Shown one piece after another: positions 1-39,706 of a stretch of 39,706 nucleotides of DNA (position 1 is its first letter; each line of letters starts with the position of its first letter). The DNA comes from Terriglobales bacterium (lineage in GTDB: Bacteria; Acidobacteriota; Terriglobia; Terriglobales; Acidobacteriaceae), in NCBI GenBank assembly GCA_035457425.1, contig DATIBR010000006.1, positions 1 to 39,706 on the forward strand, written 5' to 3'. The notes under the pieces were generated by a model. That model ran no database searches. It was not told the origin of the DNA and saw only the letters and a list, made by a program, of their open reading frames with translations. The translations under genes were made by a program, and so were the position numbers.

Positions 1-158
1 CTGAATGCATATAAGCGGGAAACACTCCCCAAGATGAGATCTCCCAACCCGTAAGGGTCAAGAAGGGCACAGGAAGACCACCTGTTTAATAGGCTGGAAG
101 TGGAAGCGCCGTAAGGCGTGCAGCTTACCAGTACTAATCGCTCGTTCGGCTTGACCAT
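1..158 (+). rRNA. rrl: 23S ribosomal RNA, 3' end (partial)
   Basis: The first 158 bases match the conserved end of bacterial 23S rRNA: the helix region with GCGGGAAAC and GATGAGATCTCCC, and the terminal block ending in GTACTAATCG followed by CGGCTTGACC. The 5' part lies before the window. The mature 3' end is estimated at about 158 by comparison with the usual GGCTTAACC-type end and could be off by a few bases. A 5S gene follows about 210 nt later on the same strand, as expected of an rRNA operon. Confidence 0.93.
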
Positions 159-371
159 AAAATTTACTTGGCGCACGTAGAAGCGGCTTTTGGCTATGAG
201 CTTTTGGCTCTTGGCTAAGAACCGCACCTGATCTGTTCAGTTGTGAGGCACCGTCCTCACCGTTCTTTACAAGTTGCAAGACAAGTTTGCAGCGTAAGCC
301 GCTTGGAAGTGATGAACGACGAGATGGCGGGTCGCGAGCGAGAGTTCGACGGCCAACAAGCTGCATCGATT
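159..371 (+). other. 23S-5S internal transcribed spacer
   Basis: This 213-nt spacer joins 23S and 5S rRNA. It holds no tRNA that I can fold. Near 184-222 there is an imprecise repetition of the short word CTTTTGGCT / CTCTTGGCT, a simple-sequence block of the sort that expands by slippage. Short complementary stretches around 23S and 5S may form processing stems, but I could not establish them by eye. Confidence 0.6.
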
Positions 372-490
<119 letters not shown>

Positions 491-494
491 TAAT

Positions 495-533
495 AAAGGC
501 TCTCAGGAGAAATCCTGGGAGCCTTTTCCTTTT
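495..533 (+). terminator. Intrinsic terminator of the rRNA operon
   Basis: An 11-bp perfect stem (GGCTCTCAGGA at 498-508 with TCCTGGGAGCC at 513-523), a 4-nt loop, and a following T-rich run TTTTCCTTTT. An A-run precedes the stem. It lies just after 5S, so it ends the rRNA transcript. Confidence 0.9.
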
Positions 534-604
534 GCGCGCAAGAATTCTACATCCGCGCGTTCCCTTCACGGTGTCACTGTCGTTTAACAGGCAGGAGGTG
601 TCCT

Positions 605-1396
605 GTGAGGGTCGCCCGGCGTGCCGTCTCTGTGTTGTTAGTGCTGTTCGCCCTGGCTGAGATTTCCGGCGCAATCACCACGTTCGAAGTCGAAGTCACG
701 TGTCCCATCTGCGGAACCAAGAACAAGTTCTACGATTACGCAAGCTGGGGAAGTTACGTCTACCAGTACCCGTCGAAGTATCAGCTTGTGTTCTGGCCTT
801 CCACCGATCCGACGAGTTGGTACATCTGCCAGCACTGTCACCTGTCATTAGCGATGTGGGACTTCAAGGAGTTCCCCAAGGAAAAGGTCGCCGTAGTAAA
901 GGCCGCACTGCAGGGCGTGAAGGTTGAGAAGAAATATAAGGAGTACGGCGAAGTCCCGATGTCCGTACGGCTGGAGATCGCGGAGAAGGTATACCGGCTC
1001 CTCGACAAGGACGACGGGTTCTGGGCGCACTTCTATCGCGTGGCCGGATATCACCTGGCGTACGAAGGCAAGGCGACCGAAGCCGCTGAGGCACGCAAGC
1101 ATGCGCTGGAGTACATCCAGAGGGTCCTCGACAAGAACGCCGAACCTGGGCATCGCAAGGAGCTGCTTCTGGCCAGTGCAGCGATGAAGCACTTTCTCGG
1201 CGACGATCTGGGTTGTGATGAGGATCTCGAAACTGCCGCCGCGCTGACGTACGGCGACAGCAAGATCGAGGCGGCTAAGACCAAGGGGTACGACGCCTAT
1301 TTGTCCCAACTGATTGCCGATTACCGAACGAAACTAAAGGTGAAAGCCGTGCCCGCGGACCTACCCACGGACACGAATAGGAAAGACGACGATTAG
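605..1396 (+). CDS. Secreted zinc-ribbon protein, DUF2225-like
   Basis: A 263-residue protein of unknown function. The GTG start is chosen because AGGAGG (593-598) lies 6 nt before it. Residues 1-23 look like a Sec signal peptide (two arginines, then a Val/Leu-rich core ending near SGA). The following domain has two CxxC pairs, CPIC at 33-36 and CQHC at 75-78, that could hold one zinc. Residues 100-245 are helical and TPR-like. This order (CxxC pairs, then helices) resembles DUF2225 proteins, but I am not certain of membership. It is the first gene after the rRNA operon. Its codon use (TTA, GTA, AAA and other A/T-ending codons) looks less GC-rich than that of neighbouring genes, which could hint at separate ancestry. 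Confidence 0.8.
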   Translation: MRVARRAVSVLLVLFALAEISGAITTFEVEVTCPICGTKNKFYDYASWGSYVYQYPSKYQLVFWPSTDPTSWYICQHCHLSLAMWDFKEFPKEKVAVVKAALQGVKVEKKYKEYGEVPMSVRLEIAEKVYRLLDKDDGFWAHFYRVAGYHLAYEGKATEAAEARKHALEYIQRVLDKNAEPGHRKELLLASAAMKHFLGDDLGCDEDLETAAALTYGDSKIEAAKTKGYDAYLSQLIADYRTKLKVKAVPADLPTDTNRKDDD

Positions 1397-1429
1397 CTCG
1401 GCCCGCAGTTGGGTTGTCGGCGCCGAGGC

Positions 1430-1837
1430 CTACGCTTTCGCGGGCGCCTTGTTGATCGCCGCCGCCACCAGGCCGCAGGCCAGCGCGTTGACCGTGTCGC
1501 CCGCCAGGCCCTTCAGGATCAGCGGCAGCGGGAACGGCATGGTCGCGTAGTCGCCCAGGTACGCCGGGACGATCCAGACGCACGCCATCGCCAGGCCAAA
1601 GCGCAGTCCCTGGCCGACCCAGTCCTTCGCCTCCACGCCCTTGGAGTAGAGCCACGCGAAGCCCAACGCCCAGATGGCGTAGCCGAGCGACATGATGCCC
1701 ATCTTCATCTCGGCGTCGGGGCGCAGCAGGTTCGAGACCGCCTTGTAGTCCTCGGCGAGCAGCACGCCGTGGACGAGGAACGCGAACAGGAACCCGGTGA
1801 CGAACACGGCGACCGCGGTGATGAGCATGCGCTTCAT
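1430..1837 (-). CDS. Small integral membrane protein, unknown function
   Basis: A 135-residue protein. The start at 1837 is chosen over upstream in-frame starts because a purine-rich GAGGAGAG lies just before it and the sequence from there is a typical membrane protein, while the longer reading frame upstream is antisense to the flavin-reductase gene. About four hydrophobic segments can be seen: residues 4-25, 48-65, 78-95 and 107-128. I recognise no named family and no catalytic motif. It converges with the secreted zinc-ribbon gene and is divergent from the flavin-reductase-like gene, with about 100 nt for two promoters. Confidence 0.75.
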   Translation of the reverse strand: MKRMLITAVAVFVTGFLFAFLVHGVLLAEDYKAVSNLLRPDAEMKMGIMSLGYAIWALGFAWLYSKGVEAKDWVGQGLRFGLAMACVWIVPAYLGDYATMPFPLPLILKGLAGDTVNALACGLVAAAINKAPAKA

Positions 1838-1936
1838 GGGTCTCTCCTCAGTGAAGTTTGCGCGCCAGCTTAGCACCGAACATCGACCGCAAGAAGCGGA
1901 TGGTGGGCTTCCCGCCGTCGTTGCTACCGTCGTGCC

Positions 1937-2623
1937 ATGCACAAGACGATCGAACCGACCATCCTGTACTTCGGCACGCCGGTGGCGCTCATCTCGACGC
2001 TCAACGAAGACGCCTCGCCGAACCTCGCGCCCATGTCCTCCTGCTGGTGGCTGGGGTGGAGCGCGATGCTTGGCCTGGGCTCCATGGGCAAGACGAACGA
2101 GAACCTCCTCCGGACGCGCGAGTGCGTGATCAACCTGCCGAGCGCGGAGCAAGTCACGCACGTCGACCGCCTGGCGCTGACCACCGGCCGCAATCCGGTA
2201 CCGGAGAAGAAGCAGAGCTGGGGCTATCGCTACGAGCCGCAGAAGTTCGACTGCGCCGGGCTGACGCCGGTGCCGTCGGTGGTGGTCGGCCCGCCGCGCA
2301 TCGCCGAGTGCCCGGTGCAGATGGAGGCCATCGTCCACGACGTGCGGCCGTTCGGGCTGAACGTCTCGGCGAACGCCTTCGAGGTCCACATCCTGAAGCT
2401 GCACGTGGAAGAGTCGCTGCTGGAAGATCCGCAGGCGGCGCGGCCGCACATCGACCCGGCGCGCTGGCGGCCGCTGCTCATGAGCTTCTGCCGCTTCTTC
2501 GGACTGGGCGGCGAGGTGCATCCGTCGCGCCTGGCGGAATCGGACTTCATGAAGTTCGTGCGCGGCGGGACCGGGCAGCAGCCCGCCGTCGCCCCGCCGC
2601 GCTGCGCGCCGGCCAACGACTGA
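1937..2623 (+). CDS. Flavin reductase-like (FMN-binding split-barrel) protein
   Basis: A 228-residue protein whose first 170 residues fit the flavin reductase-like domain (PF01613): an N-terminal strand LYFGTPVALIST, then NLAPMSSCWWLGW, then KTNENLLRTRECVINLPS, the region that packs on FMN in this fold. Members bind FMN and either reduce it with NAD(P)H or act in other FMN-dependent reactions; the substrate cannot be told here. There is no clear Shine-Dalgarno site; a TACCGT hexamer (1925-1930) ends 6 nt before the ATG, so the mRNA may be leaderless. The stop codon lies just 5' of the Ada box of the next gene. Confidence 0.85.
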   Translation: MHKTIEPTILYFGTPVALISTLNEDASPNLAPMSSCWWLGWSAMLGLGSMGKTNENLLRTRECVINLPSAEQVTHVDRLALTTGRNPVPEKKQSWGYRYEPQKFDCAGLTPVPSVVVGPPRIAECPVQMEAIVHDVRPFGLNVSANAFEVHILKLHVEESLLEDPQAARPHIDPARWRPLLMSFCRFFGLGGEVHPSRLAESDFMKFVRGGTGQQPAVAPPRCAPAND

Positions 2624-2626
2624 ATG

Positions 2627-2639
2627 AATTCCAGCGCAA
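2627..2639 (+). promoter_or_regulatory. Candidate Ada box upstream of ada
   Basis: The 13 bases fit AAT-N6-GCAA exactly (AAT at 2627-2629, GCAA at 2636-2639). They match the E. coli ada box, as I remember it, at 11 of 13 positions including the AGCGCAA half. The site is 45 nt before the ada start. A weak -10-like TACCGT lies at 2667-2672. In E. coli, Ada methylated on its N-terminal Cys binds this element and activates its own gene. Confidence 0.6.
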
Positions 2640-2684
2640 GAACCGGATGGTTCCGGAATCCAGCTTTACCGTAGCCTCAGCAAC

Positions 2685-3791
2685 ATGAATACTCTCACTG
2701 AGATCGTCGAGACCGACACTGTCATGGCCCTGCGTCCCGTAGACCCAACGAACGATCCCGCGTGGCAAGCGGTGATCACGCAGGACCGCGCCTGGGACGG
2801 GCGTCTCTACTACGGGGTGCGCTCCACCGGCATCTACTGCCGGCCGAGCTGCCCGTCGCGGCGCCCGCGGCGCGACCAGGTGGAATTCTTCTTCGACACG
2901 CCCAGCGCCGAGCAGGCCGGCTTCCGCGCCTGCAGGCGCTGCCATCCCAACCAGCCCGGGCGCGAGGACGCGCAGCTGGCGGCGGTGAAGAAGGCGTGCG
3001 AGCACATCCGCGAGAACCTCGACGCCACGCTCTCGCTCGAAGAGCTGGGCGCGCACGCCGGCATGAGCCCGTTCCACCTGCAGCGCGTCTTCAAGAAGGC
3101 CACCGGCCTGACGCCCAAGCAGTACATCGCGGGCTGCCGCCTCGCGGCCTTCAAGCAGGAGCTGCGGCTCAACCGGCGCAACGTGACCGAGGCGACCTAC
3201 GAGGCGGGCTACAGCTCGGGCTCGCGCATCTACGAGCGCGCCAACGAAGAGATGGGCATGACGCCGGCGAGCTATCGCAAGGGCGCGCCGGGAGTCGCCA
3301 TCGAATGGGCCATCGCCGATTCGTCGCTCGGGAAGTTGCTCGTGGCGCGCACCGCGCGCGGCATCTGCTCGGTGCAGCTCGCCGACTCCGAACGCGAGCT
3401 CGAGAAGGCGCTCAAGCAGGAGTTCCCCAAGGCCGACCTGAGACGCGCGGCCGGGAAAGCAGCGTGGCTCGAGGCCGTGCTGGCGAAGGTGGAAGGCAAG
3501 CCCGCGGAGGCCGCGCTGCCGGTCGACATCCGCATGACGGCGTTCCAGCGCCGCGTGTACCACGCGCTGCTGCAGATCCCGGCGGGCGAGACGCGCAGCT
3601 ACCAGCAGGTGGCGAAGGCCATCGGCGCGCCGGCCGCGACGCGCGCGGTGGCGCGCGCCTGCGCGACCAACCCCGTGGCGGTCGTCATCCCGTGCCATCG
3701 CGTGGTGCGCGGCACCGGCGAGCTCTCCGGATACCGCTGGGGCGCGGGCCGCAAACGCGCGCTGCTCGAGCGCGAAGCCGGCCAGCGGTAA
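2685..3791 (+). CDS. ada: Ada: methyl-sensing regulator and methylated-DNA-cysteine methyltransferase
   Basis: A 368-residue full-length Ada. Domains in order: N-terminal zinc domain with C52, C56, C83 and C86, at the same spacing as C38, C42, C69 and C72 of E. coli Ada, where C38 takes the methyl from DNA phosphotriesters; an AraC-type HTH at about 95-200 (SLEELGAHAGMSPFHLQRVFKK); and an MGMT domain at about 205-365 with PCHRVV, C337 being the acceptor for O6-methylguanine. The protein is 14 residues longer at the N terminus than E. coli Ada; an ATG at 2724 would remove 13 of these and neither start has a strong ribosome site. An Ada box lies upstream, so self-activation is likely. No alkB or alkA gene follows. 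Confidence 0.96.
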   Translation: MNTLTEIVETDTVMALRPVDPTNDPAWQAVITQDRAWDGRLYYGVRSTGIYCRPSCPSRRPRRDQVEFFFDTPSAEQAGFRACRRCHPNQPGREDAQLAAVKKACEHIRENLDATLSLEELGAHAGMSPFHLQRVFKKATGLTPKQYIAGCRLAAFKQELRLNRRNVTEATYEAGYSSGSRIYERANEEMGMTPASYRKGAPGVAIEWAIADSSLGKLLVARTARGICSVQLADSERELEKALKQEFPKADLRRAAGKAAWLEAVLAKVEGKPAEAALPVDIRMTAFQRRVYHALLQIPAGETRSYQQVAKAIGAPAATRAVARACATNPVAVVIPCHRVVRGTGELSGYRWGAGRKRALLEREAGQR

Positions 3792-3807
3792 GTCAAAGTC
3801 AAACCCG

Positions 3808-3888
3808 GACAGGAGGACGCTGAGGACACGGAGGTTCGCAGAGGTATTTCATTTCTTAGTTCCTCTGCGTCCCCTGCGTCCTCCTGTC
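3808..3888. repeat. Long inverted repeat of the dispersed purine-rich 'GGACRCNGAGG' type
   Basis: GACAGGAGGACGC (3808-3820) is perfectly complementary to GCGTCCTCCTGTC (3876-3888), and inside it CGCAGAGG (3837-3844) pairs with CCTCTGCG (3862-3869). The whole can fold as an 81-nt hairpin between ada and the YdeI-like gene. The wording (GAGGACACGGAGG, CCTCTGCGTCC) is a low-complexity type seen between genes in many GC-rich soil bacteria. It may also act as a terminator for ada. Confidence 0.7.
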
Positions 3889-3900
3889 TTCATTTAGTCT

Positions 3901-4593
3901 TTGAGCGTGAAGCAGCCGCGCGCCGTCGCGAAGACCTTCCAAGCCACGCTCGAGCGCATGCCCGGGAAGCTGGGCTGGGTCATTGTGCGCATCCCGCTCG
4001 ACGTGCCGAAGGTCTGGGGCGTGCGCGGGCACTTTCGCGTGCGGGGCGAGGTCAACGGCCATTCCTTCCGCGGCGCCTTCTTCCCGACCCGCCACGGCTA
4101 CCACTTCCTGCTGGTCAACAAGGCGCTGCAGAAGTCGGCACACATCGGCGCAGGGACCACCGCCAGGTTCCGCGTTGAGCCGGATCGCGACGAGCGCAAG
4201 GTCAAGATGCCGGCGGAGTGGGCGCGCGTGCTGAAGCATTCGCGCGCCATCGCGAAGTTCTATTCCGAGCTCAACCCGTCCGCGCGCGCCGAGATCGCGC
4301 GCTTCGTCGGCATGCGAAAGAACCCCGCCGCGCGCAAGCGCCAAGCCGAGTGCTGGGCGGAGCTGCTGCTCGAGACGATCGAGGCCGAACGCGAGCTGCC
4401 GCCGCTCATCCGGCGCGCCTTCGACGCCAACCCGCGAGCGTGGCGCGGCTGGCATGGGATGACGCCGAAGCAGCGGCGGCGCGAACTCATGGCGGTCGCC
4501 TACTACCGCACGCCCGGCGCGCGGCAGAAACGCATCGAAAAGCTCGTGGGCTGGGCGCTCCAGCGGGCGGAGAAGCACGATGCCTCACCGTGA
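3901..4593 (+). CDS. YdeI/OmpD-associated family protein with DUF1905 domain
   Basis: A 230-residue protein with two parts. Residues about 8-95 fit DUF1905 (FQATLERMPGKLGWVIVRIP, a small beta-barrel), and residues about 150-222 fit the YdeI/OmpD-associated family (NPAARKRQAECW and YRTPGARQKRIEKLVGWAL). The combination is common in soil bacteria and its biochemical role is unknown. The TTG start follows from the frame and from the start of the conserved domain; a GTG two codons later is an alternative. It overlaps the next gene by 14 nt, so the two are probably translated from one mRNA. Confidence 0.85.
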   Translation: MSVKQPRAVAKTFQATLERMPGKLGWVIVRIPLDVPKVWGVRGHFRVRGEVNGHSFRGAFFPTRHGYHFLLVNKALQKSAHIGAGTTARFRVEPDRDERKVKMPAEWARVLKHSRAIAKFYSELNPSARAEIARFVGMRKNPAARKRQAECWAELLLETIEAERELPPLIRRAFDANPRAWRGWHGMTPKQRRRELMAVAYYRTPGARQKRIEKLVGWALQRAEKHDASP

Positions 4594-4945
4594 GCCCTCG
4601 CGCCCCTGGGCGGTCCTGCACGCGCGCTGCCCCGTCTGCCGGCTCGGACACATCTTCGCGCGCTGGCGCTTCCCCGGCCTGGGCGTGCTGCGCGAAGAGT
4701 GCGAGGTCTGCGGCACGCGCTACGCCCGTGAGCACGGCTACTACCTGGGCGCGATGTACGTGAGCTCGCTCATCGTGCTGGCGCTCATCCCGCTCTTCCT
4801 CCTGCTGCTGTGGGGGATCACTCCGTGGAGCTGGGACGCGATGCTGCTGGGCGCGATCGCCCTGGTCGCCCTCGGCTCGCCCTTCATCACGTCCGTGTCG
4901 CGCGTGCTGTGGCTGCACTTCGACCGCTACTTCGATCCCGACTGA
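4580..4945 (+). CDS. DUF983 family membrane protein
   Basis: A 121-residue protein. Its N-terminal third carries two CxxC pairs (CPVC at 17-20, CEVC at 41-44), a zinc-ribbon-like head, followed by GYYLGAMYV and two membrane segments at about 58-78 and 86-105. This arrangement is characteristic of DUF983. The role is unknown. It overlaps the YdeI-like gene upstream by 14 nt and is followed 37 nt later by the Mpo1-like gene. Confidence 0.88.
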   Translation: MPHREPSRPWAVLHARCPVCRLGHIFARWRFPGLGVLREECEVCGTRYAREHGYYLGAMYVSSLIVLALIPLFLLLLWGITPWSWDAMLLGAIALVALGSPFITSVSRVLWLHFDRYFDPD

Positions 4946-4968
4946 CTTTCGCGCACGGCGCCGCGCGG

Positions 4969-4974
4969 TACAAT
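4969..4974 (+). promoter_or_regulatory. -10-like element, TACAAT, 8 nt before the Mpo1-like start
   Basis: TACAAT matches the sigma-70 -10 consensus at 5 of 6 positions. It lies 8 nt before the ATG at 4983, and no Shine-Dalgarno site is present. A transcript starting 6-8 nt downstream would begin at or next to the start codon. No good -35 is visible. Confidence 0.5.
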
Positions 4975-4982
4975 GCTCGGCC

Positions 4983-5285
4983 ATGAGCCACGACCATGCG
5001 CACCGCGACTGGGTCGGTGAGTACGCCGAGTCGCACCAGCATCCCGTCAACCGCATCTGCCACACCTTCGGCATCCCGATGATCGCGGTCTCGCTCCTCC
5101 TGGCGGTGGGAGCGTTCTACGTAGGCCCGCTGTGGATCTACGCGCTCGCGCTGTTTGTCGTGGGCTGGATCCTGCAGTTCGTCGGCCACTGGTTCGAGGG
5201 CAAGCCGCCGGAGTTCTTCCGCGACCCGCGCTTCCTGTTCGTCGGGCTCAGGTGGTGGCTCGCGAAGATGCGCGGGAAGGCGTAG
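4983..5285 (+). CDS. Mpo1-like (DUF962) membrane protein
   Basis: A 100-residue protein of the DUF962 / YGL010w family. The conserved histidines are visible: H20 and H27 in SHQHPVNRICHTFGIP, H69 with E72 in GHWFEGKPP. In yeast Mpo1, iron-bound histidines of this type catalyse alpha-oxidation of 2-hydroxy fatty acids; whether this bacterial protein does the same is inference. Two hydrophobic segments (about 30-48 and 50-69) place it in the membrane. The start is fixed by family length. It has no Shine-Dalgarno site and may be translated from a leaderless mRNA. Confidence 0.88.
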   Translation: MSHDHAHRDWVGEYAESHQHPVNRICHTFGIPMIAVSLLLAVGAFYVGPLWIYALALFVVGWILQFVGHWFEGKPPEFFRDPRFLFVGLRWWLAKMRGKA

Positions 5286-5290
5286 AGCGA

Positions 5291-5320
5291 ACCACAAAGG
5301 ACACGAAGGTTTCACCAAGG
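5291..5320. repeat. Dispersed repeat of the ACCACAAAGGACACGAAGG type
   Basis: A short low-complexity block (ACCACAAAGGACACGAAGG, then TTTCACCAAGG) between two convergent genes. It is related in wording to the purine-rich arm of the 3808-3888 inverted repeat. A 7-bp hairpin (AAGGACC at 5317-5323 with GGTCCTT at 5332-5338) follows it and could weakly end transcription from either side. Confidence 0.5.
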
Positions 5321-5340
5321 ACCCCACGCGAGGTCCTTCG

Positions 5341-6000
5341 TCATTTGAAGAAGCTGATCCCCGTGTAAAGCATGGCGGAGTCGATGCCGGGATTGTCGGG
5401 CACGCGGTAGTTGTTGGAGATGTGGTTCAGCTTCCATCCGATGGTGAAGGCGCGGCCGTGGCGCTCGAAGAAGCGCAGGCCGAAGCCGGCTTCGAACATG
5501 TAGTTGCGCTTGGTGGCGTCGGAGTACGGCGCCGGCCGCGTGAAGATGACCATGCCGCCCGAGGCGTTGACGAACGGCTGCAGCCGCCGCCGCGGCATCA
5601 GGTCGAAGCGCACGCCGAAGGGCGACAGTCCGGCGCCGTAGATCCACTCGCGCCCGCCGATGTTGGCGCCTTTGATGTTGCGCGGCTGCGAGACGAGCAC
5701 GACCGGGTCGAGATCGATCGTCCACGTCATGGCCAGCGGTTTCGTCTGGAAGAGGCGGCGGCCGTAGCGCAGGCCGACCATCGAGACCCGGCGGTCGTTC
5801 GAGAGCGCGATGACGTGCGGTGAGTTCGTCGTTCCCGCCGCCCAGAGCGCGAACTCGTTCGGCCCGTGCAGCGCCGGGTTCATCCGCTCCGCCTTCACCA
5901 CCGGCGCCGGCTTCACGGGCACGATCGGCTCCGCCGATTCGCCCGCGAAGGCCGCGGCCGATAGCCCCATCAGGGCCACGAAAACAAGCAGCTTGCGCAT
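5341..6000 (-). CDS. PagL-like acyloxyacyl hydrolase (lipid A 3-O-deacylase family) outer-membrane protein
   Basis: A 219-residue protein. The ATG at 6000 is preferred to a TTG five codons earlier because it opens directly into a signal peptide (residues 1-19, cleavage after AFA). The rest alternates beta strands, as in an eight-stranded outer-membrane barrel, and ends in the barrel-type TGISFFK with a terminal aromatic pair. Near the C terminus is H193-x-S195-N with NPG and D207 12 residues after the serine. In Pseudomonas PagL the triad is H126, S128, E140, with identical spacing; here Asp replaces Glu. I infer lipid A deacylation or a related esterase activity in the outer membrane. It is a lone gene. 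Confidence 0.7.
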   Translation of the reverse strand: MRKLLVFVALMGLSAAAFAGESAEPIVPVKPAPVVKAERMNPALHGPNEFALWAAGTTNSPHVIALSNDRRVSMVGLRYGRRLFQTKPLAMTWTIDLDPVVLVSQPRNIKGANIGGREWIYGAGLSPFGVRFDLMPRRRLQPFVNASGGMVIFTRPAPYSDATKRNYMFEAGFGLRFFERHGRAFTIGWKLNHISNNYRVPDNPGIDSAMLYTGISFFK

Positions 6001-6079
6001 CGAGGTATCCCGCAAGCATAGGCAGGCGGCCGGAGCCGGGATATCGGGGATTCTGCGTAGGCCCGCTTGGGCCCATGCC

Positions 6080-6799
6080 CTAAGTGGCCGGGAAAGAGGC
6101 TTGAGAGAGGCCGCGAAGGGCGGCGACCAGCGGTGCGAGCTCCTTCGCGTCCTGGAAGAGCCGTATCCCCGCGATCCCGGCTGCGCCCGCCCGGAGGCAC
6201 TCGGCCGCGTTCTGGAGCGTGATGCCGCCCAGCGCCAGCACCGGCATCGCCGCCGGGTGCGCGCCCTCGGTGCGCGCGACCGCGCCCAGCCCGCGGCAGG
6301 CTGCGCGCAGCCGCTCGAGGCCGCCGGCGACCGCGCCTTGCTTCTCGAACACCGGGCCGAAGACCGCGAAGTCGGCGCCGTGGGCAGCGGCGGCGGCGAC
6401 CTCCTCGGCGGCGTGGCATGAGGCGGCGACGAGAAAGTCGCGAGTTGCGAATTGCGGGTTGTGAGTGGCCGTTGCGACCAGCGCGCGCACCTCGCTCGCC
6501 CGCACGTCGCCCGCGGGCAGGTGGACGCCGCCGGCGCCGGCCGCGAGCGCGACGTCGGTACGCGAGTTGATGAGGAGGCGAGTCTTCCGACTTCGGTCTT
6601 CAGACTTCAGCCCAGCCAGGAGCGCCACCGCCTCGGCCGCCAGCTCCTCCAGTTCGCGGACCGGGAGCTCCTTTTCCCGCAGCTGGATGTAGTCGACGCC
6701 GGCGCGCGCGGCCTCGGCGATCTTCGCGAGCAGGACGCGGCGCTGCTCGGCCGGCGAACCGGGAAGCTGGCGGCGGTCGGTGATGTAGTAAAGGAGCAC
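6080..6799 (-). CDS. thiE: Thiamine phosphate synthase
   Basis: A 239-residue TIM-barrel protein. It joins the thiazole phosphate and hydroxymethylpyrimidine diphosphate to make thiamine phosphate. Visible ThiE motifs are YYITDR at the start, YIQLREKE (37-44), LLINSRTDVALAAGAGGVHLP, the FAVFGPVFEK loop, and ALGGITLQN near the C terminus. Start is GTG at 6799; no Shine-Dalgarno site is seen. It stands alone, with no other thi gene in the window and no thiamine riboswitch visible upstream, where only 50 nt separate it from the divergent cupin gene. A central low-complexity stretch (residues 65-73, 108-118) makes it slightly longer than typical. Confidence 0.93.
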   Translation of the reverse strand: MLLYYITDRRQLPGSPAEQRRVLLAKIAEAARAGVDYIQLREKELPVRELEELAAEAVALLAGLKSEDRSRKTRLLINSRTDVALAAGAGGVHLPAGDVRASEVRALVATATHNPQFATRDFLVAASCHAAEEVAAAAAHGADFAVFGPVFEKQGAVAGGLERLRAACRGLGAVARTEGAHPAAMPVLALGGITLQNAAECLRAGAAGIAGIRLFQDAKELAPLVAALRGLSQASFPAT

Positions 6800-6813
6800 G
6801 CGCGTCCCGATTC

Positions 6814-6841
6814 TATAATCTGCCGCGGCTTGGGTTAGAAT
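6814..6841 (+). promoter_or_regulatory. -10-like elements before the double-cupin gene
   Basis: A perfect TATAAT lies at 6814-6819, and TAGAAT (5 of 6 matches) at 6836-6841, 8 nt before the ATG at 6850. Neither has a convincing -35. The second would give a leaderless message. Read on the other strand the first also offers a TATAGA close to the thiE start, so the same AT-rich patch may serve both divergent genes. Confidence 0.45.
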
Positions 6842-6849
6842 CCCCGCCT

Positions 6850-7551
6850 ATGCGACGCCTCGTTGCCGCTCTCTTCCTGCTGTGCGCTCTGTGCGGGGCG
6901 CAGAAGCCGGCGCCCATCCCCGACAGCAGCGTGGAGCAGCGCAAGGAAGTCTTCAAGAACGCGCGCGTCACGGTCACGCGCGTGGACTTCGCGCCGGGTG
7001 AGTCCATCCCGATGCACCAGCACTCGCGCGACATGATCGCCGTCTTCGCCACCGACGGCAGCGCCCGCGAGACGCTCCTGGGGGGCAAGGCGAAGACGGA
7101 GAAGATCGCCGCGGGCGAGGTGCGCTACCACCGGCAAGGCTACGCTCACGCCACCAGCAATCTGGGAAGCGTTCCCTTCCGCGTCGAGCTCATCGAATTC
7201 GCCGACCCGCAAGGGGCGTTCGAGCACGGCAAGCCCAAGAAGTCACACTACTGCAACCCCGGCAGCGCCACCGCCTGCGTCGACGAGCACAGCCTGTTCT
7301 GCACCGCCAAGGTCTGCGTGGAAGACGTGACCATCGCGCCGGGCGCGGTGACCACCCGCCACAGCCACTCGACCGACCACATGCTGGTCGCGGTCTCCGA
7401 CTACGAGTTCACCGACCAGATCGAAGGCAAAGGCAAGGTGGTGCGCACGCGCAAGAGCGGCGAGGCCGAGTACATCCCCGCCGGCATCACCCACCAGCTC
7501 ACCAACACCGGCAAGGCGGCCGCGCGGTTCATCGTAGTGGTCTGGCGCTAG
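6850..7551 (+). CDS. Secreted double-cupin protein
   Basis: A 233-residue protein with a signal peptide (residues 1-17, ending CGA) and two cupin domains. The first has GESIPMHQHSRD with H56 and H58; the second has GAVTTRHSHSTDHM with H171, H173 and H177 and a late H215, the usual metal-binding pattern. Four cysteines between the domains (C135, C143, C151, C156) could make disulfides, which fits export. The catalytic role is unknown; such proteins may be metal-dependent enzymes or ligand binders. There is no Shine-Dalgarno site before the ATG. It is followed 35 nt later by a small membrane protein gene. Confidence 0.85.
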   Translation: MRRLVAALFLLCALCGAQKPAPIPDSSVEQRKEVFKNARVTVTRVDFAPGESIPMHQHSRDMIAVFATDGSARETLLGGKAKTEKIAAGEVRYHRQGYAHATSNLGSVPFRVELIEFADPQGAFEHGKPKKSHYCNPGSATACVDEHSLFCTAKVCVEDVTIAPGAVTTRHSHSTDHMLVAVSDYEFTDQIEGKGKVVRTRKSGEAEYIPAGITHQLTNTGKAAARFIVVVWR

Positions 7552-7586
7552 CCGACACCGCGCGACCGGGACGCGTCTAACCAGGG

Positions 7587-7976
7587 ATGTCGCTCGGCCT
7601 GCAGATCGTGTGGTTGCTGGTGCTCGCTGTCCCCGTCGCCTGCGTCGCCTGGACGGTCACGCACGAGGAGGTCTTCCGCGAGCCGCGCGAGTACTGCGAG
7701 CGGCGCGCCGAGAAAGACCGCAGCATCTGGTCGCGGAAATTCTTCTACCTCTTCACCTGCGAATACTGCTTCTCGCACTACGTGGCCGCGGGCGCGCTCG
7801 CCCTCACCCGCTTCTGGATGCTCTATCCCGACTGGCGCGGCTTCGTCATCGCGTGGTTCTCGCTGGTCTGGATCGCCAACCTCTACATGGGCCTGTTCGG
7901 CAAGGTGAAGCTCGACGTGAAGAAAGAGCGCGCGGTCATCCAGAAGATCGAGAAGGACACCAAGAAGGCCGCCTGA
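7587..7976 (+). CDS. Small membrane protein with CxxC motif, unknown function
   Basis: A 129-residue protein with hydrophobic segments at about 5-22, 62-77 and 83-103 and a highly charged, lysine-rich C-terminal tail of about 25 residues. The stretch FFYLFTCEYCFSHYVA has a CxxC pair at the membrane edge, which recalls DUF1360-type proteins, but I would not assign it on that alone. It follows the cupin gene by 35 nt on the same strand and is convergent with the large Asp-box protein gene; a strong hairpin separates them. Confidence 0.75.
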   Translation: MSLGLQIVWLLVLAVPVACVAWTVTHEEVFREPREYCERRAEKDRSIWSRKFFYLFTCEYCFSHYVAAGALALTRFWMLYPDWRGFVIAWFSLVWIANLYMGLFGKVKLDVKKERAVIQKIEKDTKKAA

Positions 7977-7987
7977 GCGCGGCGCGA

Positions 7988-8024
7988 GAAAAAAGGGCTG
8001 GTCCCGTTCTGCGGGACCAGCCCT
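7988..8024 (-). terminator. Intrinsic terminator of the Asp-box protein gene
   Basis: A perfect 13-bp stem, AGGGCTGGTCCCG (7994-8006) with CGGGACCAGCCCT (8012-8024), and a 5-nt loop. On the minus strand it is followed by a run of six T. The plus-strand side lacks a clear T-run, so it mainly serves the minus-strand gene, though it may also block plus-strand read-through. Confidence 0.88.
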
Positions 8025-8038
8025 CGGTGTTTGCGGGG

Positions 8039-10345
8039 CTATTGCACTTCGATATCGCCGCCGCCGAGCGTGCCGGAGGCGCGATATCCGCTGCTGAGCG
8101 TGATCGAGAACTGGTCGCGGTTCTTGCCCGGCGAGCCGTTGTCGGTCACGTTGACGGTGAACGTCACCGGCGTCTTCACGCCGGCGTTGTCGAGCGTGCC
8201 GGCGCCGGAGAAGGTCGCGCTCGACCCGACGCGGCTGCTGGAGGTGATCGTGGTCGACGTCACCCGCAGCTTCGCGCCCTTGTCGAAGTACTCGAACGAG
8301 CCCGAGCCGCTGCGGATGTCGATGTTGAAGTGCTTCCTGTTCTCGGCGTCGAACCATCCGCCGCCGCCGATCGTCTGGCCTGCCAGCGTGAGCGGGCCGG
8401 CCGTCTGGCGCGTGAACTGGACGCGCGCCGTGGTGTTCGGCGTCGCCAGGTCGGTGGAGTACAGGATGTTCGCCGCACCCAGCGGGTCCGGATACATGCT
8501 GGAGTACTCCGCCAGATCGCGGTCTCCCGGATTGCCCGCCGGTGCGGGCGTGTCGCAGTCCAGGCCGCGCAGGCAGATGGAGCCCACGTGCACGACGCCG
8601 CGCTTCTGCTGGTCGGTGCCCGCAGTCTGGCCGCTCGCCGCCACGTACTGGAAGCTGGGCGTTGCCGCGAAGGCGTCGGGCGTGAAGGCGTACCACAGCT
8701 TCCACTCCGCGCCTTCCATGCCCGCTTCCTGGTCGGGATCGCCGGCGCGGTCGGTAGCGTAGAACATCACACCCACGCGTCCCGGGTCGCCGCCCGCGAC
8801 GATCCACGGCTCGAGCGTGGTGCGCACTTCCGGATCGGCGGGATTGTTGACCGCCACCGGCTGCGTCCAGGTATTGCCGCCGTCGCGCGACGACATCAGG
8901 AAGGTGTCCTTGCGGTCGCTGAAGACGACGTGCAGGTTGCCGGCGCGGTCCACCGCGATCGCGGGGAAGACGTTGTCGATCGCCTTGCCCGCCGGCGCGC
9001 GGTAGATGCGCCGCACCGTGACGCCTTTGACCGTCGGGTCGAGCTGGCCCTGCGGCAGCAGCGGCAGGTTGCAGGGCGCCGGGCACGCGGCCAGGAACAG
9101 GTCCCGCGGGCTCGAGCCGCTGAACACGTTGTACACCGCAGCCTTGTTCGGGTCGTCGCCCGGGGCGTAGGAGACCATGTTGCCCTGGCGGCCGTCCTGC
9201 GCCGCCCCCGCCAGCGGCGACGCGATGATCGCCCCCCGCGGCCACGTCAGGCCGTAATCATCCGATTGCACCCAGAAGATGCTGGTCGTCCCCACCAGCC
9301 CCGCGCCCAGCTGCCGCGACGTCAGGAAGACGCGGCTTGGGCCCACGCTGGTGTTCCACTGCCGGTCGACCACCGGGAAGTCACCCTGGCTGACCAGCCA
9401 GTTCTCGCCCCTGTCGAGCGAGTTGCTGGTGGTGATGTTGGCCAGGCTGAGCGAGCTGACCGTGACGTTGCCCGGGCTGGCGACTTTCCCCACGCCCGGC
9501 ACGTCGAGCAGCGTGAAAGGCGAGCCGATCGAGATGTCGTTGTCGCCGCCGCCGATGCCCGCGCTCTGCAGGCTCGACGCCGCGGCGGTCTGTGCGCCAT
9601 CCGGCTGGCCGAGGAACGTGAAAGTCTGGCCGCCGTCGTCGGAGCGCCAGAAATCCACGCCCGCCGGAATGCCCTGGATGGCCGAAGTGTAGATCGTGCC
9701 GAAGCGGTCGATCTTGATGTCCGGCTCCACGTTCTGTCCGGTGTCGCCGTTCTCCGATCCGACCAGGCGCAGGTCGCTGGTGAACTGGAACATCTGCGCG
9801 CCGAACTTTCCGTCCGGGTCCTTCGCGAACGTGGCCGAGCGGAAGATCGGCAGCGGCGGGTCGGGGACGATGGTGACCTTGCCGCTGTAGGCGGTGAGCG
9901 GCGCCGCTCCCCACGCGTGCACGTAGACGCGGTAGGTGCCGTTGGGCAGTCCGGCCTGCTCGATCTCCTCAAAGTTCGTGAAGCCCTGGCCGGAGTCGTC
10001 GACGAAGGTGTCGCCCTGGTACAGGAACAGGTCGAAGTCGTTGGCCGAGTTCGACCAGTCGGCGCGGATCACGACCGCGAAGTTCGGATGCGCCTGGCGA
10101 AATGCGTCGGAGACGTTGACCGTGATGTCGAAGATGTCGCAGTCCATGGTGGTGGAGCACAGGCTGGGATCGTAGCCGGTCAGCGTCGGGGTGGTGACCA
10201 GGCTGCTGCCGCTCCAGGTCACGGAGAGGTTTGCATCCGAGACGGTGCCGGACGCCGGATTGGCGGCCGCCGCCGGGAGACCGCAGAACATGAGGGCGGC
10301 GAACAGGAACAGGACGACCGCCGGAACGCGAGGTTGCTGGTTCAT
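8039..10345 (-). CDS. Secreted Asp-box (BNR, sialidase-like) beta-propeller protein with C-terminal post-COAP-1-type domain
   Basis: A 768-residue exported protein. The ATG at 10345 is chosen because GGAGGAAAG lies right before it and it opens a signal peptide (residues 1-28); the longer frame upstream is not protein-like. Residues about 40-160 form a beta domain like bacterial pre-peptidase C-terminal domains (DFDLFLYQGD). Then a beta-propeller with Asp boxes, SDDGGQTF (235-242) and SRDGGNTW, the motif of sialidases and BNR proteins. The last 110 residues, from FDAENRKHFNIDI to GTLGGGDIEVQ, resemble the post-COAP-1 domain of secreted proteins. I do not see the arginine triad that would prove sialidase activity, so the substrate is open. 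Confidence 0.85.
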   Translation of the reverse strand: MNQQPRVPAVVLFLFAALMFCGLPAAAANPASGTVSDANLSVTWSGSSLVTTPTLTGYDPSLCSTTMDCDIFDITVNVSDAFRQAHPNFAVVIRADWSNSANDFDLFLYQGDTFVDDSGQGFTNFEEIEQAGLPNGTYRVYVHAWGAAPLTAYSGKVTIVPDPPLPIFRSATFAKDPDGKFGAQMFQFTSDLRLVGSENGDTGQNVEPDIKIDRFGTIYTSAIQGIPAGVDFWRSDDGGQTFTFLGQPDGAQTAAASSLQSAGIGGGDNDISIGSPFTLLDVPGVGKVASPGNVTVSSLSLANITTSNSLDRGENWLVSQGDFPVVDRQWNTSVGPSRVFLTSRQLGAGLVGTTSIFWVQSDDYGLTWPRGAIIASPLAGAAQDGRQGNMVSYAPGDDPNKAAVYNVFSGSSPRDLFLAACPAPCNLPLLPQGQLDPTVKGVTVRRIYRAPAGKAIDNVFPAIAVDRAGNLHVVFSDRKDTFLMSSRDGGNTWTQPVAVNNPADPEVRTTLEPWIVAGGDPGRVGVMFYATDRAGDPDQEAGMEGAEWKLWYAFTPDAFAATPSFQYVAASGQTAGTDQQKRGVVHVGSICLRGLDCDTPAPAGNPGDRDLAEYSSMYPDPLGAANILYSTDLATPNTTARVQFTRQTAGPLTLAGQTIGGGGWFDAENRKHFNIDIRSGSGSFEYFDKGAKLRVTSTTITSSSRVGSSATFSGAGTLDNAGVKTPVTFTVNVTDNGSPGKNRDQFSITLSSGYRASGTLGGGDIEVQ

Positions 10346-10665
10346 CTTTCCTCCAACAGGAAGTGAGCTAAAGGGCCGAGGGCAGCGCCGAGGGAACCAA
10401 GCAGGCAAGGGCCGGAGCGCGCGGAACGAACCGCGTGAGCGAGAGCAACGGGAGTCGAGGAACCGGTTCACCGGGGCGCCGAATACGGGGAACGACTCTA
10501 GAGCGGGCAACAGTAGTAGCACTACTCGTCAATACGTGTCAAGCAGTAGTAATGCTACGAGCAAGAAAGATGCTGCTCAGGCGGCGGTTGGTTGTGTGCC
10601 GGCCCGAGGCCAACGGCGAGGAACTGGCAGCTCGCCGGCGGGAGCGAGCCGGCTGCGCTGGACGC
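10346..10665. promoter_or_regulatory. 320-nt gene-free stretch with promoter and operator-like dyads for the Asp-box gene
   Basis: On the minus strand TTGACA (10542 to 10537) is a perfect -35; the -10 would be CTACTA or TACTAC around 10513-10519, after 17-18 nt. Overlapping that -10 is AGTAGT (10512-10517), AGC, ACTACT (10521-10526), and on the other side of the -35 is GTAG-N5-CTAC (10546-10558). These GTAGT/ACTAC dyads resemble a repressor site but the regulator is unknown. The message would carry a leader of about 160 nt, which is purine-rich and in which I see no riboswitch. The part from 10560 to 10665 holds nothing else I recognise. Confidence 0.5.
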
Positions 10666-11565
10666 CTACCGATTGCGGTTCGTGAACGGCCGCGTCTTCG
10701 CGATGCCCGGCGCGCGGTCTTCCTGCTTGGGGTGGGGCGCGTTGAGGTGGAACTTCGTCAGGCCCTTGCGGAGCGCTTCAAAGGCTTCCTCGGGCGAATC
10801 GACCACGCGGTAGAGGTCGCGGTCGTCGGGCGAGATGGTGCCCCACTCGACCAGCGCGTTGATGTTGATCACGCGCTCCCAGTATTCGCGCCCGTACATC
10901 AGCACCAGGATGCGCTTGGCCAGCTTCTCCGTCTGCGCCAGCGTCAGGATCTCGAACAGCTCGTCCATGGTGCCGAAGCCGCCGGGGAAGACAACCAGCG
11001 CCTTCGCCAGGTACGCGAACCAGTACTTGCGCATGAAGAAGTAGTGGAACTCGAAGTTGAGCTCCGGCGTGATGTAGTGGTTGGGCATCTGCTCGTAGGG
11101 CAGATTGATGTTGAGCCCGATGGTCTTGCCGCCGGCCTCGCGCGCGCCCAGGTTCGCGGCTTCCATGATGCCGGGGCCGCCGCCCGTGCAGACCACGAAG
11201 CGGTGCCGCTTGAACGGCAGGTCCTTGGTCCAGGAGGTGAGCAGGAAGGCCAGCCGGCGGGCGTCCTCGTAGTAGCGCGCCATCTCGAGCGCGGCGCGGG
11301 CGCGCTTCAGTTGCTCCTCCGGCGGTGCCGGCTGCGCCGAGGCCGGCCGCTGCAGCACCTCGAGCTCCTGCTCCGCGTGGTGCTTGCTGTGGAAGCGGGC
11401 GGAGCCGAAGAAGACCACCGTGTCCTGGATCTTCTGCCGGCGGAAGCGCGCCAGCGGCTCCTGGTACTCGGCGAGGATGCGCAGGATGCGGCCGTCGGGG
11501 CTATCGACGAACCCGGGATTCTTGTAAGCCAGCGGCGCGCGTGGGAGGTCTTCGGGTTCTTTCAT
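10666..11565 (-). CDS. LOG-family (TIGR00730-like) nucleotide phosphoribohydrolase
   Basis: A 299-residue protein of the LOG family, once labelled lysine decarboxylase. Visible motifs: VVFFGSAR (50-57), GGGPGIMEAAN (128-138), MRK (178-180) and PGGFGTMDE (194-202), the signature PGGxGTxxE that binds the nucleotide and carries the catalytic Glu. Family members cut the N-glycosidic bond of nucleoside 5'-monophosphates, including cytokinin precursors; the substrate here is not clear. The residues before 45 and the 60-110 helical insert make it longer than the 190-residue short LOG type. It is the last gene of a minus-strand run after the TPR and small membrane protein genes (47-nt gap). Confidence 0.9.
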   Translation of the reverse strand: MKEPEDLPRAPLAYKNPGFVDSPDGRILRILAEYQEPLARFRRQKIQDTVVFFGSARFHSKHHAEQELEVLQRPASAQPAPPEEQLKRARAALEMARYYEDARRLAFLLTSWTKDLPFKRHRFVVCTGGGPGIMEAANLGAREAGGKTIGLNINLPYEQMPNHYITPELNFEFHYFFMRKYWFAYLAKALVVFPGGFGTMDELFEILTLAQTEKLAKRILVLMYGREYWERVININALVEWGTISPDDRDLYRVVDSPEEAFEALRKGLTKFHLNAPHPKQEDRAPGIAKTRPFTNRNR

Positions 11566-11612
11566 GCAGGCAGTCGTTCGTTCGGAGTTTCAGCCCCCGA
11601 CAGGATAAATCC

Positions 11613-12035
11613 TCATTGCGCCGCCGGCCCAGGTTTCGGGTCGCGGTAGTGCACCGCCTCGTAGACCCCGAGCCACAGGTCGAGCAAGCCGACGCCGGTC
11701 ACGGCGCCGCGCACGAAGTCGTTGGCGAGAAAGGCACGCAACGCGGGATAGCCCAGCAGCAGGCTGTTCTCGTGCCACAGCCGCGGCACCCACGGCACCG
11801 CCACCAGGATCAGCCCCACCTCGATGCAGAACGCCACGAACACCACCATCATCAGGCGCGCGAGCCACACCGGTGGGAGGTGCGCTTCGGTCTCGGGGGC
11901 GGTGGCAGCGGCGGCGGGAGCGGGGAACGGATGGACGTTGGAGTGCACCGAAGGGTCCTCGGAGGCAGGGTGTTCGCCTCCCGGCGAGACTGCGCCGGGA
12001 CGGCGGGGCTGCCGGTCATGCTGCGCAGGATCCAT
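11613..12035 (-). CDS. Small two-helix membrane protein, unknown function
   Basis: A 140-residue protein. Its first 50 residues are polar, Pro/Ala-rich and probably disordered; two hydrophobic segments follow, at about 56-80 and 108-125. I recognise no family. The start lies 13 nt after the TPR protein stop, so the two genes are very likely cotranscribed. There is no good Shine-Dalgarno site, and the true start could be further in, for example near the first membrane segment, since the first 50 residues have little character of their own. Confidence 0.6.
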   Translation of the reverse strand: MDPAQHDRQPRRPGAVSPGGEHPASEDPSVHSNVHPFPAPAAAATAPETEAHLPPVWLARLMMVVFVAFCIEVGLILVAVPWVPRLWHENSLLLGYPALRAFLANDFVRGAVTGVGLLDLWLGVYEAVHYRDPKPGPAAQ

Positions 12036-12048
12036 CGCTGGACGGATT

Positions 12049-14931
12049 CTACGCCTTCAGTGCTTTGATGCGTTCGGCGACGTCGCGGTAGTCGATGTTC
12101 GATCCGTAGACTTCCATGAAGTTGGAGAGCGCTTCTTTCTTGTTGCCGGCGGCCTCGTGCGCTGACGCCAGCTCGTAATAGACCGCGAGCCGGCTTTCCG
12201 GATCGATGTTGGACACGTGCAGCGCCTTCTCGTACCACCTCACCGCGGCCTGCGGCGCGCCCTTTTCGCTCAGGCAGTGCGCCAGCCAGGTGTACGCCTG
12301 CATGACCTGCGAGAACGGATGCCCGTGCTCGATCGCCTGGCACACCTTCTGCAACTCGCCGATGGCCTCGTCGAGCAGGCCCATCTCCTTGAACGCGACG
12401 CCGAGGTTGTAGTGCGTGTCGGGATCCTCGGCCTGGCCGGCGGTCTCTTCCACGTCCTCCTTGAACTCGGCGAACATGTCGCTGAGCGCGTTCGAGGCTT
12501 CGGCGCCCTCGATCTTCGTCTCGGGAGCGGGCGCAGGCGCGGCGGCGGCGGACATCGCCGGGGCCGCCGGCTTTGCTGCCGGTGGAGGCGGAGGTGGCGG
12601 CGGCGGCGGAGCAGCTTTTGCCGGCGCCGGCTTTGCCGCCGGAGGCGGCGGAGGTGGCGGAGGTGGCGGAGCAGCCGTGGGCTTGCCGCCGCCGATGGCG
12701 AAATCGTCGCCCAGCGACGACTCGAGGTCGAGCACGAAGTCGCTGAGCACGTCCTTGGCGGCGGCTGCGGGCGCCGGCGCAGGCTTGGCCGCCGGCTTCG
12801 GCGCTTCCGGCTTGGGTGCGGGCTTCGCGGGAGGCGGCGGAGGCGGCGGTGGTTCGGGTGCGGCCTCCGGCTCGACCGTGGCCTGGATCGCGGCGGTATC
12901 AAACACGAACTCCGCGACGCTCGGCTCGCTGGCCGCGGGTGCCGCCGGAGCAGGCGCGGCGGCGGTTTCGAGCTCCGCGCGCAGACCGGCGAGGTCGGGA
13001 TGCCCGGGCGCGACCTGCTCGAGTTTCTCCAGCGCGCCGCGCGCCTCGTTGAACATCGACTGGCCGAGGTAGAAGCGCGCTTCGTCGGCGGCTTCCTTGC
13101 CCGCATCGACCGCGAGCGGCGCGGCAGACGGCTCGGACGCGACCATCGTCTCCCACTCGTTCGAGAGGTCGACTTCGCGCGCCGGCGTGGTCTCGGCCGC
13201 GGGCACGCTCACCTCGAAGCCGAACTCCGCGGGCGCGGCAGGCGTTTCCGCAGCCGGGGCCGGCGCCTCGGCCGAGACCTCGAAGCCGAATTCCGCCGGG
13301 GCCGCCGGCGCCGGCGCGGCGGGCGGCGCCGCTGCCGGGGCGGGTGCGGCGGCCTTGGCCGGCGCGGCCGCGGCGCGATCGCGGTACTTCGCCGCCATGT
13401 CGGCGAACTGCTTGGCTTCCTTGTCGTGTCCGGCGGTGGTGTGCAGCTTGGCCAGGACCTCGCAGCAGCGGGCGGCTTCGGCGTAGCGCTCGGCGCGCGC
13501 GTACAGCGAGGCCAGCCGCTGGTTGACCTGCGCGTCTTCGGGCGCCAGCGGCAGCACGGCTTCGAGCGGCCCGATCGCCTTGGCCGGCAGGTTGTAGGAA
13601 TCGAACAGCTCCGACTCCGTGAGCCCGTTGCGGATCGCCGCCGCCGTCTCGGCCGCGTATTGCTGCTCGATCTGCGGCGCGGTCGTGCTCTCCAGCTCGT
13701 CGACCATGAAGGCCTGCGAGCTTTCTTCCGCCGTCAGGGGACGCGACGCCGAGTCGCCCAGCTTGGCGAGGATCTGCTTGTAGTTCTGCGCGTGCAGCGT
13801 GTTCTCCGGCTCGAGGTCGGAGAGCTCTTTGTAGAGGTCGCGCGCCTTCTCGAGCTGGCCGTCCTGCACGTAGGCGTGCGCCAGCAGCTCGGAGACCTCG
13901 TTCAGGTGGGTGGTGTCGCGCGCTTTGAGGTAGACGCTGCGCAGGATCTGCAGCGCCGGCGCGTTCTCCTTGATCTTATTGATGGAGGAGTGCAGCGCCG
14001 TGATGATGCCGGTGGGATTGGCGGCCAGCAGCTTGTCGGCATACTGGTCGTAGACCGCGAGCGCCTTTTCCAGCTGTCCGGCCGACATCAGCGATTCCGC
14101 GAACGAGGTGAGCCCGTTGATGTCGTTGTGGACGGTGAGCAGCTTGTTGGCGATGGGCTCGGCCTGGGCGGGCTGGTTCAGCAGCAGGTGCGCGCGCATC
14201 AGGGCGCGCAGCGCCTCCGGCCGCGAATCCACGTTGGGGATCTGCTCCAGGTACTTGACCGCGCTGGCGCCGTCCCCGGAATCGGCGGCGATGGCGCCGC
14301 GCAGCATCAGCGCGTCGGCGTTGGCCGGGTCCAGGTGCAGGACGCGGTTGCAGGCTTCGTCGGCGGCGTCGAACGCGCCCTTGGCGTAGAGCGACTGCGC
14401 CGCGTTGAAGAAGATGCTCTTCGCCTCGTCCTTCTTGCCCAGCTTCACGTACAAGTCCGCCAGCCGCGACTGCATGGTGGAGTTCTCGGGATCGAGCTCC
14501 AGCATCTTCTGGAAGATCTTGGCGGCCGCGTCCAGCTCGTTCGATTTCATGTACGCGTCGGCTACCAGCACGTACTGCTGCCGCGCGTCGTTGTAGAGAC
14601 CCTGCTGGGTGTAGAGCTCGGCGAGCTTCAGGATGGCTTCGGTCTCGCCCGGGATCAGCTTGACCAGCTTCTTGTACATCGCGATGGCTTTCACCGTGAA
14701 GCCATCGGAGGCGTAGTGGTCGCCGACCTTCTTGAAGTAGTGCGCGGCCTTGTGGCTGTCGCCCACCCGCGAGTAGAGGTCGCCGATGGTGTTCAGGACG
14801 GTCAGGTCCTTGGGGTCTTCCTTGGTGACCTTTTCATACTCGGTAATGGCGGACTGGAGCTTGCCCTGCTGGACAGCCTTCTCCGCCGCTGCGAGGACTT
14901 TCTGCTTGTTGAAGCCGAAACCGAGCGCCAT
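12049..14931 (-). CDS. Large TPR protein with proline-alanine-rich linkers
   Basis: A 960-residue cytoplasmic-type protein. The start at 14931 gives MALGFGFNKQKVL, the beginning I know from related TPR proteins of Acidobacteria and Deltaproteobacteria; the 26 residues before it in frame are not protein-like. Residues 1-535 are a long array of TPR helices (for example AITEYEKVTKEDPKDLTVLN). A Pro/Ala-rich region (about 540-840) follows, with short acidic-aromatic motifs EFGFEVS twice, EFVFDTA and DFVLDLESSL, and several runs of eight to ten prolines. Residues 845-960 hold three more TPR units. No catalytic domain is seen, so it is likely a scaffold. It leads an apparent operon with a small membrane protein and a LOG-family gene. 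Confidence 0.88.
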   Translation of the reverse strand: MALGFGFNKQKVLAAAEKAVQQGKLQSAITEYEKVTKEDPKDLTVLNTIGDLYSRVGDSHKAAHYFKKVGDHYASDGFTVKAIAMYKKLVKLIPGETEAILKLAELYTQQGLYNDARQQYVLVADAYMKSNELDAAAKIFQKMLELDPENSTMQSRLADLYVKLGKKDEAKSIFFNAAQSLYAKGAFDAADEACNRVLHLDPANADALMLRGAIAADSGDGASAVKYLEQIPNVDSRPEALRALMRAHLLLNQPAQAEPIANKLLTVHNDINGLTSFAESLMSAGQLEKALAVYDQYADKLLAANPTGIITALHSSINKIKENAPALQILRSVYLKARDTTHLNEVSELLAHAYVQDGQLEKARDLYKELSDLEPENTLHAQNYKQILAKLGDSASRPLTAEESSQAFMVDELESTTAPQIEQQYAAETAAAIRNGLTESELFDSYNLPAKAIGPLEAVLPLAPEDAQVNQRLASLYARAERYAEAARCCEVLAKLHTTAGHDKEAKQFADMAAKYRDRAAAAPAKAAAPAPAAAPPAAPAPAAPAEFGFEVSAEAPAPAAETPAAPAEFGFEVSVPAAETTPAREVDLSNEWETMVASEPSAAPLAVDAGKEAADEARFYLGQSMFNEARGALEKLEQVAPGHPDLAGLRAELETAAAPAPAAPAASEPSVAEFVFDTAAIQATVEPEAAPEPPPPPPPPAKPAPKPEAPKPAAKPAPAPAAAAKDVLSDFVLDLESSLGDDFAIGGGKPTAAPPPPPPPPPPAAKPAPAKAAPPPPPPPPPPAAKPAAPAMSAAAAPAPAPETKIEGAEASNALSDMFAEFKEDVEETAGQAEDPDTHYNLGVAFKEMGLLDEAIGELQKVCQAIEHGHPFSQVMQAYTWLAHCLSEKGAPQAAVRWYEKALHVSNIDPESRLAVYYELASAHEAAGNKKEALSNFMEVYGSNIDYRDVAERIKALKA

Positions 14932-15109
14932 ACGAGGCTGGACTCCGGAAGACCCTGAGATGATAAACCGCCGGACTTGCGGCGGGTACGACCGGCCCGG
15001 AACCGGCATGGATACCGGCCTAAAACCACTTCCCGAGCCGCTGGAGGTGCCGCCTAAAGTAGCACAGGATGGGGGTTAACCGAAAGACAAATGGGGGTCG
15101 GAACGGGTG

Positions 15110-15224
15110 GAAGAGCGGCGCTTCAGCGCCGCGTCGGAGCGAAGTCATCGTCGGGCTTTAGCCCCGGGCCTGAAAGGCCTTCTGATTCGGATTCCCTGGG
15201 CGCGCGCCTAAAGGCCCGCTCTTC
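15110..15224. repeat. Composite intergenic element of nested palindromes bounded by inverted repeats
   Basis: GAAGAGCGG (15110-15118) and CCGCTCTTC (15216-15224) bound 115 nt. Inside are GCGGCGCT-TC-AGCGCCGC (15115-15132), GGGCT-TT-AGCCC (15153-15164) and GGGCC-N5-GGCC (15166-15178). These palindromes, each with CTTCAG or CTTTAG at the centre, look like members of a repeated, mobile non-coding family. There is no open frame inside. Confidence 0.65.
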
Positions 15225-15231
15225 ACACTGG

Positions 15232-15259
15232 AAAAAGGCGCCGGCGAGTCGCCGGCGCC
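15232..15259 (-). terminator. Intrinsic terminator of the M16 peptidase operon, made from a dispersed palindrome
   Basis: GGCGCCGGCGA (15237-15247) pairs perfectly with TCGCCGGCGCC (15249-15259) around one central base, and on the minus strand the stem is followed by TTTTT. It lies 20 nt after the stop of the second M16 gene. The same core palindrome occurs at four other intergenic sites in the window. Confidence 0.8.
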
Positions 15260-15278
15260 TGCTCCCACAAAGCCCTGA

Positions 15279-16811
15279 TCACTTCCCGCTGGGTTTCCCC
15301 GCGGCGGCTCCGGCGGCTTTCACCGGCTTGCCGTCGGCGTCGAACATCTCCAGCGGGCCGTAGCCCCCGACCACGTCCTTGATCGTCTTCGGGTTCTCTT
15401 TCTCTTCCGTGCCCGGCTGCTTGGCGTCGCCGACCACCACGATCTGCAGGTGGTTCGGGTCCAGATACTTCTTGCCCACGCGCTGCACGTCGGCCGCCGT
15501 CACCGCGCTGACCTTGGCCGGGTAGGTGTCCCAGTAGTCGAGCGGCAGGCCGTAATACTTCACGGTCAGCCAGCGGTTGAGCAGGTTCGTCGGGCTCTCG
15601 AGCGAGAGCGCAAAGACCGCGGTGATGGAGTTCTTGGTCTCCTTGAGTTCGTCGTCGGGGACGGGCTCGTCGCCCATCTTGCGCAGCTCGTTGGTGAGCT
15701 CGTGCATCGCGCCGTCGGTGACGGCGTTGCGCTGTTCGCTGGTCGCCGTGACCGGGCCGGGATACACGTCGGCGTCGAAGCTGCTGTACGACCCGTAGGT
15801 GTAGCCCTTCTCCTCGCGCAATTGCAGGAACAGCCGCGACGCCGCGCCCGCGCCCAGCACCTGGTCCATCACCACCATCGGGATGTAGTCCGGGTCGGTG
15901 CGCTTCAAGCCGAACTCGCCGGCCACCAGGTTGGTCTGCACCGAACCCGGGCGGTCGATGAGGTACGTCTTGCGCGGCAGCGGCGCCGGCAGCGCGGGCA
16001 GCGCGGAGTCCGGCGCCGCCCCCTGCTTCCATCCGCCAAAGTACTTCTTCGCCAGCTCCAGCGCCTGTTGCTGCGTCAGGTCGCCCACCACGCCCAGGAT
16101 GGCGTTCCCGGGGACGAAGCGCACAGCGTGCGCCTTCTGCAGCTCCGCCACCGTCATCGCCTTCACCGATTCCGGCGTCGCCGAGATCACCGCGGCGGGG
16201 AAGTCGCGGTACAGCACCTCATAGAACTTCTCGTTCGCGAGGAAGCTCGGGTCCGACCGCTGGTCTTCGAGCTGCGCCAGCTTCCGCGTCTTGTACTTGT
16301 CCAGTTCGGCCTGCGGGAACGAGGGGTTCAGCGCCACGTCGCTCATCAGGTCGAGCATCTTGTCGGCCGATTCCACCAGGCCCGAGATGGAGACGCTGGT
16401 GATGTCCGACCCGTATCCCGCGCCCGTGTTCAGGGTGGCGCCGAGCTGGTCGGTCTCGCCGGCGATCTGCGCGGAGTTCCGCTTCGCCGTGCCCTCCCGG
16501 ATGTTGGCCGCCAGGAACTCGCTCAGCCCCGGCATGCTCTTCGGGTCATGCAGCTGGCCCGTCTTCACCCACAGCACGAACGCGACCGTGGGCAGCTTGT
16601 GCCTCTCGAGCACCAGCACGGTGAGCCCGTTGGGCAGCCTGGTCTCCATCGGGCGCGGCAGCTTGACCTGCAGCGCCTCCGTGCTGACCGGCGCCAGGTT
16701 CTTGCGCTGCACGGCTTTTTTCGACGTGCCCTTTTCGGCTTCCTGGGCGAACGCGGAGAACGCGACGAACAGCAACAACAGCGTTGCGACGAATGATCTG
16801 GTCTTGTGCAT
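15279..16811 (-). CDS. M16 family peptidase, non-catalytic (R/Y) subunit
   Basis: A 510-residue exported protein (signal peptide 1-22, ending AFA). It has the two-lobed M16 fold: N-terminal lobe about 50-230, C-terminal lobe about 235-460. At the place of the zinc motif HxxEH it reads GLSEFLAANIREGT (95-108), so both histidines and the glutamate are gone. The C-terminal lobe keeps LREEKGYTYG (331-340), with R332 and Y339 corresponding to the Arg/Tyr pair that binds substrate in M16 enzymes. It is therefore the partner of the active subunit encoded 9 nt upstream, as in the heterodimeric bacterial M16B peptidases of Sphingomonas. Probably acts on peptides in the periplasm. Confidence 0.93.
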   Translation of the reverse strand: MHKTRSFVATLLLLFVAFSAFAQEAEKGTSKKAVQRKNLAPVSTEALQVKLPRPMETRLPNGLTVLVLERHKLPTVAFVLWVKTGQLHDPKSMPGLSEFLAANIREGTAKRNSAQIAGETDQLGATLNTGAGYGSDITSVSISGLVESADKMLDLMSDVALNPSFPQAELDKYKTRKLAQLEDQRSDPSFLANEKFYEVLYRDFPAAVISATPESVKAMTVAELQKAHAVRFVPGNAILGVVGDLTQQQALELAKKYFGGWKQGAAPDSALPALPAPLPRKTYLIDRPGSVQTNLVAGEFGLKRTDPDYIPMVVMDQVLGAGAASRLFLQLREEKGYTYGSYSSFDADVYPGPVTATSEQRNAVTDGAMHELTNELRKMGDEPVPDDELKETKNSITAVFALSLESPTNLLNRWLTVKYYGLPLDYWDTYPAKVSAVTAADVQRVGKKYLDPNHLQIVVVGDAKQPGTEEKENPKTIKDVVGGYGPLEMFDADGKPVKAAGAAAGKPSGK

Positions 16812-16820
16812 GGCGGTCTC

Positions 16821-18245
16821 CTATTGTCCGGCCGCGGGCTCGGCCTGCGGCTTGGGGGCGGGCAAGGTGATGACGACGGCGCGCTCGGTCGGGACCAGGT
16901 ACTTCGCGGCCGCGGCCTTGATCTGCTCCGCGGTCACGGCGGCGAGCTTGTCGTACATGGTGTTGATGAGCGACGGGTCGTTGAAGTAGACGGCGTAGTC
17001 CGCCAGGCGGCGCGCCGTGGTCAGCGACGACTGCCGCGCCTGGATCTGCGCGCGCCGCGCCAGCGTCCGCGCCTTGTCCAGTTCCGCGGCGCTCACGCCC
17101 TCCTTCTGCACCAGCGCGATCTCATCGTAGATGGCCTTCTCCAGGTCCTCGGGCTTCACGCCCGGGCGCGGGATGGCGGTCACGTACAGCAGGCTCGGCC
17201 CGATGCGGCTGTCGGTCTGCAGGCTGATCTGCGTCGCCAGCTGCTTCTCCTTCACCAGGTGCTGGTAGAGGCGCGAGCTGCGTCCCGTCCCCATGATGCT
17301 GGCGAACATCTGCAGCGCGTAGTTGTCGGGCGTGTTGCCCGCGGGGATGTGGTACGCCATCAGGATCATCGGCAGGCGCGCCAGCGGGTCGTGGATGGTG
17401 GTGCGCCGCTCGCCGTAGTGCTCGGGCTCGGTCAGGTCAGGCTGCGCCGCCGCCGGCTGCGCCGGGATCGAGCCGAAATACTTGTTCACCAGCTCCAGCG
17501 TCTTCTGCGTGTCGAGGTCGCCGACCAGCGCGAGCACCGCGTTGTTGGGCGCGTAGTAGATGCGGAAGAAGTCGCGCACGTCGTCGAGCGACGCGTGGTC
17601 GAGGTCGCGCATCTCCCCGATCACCGAGTGCTTGTAGCTGAAGTTGTCGTACGCCAGGTTGTCGATCTCCAGGTACGACTTGCCGTAGGGCTGGTTGTCG
17701 ATGCCCAGCCGCCGCTCTTCCTGCACCGCATTGCGCTGGTTGTCGAGGTTGGCCTGGTTCACGTTCAGCGACTTCATGCGGTCGGCTTCCAGGAACAGCC
17801 CCAGCTCCAGCTGGTTCTTGGGCAGGATCTCGAAGTAGTTGGTGCGGTCCTCGTTGGTGGTGCCGTTCATCCCGCCGCCGTTGTTCTCGATCAGGATGAA
17901 GTGCTCGCCCTTGCCCACCTTCTCCGAGCCCTGGAACATCATGTGCTCGAACAGGTGCGCGAAGCCGGTGCGCCCGGGGCGCTCGTTGCGCCCGCCCACG
18001 TTGTAGCTCACCGCGATGCCGTACACCGGCGCGGTGTGGTCCTCGGCGATGATCACCCGCAGGCCGTTCGCCAGCTTGGTGTCGGTGTACTTCAGCGGCG
18101 GGATGGTGGCGGGCTTGGTCGACATCGCCGCCGGCGGCGCGGCCGCCGCCGCGGCCTTGCCCTTGCTCTTCGCGGACTGCGCCGGCGCCAACGGTACCAG
18201 CAAGGCGAGCGCCAGCAGCAGGCCTGGACTACGGTGGATCCTCAT
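16821..18245 (-). CDS. M16 family zinc peptidase, catalytic subunit
   Basis: A 474-residue exported protein. The ATG at 18245 is chosen because AAGGGAG lies about 10 nt before it and it opens a signal peptide (residues 1-23, ending PAQ); 54 residues of upstream frame are rejected. The inverted zinc motif is intact: H97-LF-E100-H101 in GFAHLFEHMMFQG, with E177 in VQEERR at the usual 75-76 residue distance as third ligand. The C-terminal lobe (about 270-450) lacks the strong Arg/Tyr motif (SSRLYQHLVKEKQLAT), as expected of a chain that works with a partner. It is followed 9 nt later by the non-catalytic chain. Confidence 0.94.
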   Translation of the reverse strand: MRIHRSPGLLLALALLVPLAPAQSAKSKGKAAAAAAPPAAMSTKPATIPPLKYTDTKLANGLRVIIAEDHTAPVYGIAVSYNVGGRNERPGRTGFAHLFEHMMFQGSEKVGKGEHFILIENNGGGMNGTTNEDRTNYFEILPKNQLELGLFLEADRMKSLNVNQANLDNQRNAVQEERRLGIDNQPYGKSYLEIDNLAYDNFSYKHSVIGEMRDLDHASLDDVRDFFRIYYAPNNAVLALVGDLDTQKTLELVNKYFGSIPAQPAAAQPDLTEPEHYGERRTTIHDPLARLPMILMAYHIPAGNTPDNYALQMFASIMGTGRSSRLYQHLVKEKQLATQISLQTDSRIGPSLLYVTAIPRPGVKPEDLEKAIYDEIALVQKEGVSAAELDKARTLARRAQIQARQSSLTTARRLADYAVYFNDPSLINTMYDKLAAVTAEQIKAAAAKYLVPTERAVVITLPAPKPQAEPAAGQ

Positions 18246-18393
18246 GTGCGACTCCCTTCGGGATGGTGCGGAAGTAGTGCGGAAACCAATTAGCCTGACG
18301 GATACGCGCGGGAATTGCAAGCCGCGCAGACACCCCTCCTGCTGCCTGGATACGGGTTTGGACGCAGCAGAGTTCCCGCCGTTAGCGGTAACC

Positions 18394-18441
18394 AAGGCGA
18401 AAGGCAAAAACCCCGGCGCGGAAGCTTTTGCCTTTTGCCTT
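18394..18441 (-). terminator. Long hairpin after the DUF2157/GDYXXLXY operon, probable terminator
   Basis: Sixteen bases (18394-18409) pair with sixteen bases (18426-18441) with one G-T mismatch: AAGGCGAAAGGCAAAA against TTTTGCCTTTTGCCTT, with a GC-rich 16-nt loop. It starts 18 nt after the GDYXXLXY stop on the minus strand and precedes the M16 operon, so termination is the simplest role, although the T-run is inside the stem and not after it. Confidence 0.5.
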
Positions 18442-18459
18442 GTTACTTTTGACTTCGTC

Positions 18460-19098
18460 TTACCGCAGCTCCAGCGGCTCCCACTTGCCGTCCTTCTTTA
18501 GCGCCAGCTGGATGGGCCGCGGCGGGCCCGCCTTCGGGACCGTGACTTCCGCCCACAGCTCCCCGTTCCCCATGCCGCGCGGCGACGGGTCCTTGGCATG
18601 CTCCGGGATGAAATACAAGACCGGCTCGGTCAGCACGCCGACGAGCGGCACGTCCACGGTCGCGGTATTCTCCGCCTGCTCTCGCTCCGTCATGCACGCG
18701 GACATCTTCTCCGCCGGCTCCTTGTAGCAGTCGCGGAACTCGAAGGGTGGCAGCACCGTGCCCGGCGCCGGCGAGAACCAGATGTAGCGGTCGCCGTTGT
18801 CATCTTTCACCGCGACCAGCTTGTTGCCGCGCACCTCGAGCCGCGCGCGCCGCTCGTTCGTTCCCCATCTCCAGCGGAAGAGCTCGCGGCGCAGGTGCGG
18901 CGTCTCGAATCCTTCCGTCTCCACCACCAGCTGCATGCTCAAGTAGCGCCCGCGGATCGGCAGCTCCGGGTCGTAAGGCAGCGTCTGCGCCCACACCCGC
19001 GGGCGCGTGTGCCGGTCGTACAGCAGCTTCACGCCCAGCGACGACACCAGCGCGGCGTGCAGCGCCGCGATGATCAGTCCTTTGTACAGAAGCTTCAT
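18460..19098 (-). CDS. GDYXXLXY family membrane-anchored protein
   Basis: A 212-residue protein with one N-terminal membrane segment (about 5-24) and an outside domain. The family motif is visible as GRYLSMQL (50-57) after LPYDPELPIR, a somewhat degenerate form of GDYxxLxY. Function is unknown. It overlaps the DUF2157 gene by four bases (ATGA at 19098-19095), so translation is coupled; proteins of these two families are often encoded side by side or fused. The start is set by this overlap. Confidence 0.85.
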   Translation of the reverse strand: MKLLYKGLIIAALHAALVSSLGVKLLYDRHTRPRVWAQTLPYDPELPIRGRYLSMQLVVETEGFETPHLRRELFRWRWGTNERRARLEVRGNKLVAVKDDNGDRYIWFSPAPGTVLPPFEFRDCYKEPAEKMSACMTEREQAENTATVDVPLVGVLTEPVLYFIPEHAKDPSPRGMGNGELWAEVTVPKAGPPRPIQLALKKDGKWEPLELR

Positions 19099-20384
19099 GC
19101 GCCGGCTCCTTTCGCCATCGCCACCAGTCGCCGCCGCGTCTTCTCCAGGAACCAGCCGCCGAGCAGGAACAGCAAGCCCAGCCCGATGAGCGAGAGCGAG
19201 CGATCCATCTTGTCCATGATGGAAGAGAAGTAGAAGAACATCACCGTGACGCCGAACATCGCGATGCCGCCGTTGATCATCGCCTTCTGGCCGTAGCGCG
19301 TGCCGTACCAGCACCACGCCACGCATCCAGCCAGGCACACCAGGAACGCGAAGAAGCTCTTGCTGTCGTTCGCCCACACCATCGCGTCGACCGCCGCGAA
19401 GCCGAAGGCGAACTGCGCGAGGATGCGCAGCTCGCGCCGCTCCTCCGCGATGCCCCACGCCATCATCAGCGCCGCCGTCGACACCGCCCAGATCGGCAGC
19501 ACCGCGTTCTTCTCGATCGCGATGAAGCCGGCCAGGTAGCTGCCGAGGAACACCCACGGCGCCGCCACGGCGTTCATCCACGCTTTCGCGCGGCGGAAGG
19601 GAAGCGCCAGCAGCGCGGGCAGCAGCAGCGCGCCCGTCCATCCCATCAGCCGCAGGTTCGACGGCAGCGGATTGCTCCACCACCACCGGAACGGGGATTC
19701 CAGGATGAGCGTGACCGCCGCCGGCAGGAACGCCACGCAGCCCACCGCCGAGATTGCCCGGCCCGCCAGGTCGCGCTCGCCCGTCTTGCGCAGCGAGATG
19801 TACGCCAGCGAGAGCAGCGCGATGCCCGCCGCCAGGATCTGCTCGGCCGAGTTGCCGTGATGCCGCTGCGTCGCGACCATCCACTCGCCCGCCAGCCACC
19901 ACGGCGTCAGGATGGCGGCCAGCAGCGCCTGCGTCCAGTCGCGCCGGATGAACCACGCGATCCACGCGCCCAGCGCCCACAGCATCACCCCGCCCGGCCA
20001 GTGCTCTTCCAGGTTGAAGATCTGGCCGGCGAGAAATATCCCCGCGCCCAGCGTGACCGTGCCGATGGCGTGCAGCGCGATCGCCAGCTTCTCGAACTTC
20101 TCCGCCGCGAAGGCGCCCGCCACGTGGAAGCCGGCGGTCATCACCAGCACGAGCGCGAAGCGGCTCGAGGGCGAGAGGTCGTCCCAGTGCGCCGCGATGA
20201 ACAGCAGGATGCCGGCGCCCATCAGCAGCGCCCCGAACGCGAGCGCGATGATGATTGGCCAGCGGAAGCGCGGCTCGACCCGCGCGTTCTCGTAGTCGCG
20301 GACTCGCTGCGCGGAACCCACGTCGAGCGCGCCGGCGGCGGTCCACTCGGAAAGCTTCTTCTCGAGCTTCGGTGAGATAGGCAT
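19095..20384 (-). CDS. DUF2157 multi-span membrane protein
   Basis: A 429-residue protein. The N-terminal 45 residues are a soluble helical part (KLEKKLSEWTAAGALD) that begins DUF2157, followed by some 12-13 hydrophobic segments from residue 44 to 420 (for example ALAFGALLMGAGILLFIAAHWDDL). HWDDLSPSSRF is a typical DUF2157 loop. No transport motif is evident. It is the first gene of a two-gene operon with the GDYXXLXY gene, with which it overlaps by 4 nt; the pair may act as one membrane complex of unknown role. Confidence 0.9.
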   Translation of the reverse strand: MPISPKLEKKLSEWTAAGALDVGSAQRVRDYENARVEPRFRWPIIIALAFGALLMGAGILLFIAAHWDDLSPSSRFALVLVMTAGFHVAGAFAAEKFEKLAIALHAIGTVTLGAGIFLAGQIFNLEEHWPGGVMLWALGAWIAWFIRRDWTQALLAAILTPWWLAGEWMVATQRHHGNSAEQILAAGIALLSLAYISLRKTGERDLAGRAISAVGCVAFLPAAVTLILESPFRWWWSNPLPSNLRLMGWTGALLLPALLALPFRRAKAWMNAVAAPWVFLGSYLAGFIAIEKNAVLPIWAVSTAALMMAWGIAEERRELRILAQFAFGFAAVDAMVWANDSKSFFAFLVCLAGCVAWCWYGTRYGQKAMINGGIAMFGVTVMFFYFSSIMDKMDRSLSLIGLGLLFLLGGWFLEKTRRRLVAMAKGAGA

Positions 20385-20494
20385 GTGAGCGCTTGGGTTG
20401 CGGCGTCACGATAGCCCGTGCGTCAGCAACTAGCAAGAGAACGTTCCGCCACCCAAAGCTTGCGCGAAATCTCCGCGTCGCCTACAACGAGGTA

Positions 20495-20517
20495 GGCGCC
20501 GGCGACTCCCCGGCGCC
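20495..20517. repeat. Dispersed intergenic palindrome, imperfect copy
   Basis: GGCGCCGGCGA (20495-20505), one central base, then TCCCCGGCGCC (20507-20517): the same palindrome as at 15237-15259 with one arm base changed. It lies only 5 nt before the ATG of the TIM-barrel gene, in the region between two divergent genes, so the hairpin may lie in the leader of that mRNA. Confidence 0.7.
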
Positions 20518-20522
20518 GGACG

Positions 20523-21365
20523 ATGCGCCTTCCTTGGCTAGCAGTGGTACTTCTACTCGTCGCGAGCGCCGCTGCCGAGCGGCCTCGCCGCGCCGTCTGG
20601 GTGTGGGACAACTCCGTCACCGAGACCCCCGCCCAGCGCGACGCCTTCCTCAAGTTCTGCCGCGAGCGCAACATCGACACCCTCTTCCTGCACGCGCCCA
20701 TGGATCACCTGCAGGACCGCCCCGACGAGTTCCACGCCTTCCTCGCTGCCGCGCACCGGCAGAAGATGCGCGTCGAGGCGCTCGACGGGAACGCGCGCTG
20801 GGCCTTCGAACACGCCGGCGCCGAGAACTTCGTCACCGCGGTGAAGGTGTTCAACTCGTTCGCCAGGACTCCGCAGGAGCGCTTCGACGGCATCCACCTC
20901 GACGCCGAGCCCTACGACACCCCGGAGTGGAAGCAGGACGAGCAGCGCGCCGCGGTGCTGTATCTCGAGATGCTCGACGCCCTGCGCGCGCAGAAGGGCG
21001 ACCTGCCGCTCACGGCCGACGTCCCGCCCTGGTTCGGGGAGTTCAAGATCGCGGAAGGCACGCTGCTCTCGGGCGCCATCGCGCGCACCGACGCGGTCGC
21101 GCTCATGTCCTACACCAACCAGGTGCGCGGCCTCGCCGCCGAGGTTAAGCCGGCGCTCGAGTTCGCCGCCACGAAAGGGAAGCGCGTCTGGATCGGCCTG
21201 AGCGTGCAGGCCTACGACTCCGACATGGACGCCACCAAGCCGCTGCGCCCGCAGGTCGAGCGCACGCTCAAGCGCGCCGAGAAGCAGTTCGGCAAACAGC
21301 CCGCGCTCGCCGGCATCGCCCTGCACGACTTCGGGCACCTGCGCTCTCTCTACGACAAACGCTAG
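20523..21365 (+). CDS. Secreted TIM-barrel, glycosidase-like protein
   Basis: A 280-residue protein with a signal peptide (residues 1-18, ending SAAA). The rest looks like a TIM barrel: strands such as RAVWVWD, IDTLFLHAP, RVEALDG, GIHLDAEP (123-130), LPLTADVP, AVALMSY and VWIGLSV alternate with helices. D127 and E129 in HLDAEPYD sit at a barrel-strand end where glycoside hydrolases carry acids, and D206-type residues later may join. I do not recognise a specific family, so glycan cleavage is an inference. The ATG is the first in frame after the palindrome; there is no clear Shine-Dalgarno site. Confidence 0.75.
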   Translation: MRLPWLAVVLLLVASAAAERPRRAVWVWDNSVTETPAQRDAFLKFCRERNIDTLFLHAPMDHLQDRPDEFHAFLAAAHRQKMRVEALDGNARWAFEHAGAENFVTAVKVFNSFARTPQERFDGIHLDAEPYDTPEWKQDEQRAAVLYLEMLDALRAQKGDLPLTADVPPWFGEFKIAEGTLLSGAIARTDAVALMSYTNQVRGLAAEVKPALEFAATKGKRVWIGLSVQAYDSDMDATKPLRPQVERTLKRAEKQFGKQPALAGIALHDFGHLRSLYDKR

Positions 21366-21399
21366 AATCGATGTGTGGCGCGCTCGCCCTCGAGCGCGC
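21363..21399 (+). promoter_or_regulatory. -10-like TAGAAT and palindrome before the ATP-grasp gene
   Basis: TAGAAT (21363-21368, 5 of 6 to consensus) overlaps the stop of the TIM-barrel gene. It is followed by GCGCGCTCG (21378-21386), CCCT, CGAGCGCGC (21391-21399), a 9-bp hairpin 12 nt before the ATG at 21411. A GTG at 21375 is in frame and 6 nt after the -10, so a leaderless start there is a possible alternative. Confidence 0.45.
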
Positions 21400-21410
21400 G
21401 GACTGACACC

Positions 21411-22706
21411 ATGCCGGCGCCGCACCCATCCCGTGTCCTCTTCCTGACGACCAAGCTCGGGTACCAGACGCGTGCCTTCGTCGCCGCGGCGCAGAAGCTC
21501 GAGCTCGAAGTCGTTTTTGGCAGCGACCGCTGCGGCAAGCTCGAGGACCCGTGGCGCGATCACGCTCTGCCGCTGCACTTCGAGCAGCCCGACGAGGCCG
21601 CGCGCAAGGTGGTGGAGTTTGCGCGCGCGCAGCGCGTCGCCGCCATCGTCGCCATCGGCGACCGCCCCACTCCCACGGCCGCGCGCGCCTGCGCCGCGCT
21701 GGGCTTGCCCTTTCACCCGCCCGAAGCCGCCGACCTCTGCCGCGACAAGCACGCCATGCGCCGGCGCCTGCGCGAGGCCGGCCTGCTCGCGCCGCGCTTC
21801 CAGCGCTTCACCGTCGACTCCGACTCTGCGACCGTGACCGCCGGCATCGCCTCCGCCACCGGATACCCCTGCGTCCTGAAACCGCTCGCGCTCTCCGGCA
21901 GCCGCGGCGTCATCCGCGCCGACTCGCCGCAAGAAGCCGCCGCCGCCTTCGAGCGCATCCGCAAGCTGCTCCGCGATCCCGACATCACGCAACTGCGCGA
22001 GGAGACCAGCGGCTACATCCAGGCGGAGGAGTACATCGGCGGATACGAGGTCGCGCTCGAAGCCGTGGTGGACCGCGGCCGCCCGCACCCGCTCGCGCTG
22101 TTCGACAAGCCCGAGCCGCTCACCGGCCCCTACTTCGAAGAAACGATCTACGTGACGCCGTCGCGCCGCTCGCCCGCCGAGCAGACCGCCATCGTCCGCA
22201 CGCTCGAGCAGTGCGTCGCCGCGCTCGGGTTGAAGCACGGCCCCGTCCATGCCGAGTTCCGGCTGAACGAGCGCGGGGTATGGCCGCTCGAAGTCGCGGC
22301 GCGCCCTATCGGCGGCCTCTGCGCCGCGACCCTGCGCTTCAAGCTGCCGCTGGTCGAGGAAGAGATGTCGCTGGAGGAAGTGATCATCCGGCTCGCGCTC
22401 GGGATGGACACCAAGCGCGTCGTCCGCGAGACCGCCGCCAGCGGCGTGATGATGATCCCCATCCCGCGCGGCGGGATATTGGAGGGCGTAGACGGGATCG
22501 AAGACGCGCGCAACGTCGCAGGTATCGAGTCGGTCGAGATCACCGTCCAGCCCGGGCGCAAGCTCGTCCCGCTCCCCGAGGGCGGCAGCTACCTCGGCTT
22601 CATCTTCGCGCGCGGGGAGTCGCCGGATGTTGTGGAGGCCGCGCTGCGCGAGGCGCACGGCAAGCTGCGCTTCAGGATCGCGGAAGAGATCCCTGTCGTC
22701 CGCTAG
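21411..22706 (+). CDS. ATP-grasp ligase with L-amino-acid-ligase-type C-terminal domain
   Basis: A 431-residue protein. An N-terminal Rossmann-like lobe (RVLFLTTKLGY to about 100) precedes an ATP-grasp core: GYPCVLKPLALSGSRGV with the ATP-binding lysine, a lid with YIQAEEYIGGYEVALEAVV, and GPVHAEFRLNERGVWPLEVAARPIGG with the metal-binding Glu/Asn-type residues. The C-terminal ~80 residues (MMIPIPRGGILEGVDG to the end) fit the LAL_C2 domain of L-amino-acid ligases such as BacD/YwfE. The enzyme should couple a carboxylate to an amine via an acyl phosphate; its substrates are unknown. The stop TAG shares the palindromic CTAG (22703-22706) with the stop of the convergent radical SAM gene. Confidence 0.9.
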   Translation: MPAPHPSRVLFLTTKLGYQTRAFVAAAQKLELEVVFGSDRCGKLEDPWRDHALPLHFEQPDEAARKVVEFARAQRVAAIVAIGDRPTPTAARACAALGLPFHPPEAADLCRDKHAMRRRLREAGLLAPRFQRFTVDSDSATVTAGIASATGYPCVLKPLALSGSRGVIRADSPQEAAAAFERIRKLLRDPDITQLREETSGYIQAEEYIGGYEVALEAVVDRGRPHPLALFDKPEPLTGPYFEETIYVTPSRRSPAEQTAIVRTLEQCVAALGLKHGPVHAEFRLNERGVWPLEVAARPIGGLCAATLRFKLPLVEEEMSLEEVIIRLALGMDTKRVVRETAASGVMMIPIPRGGILEGVDGIEDARNVAGIESVEITVQPGRKLVPLPEGGSYLGFIFARGESPDVVEAALREAHGKLRFRIAEEIPVVR

Positions 22707-24112
22707 ATCCCAGCCACCTGGCCGGGCGTGGGTTCCGCTCAACAGTACCAGGGCTCGGTGAGGTACGGGATGGTCGCGCGCGCGGCCAACGGCGGCGGCG
22801 TCCACGCGGGAATCTCCGTAGAAAGATCGCGCACCAGCGCGCACACCGCACCGAACACCTCCGCGCGCGGCGTGTCGTGCTTGCCGATGAGCGCGACCAC
22901 GCCCTCCACCTGCCGCTGCAATTCATCCACCCCGGCATCCGGATGCCGCCACGGATATGCCAGCTTCTCGCGGTCGAACTCGCCCACCCACCCCCGCACT
23001 TCCTCCAACTCCAACAGGCGCGAGCCCGCCGGGATGAGCAGCCGGATGGCCAACTGCACCGGCGCCACGTGCTCGACCAGCTCAAGCTCGGCGAGCGTCT
23101 TCAGCAGGTCCGAATAGACCGCCAGCGTGGTCCACGGCGTGAACGGGATGAACGTGGGCGAGAGCGGCAGCTCCGCCGCGCGCATCAGCTCGACCGCGCG
23201 CAGGAAGTCGGCGCGCGTGTGGCCCTTCTCCAGGCGCGCGAGCACGGCGTCGTCGAGCGACTCGACCGCGCTGGTGACGAACGCGCAGCCGCTCGCCTTC
23301 AGCTCCGGCAGCAACTCCGCGTGCTGGAGCAGGTGCTCGACCTTGATGGTCGCGTCGTACGTGACCTGCGGGAACTCACGATGCAGCGCGCGCACGATCT
23401 CCATCGCGTGCGCCGGGCCGTTGAAGAAGTCGGGATCGCCGAAGGTGATGTGCCCCGCGCCGGCTGCGACCTGCCGCCGCACGTCTTCCAGCACCACCTC
23501 GCGCTGCACCACGCGGAACGCGCCCTGGTAGACGTTCACCACCGGACAGTGCCGGCACAAGTGCTTGCAGCCGCGGCTCGCCTCCGTGTAGCCGACGGTG
23601 CGCAGCGTTCCGTCCGTCATGCGCAACTGCGCATACTCGCCCAGCGGCGGCAGCCCCGCGCGGTCGGGCACGCGAAAACTCAGCCGCGCGAGAGAAACGA
23701 ATCCATCGGCGGAGCGCTCATGTCCCGCCGGCAGGGGCGCAGGCGTCTCGTCCGCGCCGTTCGCCAGCCTCAGCAACTCGCCTTCGAACTCCCCGCCGAC
23801 GATCGCCGTGACTCCCGCCGCCCGCAGCCGCTCCGCATTCAGCGGCGCGTAGAGCCCGTAGGCGCATAGCCGCGCCCGCGGGTTCAACTCCCGCACGCGC
23901 GCGATGACCGGCAGCGCCAGCCGCGTCGCCGTGTGCATCGGCAGGTAGAAGCACGCCAGCTCCGCCGCGCGCACCGCCCCCTCGTCGAGCTTCTGGCGCG
24001 CGAGGTCGAGCTGCGTGACTTGGTGCCCCGCCTCGCGCAGCCAGGCCGCAGGCGAGGCCAGCCCAAAAGGCTGCCGGCCGAGCTCGTAGGTCGAGATGAG
24101 GAGGACGCGCAT
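22703..24112 (-). CDS. Radical SAM selenoprotein with CUAEP tail (TGA at 22741-22739 read as Sec)
   Basis: A 469-residue protein when the TGA at 22741-22739 is read as selenocysteine. Residues 1-125 look like a B12-binding-type Rossmann domain; the radical SAM domain follows with C182-x3-C186-x2-C189 (GCKHLCRHCP) for the 4Fe-4S cluster. The frame reaches TEPWYC, then TGA, then codons for Ala, Glu, Pro and eight more residues to TAG: C457-U458-A459-E460-P461. I recall a radical SAM family named for a CUAEP/CCAEP tail, which this fits. A SECIS-like hairpin follows the TGA (22726-22709). Conventional calling would end the gene at 22739, giving 457 residues. A 10-bp palindrome lies 5 nt before the start, and the YggX gene is 31 nt upstream. 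Substrate unknown. Confidence 0.85.
22709..22726 (-). promoter_or_regulatory. Candidate bacterial SECIS element
   Basis: On the minus strand, 13-30 nt after the TGA: CCCGGCC, loop AGGT, GGCTGGG. The seven pairs include one G-U. The loop occupies bases 20-23 after UGA; in E. coli fdhF, as I recall the sequence, AGGU occupies 18-21. The G-U in the loop is the part SelB reads. A rival fold using CCCA with TGGG exists but looks weaker. Confidence 0.75.
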
Positions 24113-24117
24113 ACGGG

Positions 24118-24140
24118 AGCGCCCTCGGGTCGAGGGCGCT
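24118..24140. repeat. Perfect palindrome between the YggX and radical SAM genes
   Basis: AGCGCCCTCG (24118-24127), GGT, CGAGGGCGCT (24131-24140): 10-bp arms and a 3-nt loop. It fills most of the 31 nt between the two minus-strand genes and ends 5 nt before the radical SAM start codon, so in the mRNA it would replace the usual Shine-Dalgarno region. Confidence 0.8.
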
Positions 24141-24143
24141 ACA

Positions 24144-24425
24144 TCACTGCTTCTGCTGCGGCGGGACGTAATCCGGCGGGAGCACGGCGCCCTCGCCGAA
24201 GAAGAACTGCTCCATGTGGTGGATGATGATCTCCTGCGCCTTCTTGTCGGCGGGATTCAGGCGGTACTCGTTGATGACCATCTTGGCGTGCTCGCCCCAC
24301 AGCCGCCACGCCTCCGCCGACACCTGTTCGTAGATCTTCTGCCCCAGTTCGGTGTCGAACGGCGGCTCGTCCAGTCCCGGCATCTCTTTGCCGAACTTGA
24401 CGCACTTCACCATGCGCTGTGCCAT
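24144..24425 (-). CDS. yggX: Fe(2+)-trafficking / oxidative damage protection protein YggX
   Basis: A 93-residue protein of the YggX family, small cytoplasmic proteins linked to iron handling and protection of iron-sulfur clusters. Visible signs: VKCVKFGKEMPGLDEPPF at the start with the conserved Cys, GQKIYEQVSAEAWRLWGEHAKMVINEYRLNPAD in the middle and HHMEQFFFGEG near the end. The ATG at 24425 is preferred to an upstream frame start because AGGAG lies 8 nt before it and the family starts here. It lies upstream of the radical SAM gene on the same strand, which also needs an iron-sulfur cluster; this may be a functional link or chance. Confidence 0.95.
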   Translation of the reverse strand: MAQRMVKCVKFGKEMPGLDEPPFDTELGQKIYEQVSAEAWRLWGEHAKMVINEYRLNPADKKAQEIIIHHMEQFFFGEGAVLPPDYVPPQQKQ

Positions 24426-24450
24426 CGTTGCAGCTCCTTGCGAATCCTTG

Positions 24451-24456
24451 ATTATA
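24451..24456 (-). promoter_or_regulatory. -10 element of the yggX promoter
   Basis: A perfect TATAAT on the minus strand, 26 nt before the yggX ATG, in otherwise very GC-rich DNA. No recognisable -35 lies 16-18 nt upstream. The message would have a leader of about 19 nt containing the AGGAG ribosome site. Confidence 0.55.
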
Positions 24457-24523
24457 AACGTCCGCGCGCCGCGGCCGCCGCCGGCGCAAATCGGCGTTGC
24501 GCCTGCGCCGGAAGCATAGGACA

Positions 24524-27256
24524 ATGCCGCTCCCCCGAACGAACCGGATGTCCCACTCCGCCAAACATCCCGGGCCGGGCGCGGCCAAGGCTGCGCCCGC
24601 TGCCGGCGTCTCTCGCGACCAGCGCTACCAGTTGCTCTTCGAGCGCAACCTGGCTGGGGTGTATCGCACCGCGCTCGACGGCAAGATCCTGGACTGCAAC
24701 GACAGCTTCGCGCGCATCCTCGGCTGCCGCGACCGCGCCGAGGCGCTCGCCGCCACCGTCTACGATTTCTATCGCGACCCCAGGGAGCGCCAGGCCGCCA
24801 TCGAGCGTCTGCGCCGCGAAGGCCAGCTCGACAACTACGAGCTCCGCCTCCAGCGCCGTGACGGCAGCCCCCTCTGGCTGCTGGAGAACGTCCACCTGGT
24901 CGACGGGCCGGAAGGGGAAGTGCTCGAAGGCACGGTCGTCGACATCACCGCTCAGAAGCTCGCCCAGGAGCAGGTGCGGCAGCGCGAGCTCTACTTCCGC
25001 GCCCTCATCGAGCGCGGCAGCGACATCATCACGCTGCTCGCCGCCGACGGCAAGATCCTCTACGAATCCCCTTCGGTCGAGCGCGTGCTCGGCTACAAGC
25101 CCGAGCAGCTGCTCGGCCGCAACGTCTTCGACGGCATGCACCCGGCCGACGTGCCCTCGGCGCGCGCCGCCTTCGACAGCGTGGTCGACAAGGCCAGCGG
25201 CGACATGGGCACCGTCTGCCGCTTCAAGCACAAGCACGGCGGCTGGCGCACCCTCGAGGTCACCGCCGCCAACCTGCTCGGCGACTCCGTCGTCGGCGGC
25301 ATCGTCGTCAACTCGCGCGACGTCACCGAGCGCCAGCTCGCGCAGCAGGCCCTGGTCGAGAGCGAAGCCAAGTTCCGCGCCGTTGCCGAGACCGCCACCT
25401 GCGGCATCTACATCCACGACGGCCATCGCCTGCTCTACGTCAACCGCGCCCTCTGCGAGATCACCGGTTACACCCGCGAGGAGCTGCTCGCCGTCGACCC
25501 CTGGCTCATCGTCCATCCCGATTACCGCGAGCGCATGCGCCAGAACTACCTCGGCCGCATGAAGGGCGAGAACATCCCCAGCCGCTACGAGTTCCGGTTC
25601 CTCCGCAAGGACGGCACCGAGGGCTGGCTCGATTTCTCCACCAGTTCCATCGTCTTCGGCGGCGGCGACTGCCTGCTCGCCACCGTGATGGAAGTGACCG
25701 AGCGCATGCGCGCCGAGCAGGAGCTGCGCAAGAGCGAGGAGCGCTACCGCGACCTGTTCGAGAACGCCAACGATATGATCATGACCGCCGACCTCCACGG
25801 CAACGTCACCTCGGTGAATCGCATGGCGCTGGCCATGACCGGCTACACCCTGGAGGAGGCGCTCAAGCAGAACGTCTTCGACATCGTCGCGCCCGAGCAG
25901 CGCGCGCGCGCCATCGAGAGCATGCAGAAGAAGCTCGCCGCCGGCGGCGAGACGCGCTACGAAGCCGACATCGTCGCCAAGGACGGCCGCCGCCTCACGC
26001 TCGAGCTTGCCACGCGCCTCATCTACGAGCACGGCCGCCCCGTGGGCGCGCAGGCCATCGGCCGCGACATCTCCGAGCGCCGCCACCTCGAGCAGCAGCT
26101 TCGCCAGGCGCAGAAGATGGAAGCCATCGGCCGACTCGCCGGCGGCGTCGCCCACGACTTCAACAACCTCCTGATGGTCATCCGCGGCTACACCGAGCTC
26201 ATGCTCGACGCGCTCCCCAGGGAGGATCCGCGCCACCTCCACGGTGAAAAAGTGTTGAAGGCCGCCGACCGCGCGCACACCCTCACCCAGCAGCTGCTCG
26301 CTTTCGGCCGCAAGCAGGTGGCCGCTCCCAAGATCATGAGCATGGCCGCCGTCCTGAACGACATGGGCAAGATGCTGCCGCCGCTCATCGGCGAAGACGT
26401 CGAGCTCACCATCGTCAACAGCCTGGCGCTGGGCAACGTCAAGGCCGATCCCGGACAGGTCGAGCAGGTCGTCATGAACCTCGCCACCAACGCGCGCGAC
26501 GCCATGCCTTCCGGCGGAAAGCTCAAGCTCGAGACCGCCGACGTCACCGTCGGCGAGATCGAGCCGCTGCATCCCGGCGTCGCTCCCGGCCGGTACGTCC
26601 TGCTCTCCGTCTCCGATACCGGCGCCGGCATGGACGAGCAGACGCAGGCTCGCCTCTTCGAGCCGTTTTTCACCACCAAGGAACGCGGGAAGGGCACCGG
26701 CCTCGGGCTCTCCACCGTCTACGGCATCGTCAAGCAGTCCGGCGGCTACATCAACTTCATGAGCCGCTCCGGCCAGGGAACCACCTTCCGCATCTACCTG
26801 CCGGTGGTCGAAGCCGAGCACGACGACGCCGCGGCCGCGCCGGCCGTCCGCACCAGCCAGCGCGGCACCGAGACCATCCTGCTGGTCGAGGACCAGGAGG
26901 AAGTCCGCAAGGTCACCCGCCAGTTCCTCCAGAAGAACGGCTACAAGGTGCTCGAGGCTTCCAACGGGATGGAAGCGCTCCAGGTCGCCGAGCGCTACAT
27001 CGGCGCCATCCACCTGCTGCTCTCGGACATCGTGATGCCGGGGATGAACGGGACGGAATTGCGCGCGAAGCTGGCGCCGCTGCGCCCCAACATGCGCGTG
27101 CTCTTCATGTCAGGCTACACCGGCGATTCGATGCCGGGCGGCACGACCATCGACCCGGAAGCGCTGCTGCAGAAGCCCTTCACCTTCGACGCGCTCAGCC
27201 GCCGCCTGCGTGAGGTGCTGGGAAGGTCTGCCGCCGCGGCCGCCGGCGACGACTGA
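24524..27256 (+). CDS. Hybrid sensor histidine kinase with four PAS domains and C-terminal receiver
   Basis: A 910-residue cytoplasmic kinase without membrane segments. In order: four PAS domains, about 28-150, 152-275, 280-400 and 405-525, each starting with a helix like KFRAVAETATCG or RYRDLFENANDM; a HisKA-type dimerisation helix with H544 in GGVAHDFNNLL; an ATPase domain with the N box NLATNARDAM, DTGAGM and GKGTGLGLSTVYGIVKQSGG; and a receiver domain with the phospho-acceptor D835 in LLLSDIVMPGMNG. This is the layout of soluble PAS hybrid kinases. The signal is unknown. The ATG at 24524 has AGGAC just before it; ATG at 24548 is an alternative. No separate output regulator is next to it. 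Confidence 0.93.
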   Translation: MPLPRTNRMSHSAKHPGPGAAKAAPAAGVSRDQRYQLLFERNLAGVYRTALDGKILDCNDSFARILGCRDRAEALAATVYDFYRDPRERQAAIERLRREGQLDNYELRLQRRDGSPLWLLENVHLVDGPEGEVLEGTVVDITAQKLAQEQVRQRELYFRALIERGSDIITLLAADGKILYESPSVERVLGYKPEQLLGRNVFDGMHPADVPSARAAFDSVVDKASGDMGTVCRFKHKHGGWRTLEVTAANLLGDSVVGGIVVNSRDVTERQLAQQALVESEAKFRAVAETATCGIYIHDGHRLLYVNRALCEITGYTREELLAVDPWLIVHPDYRERMRQNYLGRMKGENIPSRYEFRFLRKDGTEGWLDFSTSSIVFGGGDCLLATVMEVTERMRAEQELRKSEERYRDLFENANDMIMTADLHGNVTSVNRMALAMTGYTLEEALKQNVFDIVAPEQRARAIESMQKKLAAGGETRYEADIVAKDGRRLTLELATRLIYEHGRPVGAQAIGRDISERRHLEQQLRQAQKMEAIGRLAGGVAHDFNNLLMVIRGYTELMLDALPREDPRHLHGEKVLKAADRAHTLTQQLLAFGRKQVAAPKIMSMAAVLNDMGKMLPPLIGEDVELTIVNSLALGNVKADPGQVEQVVMNLATNARDAMPSGGKLKLETADVTVGEIEPLHPGVAPGRYVLLSVSDTGAGMDEQTQARLFEPFFTTKERGKGTGLGLSTVYGIVKQSGGYINFMSRSGQGTTFRIYLPVVEAEHDDAAAAPAVRTSQRGTETILLVEDQEEVRKVTRQFLQKNGYKVLEASNGMEALQVAERYIGAIHLLLSDIVMPGMNGTELRAKLAPLRPNMRVLFMSGYTGDSMPGGTTIDPEALLQKPFTFDALSRRLREVLGRSAAAAAGDD

Positions 27257-27265
27257 ATTTACTGG

Positions 27266-27304
27266 TGTGGAGGCGGGCGACTCGCCCGCCAGCGGAGCGC
27301 TGGC
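27266..27304. repeat. Dispersed intergenic palindrome (25-nt block identical to that at 31965-31989) plus second hairpin
   Basis: GGCGGGCGA (27272-27280), C, TCGCCCGCC (27282-27290), preceded by TGTGGA. The 25 bases 27266-27290 are identical to 31965-31989. A second hairpin follows at once, GCCAGCG-GAG-CGCTGGC (27288-27304), overlapping the first. It lies between the convergent kinase and CBS genes, where it may end transcription, but no T-run follows. Confidence 0.8.
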
Positions 27305-27359
27305 CTCAGGCTGGCTCGACAGAACTGGAGACTGAGACCGGAAACTCGCGAGACTGTCT

Positions 27360-27755
27360 TTACGCGTTCGCGCCGCGATTGCCGCCGCGCATCACGATGT
27401 CGCGCAGCGAGATCACGCCGCGCAACTTCTGCTCCGCGTCGACCACCGGCAGGTGCCGGAAGCCCGCCTCGCGCATCATCGTGACGCACTCTTCCACGTC
27501 GGTCTCCACGTCCACCGTGCGGGGCTTCGCGGTCATCACTTCGCCCACCTCGGTCATTCCCGGGCTGCGCCCCTGGGCCACCACGCGGCGCATCAGGTCG
27601 CGCTCGCTGAAGATCCCCACCAGCGCGCCGTCGCGCAGCACCGGCACCGCCCCGATGTTGAACTCCGTCATCAGCCGCACCGCCTCCATCACCTTCTGGT
27701 CGGCGTTCACGGAGAGCACGTGCTGGTTGCGCAGGATGTCGGCGATCTTCGGCAT
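27360..27755 (-). CDS. Two-CBS-domain protein
   Basis: A 131-residue protein made of two CBS domains: about 3-60 (ILRNQHVLSVNADQKVMEAVRLM, VPVLRDGALVGIFSERDLMRRVV) and 70-125 (VMTAKPRTVDVETDVEECVTMM, LPVVDAEQKLRGVISLRDIVMRG). CBS pairs bind adenosyl nucleotides and usually regulate a partner; no effector domain is fused and none is obvious next door. The ATG at 27755 is preferred to a GTG 13 codons upstream because the family starts with a short MPKIADIL-type leader. Divergent from the pterin dehydratase gene. Confidence 0.92.
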   Translation of the reverse strand: MPKIADILRNQHVLSVNADQKVMEAVRLMTEFNIGAVPVLRDGALVGIFSERDLMRRVVAQGRSPGMTEVGEVMTAKPRTVDVETDVEECVTMMREAGFRHLPVVDAEQKLRGVISLRDIVMRGGNRGANA

Positions 27756-27837
27756 GGGTCCAACCTGGGGCGGAGCGAGGCACGTTTGTATCACACCCGC
27801 CCGCCCCGCGGCGAATCAATCCCCACTCTCTGGGGGA

Positions 27838-27859
27838 GGCGCCGGCGACTCGCCGGCGC
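27838..27859. repeat. Dispersed intergenic palindrome before the pterin dehydratase gene
   Basis: GCGCCGGCGA (27839-27848), C, TCGCCGGCGC (27850-27859): 10-bp arms around one base, the same family as at 15237, 20495, 27272 and 31971. It lies 6 nt upstream of a TATAAT, where a -35 would be expected, so here it cannot be a terminator of that gene. Confidence 0.75.
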
Positions 27860-27865
27860 GCGGAC

Positions 27866-27888
27866 TATAATTCCGGTCTTGTGAGGAA
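27866..27888 (+). promoter_or_regulatory. -10 element and ribosome site of the pterin dehydratase gene
   Basis: A perfect TATAAT (27866-27871) is followed by GAGGAAG (27882-27888), 6 nt before the ATG at 27895. The expected -35 position falls inside the palindrome at 27838-27859, and no TTGACA-like word is seen, so promoter use may depend on an activator or on an extended contact. Confidence 0.6.
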
Positions 27889-27894
27889 GCGAAT

Positions 27895-28239
27895 ATGTCT
27901 GACTTAGCTACCAAGCACTGCGTCCCCTGCCGCGGCGGCGTTCCTGCGCTGAAGGGCAAAGAGCTCCAGGACCTGGCGCGTCAAGTCCCGGCTTGGAAGG
28001 TCGTCAACGAGCACCATCTCGCGCGCGAGTACGCCTTCCCCGACTTCAAGACCGCGCTCGATTTCGTGAACCGCGTCGGCGAGGTCGCCGAGCAGGAAGG
28101 CCACCACCCCAACATCACCTTCACCTGGGGCAAGGTCGAGATCACCGTCTACACCCACAAGGTCGACGGCCTCACCGAGAGCGACTTCATCCTCGCCGCC
28201 AAGCTCGAGCAGCTGCCGCGCGCGGAGAAGGCGGCGTAA
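27895..28239 (+). CDS. phhB: 4a-hydroxytetrahydrobiopterin dehydratase
   Basis: A 114-residue protein of the pterin-4a-carbinolamine dehydratase (DCoH/PhhB) family, which recycles the pterin cofactor of aromatic amino acid hydroxylases. The family signature is clear: EGHHPNITFTWGKVEITVYTHKVDGLTESDFILAAKLE, with the paired histidines in the active site. The N-terminal CVPCRGGVPALKG with a CxxC is also frequent in bacterial members. No phenylalanine hydroxylase gene is in the window, so its partner is elsewhere, or it serves molybdopterin or another pterin path. Confidence 0.95.
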   Translation: MSDLATKHCVPCRGGVPALKGKELQDLARQVPAWKVVNEHHLAREYAFPDFKTALDFVNRVGEVAEQEGHHPNITFTWGKVEITVYTHKVDGLTESDFILAAKLEQLPRAEKAA

Positions 28240-28251
28240 CGCGCCAGCGGT

Positions 28252-29631
28252 TCAATGCGGCAAACGGAGTGACTCCACGCGATAGCCATGCTCGGCGGCC
28301 CAGGCCTGCGCCGCCCGGCGCAGCTTTTCATCGCCCGTGTTGAGCAGGCTTTCGCACAGGTCGCGGTTCCCATGCTGCCGCAGCGCGGCCAGCAGGACTT
28401 GCGCGTCGGCACGAGTCTGGCCGTTGACGGTGCTGGCATAGTAGTTGCTCACGCGTGCCACCATGCGCAGGTCGCCTTCCTCCAGTTTGCGCTCGAGGAA
28501 TTCAACCGCCGGCTTGCTCCCAGACGTGGCTTGCGATCCGATCGCCGTCGCCGCGGCTTCTGCGATCTCCGAGTTCGGGTGCTCCAGCATGGGGAGTAAG
28601 CGCTCGAAAACCGCTGGCTCGGTCACCGAACCCAATACTCCAGCTGCGCTGCTGCGGACGTATTCACTGCAGTTATCGAAGTAGGGCACGCACGCCCCCG
28701 GTTTCTGCAGCACGCTGAGCACCGCCGGAACGGCGGCGGGACCGAGCGCCTTCAGGGCCTCGCTAACGTCGTCGGAAACATCCGTATCGCCCAGGATGGC
28801 GGCCAGCGCCGGCGCCGCCTTCTCGTTGCCGCTTGCGCCCAGCGCGGCGATCGCAGCCCGCCGTGGGCCCTTCTCGCGCGCCTTCACGTAGGCAAGCAGG
28901 CGCTCGACATCCGCCGGAGGGATTGAACCCAATGTCCGGCCGAAGACCCGGGCGGAAAAATCGTCGGCAACTCCGGGCAGGGCGCTGTACAGCGGCTCGA
29001 TCGCTGGTGGCCCGATCTTCACCAGCGCACGGGAAGCGGCGCCGACATGCGCATCGCCACTGCGCAGCGCGGCGACCAGGATGGGAACGGCTCGCGGCTC
29101 ACGTAATCCGCCCAGCGCGAAGTACGCCGCTTCGTGTCTTTCCGCGCGCTGCGTGTCCTCGATCGCGCGCAGCAGTTCCTCCACCGCGCGCGGCCCGAAG
29201 CGGATCACTGCGCGGGCGGCCACGCCGCGGACGGAGTCCTGCTCTAACTCCAGGTCAGGGCCTTCTACGATGCGCCGGCCGCCCGGCAGGTAATGGATGG
29301 TCACGCTCTGCGGAGGCGCGGGCGTGGCCGGCGCCTTGAGGCGGCGCTCATCCGCGAAGCAGGCCACGAGTGCGGGAAGGGCGCGCGCATCGCCGATCTC
29401 GCTGAGAGCACGCGCAGCCGCGCCGCTGACCTCCGGCTCGCGATCTCGCAGCGCGGCGATCAGCGCATCGACGCCGCGCGCGTCTTTCAGGGCGCCCAAC
29501 TCCTCAGCTGCCCGCCGGCGCTCCTCCGCCGCCGGCGACTGCAATCGCGCGATGGCGCGCTCGCTCTTGCTGGCGCAGCCTGCCAGCAGCAGGGACAACG
29601 CCAGCGCCGCGACGGCAGCACAGGCTCTCAT
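28252..29631 (-). CDS. HEAT-repeat lipoprotein
   Basis: A 459-residue lipoprotein. The signal sequence ends in the lipobox LLLAGC, so C19 is lipidated; the ATG at 29631 gives a normal-length signal, a GTG four codons earlier is the alternative. The rest is a run of about ten HEAT-like (PBS-lyase type) helical repeats, such as RRAAEELGALKDARGVDALIAAL and VSGAAARALSEIGDARALPALV. Such solenoids mediate protein binding. No catalytic motif is seen. It converges with phhB with only 12 nt between stops. Confidence 0.9.
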   Translation of the reverse strand: MRACAAVAALALSLLLAGCASKSERAIARLQSPAAEERRRAAEELGALKDARGVDALIAALRDREPEVSGAAARALSEIGDARALPALVACFADERRLKAPATPAPPQSVTIHYLPGGRRIVEGPDLELEQDSVRGVAARAVIRFGPRAVEELLRAIEDTQRAERHEAAYFALGGLREPRAVPILVAALRSGDAHVGAASRALVKIGPPAIEPLYSALPGVADDFSARVFGRTLGSIPPADVERLLAYVKAREKGPRRAAIAALGASGNEKAAPALAAILGDTDVSDDVSEALKALGPAAVPAVLSVLQKPGACVPYFDNCSEYVRSSAAGVLGSVTEPAVFERLLPMLEHPNSEIAEAAATAIGSQATSGSKPAVEFLERKLEEGDLRMVARVSNYYASTVNGQTRADAQVLLAALRQHGNRDLCESLLNTGDEKLRRAAQAWAAEHGYRVESLRLPH

Positions 29632-29704
29632 TCGCGAACACACTACGCCCGCCCGGTGTTGGTTCGCAAGGCTGATCCACCTGCGCGAGGGCGCGGTGTA
29701 ACGC

Positions 29705-31252
29705 TCACCGTGGCCGCGGCACGTACGCCACCGTCCCGTTGGTGCACTCGAAGTAGCGCTCGATCACGTAGTTCTGCTCCAGCGCGCCGAGGAACCGGGG
29801 CGGCCAGCGGTCCCAGTGGTAGCTGCGCAGCTTCGCCGGCTCGTGCGCGAGCACCACGGTGTCCACGGCGCGCGCGCGCAGCAGGTCGTCGAGCAGGGGC
29901 GCCTGCCACTTTCCGTTCACCACCAGCTGCGTGTAAGCGTATGGGTCATCGACCAGCAGCGGCCGGCCTGCCAGCAGCGCCGCGCCCGTGTTCTCCGAGA
30001 TGATCGGCCGACCCGGCCGCGCCGCCAGGTAACGTTGCAGCTCCACGCAGCCCGGTTCATACCGGTCGTCGAGCGGGAACAGCCGCTGCATGTACGGGAT
30101 GGCGACGAACATGTCCTCGCTGCGGTTCGGCATCATCCACAGCAGCAACGAGAACAGCAGCGCGCTCGCGGACATGCCATACAGCGCGCACACGCGCAGC
30201 GTCCGCCAGAAAAGACTGGCTTGGCCCGCCAGGTGGTACGCGAGCCCCGCGCCCAGGCAGACGACCAGCGACCATTCCAGGAAGTGATTGCTCGCCGCGC
30301 CCGACATTCCCGCGATCGCGGTGGCGAGCGTCGCGGTGACGGCGAACAGCAGCGGCAGCGTCGCCATCCGCCGCCGCGCGTCGTGCCACACGAAGGCCGC
30401 CAGCATCAGCACCGGGATGAGCTGCTCGCGCGTCACCCAACCGAAGATCCAGAAGTATCGTCGCAGGGAATAAGGCTCGGGATGTCCTTCGAAGAGCTGC
30501 CACGCGAATCCTCCCGCGGTCCTGGACTGCAAGACAGCGAAGGTCGCGAGCCCGAGCGCGGCGCACAGCCCCGCGAGCCCGAAAGCCGCGCGCCGTTCGC
30601 GCCTCGCCAGCAGGTACCAGAAGCACGCGGCCGGCGCCGCGAGGAACGTGGGCTTCATGAACAGCGCCCCCACGAACAGCAGCCCCGCGACCGGCCAGCG
30701 CCGCGCGCTGGTCGCGATTGTGAACAGCCCAAGCGTCGAGCACAGCAGCGCGAGCGGGTCGGCGCGCATCACCGAGGTCCACAGCCCCACCTCGGGCAGC
30801 GCCAGGAAGAGCGGCCCGAACAGCAGCGCCACGCGCCACGACCCTGTCCAGCGCCGCAGCAGCAGCGCCGCCAGCGTCGCGACGCCGCACATCGCCGCCA
30901 CGCTGAGCGCGCGCGGCGCCAGAAAGCTGACGCCGAACGCACGCACCAGCAGCGAGAAGATCCAGTACACCAGCGGCCCGTAGGTGCTGAAGTGGTAGGG
31001 CGGCTGGCTGGGCAACGGATAGACCGCTTCGCCGCGCGCCATGCGCATCGCGGTCGAAAGCACGTTGCCCTCGCCGAACTCCACCTGGTGCGGCGTCGCC
31101 ACGCGCTGCGCCGATTCCACCAGCACCAGCGCCACGGTCGCGGCCACGCACAGCCCGAACAGCATCTCGGCCAGGCGCTCGACCAGCGGGCGGGGCGCGG
31201 CGGCGATGTTCGGCTCTTTCAACGGTCCTCGCGGGAAGCGGCGCGCCATCAT
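29705..31252 (-). CDS. GT-C type membrane glycosyltransferase, ArnT/PMT-like
   Basis: A 515-residue membrane protein. About ten to eleven hydrophobic segments lie between residues 28 and 385, with a soluble C-terminal part (about 390-515). In the first outside loop it has QVEFGEGNVLSTAMRM, with E58 and E61 where GT-C enzymes such as ArnT and protein mannosyltransferases carry catalytic acids. Such enzymes move a sugar from a polyprenyl phosphate carrier to lipid or protein outside the cytoplasmic membrane; donor and acceptor are unknown here. Tandem ATG codons at 31252 and 31249 follow AAGG. It is a single gene, divergent from the lipoprotein gene. Confidence 0.82.
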   Translation of the reverse strand: MMARRFPRGPLKEPNIAAAPRPLVERLAEMLFGLCVAATVALVLVESAQRVATPHQVEFGEGNVLSTAMRMARGEAVYPLPSQPPYHFSTYGPLVYWIFSLLVRAFGVSFLAPRALSVAAMCGVATLAALLLRRWTGSWRVALLFGPLFLALPEVGLWTSVMRADPLALLCSTLGLFTIATSARRWPVAGLLFVGALFMKPTFLAAPAACFWYLLARRERRAAFGLAGLCAALGLATFAVLQSRTAGGFAWQLFEGHPEPYSLRRYFWIFGWVTREQLIPVLMLAAFVWHDARRRMATLPLLFAVTATLATAIAGMSGAASNHFLEWSLVVCLGAGLAYHLAGQASLFWRTLRVCALYGMSASALLFSLLLWMMPNRSEDMFVAIPYMQRLFPLDDRYEPGCVELQRYLAARPGRPIISENTGAALLAGRPLLVDDPYAYTQLVVNGKWQAPLLDDLLRARAVDTVVLAHEPAKLRSYHWDRWPPRFLGALEQNYVIERYFECTNGTVAYVPRPR

Positions 31253-31275
31253 ACCTTCGCCGCCGACGATTTTCG

Positions 31276-31330
31276 TTGCAACTCCCCGGCCGCCTTTTAC
31301 AATCGCGCTCCCTTACCTTTTTCAGGAGGT
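31276..31330 (+). promoter_or_regulatory. Promoter and ribosome site of the small lipoprotein gene
   Basis: TTGCAA (31276-31281), 16 nt, TACAAT (31298-31303): a credible sigma-70 promoter. AGGAGGT (31324-31330) is a near-perfect ribosome site 6 nt before the ATG at 31337. TTGCAA is its own complement and so could also serve the divergent glycosyltransferase gene. Confidence 0.65.
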
Positions 31331-31336
31331 TCTGCC

Positions 31337-31951
31337 ATGAAGCGCATCCTTGCGCTGCTGGGCTCCCTGTTCCTGTTCGCATGGGCCATCGGTTGCAGTT
31401 CGAGCGGTCCCTCGTCCGACGGCGCCAAGAGCACTTCGATGACGCCCGCGGCTTCGGGCGCCATGAACGGCGCGGCCATCGCCTCGGCCATGCAGAAGGC
31501 CACCAGTTGGAAGATGACGATGAAGTCGGGCACTGGCGAGACGGTGATGGAGGTCGTCTGTCCCGACAAGATGCGGACCACCACCAAGACCGGCGCCATG
31601 ACCGCCGAGATGATCCGCGTCGGCAACGACATGTACAGCAAGGCCGGCTCGAAATGGATGAAGATGCCGGCTACCGGCCAGCCCGCCTCCGTCTGCGGCG
31701 GCGCCGGCGGCGCGGCCCAGATGCCGAAGATGGACGCCAACGTGAAGATGACCAAGGGCGGCACCCAGACCGTCAACGGCGAGACCTGCACCGACTGGAC
31801 CACCACGGTGAAGGGCGCCGACGGCAAAGAGACGTCGTCCACCATGTGCGTCGGCTCCGACAACCTCCCGCGCCAGATGAAGTCCGGCGACGCCGTCATG
31901 ACCTTCAGCGACTGGAACAAGCCCATCACCATCGAAGCGCCCAAGATGTAA
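31337..31951 (+). CDS. Small lipoprotein, LolA/LppX-like fold suspected
   Basis: A 204-residue lipoprotein: signal sequence with lipobox AWAIGC, C20 lipidated, then a Ser/Ala-rich linker to residue 45. The mature part is predicted beta-rich, with strands such as SWKMTMKSGTGETVMEVVCP, KMRTTTKTGAMTAEMIRVGNDMYSKAGSKWMKMP and CTDWTTTVKGADGKETSSTMCVGSDNLPRQMKSG. The order (a residue-contact strand, 'measured on a test value', then 'converted with Cys pairs') recalls LolA- or LppX-type lipid-binding half-barrels; this is a fold guess. Four cysteines outside the lipobox may form disulfides. The start is strongly set by AGGAGGT. A palindrome with a T-rich tail follows the stop. Confidence 0.85.
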   Translation: MKRILALLGSLFLFAWAIGCSSSGPSSDGAKSTSMTPAASGAMNGAAIASAMQKATSWKMTMKSGTGETVMEVVCPDKMRTTTKTGAMTAEMIRVGNDMYSKAGSKWMKMPATGQPASVCGGAGGAAQMPKMDANVKMTKGGTQTVNGETCTDWTTTVKGADGKETSSTMCVGSDNLPRQMKSGDAVMTFSDWNKPITIEAPKM

Positions 31952-31964
31952 GCGCCGCGGATCA

Positions 31965-32000
31965 TGTGGAGGCGGGCGACTCGCCCGCCTTCTTCTTTTC
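31965..32000 (+). terminator. Probable terminator of the lipoprotein gene, made from the dispersed palindrome
   Basis: GGCGGGCGA (31971-31979), C, TCGCCCGCC (31981-31989), then TTCTTCTTTTC. Fourteen nt after the lipoprotein stop the stem and its T-rich tail can act as an intrinsic terminator. The block 31965-31989 is identical to 27266-27290. Confidence 0.65.
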
Positions 32001-32029
32001 CGCGGCCGCTTTGTTATCCTTGCGCGGCC

Positions 32030-34198
32030 ATGCGAACCGCACTGCTGACCGCTCTCCTCCTCGTCACATCGCTCTTCGCCCAGACCGCGCCGCAAAAGCG
32101 TCCGCTGAAGCTCGACGACCTCTACCAGCTCCGCGCGGTCAGCGACCCGCAGCGCTCGCCCGACGGCGCCTGGGTCGCCTACACCGTCAGCACGGTCGAC
32201 GCCAAGAAGGACAAGAACGTCTCGCACATCTGGCTCGCGAGCTGGGACGGCAAGCAGGAGCGCCAGCTCACCTTCAGCGACGAGGGCGAGAGCATGCCGC
32301 GCTGGTCGCCCGATGGCGCGCAGCTCGCCTTCCTCTCGGCGCGCACCGACGCCTGCGAGAAATCGCAGCTCTGGCTGCTGCCCATGTCCGGCGGCGAAGC
32401 GCAGAAGGTCAGCGACTTCAAGCGCGACGTCTCCGACTTCGCCTGGTCGCCCGACGGCAACCGCTTCGTCCTCGTCGTGGAAGACGATCCCGACAAGCTG
32501 CAGCCGGAGAAGCCGGAAAAGCCCGAGCCGCCCGCTACCGAGCCCGACGCCACCAAGCCCAAGCCGCGCGCCGACGAAGCCGCCGCCGCCGACAAGAAGG
32601 ACGAAGGCTGCCCCGACAAGGACGAGAAGCCCAAGCCCATCGAGATCACCCGCTACAAGTTCAAGGAAGACATCGTCGGCTACCTGACGAAGAAGCGCTC
32701 GCACCTTTATCTCTACGATCTCGCGGCGAAGAAGGCCGAGCTGCTCACGCCCGGCGACTACGACGAGCTGATGCCGGCGTGGTCGCCCGACGGCAAGTGG
32801 CTCGCCTTCGTCTCCAAGCGCCATCCGGAAGATCCCGACCGCGACAACAACTGGGACGTCTTCGCGATCGAGGCGCGCATCGGCGCGCAGCCCAGGCAGC
32901 TCACCACCTCGCCCGGCCAGGACAACCCGCCCGGCTACGAGAGCCCGATGCAGTGGAGCCCGGACTCCACGCGCGTCGCCTACATCTCCGGCTTCGCCGA
33001 CCCCAAGCTCTACGCCTACGACCAGCGCGTGCTCGCCGTCGCCGACCTGAACGGCGGCGCCAAGGAGATCACCCGCGTGCTCGACCGCTCGCAGGCCTTC
33101 CCCCAGTGGTCCGCCGACGGCAAGTCCGTCGCCGTCCTGCTCGAAGACGACCGCACCGTGGTGCCCATCCGCGTGGACCTCGCCACCGGCAAGCGCACCG
33201 ACCTGCTGACCGGCAAGCTCACCGTCTCAAGCCTGTCCGGTGGCGGGAGTGCGAAGAGCGACGCCGCCTTCGCCGCGCTCCTCTCCGACGACACCACGCC
33301 TGAAGAAGTCGTCGCCATCGAGAACGGACAGAAGCGCCGGCTCTCCCACCAGAACGACAAGTGGCTCGCCGAGGTCCAGCTCGCCCCGGTGGAAGACTTC
33401 ACCTCGCGCTCCAGCGACGGCGCCGAAGTCCACGGCCTCATCACGCGCCCCTGGGCGGGCGCGCAGAAGCAGCCCACGCTGCTGCGCATCCACGGCGGCC
33501 CCGACGCGCAGGACCAGCACGAGTTCCGCTTCGACTGGCAGCTCTTCGCCGCGAACGGCTATGCCGTCGTCGCCGCCAACTATCGCGGCTCCAGCGGCCG
33601 CGGCGCCCAGCACCAGCGCGCCATCTTCGCCGACTGGGGACACAAGGAAGTCCTCGACCTCCTCGGCGCCACCGACTACGCCGTCAAGAGCGGCGTCGCC
33701 GACCCCGCCAAGCTCGGCATCGGCGGCTGGAGCTACGGCGGCATCCTCACCGACTACACCATCGCCGGCGACACGCGCTTCAAGGCCGCGACCTCCGGCG
33801 CCGGCTCCGCGCTCACCTTCGCCATGTACGGCGTCGACGAATACGTCACCCAGTACACCCTCGAGCTCGGCCCTCCGTGGAAGGCGCCCGACCTCTGGAC
33901 GAAGCTCAGCTACCCGTTCTTCCACGCCGACCGCATCAAGACCCCCACGCTCTTCCTCGGCGGCGAGAACGACTTCAACGTCCCCCTCATCGGCGGCGAA
34001 CAGATGTACCAGGCGTTGCGCGAGCTCAAGGTGCCTACCGAGCTGGTCGTCTATCCCGGCGAGTTCCACGGCATCAAGCGCCCGAGCTTCAAGCGCCATC
34101 GCCTGGAGCGCTACGTCGAGTGGTACAACCGCTGGCTCAAGGGGATGCCCGCGCGTCCGGCCAGCGCGCCGCCGGGGGCGGAGAAGCCCAAGCCCTAG
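32030..34198 (+). CDS. Secreted S9 family serine peptidase (acylaminoacyl-peptidase / DPP type)
   Basis: A 722-residue peptidase. Signal peptide 1-18 (ending LFAQ); then a beta-propeller of PD40/WD-like blades (RSPDGAWVAY, RWSPDGAQLAFLS, AWSPDGNRFVL, AWSPDGKWLAFVS, QWSPDSTRVAYIS, QWSADGKSVAVL), interrupted by a charged Lys/Pro/Glu insert at about 160-210; then the alpha/beta-hydrolase domain (about 470-710). The catalytic triad is visible: S568 in GGWSYGG, D648 in GENDFNVP, H680 in GEFHGIK. Such enzymes release short peptides or acylated residues from peptide N termini. There is no Shine-Dalgarno site; a TATCCT at 32015-32020 lies 9 nt before the ATG. Confidence 0.95.
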   Translation: MRTALLTALLLVTSLFAQTAPQKRPLKLDDLYQLRAVSDPQRSPDGAWVAYTVSTVDAKKDKNVSHIWLASWDGKQERQLTFSDEGESMPRWSPDGAQLAFLSARTDACEKSQLWLLPMSGGEAQKVSDFKRDVSDFAWSPDGNRFVLVVEDDPDKLQPEKPEKPEPPATEPDATKPKPRADEAAAADKKDEGCPDKDEKPKPIEITRYKFKEDIVGYLTKKRSHLYLYDLAAKKAELLTPGDYDELMPAWSPDGKWLAFVSKRHPEDPDRDNNWDVFAIEARIGAQPRQLTTSPGQDNPPGYESPMQWSPDSTRVAYISGFADPKLYAYDQRVLAVADLNGGAKEITRVLDRSQAFPQWSADGKSVAVLLEDDRTVVPIRVDLATGKRTDLLTGKLTVSSLSGGGSAKSDAAFAALLSDDTTPEEVVAIENGQKRRLSHQNDKWLAEVQLAPVEDFTSRSSDGAEVHGLITRPWAGAQKQPTLLRIHGGPDAQDQHEFRFDWQLFAANGYAVVAANYRGSSGRGAQHQRAIFADWGHKEVLDLLGATDYAVKSGVADPAKLGIGGWSYGGILTDYTIAGDTRFKAATSGAGSALTFAMYGVDEYVTQYTLELGPPWKAPDLWTKLSYPFFHADRIKTPTLFLGGENDFNVPLIGGEQMYQALRELKVPTELVVYPGEFHGIKRPSFKRHRLERYVEWYNRWLKGMPARPASAPPGAEKPKP

Positions 34199-34317
34199 CG
34201 TCGCCACCTCGTCAACACCGCGTCGTTTCTCACTTGACCCTGCGCGCCATTCGGATATCTTTTCCCATCACCAGGCGCACTTCGTCTCTCCGGTGGTAGG
34301 ACCGGAGCCGGGCCAAC

Positions 34318-36333
34318 ATGGCACCTCAGAAGATCGGGCAGTTCACCATCGTCGCCGACTTGGCGACGACCGCGGGCGGCGCGGTGTACAAAGCCACCGA
34401 CCCGAAAGGCCGGACGGTCGCGCTCCGCACCCTGCGCCTCGACGCCCCGGGCGCCGCGCAGGTCGTGCCCGCGTTCCAGGCCACCGCGAAGGCCGCCAGC
34501 ACGCTCGCCAGCCCCAACATCGCCGGCATCTTCGGCGGCGGTCAGGCCGACGGCGTCTTCTTCATCGTCGTCGAGTTCATCGAGGGCGTGAAGCTCTCCA
34601 GCAACCTGGCCAAGGGCGAGCCCGCGCCCATGTCCGAGGTCCTCGACCTCAGCCGCCAGGTCTGCACTGCCCTCGACCACGCGCAGTCCAAGGGCATCGT
34701 CCATCCCGAGCTCAAGCCCACCAACATCACCCTCGAGTGGGACGGCACCGCGAAGATCATGGACTTCGGCGTGCCCCGCAGCCATCCGGCAAGCGAGCTC
34801 AGCGAGGCGACCTATTACCTCTCGCCCGAAGAAGTCCGCGGCGAGCCGCTCACCATCCGTTCCAACATCTTCAGTTGGGCCGCCATCGCCTACCAGATGG
34901 CGACCGGCAAGAAGCCCTTCGACGCCGCCGACGCCGAGACGCTGCGCAAGCAGATCGTCGAAGCAGCCCCCGCGCCCCCGCATGAGTTGAATCCCAAGCT
35001 GCCGCCGCGCGTCAGCGAGATCCTCGGCAAGGCGCTGGCGAAGTCGCCCGCCGAGCGCTACGCCTCCGGCGCCGAGTTCCTGTCCGCGCTCGAGAACTAC
35101 AGGAAAGTCGAGGCCCAGCCGCCCGCGCCGGTCGCGGCCGCGCGTCCGAGCGGCATTCACGCCAGACCGGTGCTCGCGCCTGCCGCCGCCGCGCCCAAGC
35201 CCGCCGCCATGCCGGCCGCGGCGCCGCGGCCCGCGGCTCCTCCTCCTGCCCCAAGACCCGCGGCGGCGCCGGTGGCGCAAGCTCCCGCGCCGGTTGCTGC
35301 GCCCAAAGTCGCCGCGCCAACCCCGCCGGCCGCTGCTCCCAAGCCGGCCGCTGCGCCGAAACCTGTCGCGGCGCCGGGAGTGTCGAAGAACCTGTTGCTG
35401 TATGGCGGCGGCGCCGCTTTCCTGCTGCTGATCGGCATCGTCGTCGGACTCTTCTTCCGGAATGCGCCGCAGCAGCCCGCCGGGAACGCGCCCGCGCCGG
35501 CGGCGGCGCCGGCGCAGACCACTGTGCCGGCTCCCAATGCGGCCGCCGCAACCCCGGGTTCACCGTCCCCCGGCGCGCGCACTCCGCGGCAGAAGCAGCC
35601 CGCCGCCGCGCCCGTCCAGGCCGCCGCGCCTACCGGCGGGCTCACGCTCGATTCCACGCCGCAGGGCGCCGAGGTCACCATCGACGGCCGCCACGAAGCG
35701 AGCTGGGTCACTCCCTTCACCGCCACCGGGCTCGCCGTCGGCGGCCACGCCGTCAGCTTCAGCAAGCCCGGCCACATGAGCGCGGTGCGCAGCGCGCAGG
35801 TCGCCGCCGGACAGAACGCCGTCGTCGCCGTGCAGCTCACCGAGATGGCCGCCACCCTCTCCGTCAGCAGCGACCCCGCCGGCGCCAGCATCGTGCTCGA
35901 CGGCAAGGACACCGGCCGGGTCACGCCCGCGCAGCTCGTCGTGCCCAAGGGAAGCCACACCGTCGCCGTCCGCAAGCAGGGTTATCTGGAAGCTTCCAGC
36001 ACGCTCGACACCGCGCCCGGCCAGACCGCGCAGTTCAGCCCCGCGCTCAAGCTCACCGGCAGCACCGACAACATCAAGACAGTCGGCAAGCTCGGCGGCA
36101 TCTTCGGCGGAGCGCCCGCCGACTCCGGCCGCGTCTCGGTGAAGACCAATCCTAAGGGCGCGCAGGTGCTCGTCAACGGGCAAGCGGTGAAGAAGACCAC
36201 GCCGGTGGACTTCTACCTCAACCCGGGCAGCTACGAGATCACGCTGACCATGCCCGGCTACAAGCCGGTCAAGAAGATCGTCGACGTGCAGAAGGGCGGC
36301 AAGCTCACCCTCGACGAGACCCTGAGCCAGTAG
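34318..36333 (+). CDS. Kinase-like receptor with degenerate active site, one membrane helix and three PEGA domains
   Basis: A 671-residue protein. Residues 1-262 have the Ser/Thr kinase fold, but key residues are changed: VALR (34-37) in place of VAxK, so Arg at the ATP-binding Lys; H129-P-E131 in place of HRD, so Glu at the catalytic Asp; SNIF (182-185) in place of SDIF. K133, N136 and the DFG motif (149-151) remain. This suggests a pseudokinase or a very unusual kinase. A Pro/Ala linker (263-355), a membrane helix (about 358-380) and a second linker follow, then three PEGA domains outside: about 440-510, 512-582 and 604-671. PEGA domains are thought to bind surface or cell-wall partners. 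It follows the peptidase gene by 119 nt. Confidence 0.9.
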   Translation: MAPQKIGQFTIVADLATTAGGAVYKATDPKGRTVALRTLRLDAPGAAQVVPAFQATAKAASTLASPNIAGIFGGGQADGVFFIVVEFIEGVKLSSNLAKGEPAPMSEVLDLSRQVCTALDHAQSKGIVHPELKPTNITLEWDGTAKIMDFGVPRSHPASELSEATYYLSPEEVRGEPLTIRSNIFSWAAIAYQMATGKKPFDAADAETLRKQIVEAAPAPPHELNPKLPPRVSEILGKALAKSPAERYASGAEFLSALENYRKVEAQPPAPVAAARPSGIHARPVLAPAAAAPKPAAMPAAAPRPAAPPPAPRPAAAPVAQAPAPVAAPKVAAPTPPAAAPKPAAAPKPVAAPGVSKNLLLYGGGAAFLLLIGIVVGLFFRNAPQQPAGNAPAPAAAPAQTTVPAPNAAAATPGSPSPGARTPRQKQPAAAPVQAAAPTGGLTLDSTPQGAEVTIDGRHEASWVTPFTATGLAVGGHAVSFSKPGHMSAVRSAQVAAGQNAVVAVQLTEMAATLSVSSDPAGASIVLDGKDTGRVTPAQLVVPKGSHTVAVRKQGYLEASSTLDTAPGQTAQFSPALKLTGSTDNIKTVGKLGGIFGGAPADSGRVSVKTNPKGAQVLVNGQAVKKTTPVDFYLNPGSYEITLTMPGYKPVKKIVDVQKGGKLTLDETLSQ

Positions 36334-36336
36334 GAC

Positions 36337-37203
36337 TCAGGCGCGGCCGAACGCGGCTTGCACCACGCGCAGTCTTTCGTTCTGGAATCCCTCGTACACG
36401 TTCATCATCATGGCCGGGGCGTCCGGTCCCAGCACCAGCGGCACGCCGAACGGCGGCGCCGGCGACCGCTGCGGCTCCGCCATCGCCTGCTTCATCGTGT
36501 TCACGCGCTCTTCCACCCAGGCCATGGCGTCCTTCGTCTTGTCCTGCCACTTTCCCGGACGCAGTCCTGCCGCCACGATCGCCTTCTGGATCTCCGCCTC
36601 CGGCCACAGGAAGCTGATCTCGGCGCGGCTGGCCCACGGCACGGGGAAGCGAAGGCCTGCGGCCGGCCCGGCCAGGATGTCGTGCATCACGAATACGCCG
36701 CCGGGCCGCAACACGCGGTGGATCTCGCGGTACAGCCCCGCCTTGTCCGCGATGTTCATGGTCGCGTGTTGCGTCCACACCACGTCGAAGCTCGCGTCCG
36801 GGAAGGGCATGCTCAGCGCGTTCCCGTGGACGAACGTCACCGCGTCCTGCAATCCGAGTCGCGCGGTCAGGCTCCTCCCGGTGCGGATGAACATCTCCGT
36901 AAGATCGAGCACCGTGACGCGGCAGCCGAGCTCGCTGGCCAGCGTGCGCGCCGGCCCGCCGATGCCGCCGCCGACGTCCAGCACGTTGTCTCCGCGCTTC
37001 AGTCCGCCCAGCCGCGCGACCGCCAGGGTCGAATCTTTCGCCCCGATGTGGAATTGGTCGATCGGAGCCAGGTCATCGGCGGTCAGGTGGTCCAGGTCTT
37101 TACCTGCGGCGCGCAGCCCGTCCTCGATCCTCTGCAGCAGGTCGCCTTTCGAGTAGTGTTGTTCGACAGGATTCGACGAAGGGACAGACGGCAGCGCGCT
37201 CAT
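36337..37203 (-). CDS. Class I SAM-dependent methyltransferase
   Basis: A 288-residue enzyme. The ATG at 37203 has GGAGG six nt upstream, which settles the start. The SAM-binding motif I is VLDVGGGIGGPAR (74-86), followed by the acidic strand end VTVLDLTEMF, the motif FVHGNALSMPFPDASFDVVWTQHATMNI and the post-motif HRVLRPGGVFVMHDIL. FHIGAKDSTLAVARLGGLKRGD before motif I is the layout of UbiE-like and sarcosine/dimethylglycine-type methyltransferases; the acceptor molecule cannot be told. It converges with the PEGA protein gene, the stops only 3 nt apart. Confidence 0.93.
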   Translation of the reverse strand: MSALPSVPSSNPVEQHYSKGDLLQRIEDGLRAAGKDLDHLTADDLAPIDQFHIGAKDSTLAVARLGGLKRGDNVLDVGGGIGGPARTLASELGCRVTVLDLTEMFIRTGRSLTARLGLQDAVTFVHGNALSMPFPDASFDVVWTQHATMNIADKAGLYREIHRVLRPGGVFVMHDILAGPAAGLRFPVPWASRAEISFLWPEAEIQKAIVAAGLRPGKWQDKTKDAMAWVEERVNTMKQAMAEPQRSPAPPFGVPLVLGPDAPAMMMNVYEGFQNERLRVVQAAFGRA

Positions 37204-37354
37204 GAGAACCTCCAGAGTGGGCGGCGAGCGGGAGACGGTGGCGCCGCTCGCGCCGGCATTGCAGGGAGCGGATTGTAGACCGCGAGCCGGCGCGGCGGCA
37301 AGTCGTCTCACGATATTGTTCCCGGCCGTGAGCGAGCGAGCCGCCCCCGCCGCT

Positions 37355-38458
37355 CTACTTCAGCGTGGCCAGGTCCAGCACGAAGCGGTACTTCACGTCC
37401 GCCTTGCGCAGCCGCTCGTAGGCCTCGTTCACGCGCTCGACCGGCAGCAGCTCGATGTCGGCGGTGATGCCGCGCTCCGCGCAGAAGTCCAGCATCTCTT
37501 GCGTCTCGCGGATGCCGCCGATGCCCGAGCCTGCCAGGCTGTGCCGCCCCATGATCAGGTTGAAGGCCGCGACCGGCGCCGGCTGCGGCGGCGCGCCCAC
37601 CAGCGTCATCGTGCCGTCGCGCTTCAGCAGCGCCAGGAACGCGTTCAGGTCGTGCGCCCCCGAGACCGTGTCGAGGATGAAGTCGAAGCTCGCCGCGTGC
37701 TTCAGCATCGCGTCCGCGTCCTTCGAGACCACCACCTCGTGCGCGCCCAGCCGCTTCGCGTCCGCCGCCTTGTTGGGCGAGGTCGTGAACAGCACCACGT
37801 GCGCGCCGAACGCGTTTGCGAACTTCAGCGCCATGTGCCCCAGGCCGCCCAGTCCCACCACGCCCACCTTCTGTCCCTTGCTCACCTTCCAGTGGCGCAT
37901 CGGTGAGTAGGTGGTGATGCCCGCGCACAGCAACGGCGCCGCGCCCGCCGGGTCCAGCCCCTTCGGCACGCGCAGCACGAACGCCTGGTCCACCACGATG
38001 CTCTGCGAGTATCCGCCGTAGGTCACGCCGCCCGCGATCTTGTCCTCGGAGTTGTAGGTGAAGGTCGGGATGTTCGAGCAGTACTGCTCCAGGCCCGCGC
38101 GGCAGTTCTCGCACGCCCGGCAGGAATCGACCAGGCAGCCGACGGCGGCCAGGTCGCCTTCCTTGAAGTTCTTCACCGCGCTGCCCACGCGCGTCACGCG
38201 GCCCACGATCTCGTGGCCCACCACGCACGGGTACACCGTCGGCAGAAAGTCCACCCACTCGTTCGTCACCTGGTGCAGGTCGGAGTGGCACACGCCGCAG
38301 TACAGGACCTGGATCTGCACGTCGTTCGCCAGCGGCGCGCGCCGCTGGATGGTCAGGGGGGCGAGCCCGGAACTCGGGCTCGTCGCGCCGTAGGCTTTCG
38401 CGGGATAGGTAGGAACGGTTGCGGCGGGGGCGGAAGTCGGGGAAGTCGTCGTTGCCAT
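37355..38458 (-). CDS. NAD(P)-dependent zinc alcohol dehydrogenase, YahK/cinnamyl-alcohol type
   Basis: A 367-residue medium-chain dehydrogenase. The catalytic zinc site is C57 (VCHSD), H82 and E83 (GHE) and C178; the structural zinc is bound by C113, C116, C119 and C127, at standard spacing. The nucleotide-binding loop is VGLGGLGHMA (about 202-211). GVCHSDLHQVTNEW and TYGGYSQSIVVD are typical of the YahK/AdhC aldehyde-reductase branch that prefers NADP and reduces aldehydes. The first 18 residues (Thr/Ala/Pro-rich) are longer than usual; the start is supported by AAAGGA about 8 nt upstream. A TAAAAT and a dyad lie before the gene. Confidence 0.94.
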   Translation of the reverse strand: MATTTSPTSAPAATVPTYPAKAYGATSPSSGLAPLTIQRRAPLANDVQIQVLYCGVCHSDLHQVTNEWVDFLPTVYPCVVGHEIVGRVTRVGSAVKNFKEGDLAAVGCLVDSCRACENCRAGLEQYCSNIPTFTYNSEDKIAGGVTYGGYSQSIVVDQAFVLRVPKGLDPAGAAPLLCAGITTYSPMRHWKVSKGQKVGVVGLGGLGHMALKFANAFGAHVVLFTTSPNKAADAKRLGAHEVVVSKDADAMLKHAASFDFILDTVSGAHDLNAFLALLKRDGTMTLVGAPPQPAPVAAFNLIMGRHSLAGSGIGGIRETQEMLDFCAERGITADIELLPVERVNEAYERLRKADVKYRFVLDLATLK

Positions 38459-38487
38459 GGGGGGATTCCTTTCGTTCCGTGATCGGA

Positions 38488-38517
38488 CGACGTTAGCGTC
38501 GAAGAAGATTCATTTTA
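38488..38517 (-). promoter_or_regulatory. -10 element and operator-like dyad before the alcohol dehydrogenase gene
   Basis: On the minus strand TAAAAT (38517 to 38512; 5 of 6 to consensus) could start transcription near 38505. Directly at and after that point is CGACG-TTAG-CGTCG (38488-38501), a 5-bp dyad in a position where a repressor would block the promoter. No convincing -35 is seen. Confidence 0.35.
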
Positions 38518-38528
38518 GTCCTCGGCGG

Positions 38529-39269
38529 CTAGGGCAGCAGCTCTGGCTTCTCTTTCAACTCCTGCTCCGCCTGTGCCAGGTCTTCTTTCCTGCCGACGTC
38601 GCGCCACGCGTACTCGTCCGCGGGGAACGCCGCGATCTTCTCGCCCGCCCGCGCCAGCCGCAGGTACGCGTCGATGATCGAGAACACGCCGTCTTCCTGC
38701 CACATCCCGAGCAGCCGCGGTGAGATCACGTGGATGCCGCAGAACGCCATCGCCTGCGGCTGCGCGCACGGCCGCGCCATCTCCGGCTGCTCGTCGCGCG
38801 CCTTGCTCCGCCCGCACAACCCGCCCTGCTCGTCGAACAGCAGCACGCGCGCGCTTTCGCGTTGCTGCACCGCCAGCGTCGCCAGCGCGCCGCTCTTGCC
38901 GTGCGCCTCCGCCATGCGGCGCAGGTCGATGTTGGTGAGGATGTCTACGTTGTGCAGCAGGAACGGCTCCGTCTCGCCCGCGAAGAACCACGCGGCCTGC
39001 TTCAGCCCGCCGCCGGTATCGAGCAGCGCGTCTTCGCGCGAGAGCTCGATCCGCATCCCGGATCCGCGATTCTTCTTCAGGAAATCGGCGACCGCCTCGG
39101 CAAAGTGGTGGACGTTCACGATCACCTCGGTCACGCCGGCGCTGCGCAGCCGCAGCAGCGTGAGCTCGAGTAGCGTCCGCCCGCCGACGGTGACCAGCGC
39201 CTTCGGGCGCTCTTCGGTCAGCGGACGCAGCCGCGTCCCCAGCCCCGCCGCCAGCACCATCGCCTTCAT
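38529..39269 (-). CDS. Nucleotidyltransferase, MurU/ManC-like sugar-1-phosphate type
   Basis: A 246-residue enzyme with the nucleotidyltransferase signature AAGLGTRLRPLTEERPKAL: GxGTR at 9-13 and PK at 22-23. Further signs are LHNVDIL, with the metal-binding Asp, and FCGIHVISP. Size and motifs fit MurU, which makes UDP-MurNAc from MurNAc-1-phosphate in cell wall recycling, but GDP-mannose or glucose-1-phosphate enzymes are close relatives. The start ATG overlaps the stop of the RapZ-domain gene (ATGA, 39269-39266), so the two are translationally coupled. That neighbour supports an amino-sugar role. Confidence 0.82.
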   Translation of the reverse strand: MKAMVLAAGLGTRLRPLTEERPKALVTVGGRTLLELTLLRLRSAGVTEVIVNVHHFAEAVADFLKKNRGSGMRIELSREDALLDTGGGLKQAAWFFAGETEPFLLHNVDILTNIDLRRMAEAHGKSGALATLAVQQRESARVLLFDEQGGLCGRSKARDEQPEMARPCAQPQAMAFCGIHVISPRLLGMWQEDGVFSIIDAYLRLARAGEKIAAFPADEYAWRDVGRKEDLAQAEQELKEKPELLP

Positions 39270-39706
39270 TGGCCGGGCTTCCCGGCGGCGCGCTGCTTCT
39301 CCAGTTCCGTGTGCCGCACCACCACCTCGACGCCCGCGCGCGCCCGCAGCCGCTCGGCCAACTGCTCCGCCATGTACACCGAGCGATGCTGCCCGCCCGT
39401 GCATCCGAACGAGACCATCAGGCTCGTGAACCCGCGCCGCTGGTAGTCCTTCACCGCCGCCTCCACCAGCGCGGCCGCGCTCGCCAGGAACTGCTGCGCG
39501 CTCTCGTGCCCTTGCAGGTACTCGATCACCGGCGCGTCCTTGCCGCACAGCGCCTGGAACCGCTCCTCGCGCCCCGGGTTCGGGACGCTGCGCACGTCGA
39601 ACACGAACCCGCCTCCGTGCCCGCTCTCGTCCTGCGGCGGCCCGCCGCGATGGTACGAGAAGCTGTAGACACGCACTGTCAGCGTGCCGGCCCCTTCCGA
39701 TGGAGC
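39266..39706 (-). CDS. RapZ C-terminal domain protein, 5' end beyond window
   Basis: The visible 147 codons contain the RapZ C-terminal domain: SFSYHRGGPPQDESGHGG, FVFDVRSVPNPGREE and the signature FGCTGGQHRSVYMAEQLAERL. In E. coli RapZ this domain senses glucosamine-6-phosphate and binds small RNA. The frame is open to the window edge without a stop, so this may be the end of a larger protein; a GTG at 39676 would give a stand-alone 136-residue domain. In some bacteria this domain is joined to an AmgK-type sugar kinase, which would fit the MurU-like gene it overlaps by 4 nt. The N-terminal kinase cannot be seen here. Confidence 0.85.
   Translation of the reverse strand, partial: APSEGAGTLTVRVYSFSYHRGGPPQDESGHGGGFVFDVRSVPNPGREERFQALCGKDAPVIEYLQGHESAQQFLASAAALVEAAVKDYQRRGFTSLMVSFGCTGGQHRSVYMAEQLAERLRARAGVEVVVRHTELEKQRAAGKPGQ

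Follow-up and report, generated by a model that had tools for sequence, protein, structure and literature searches.

A CUAEP-tail radical SAM selenoprotein and its near-obligate ATP-grasp ligase partner in a Terriglobales genome

We analyzed a stretch of 39,706 nucleotides from a Terriglobales bacterium (contig DATIBR010000006.1, positions 1 to 39,706; hereafter the window), in which a minus-strand radical SAM gene with an in-frame TGA lies between a convergent ATP-grasp gene and a gene for a YggX-type protein. The features on which the analysis draws are as follows.

22703-24112, minus strand: CUAEP-tail radical SAM selenoprotein gene, 469 aa with Sec458, matching NF040546
22739-22741, minus strand: in-frame TGA read as Sec458, directly after Cys457 (22742-22744); homologs carry TGA or TGC/TGT at this site
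22706-22738, minus strand: post-Sec tail codons, AEP followed by TPGQVAGI; AEP is kept in Sec and Cys forms
22709-22726, minus strand: SECIS-like hairpin with a 7 bp stem (CCCGGCC/GGCUGGG) and an AGGU loop (22716-22719), called from its constant position and covarying pairs across 83 distinct Sec homologs
23546-23569, minus strand: radical SAM CX3CX2C motif with Cys182, Cys186 and Cys189, from a 55-sequence alignment and the PF04055 match
23285-23287, minus strand: Cys276, candidate third soft ligand, invariant in the CUAEP family and Leu or Val in ArsL
21375-22706, plus strand: ATP-grasp L-amino-acid-ligase-like protein, the convergent partner (PF13535; PF18603, LAL_C2)
24144-24422, minus strand: YggX-type Fe(2+) trafficking/oxidative damage protection protein, 31 nt upstream of the selenoprotein gene

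A sequence-only reading had placed the radical SAM gene at 22703-24112 and left its strand unstated; the coordinates hold, and the gene runs on the minus strand from 24112 to 22703. Its mechanical open reading frame stops at 22739. Translation with TGA as U yields a C-terminus of TEPWYC-U458-AEPTPGQVAGI followed by TAG, which agrees with the Cys-TGA, Ala-Glu-Pro, eight further codons and TAG described in that reading. With the Sec reading, this TAG and the stop of the convergent ATP-grasp gene share a CTAG palindrome (22703-22706). The ligase partner and the YggX neighbour had not figured in the sequence-only reading.

The radical SAM family with a CUAEP or CCAEP tail that the sequence-only reading had named does exist, as NF040546 ("CUAEP/CCAEP-tail radical SAM (seleno)protein", NCBIfam), and the protein belongs to it with 653.5 bits against a cut-off of 500. 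The alignment spans residues 3-467 of the protein and positions 1-467 of the 468 in the profile, and the family hallmarks are all present (full-length score, C457-U458-A-E-P tail, and CX3CX2C at C182/C186/C189). NCBIfam thus already records the family, and that its members can be selenoproteins, under a name that assigns no function. No paper naming CUAEP, CCAEP, RCCLKC or NF040546 was found in the literature searched, and an earlier description in the Haft selenoprotein-family papers is possible.

The host genome (3.1 Mb, 96% complete) encodes the full selenocysteine machinery that had been proposed as a check on the TGA, comprising selA (563 bits), selB (337 bits, over the cut-off), selD (373 bits) and a tRNA-Sec whose anticodon is TCA. 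The host SelD is a selenoprotein too, with an in-frame TGA at EAAKAAG-U-ASKLS. The homolog set held 110 loci from Acidobacteriota, Methylomirabilota, Chloroflexota, Latescibacterota, Tectomicrobia and other records. The frame could be followed through the site in 108 of these, the window's own copy among them, and two loci show no tail. All 108 readable loci continue past the site, with Cys-Sec in 86 (window copy counted) and Cys-Cys in 22, then [A/S]-E-P. Neither outcome that the sequence-only reading had named as refuting (a genome lacking the selenocysteine machinery, or homologs all ending at the Cys) was thus observed. A-E-P was found in 80 of the 83 distinct Cys-Sec sequences and in all 21 distinct Cys-Cys sequences, the remaining three having S-E-P. 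On a tree built without the tail columns, Sec and Cys switched about 13 times. Gene callers do lose the motif, as had been anticipated: the deposited protein of Thermomicrobium roseum (WP_012643191.1; type strain DSM 5159) is annotated to end at the Cys of SWFC, although TGA-GCG-GAG-CCG comes next, which illustrates how annotation can drop the tail. SelB scored over the cut-off in 44 of 52 genomes, and the tail state tracked its presence loosely and not significantly (Fisher p 0.26). The five Cys-only genomes without SelB all fit (5/5). Three Sec-form genomes lacked a full SelB match, and in one of them (L068) SelB is split by a contig end. SelB presence was dropped as stand-alone evidence for the Sec/Cys state.

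The minimum free energy of the window hairpin did not differ from that of shuffles (z near 0) in this single sequence, which by itself would fit a true stop at the TGA. Because single-sequence energies were uninformative, a comparative test was needed, and we used 500 shuffles of codons within each codon column, which keep the encoded residues of every column. At least five of six pairs formed in 82 of 83 distinct Sec sequences, whereas the shuffles averaged 44 and never exceeded 54. In the Sec forms the AGNU loop starts at nucleotide 23 counting from the U of UGA and reads AGUU (60/83) or AGGU (20/83) in distinct sequences, above a stem that has six or seven base pairs and takes either of two registers. 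Compensatory changes were evident (e.g., positions 21-29: GC 42, TA 11, CG 7), and the hairpin was retained in 7 of the 21 distinct Cys forms. The position of Gln465, whose CAG lies at the hairpin loop, is Gln in 81/83 Sec forms vs 15/21 Cys forms. A-E-P is kept in both Sec and Cys forms, unlike this Gln, and is therefore a feature of the protein, while the residues after it have probably been shaped in part by the RNA hairpin.

Readthrough at the TGA is well supported by these comparisons, and the selenocysteine reading, as first proposed, is as good as sequence evidence gets, combining tail conservation, Sec/Cys interchange, hairpin covariation and genome machinery. The alternative that the TGA is a true stop, with the downstream A-E-P a chance occurrence or a relic, runs against the conservation, covariation and repeated Sec/Cys interchange over 108 homologs and against the complete machinery, and we regard its probability as next to negligible. 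Homolog tails, hairpin covariation and the Sec/Cys changes on the tree led us to reject the TGA as a true stop or an artefact. Taken jointly, the family identity and the Sec decoding appear nearly certain.

The AlphaFold2 model (51 sequences) was predicted with a pLDDT of 91 and a pTM of 0.90, the last six residues falling below 50. Full-length fold matches were obtained with AprD4 (Z 27), MgmA (25), OxsB (25) and TsrM (25), and MiaB and RimO were also among the matches. The N-terminal B12-type domain suggested earlier is thus borne out as a fold. Across an alignment of 55 sequences, C182, C186, C189, C276 and C457 never vary, and position 458 is Sec or Cys in 54 of them, the sole gap being the T. 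roseum gene as deposited, which ends at the TGA. The two-domain fold, together with weaker NCBIfam matches to the B12/radical SAM families HpnR and PhpK (far below their cut-offs), speaks for a cobalamin-dependent radical SAM methylase or rearranging enzyme, the kind of reaction that the sequence-only reading had suggested. However, Radical_SAM was the sole Pfam match at E<=0.001, with no B12-binding family detected; AprD4, which has the most similar fold, acts as a diol dehydratase and, to our knowledge, does not use cobalamin; and B12 goes unmentioned in the paper on the related ArsL (PMC8552651), for which a 3-amino-3-carboxypropyl transfer is predicted instead. We therefore consider cobalamin-dependent catalysis improbable.

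We further examined the convergent partner, whose domain scores exceed their cut-offs (ATP-grasp_4, 99 bits vs 27; LAL_C2, 63.2 vs 29.4) and whose closest PDB structure is the L-amino acid ligase BL00235 (E 5.5e-38). In 63 of 109 loci no more than 1.1 kb separates the ligase gene from the CUAEP gene, in four arrangements (upstream or downstream, on either strand), and where the two are not adjacent, a ligase copy occurs elsewhere in 30 of 31 genomes. Using a match threshold of E<=1e-20, the ligase was detected in 28/28 genomes with a CUAEP gene vs 0/50 near-complete Acidobacteriota genomes without one (Fisher p 8e-22, not corrected for relatedness). Even a single genus shows both states, G245 having the CUAEP gene and the ligase, and G143 neither. 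The ligase is thus an almost obligate partner of the CUAEP gene, a pairing for which no report was found in the literature searched. Stops in some matches raised the possibility that the ATP-grasp gene is a second selenoprotein, which was rejected on an alignment with no stop inside the core. Because the ligase travels with the CUAEP gene in nearly every genome tested, the pair suggests the making of an unusual amino-acid product.

By sequence, ArsL is the nearest CHARACTERISED relative of the protein, and the nearest to have been experimentally characterised. ArsL proteins are 31-34% identical to it across roughly 400 aa (E 1e-55 to 1e-70), and the Cys-Cys of their R-C-C-L-K-C tail aligns under the Cys-Sec. 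ArsL alone, expressed in E. coli, converts As(III) to hydroxyarsinothricin, i.e., 2-amino-4-(dihydroxyarsinoyl)butanoate, and its predicted chemistry is 3-amino-3-carboxypropyl transfer from SAM (PMC8552651), a route that was itself predicted from the product. ATP-grasp genes whose LAL_C2 match is weak are also present at some ArsL loci (Alicyclobacillus, Priestia). No arsenic gene lies next to the window gene or among the recurrent neighbours of the CUAEP loci scanned, unlike the situation at ArsL loci, so arsenic itself is a doubtful substrate; we rejected it in that role and kept it as an analogy only.

By sequence, the TGA is decoded as Sec by the genome's own SelA, SelB, SelD and tRNA-Sec, aided by the hairpin just 3' of the codon, and the enzyme has a dedicated ATP-grasp ligase beside it. 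In the mechanism proposed here, a [4Fe-4S] cluster on Cys182/186/189 would cleave SAM. The group used would be 3-amino-3-carboxypropyl rather than 5'-deoxyadenosyl, as in ArsL, an assignment by homology only. Cys457-Sec458, possibly with Cys276, may hold a soft (thiophilic or selenophilic) atom near the active site that would receive this group to give an unusual amino acid, which the ATP-grasp ligase would then couple to another amino acid. Against this stand the missing recurrent arsenic neighbours, an ArsL profile score of 281 against 450 and the different tails (AEP vs LKC), and the iron-related neighbours described below point equally to a second cluster. As a whole (soft atom at the Cys-Sec tail, ArsL-type chemistry, ligase acting on the product), the mechanism is the best of the readings considered and is offered by analogy as a tentative working model, possible but with the balance somewhat against it.

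Genes for iron and Fe-S proteins accompany the family. Neighbours were taken from targeted searches and Pfam scans, all-against-all clustering having been swamped by shadow ORFs. The YggX gene probably forms one operon with the selenoprotein gene, and 37 of 109 homologous loci have YggX no farther than 4.5 kb away. In another clade, NifU/Nfu-domain proteins recur next to the gene and account for 11 of the 61 neighbour proteins scanned, and glutathione-S-transferase-like proteins account for five. These neighbours, Nfu in one clade and YggX in the other, are the main support for an auxiliary cluster, in which Cys276, Cys457 and Sec458 would bind a second [4Fe-4S], with Sec as an unusual ligand, that either relays electrons or is consumed for its sulfur, as happens in lipoyl synthase, with Nfu restoring it or YggX supplying iron. 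The three invariant Cys/Sec positions beyond CX3CX2C (C276, C457 and U/C458) and the fold matches to MiaB and RimO are consistent with such a cluster. Regeneration of a sacrificed cluster has a precedent in NfuA, which restores that of lipoyl synthase (PMC9585516). However, the two residues of a tandem Cys-Sec are poorly placed to ligate the same cluster, and the protein has no conventional auxiliary-cluster motif. ArsL has no Cys276 equivalent and is considered to carry a single cluster (PMC8552651). We regard a second cluster as a serious candidate, although an unlikely one.

The pair could instead act in redox chemistry, one of the roles put forward in the sequence-only reading, with Cys457-Sec458 cycling between a selenenylsulfide and the thiol/selenol form to pass electrons or to protect or reduce an intermediate. 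Redox activity is known for adjacent Cys-Sec pairs in other proteins, the site takes either Sec or Cys, as is seen in redox selenoproteins, and the oxidative-damage protein YggX adjoins. On the other hand, the conserved Trp-[Tyr/Phe] before the pair and Ala-Glu-Pro after it suggest a fixed binding role, and ArsL, which handles As(III), retains its tail Cys-Cys. A redox tail seems quite unlikely.

The ligase partner and the kinship with ArsL give testable predictions for a family named by its tail only. The soft-atom mechanism predicts that the product is an amino-acid-like compound derived from SAM and joined by the ligase to another amino acid, and that the Cys-Sec pair is required to bind a soft atom or cluster. 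If true, selenium would here serve in the functional C-terminal tail of a radical SAM enzyme. More broadly, Acidobacteriota and several other phyla may possess a selenium-dependent two-enzyme pathway. From SAM, the Cys-Sec radical SAM enzyme would make a novel amino acid of the carbon-metalloid or carbon-chalcogen type, and the dedicated ligase would convert it to a peptide-like metabolite with a link to iron or Fe-S homeostasis, a picture that is speculative and, in its entirety, doubtful. Beyond the NCBIfam record, the present analysis contributes the near-obligate ligase partner, comparative evidence for the SECIS and a concrete proposal for the mechanism.

Among known systems, AprD4, MgmA, TsrM and OxsB match the fold of both domains along most of their length (Z 25-27) at 15-18% identity; their known substrates differ, and those examined have no Cys-Sec tail. 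Lipoyl synthase with NfuA combines a radical SAM enzyme with an Fe-S carrier, much as CUAEP genes of one clade have Nfu genes beside them; its sequence and cluster motifs differ, and there is no evidence of sulfur insertion here. ArsL (NF040542) is alike through both domains, the CX3CX2C motif and an adjacent C-terminal Cys pair, but the window protein scores 281.4 bits, under the cut-off of 450, has WYCUAEP in place of the CCLKC tail and Cys276 in place of Leu or Val, and ars genes were seen at the ArsL loci viewed and at none of the CUAEP loci scanned. By score, tail and neighbours, the protein is not ArsL. The partner has ATP-grasp_4 and LAL_C2 in common with the L-amino acid ligases BL00235 and BacD, and differs in being encoded alongside a radical SAM selenoprotein. 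The closest correspondence is with NF040546 itself, to which the protein gives a full-length match with the same Sec tail and no excluding difference.

Across genomes, the genes for CUAEP-tail radical SAM proteins have a near-obligate companion, a gene resembling ATP-grasp L-amino-acid ligases, which in the window shares a CTAG palindrome with the selenoprotein gene (22703-24112, minus strand), common to the stop codons of both. The surrounding features of the window are as follows:

1-158, plus strand, 23S rRNA gene (3' end), at the edge of the window
373-489, plus strand, 5S rRNA gene, likewise at this edge
20523-21365, plus strand, protein of 280 aa whose N terminus resembles a signal sequence, encoded immediately upstream of the ATP-grasp gene
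21375-22706, plus strand, ATP-grasp L-amino-acid-ligase-like gene
24144-24422, minus strand, YggX (Fe2+ trafficking), immediately upstream of the selenoprotein gene

For the 280-aa protein, a Pfam search (E ≤ 0.001) returned no match and no counterpart was found in related loci. YggX lies near the CUAEP gene at 37 loci. In a second Acidobacteriota clade (L135-L151) the CUAEP gene is accompanied by genes for Nfu/NifU-domain Fe-S carriers and, at several of these loci, also by glutathione-S-transferase-like genes.

Within the window's own genome, selD (locus L010, C127:38678-39604) also carries an in-frame TGA, in the context ...EAAKAAG-U-ASKLS, and its product is a second selenoprotein beside the CUAEP protein. 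The deposited Thermomicrobium roseum DSM 5159 protein WP_012643191.1 (L132:5935-7440, plasmid NC_011961.1) ends at Cys, which is followed in the DNA by TGA and then GCG GAG CCG; the annotation thus lacks its name-giving CUAEP tail.

Four Cys-Cys forms (L056, L059, L077, and L130) come from genomes without a SelB match above the cut-off. Their tails are short (e.g., CCAEPAPQV-stop) and pass straight into the ATP-grasp gene, as if released from the constraint of the SECIS-like hairpin. Plasmids of Alicyclobacillus and Priestia bear ArsL-type loci (L133 and L134) in which an ATP-grasp gene adjoins a small gene of the carboxymuconolactone-decarboxylase family. This arrangement hints at possible ligation of arsinothricin-like amino acids there too.
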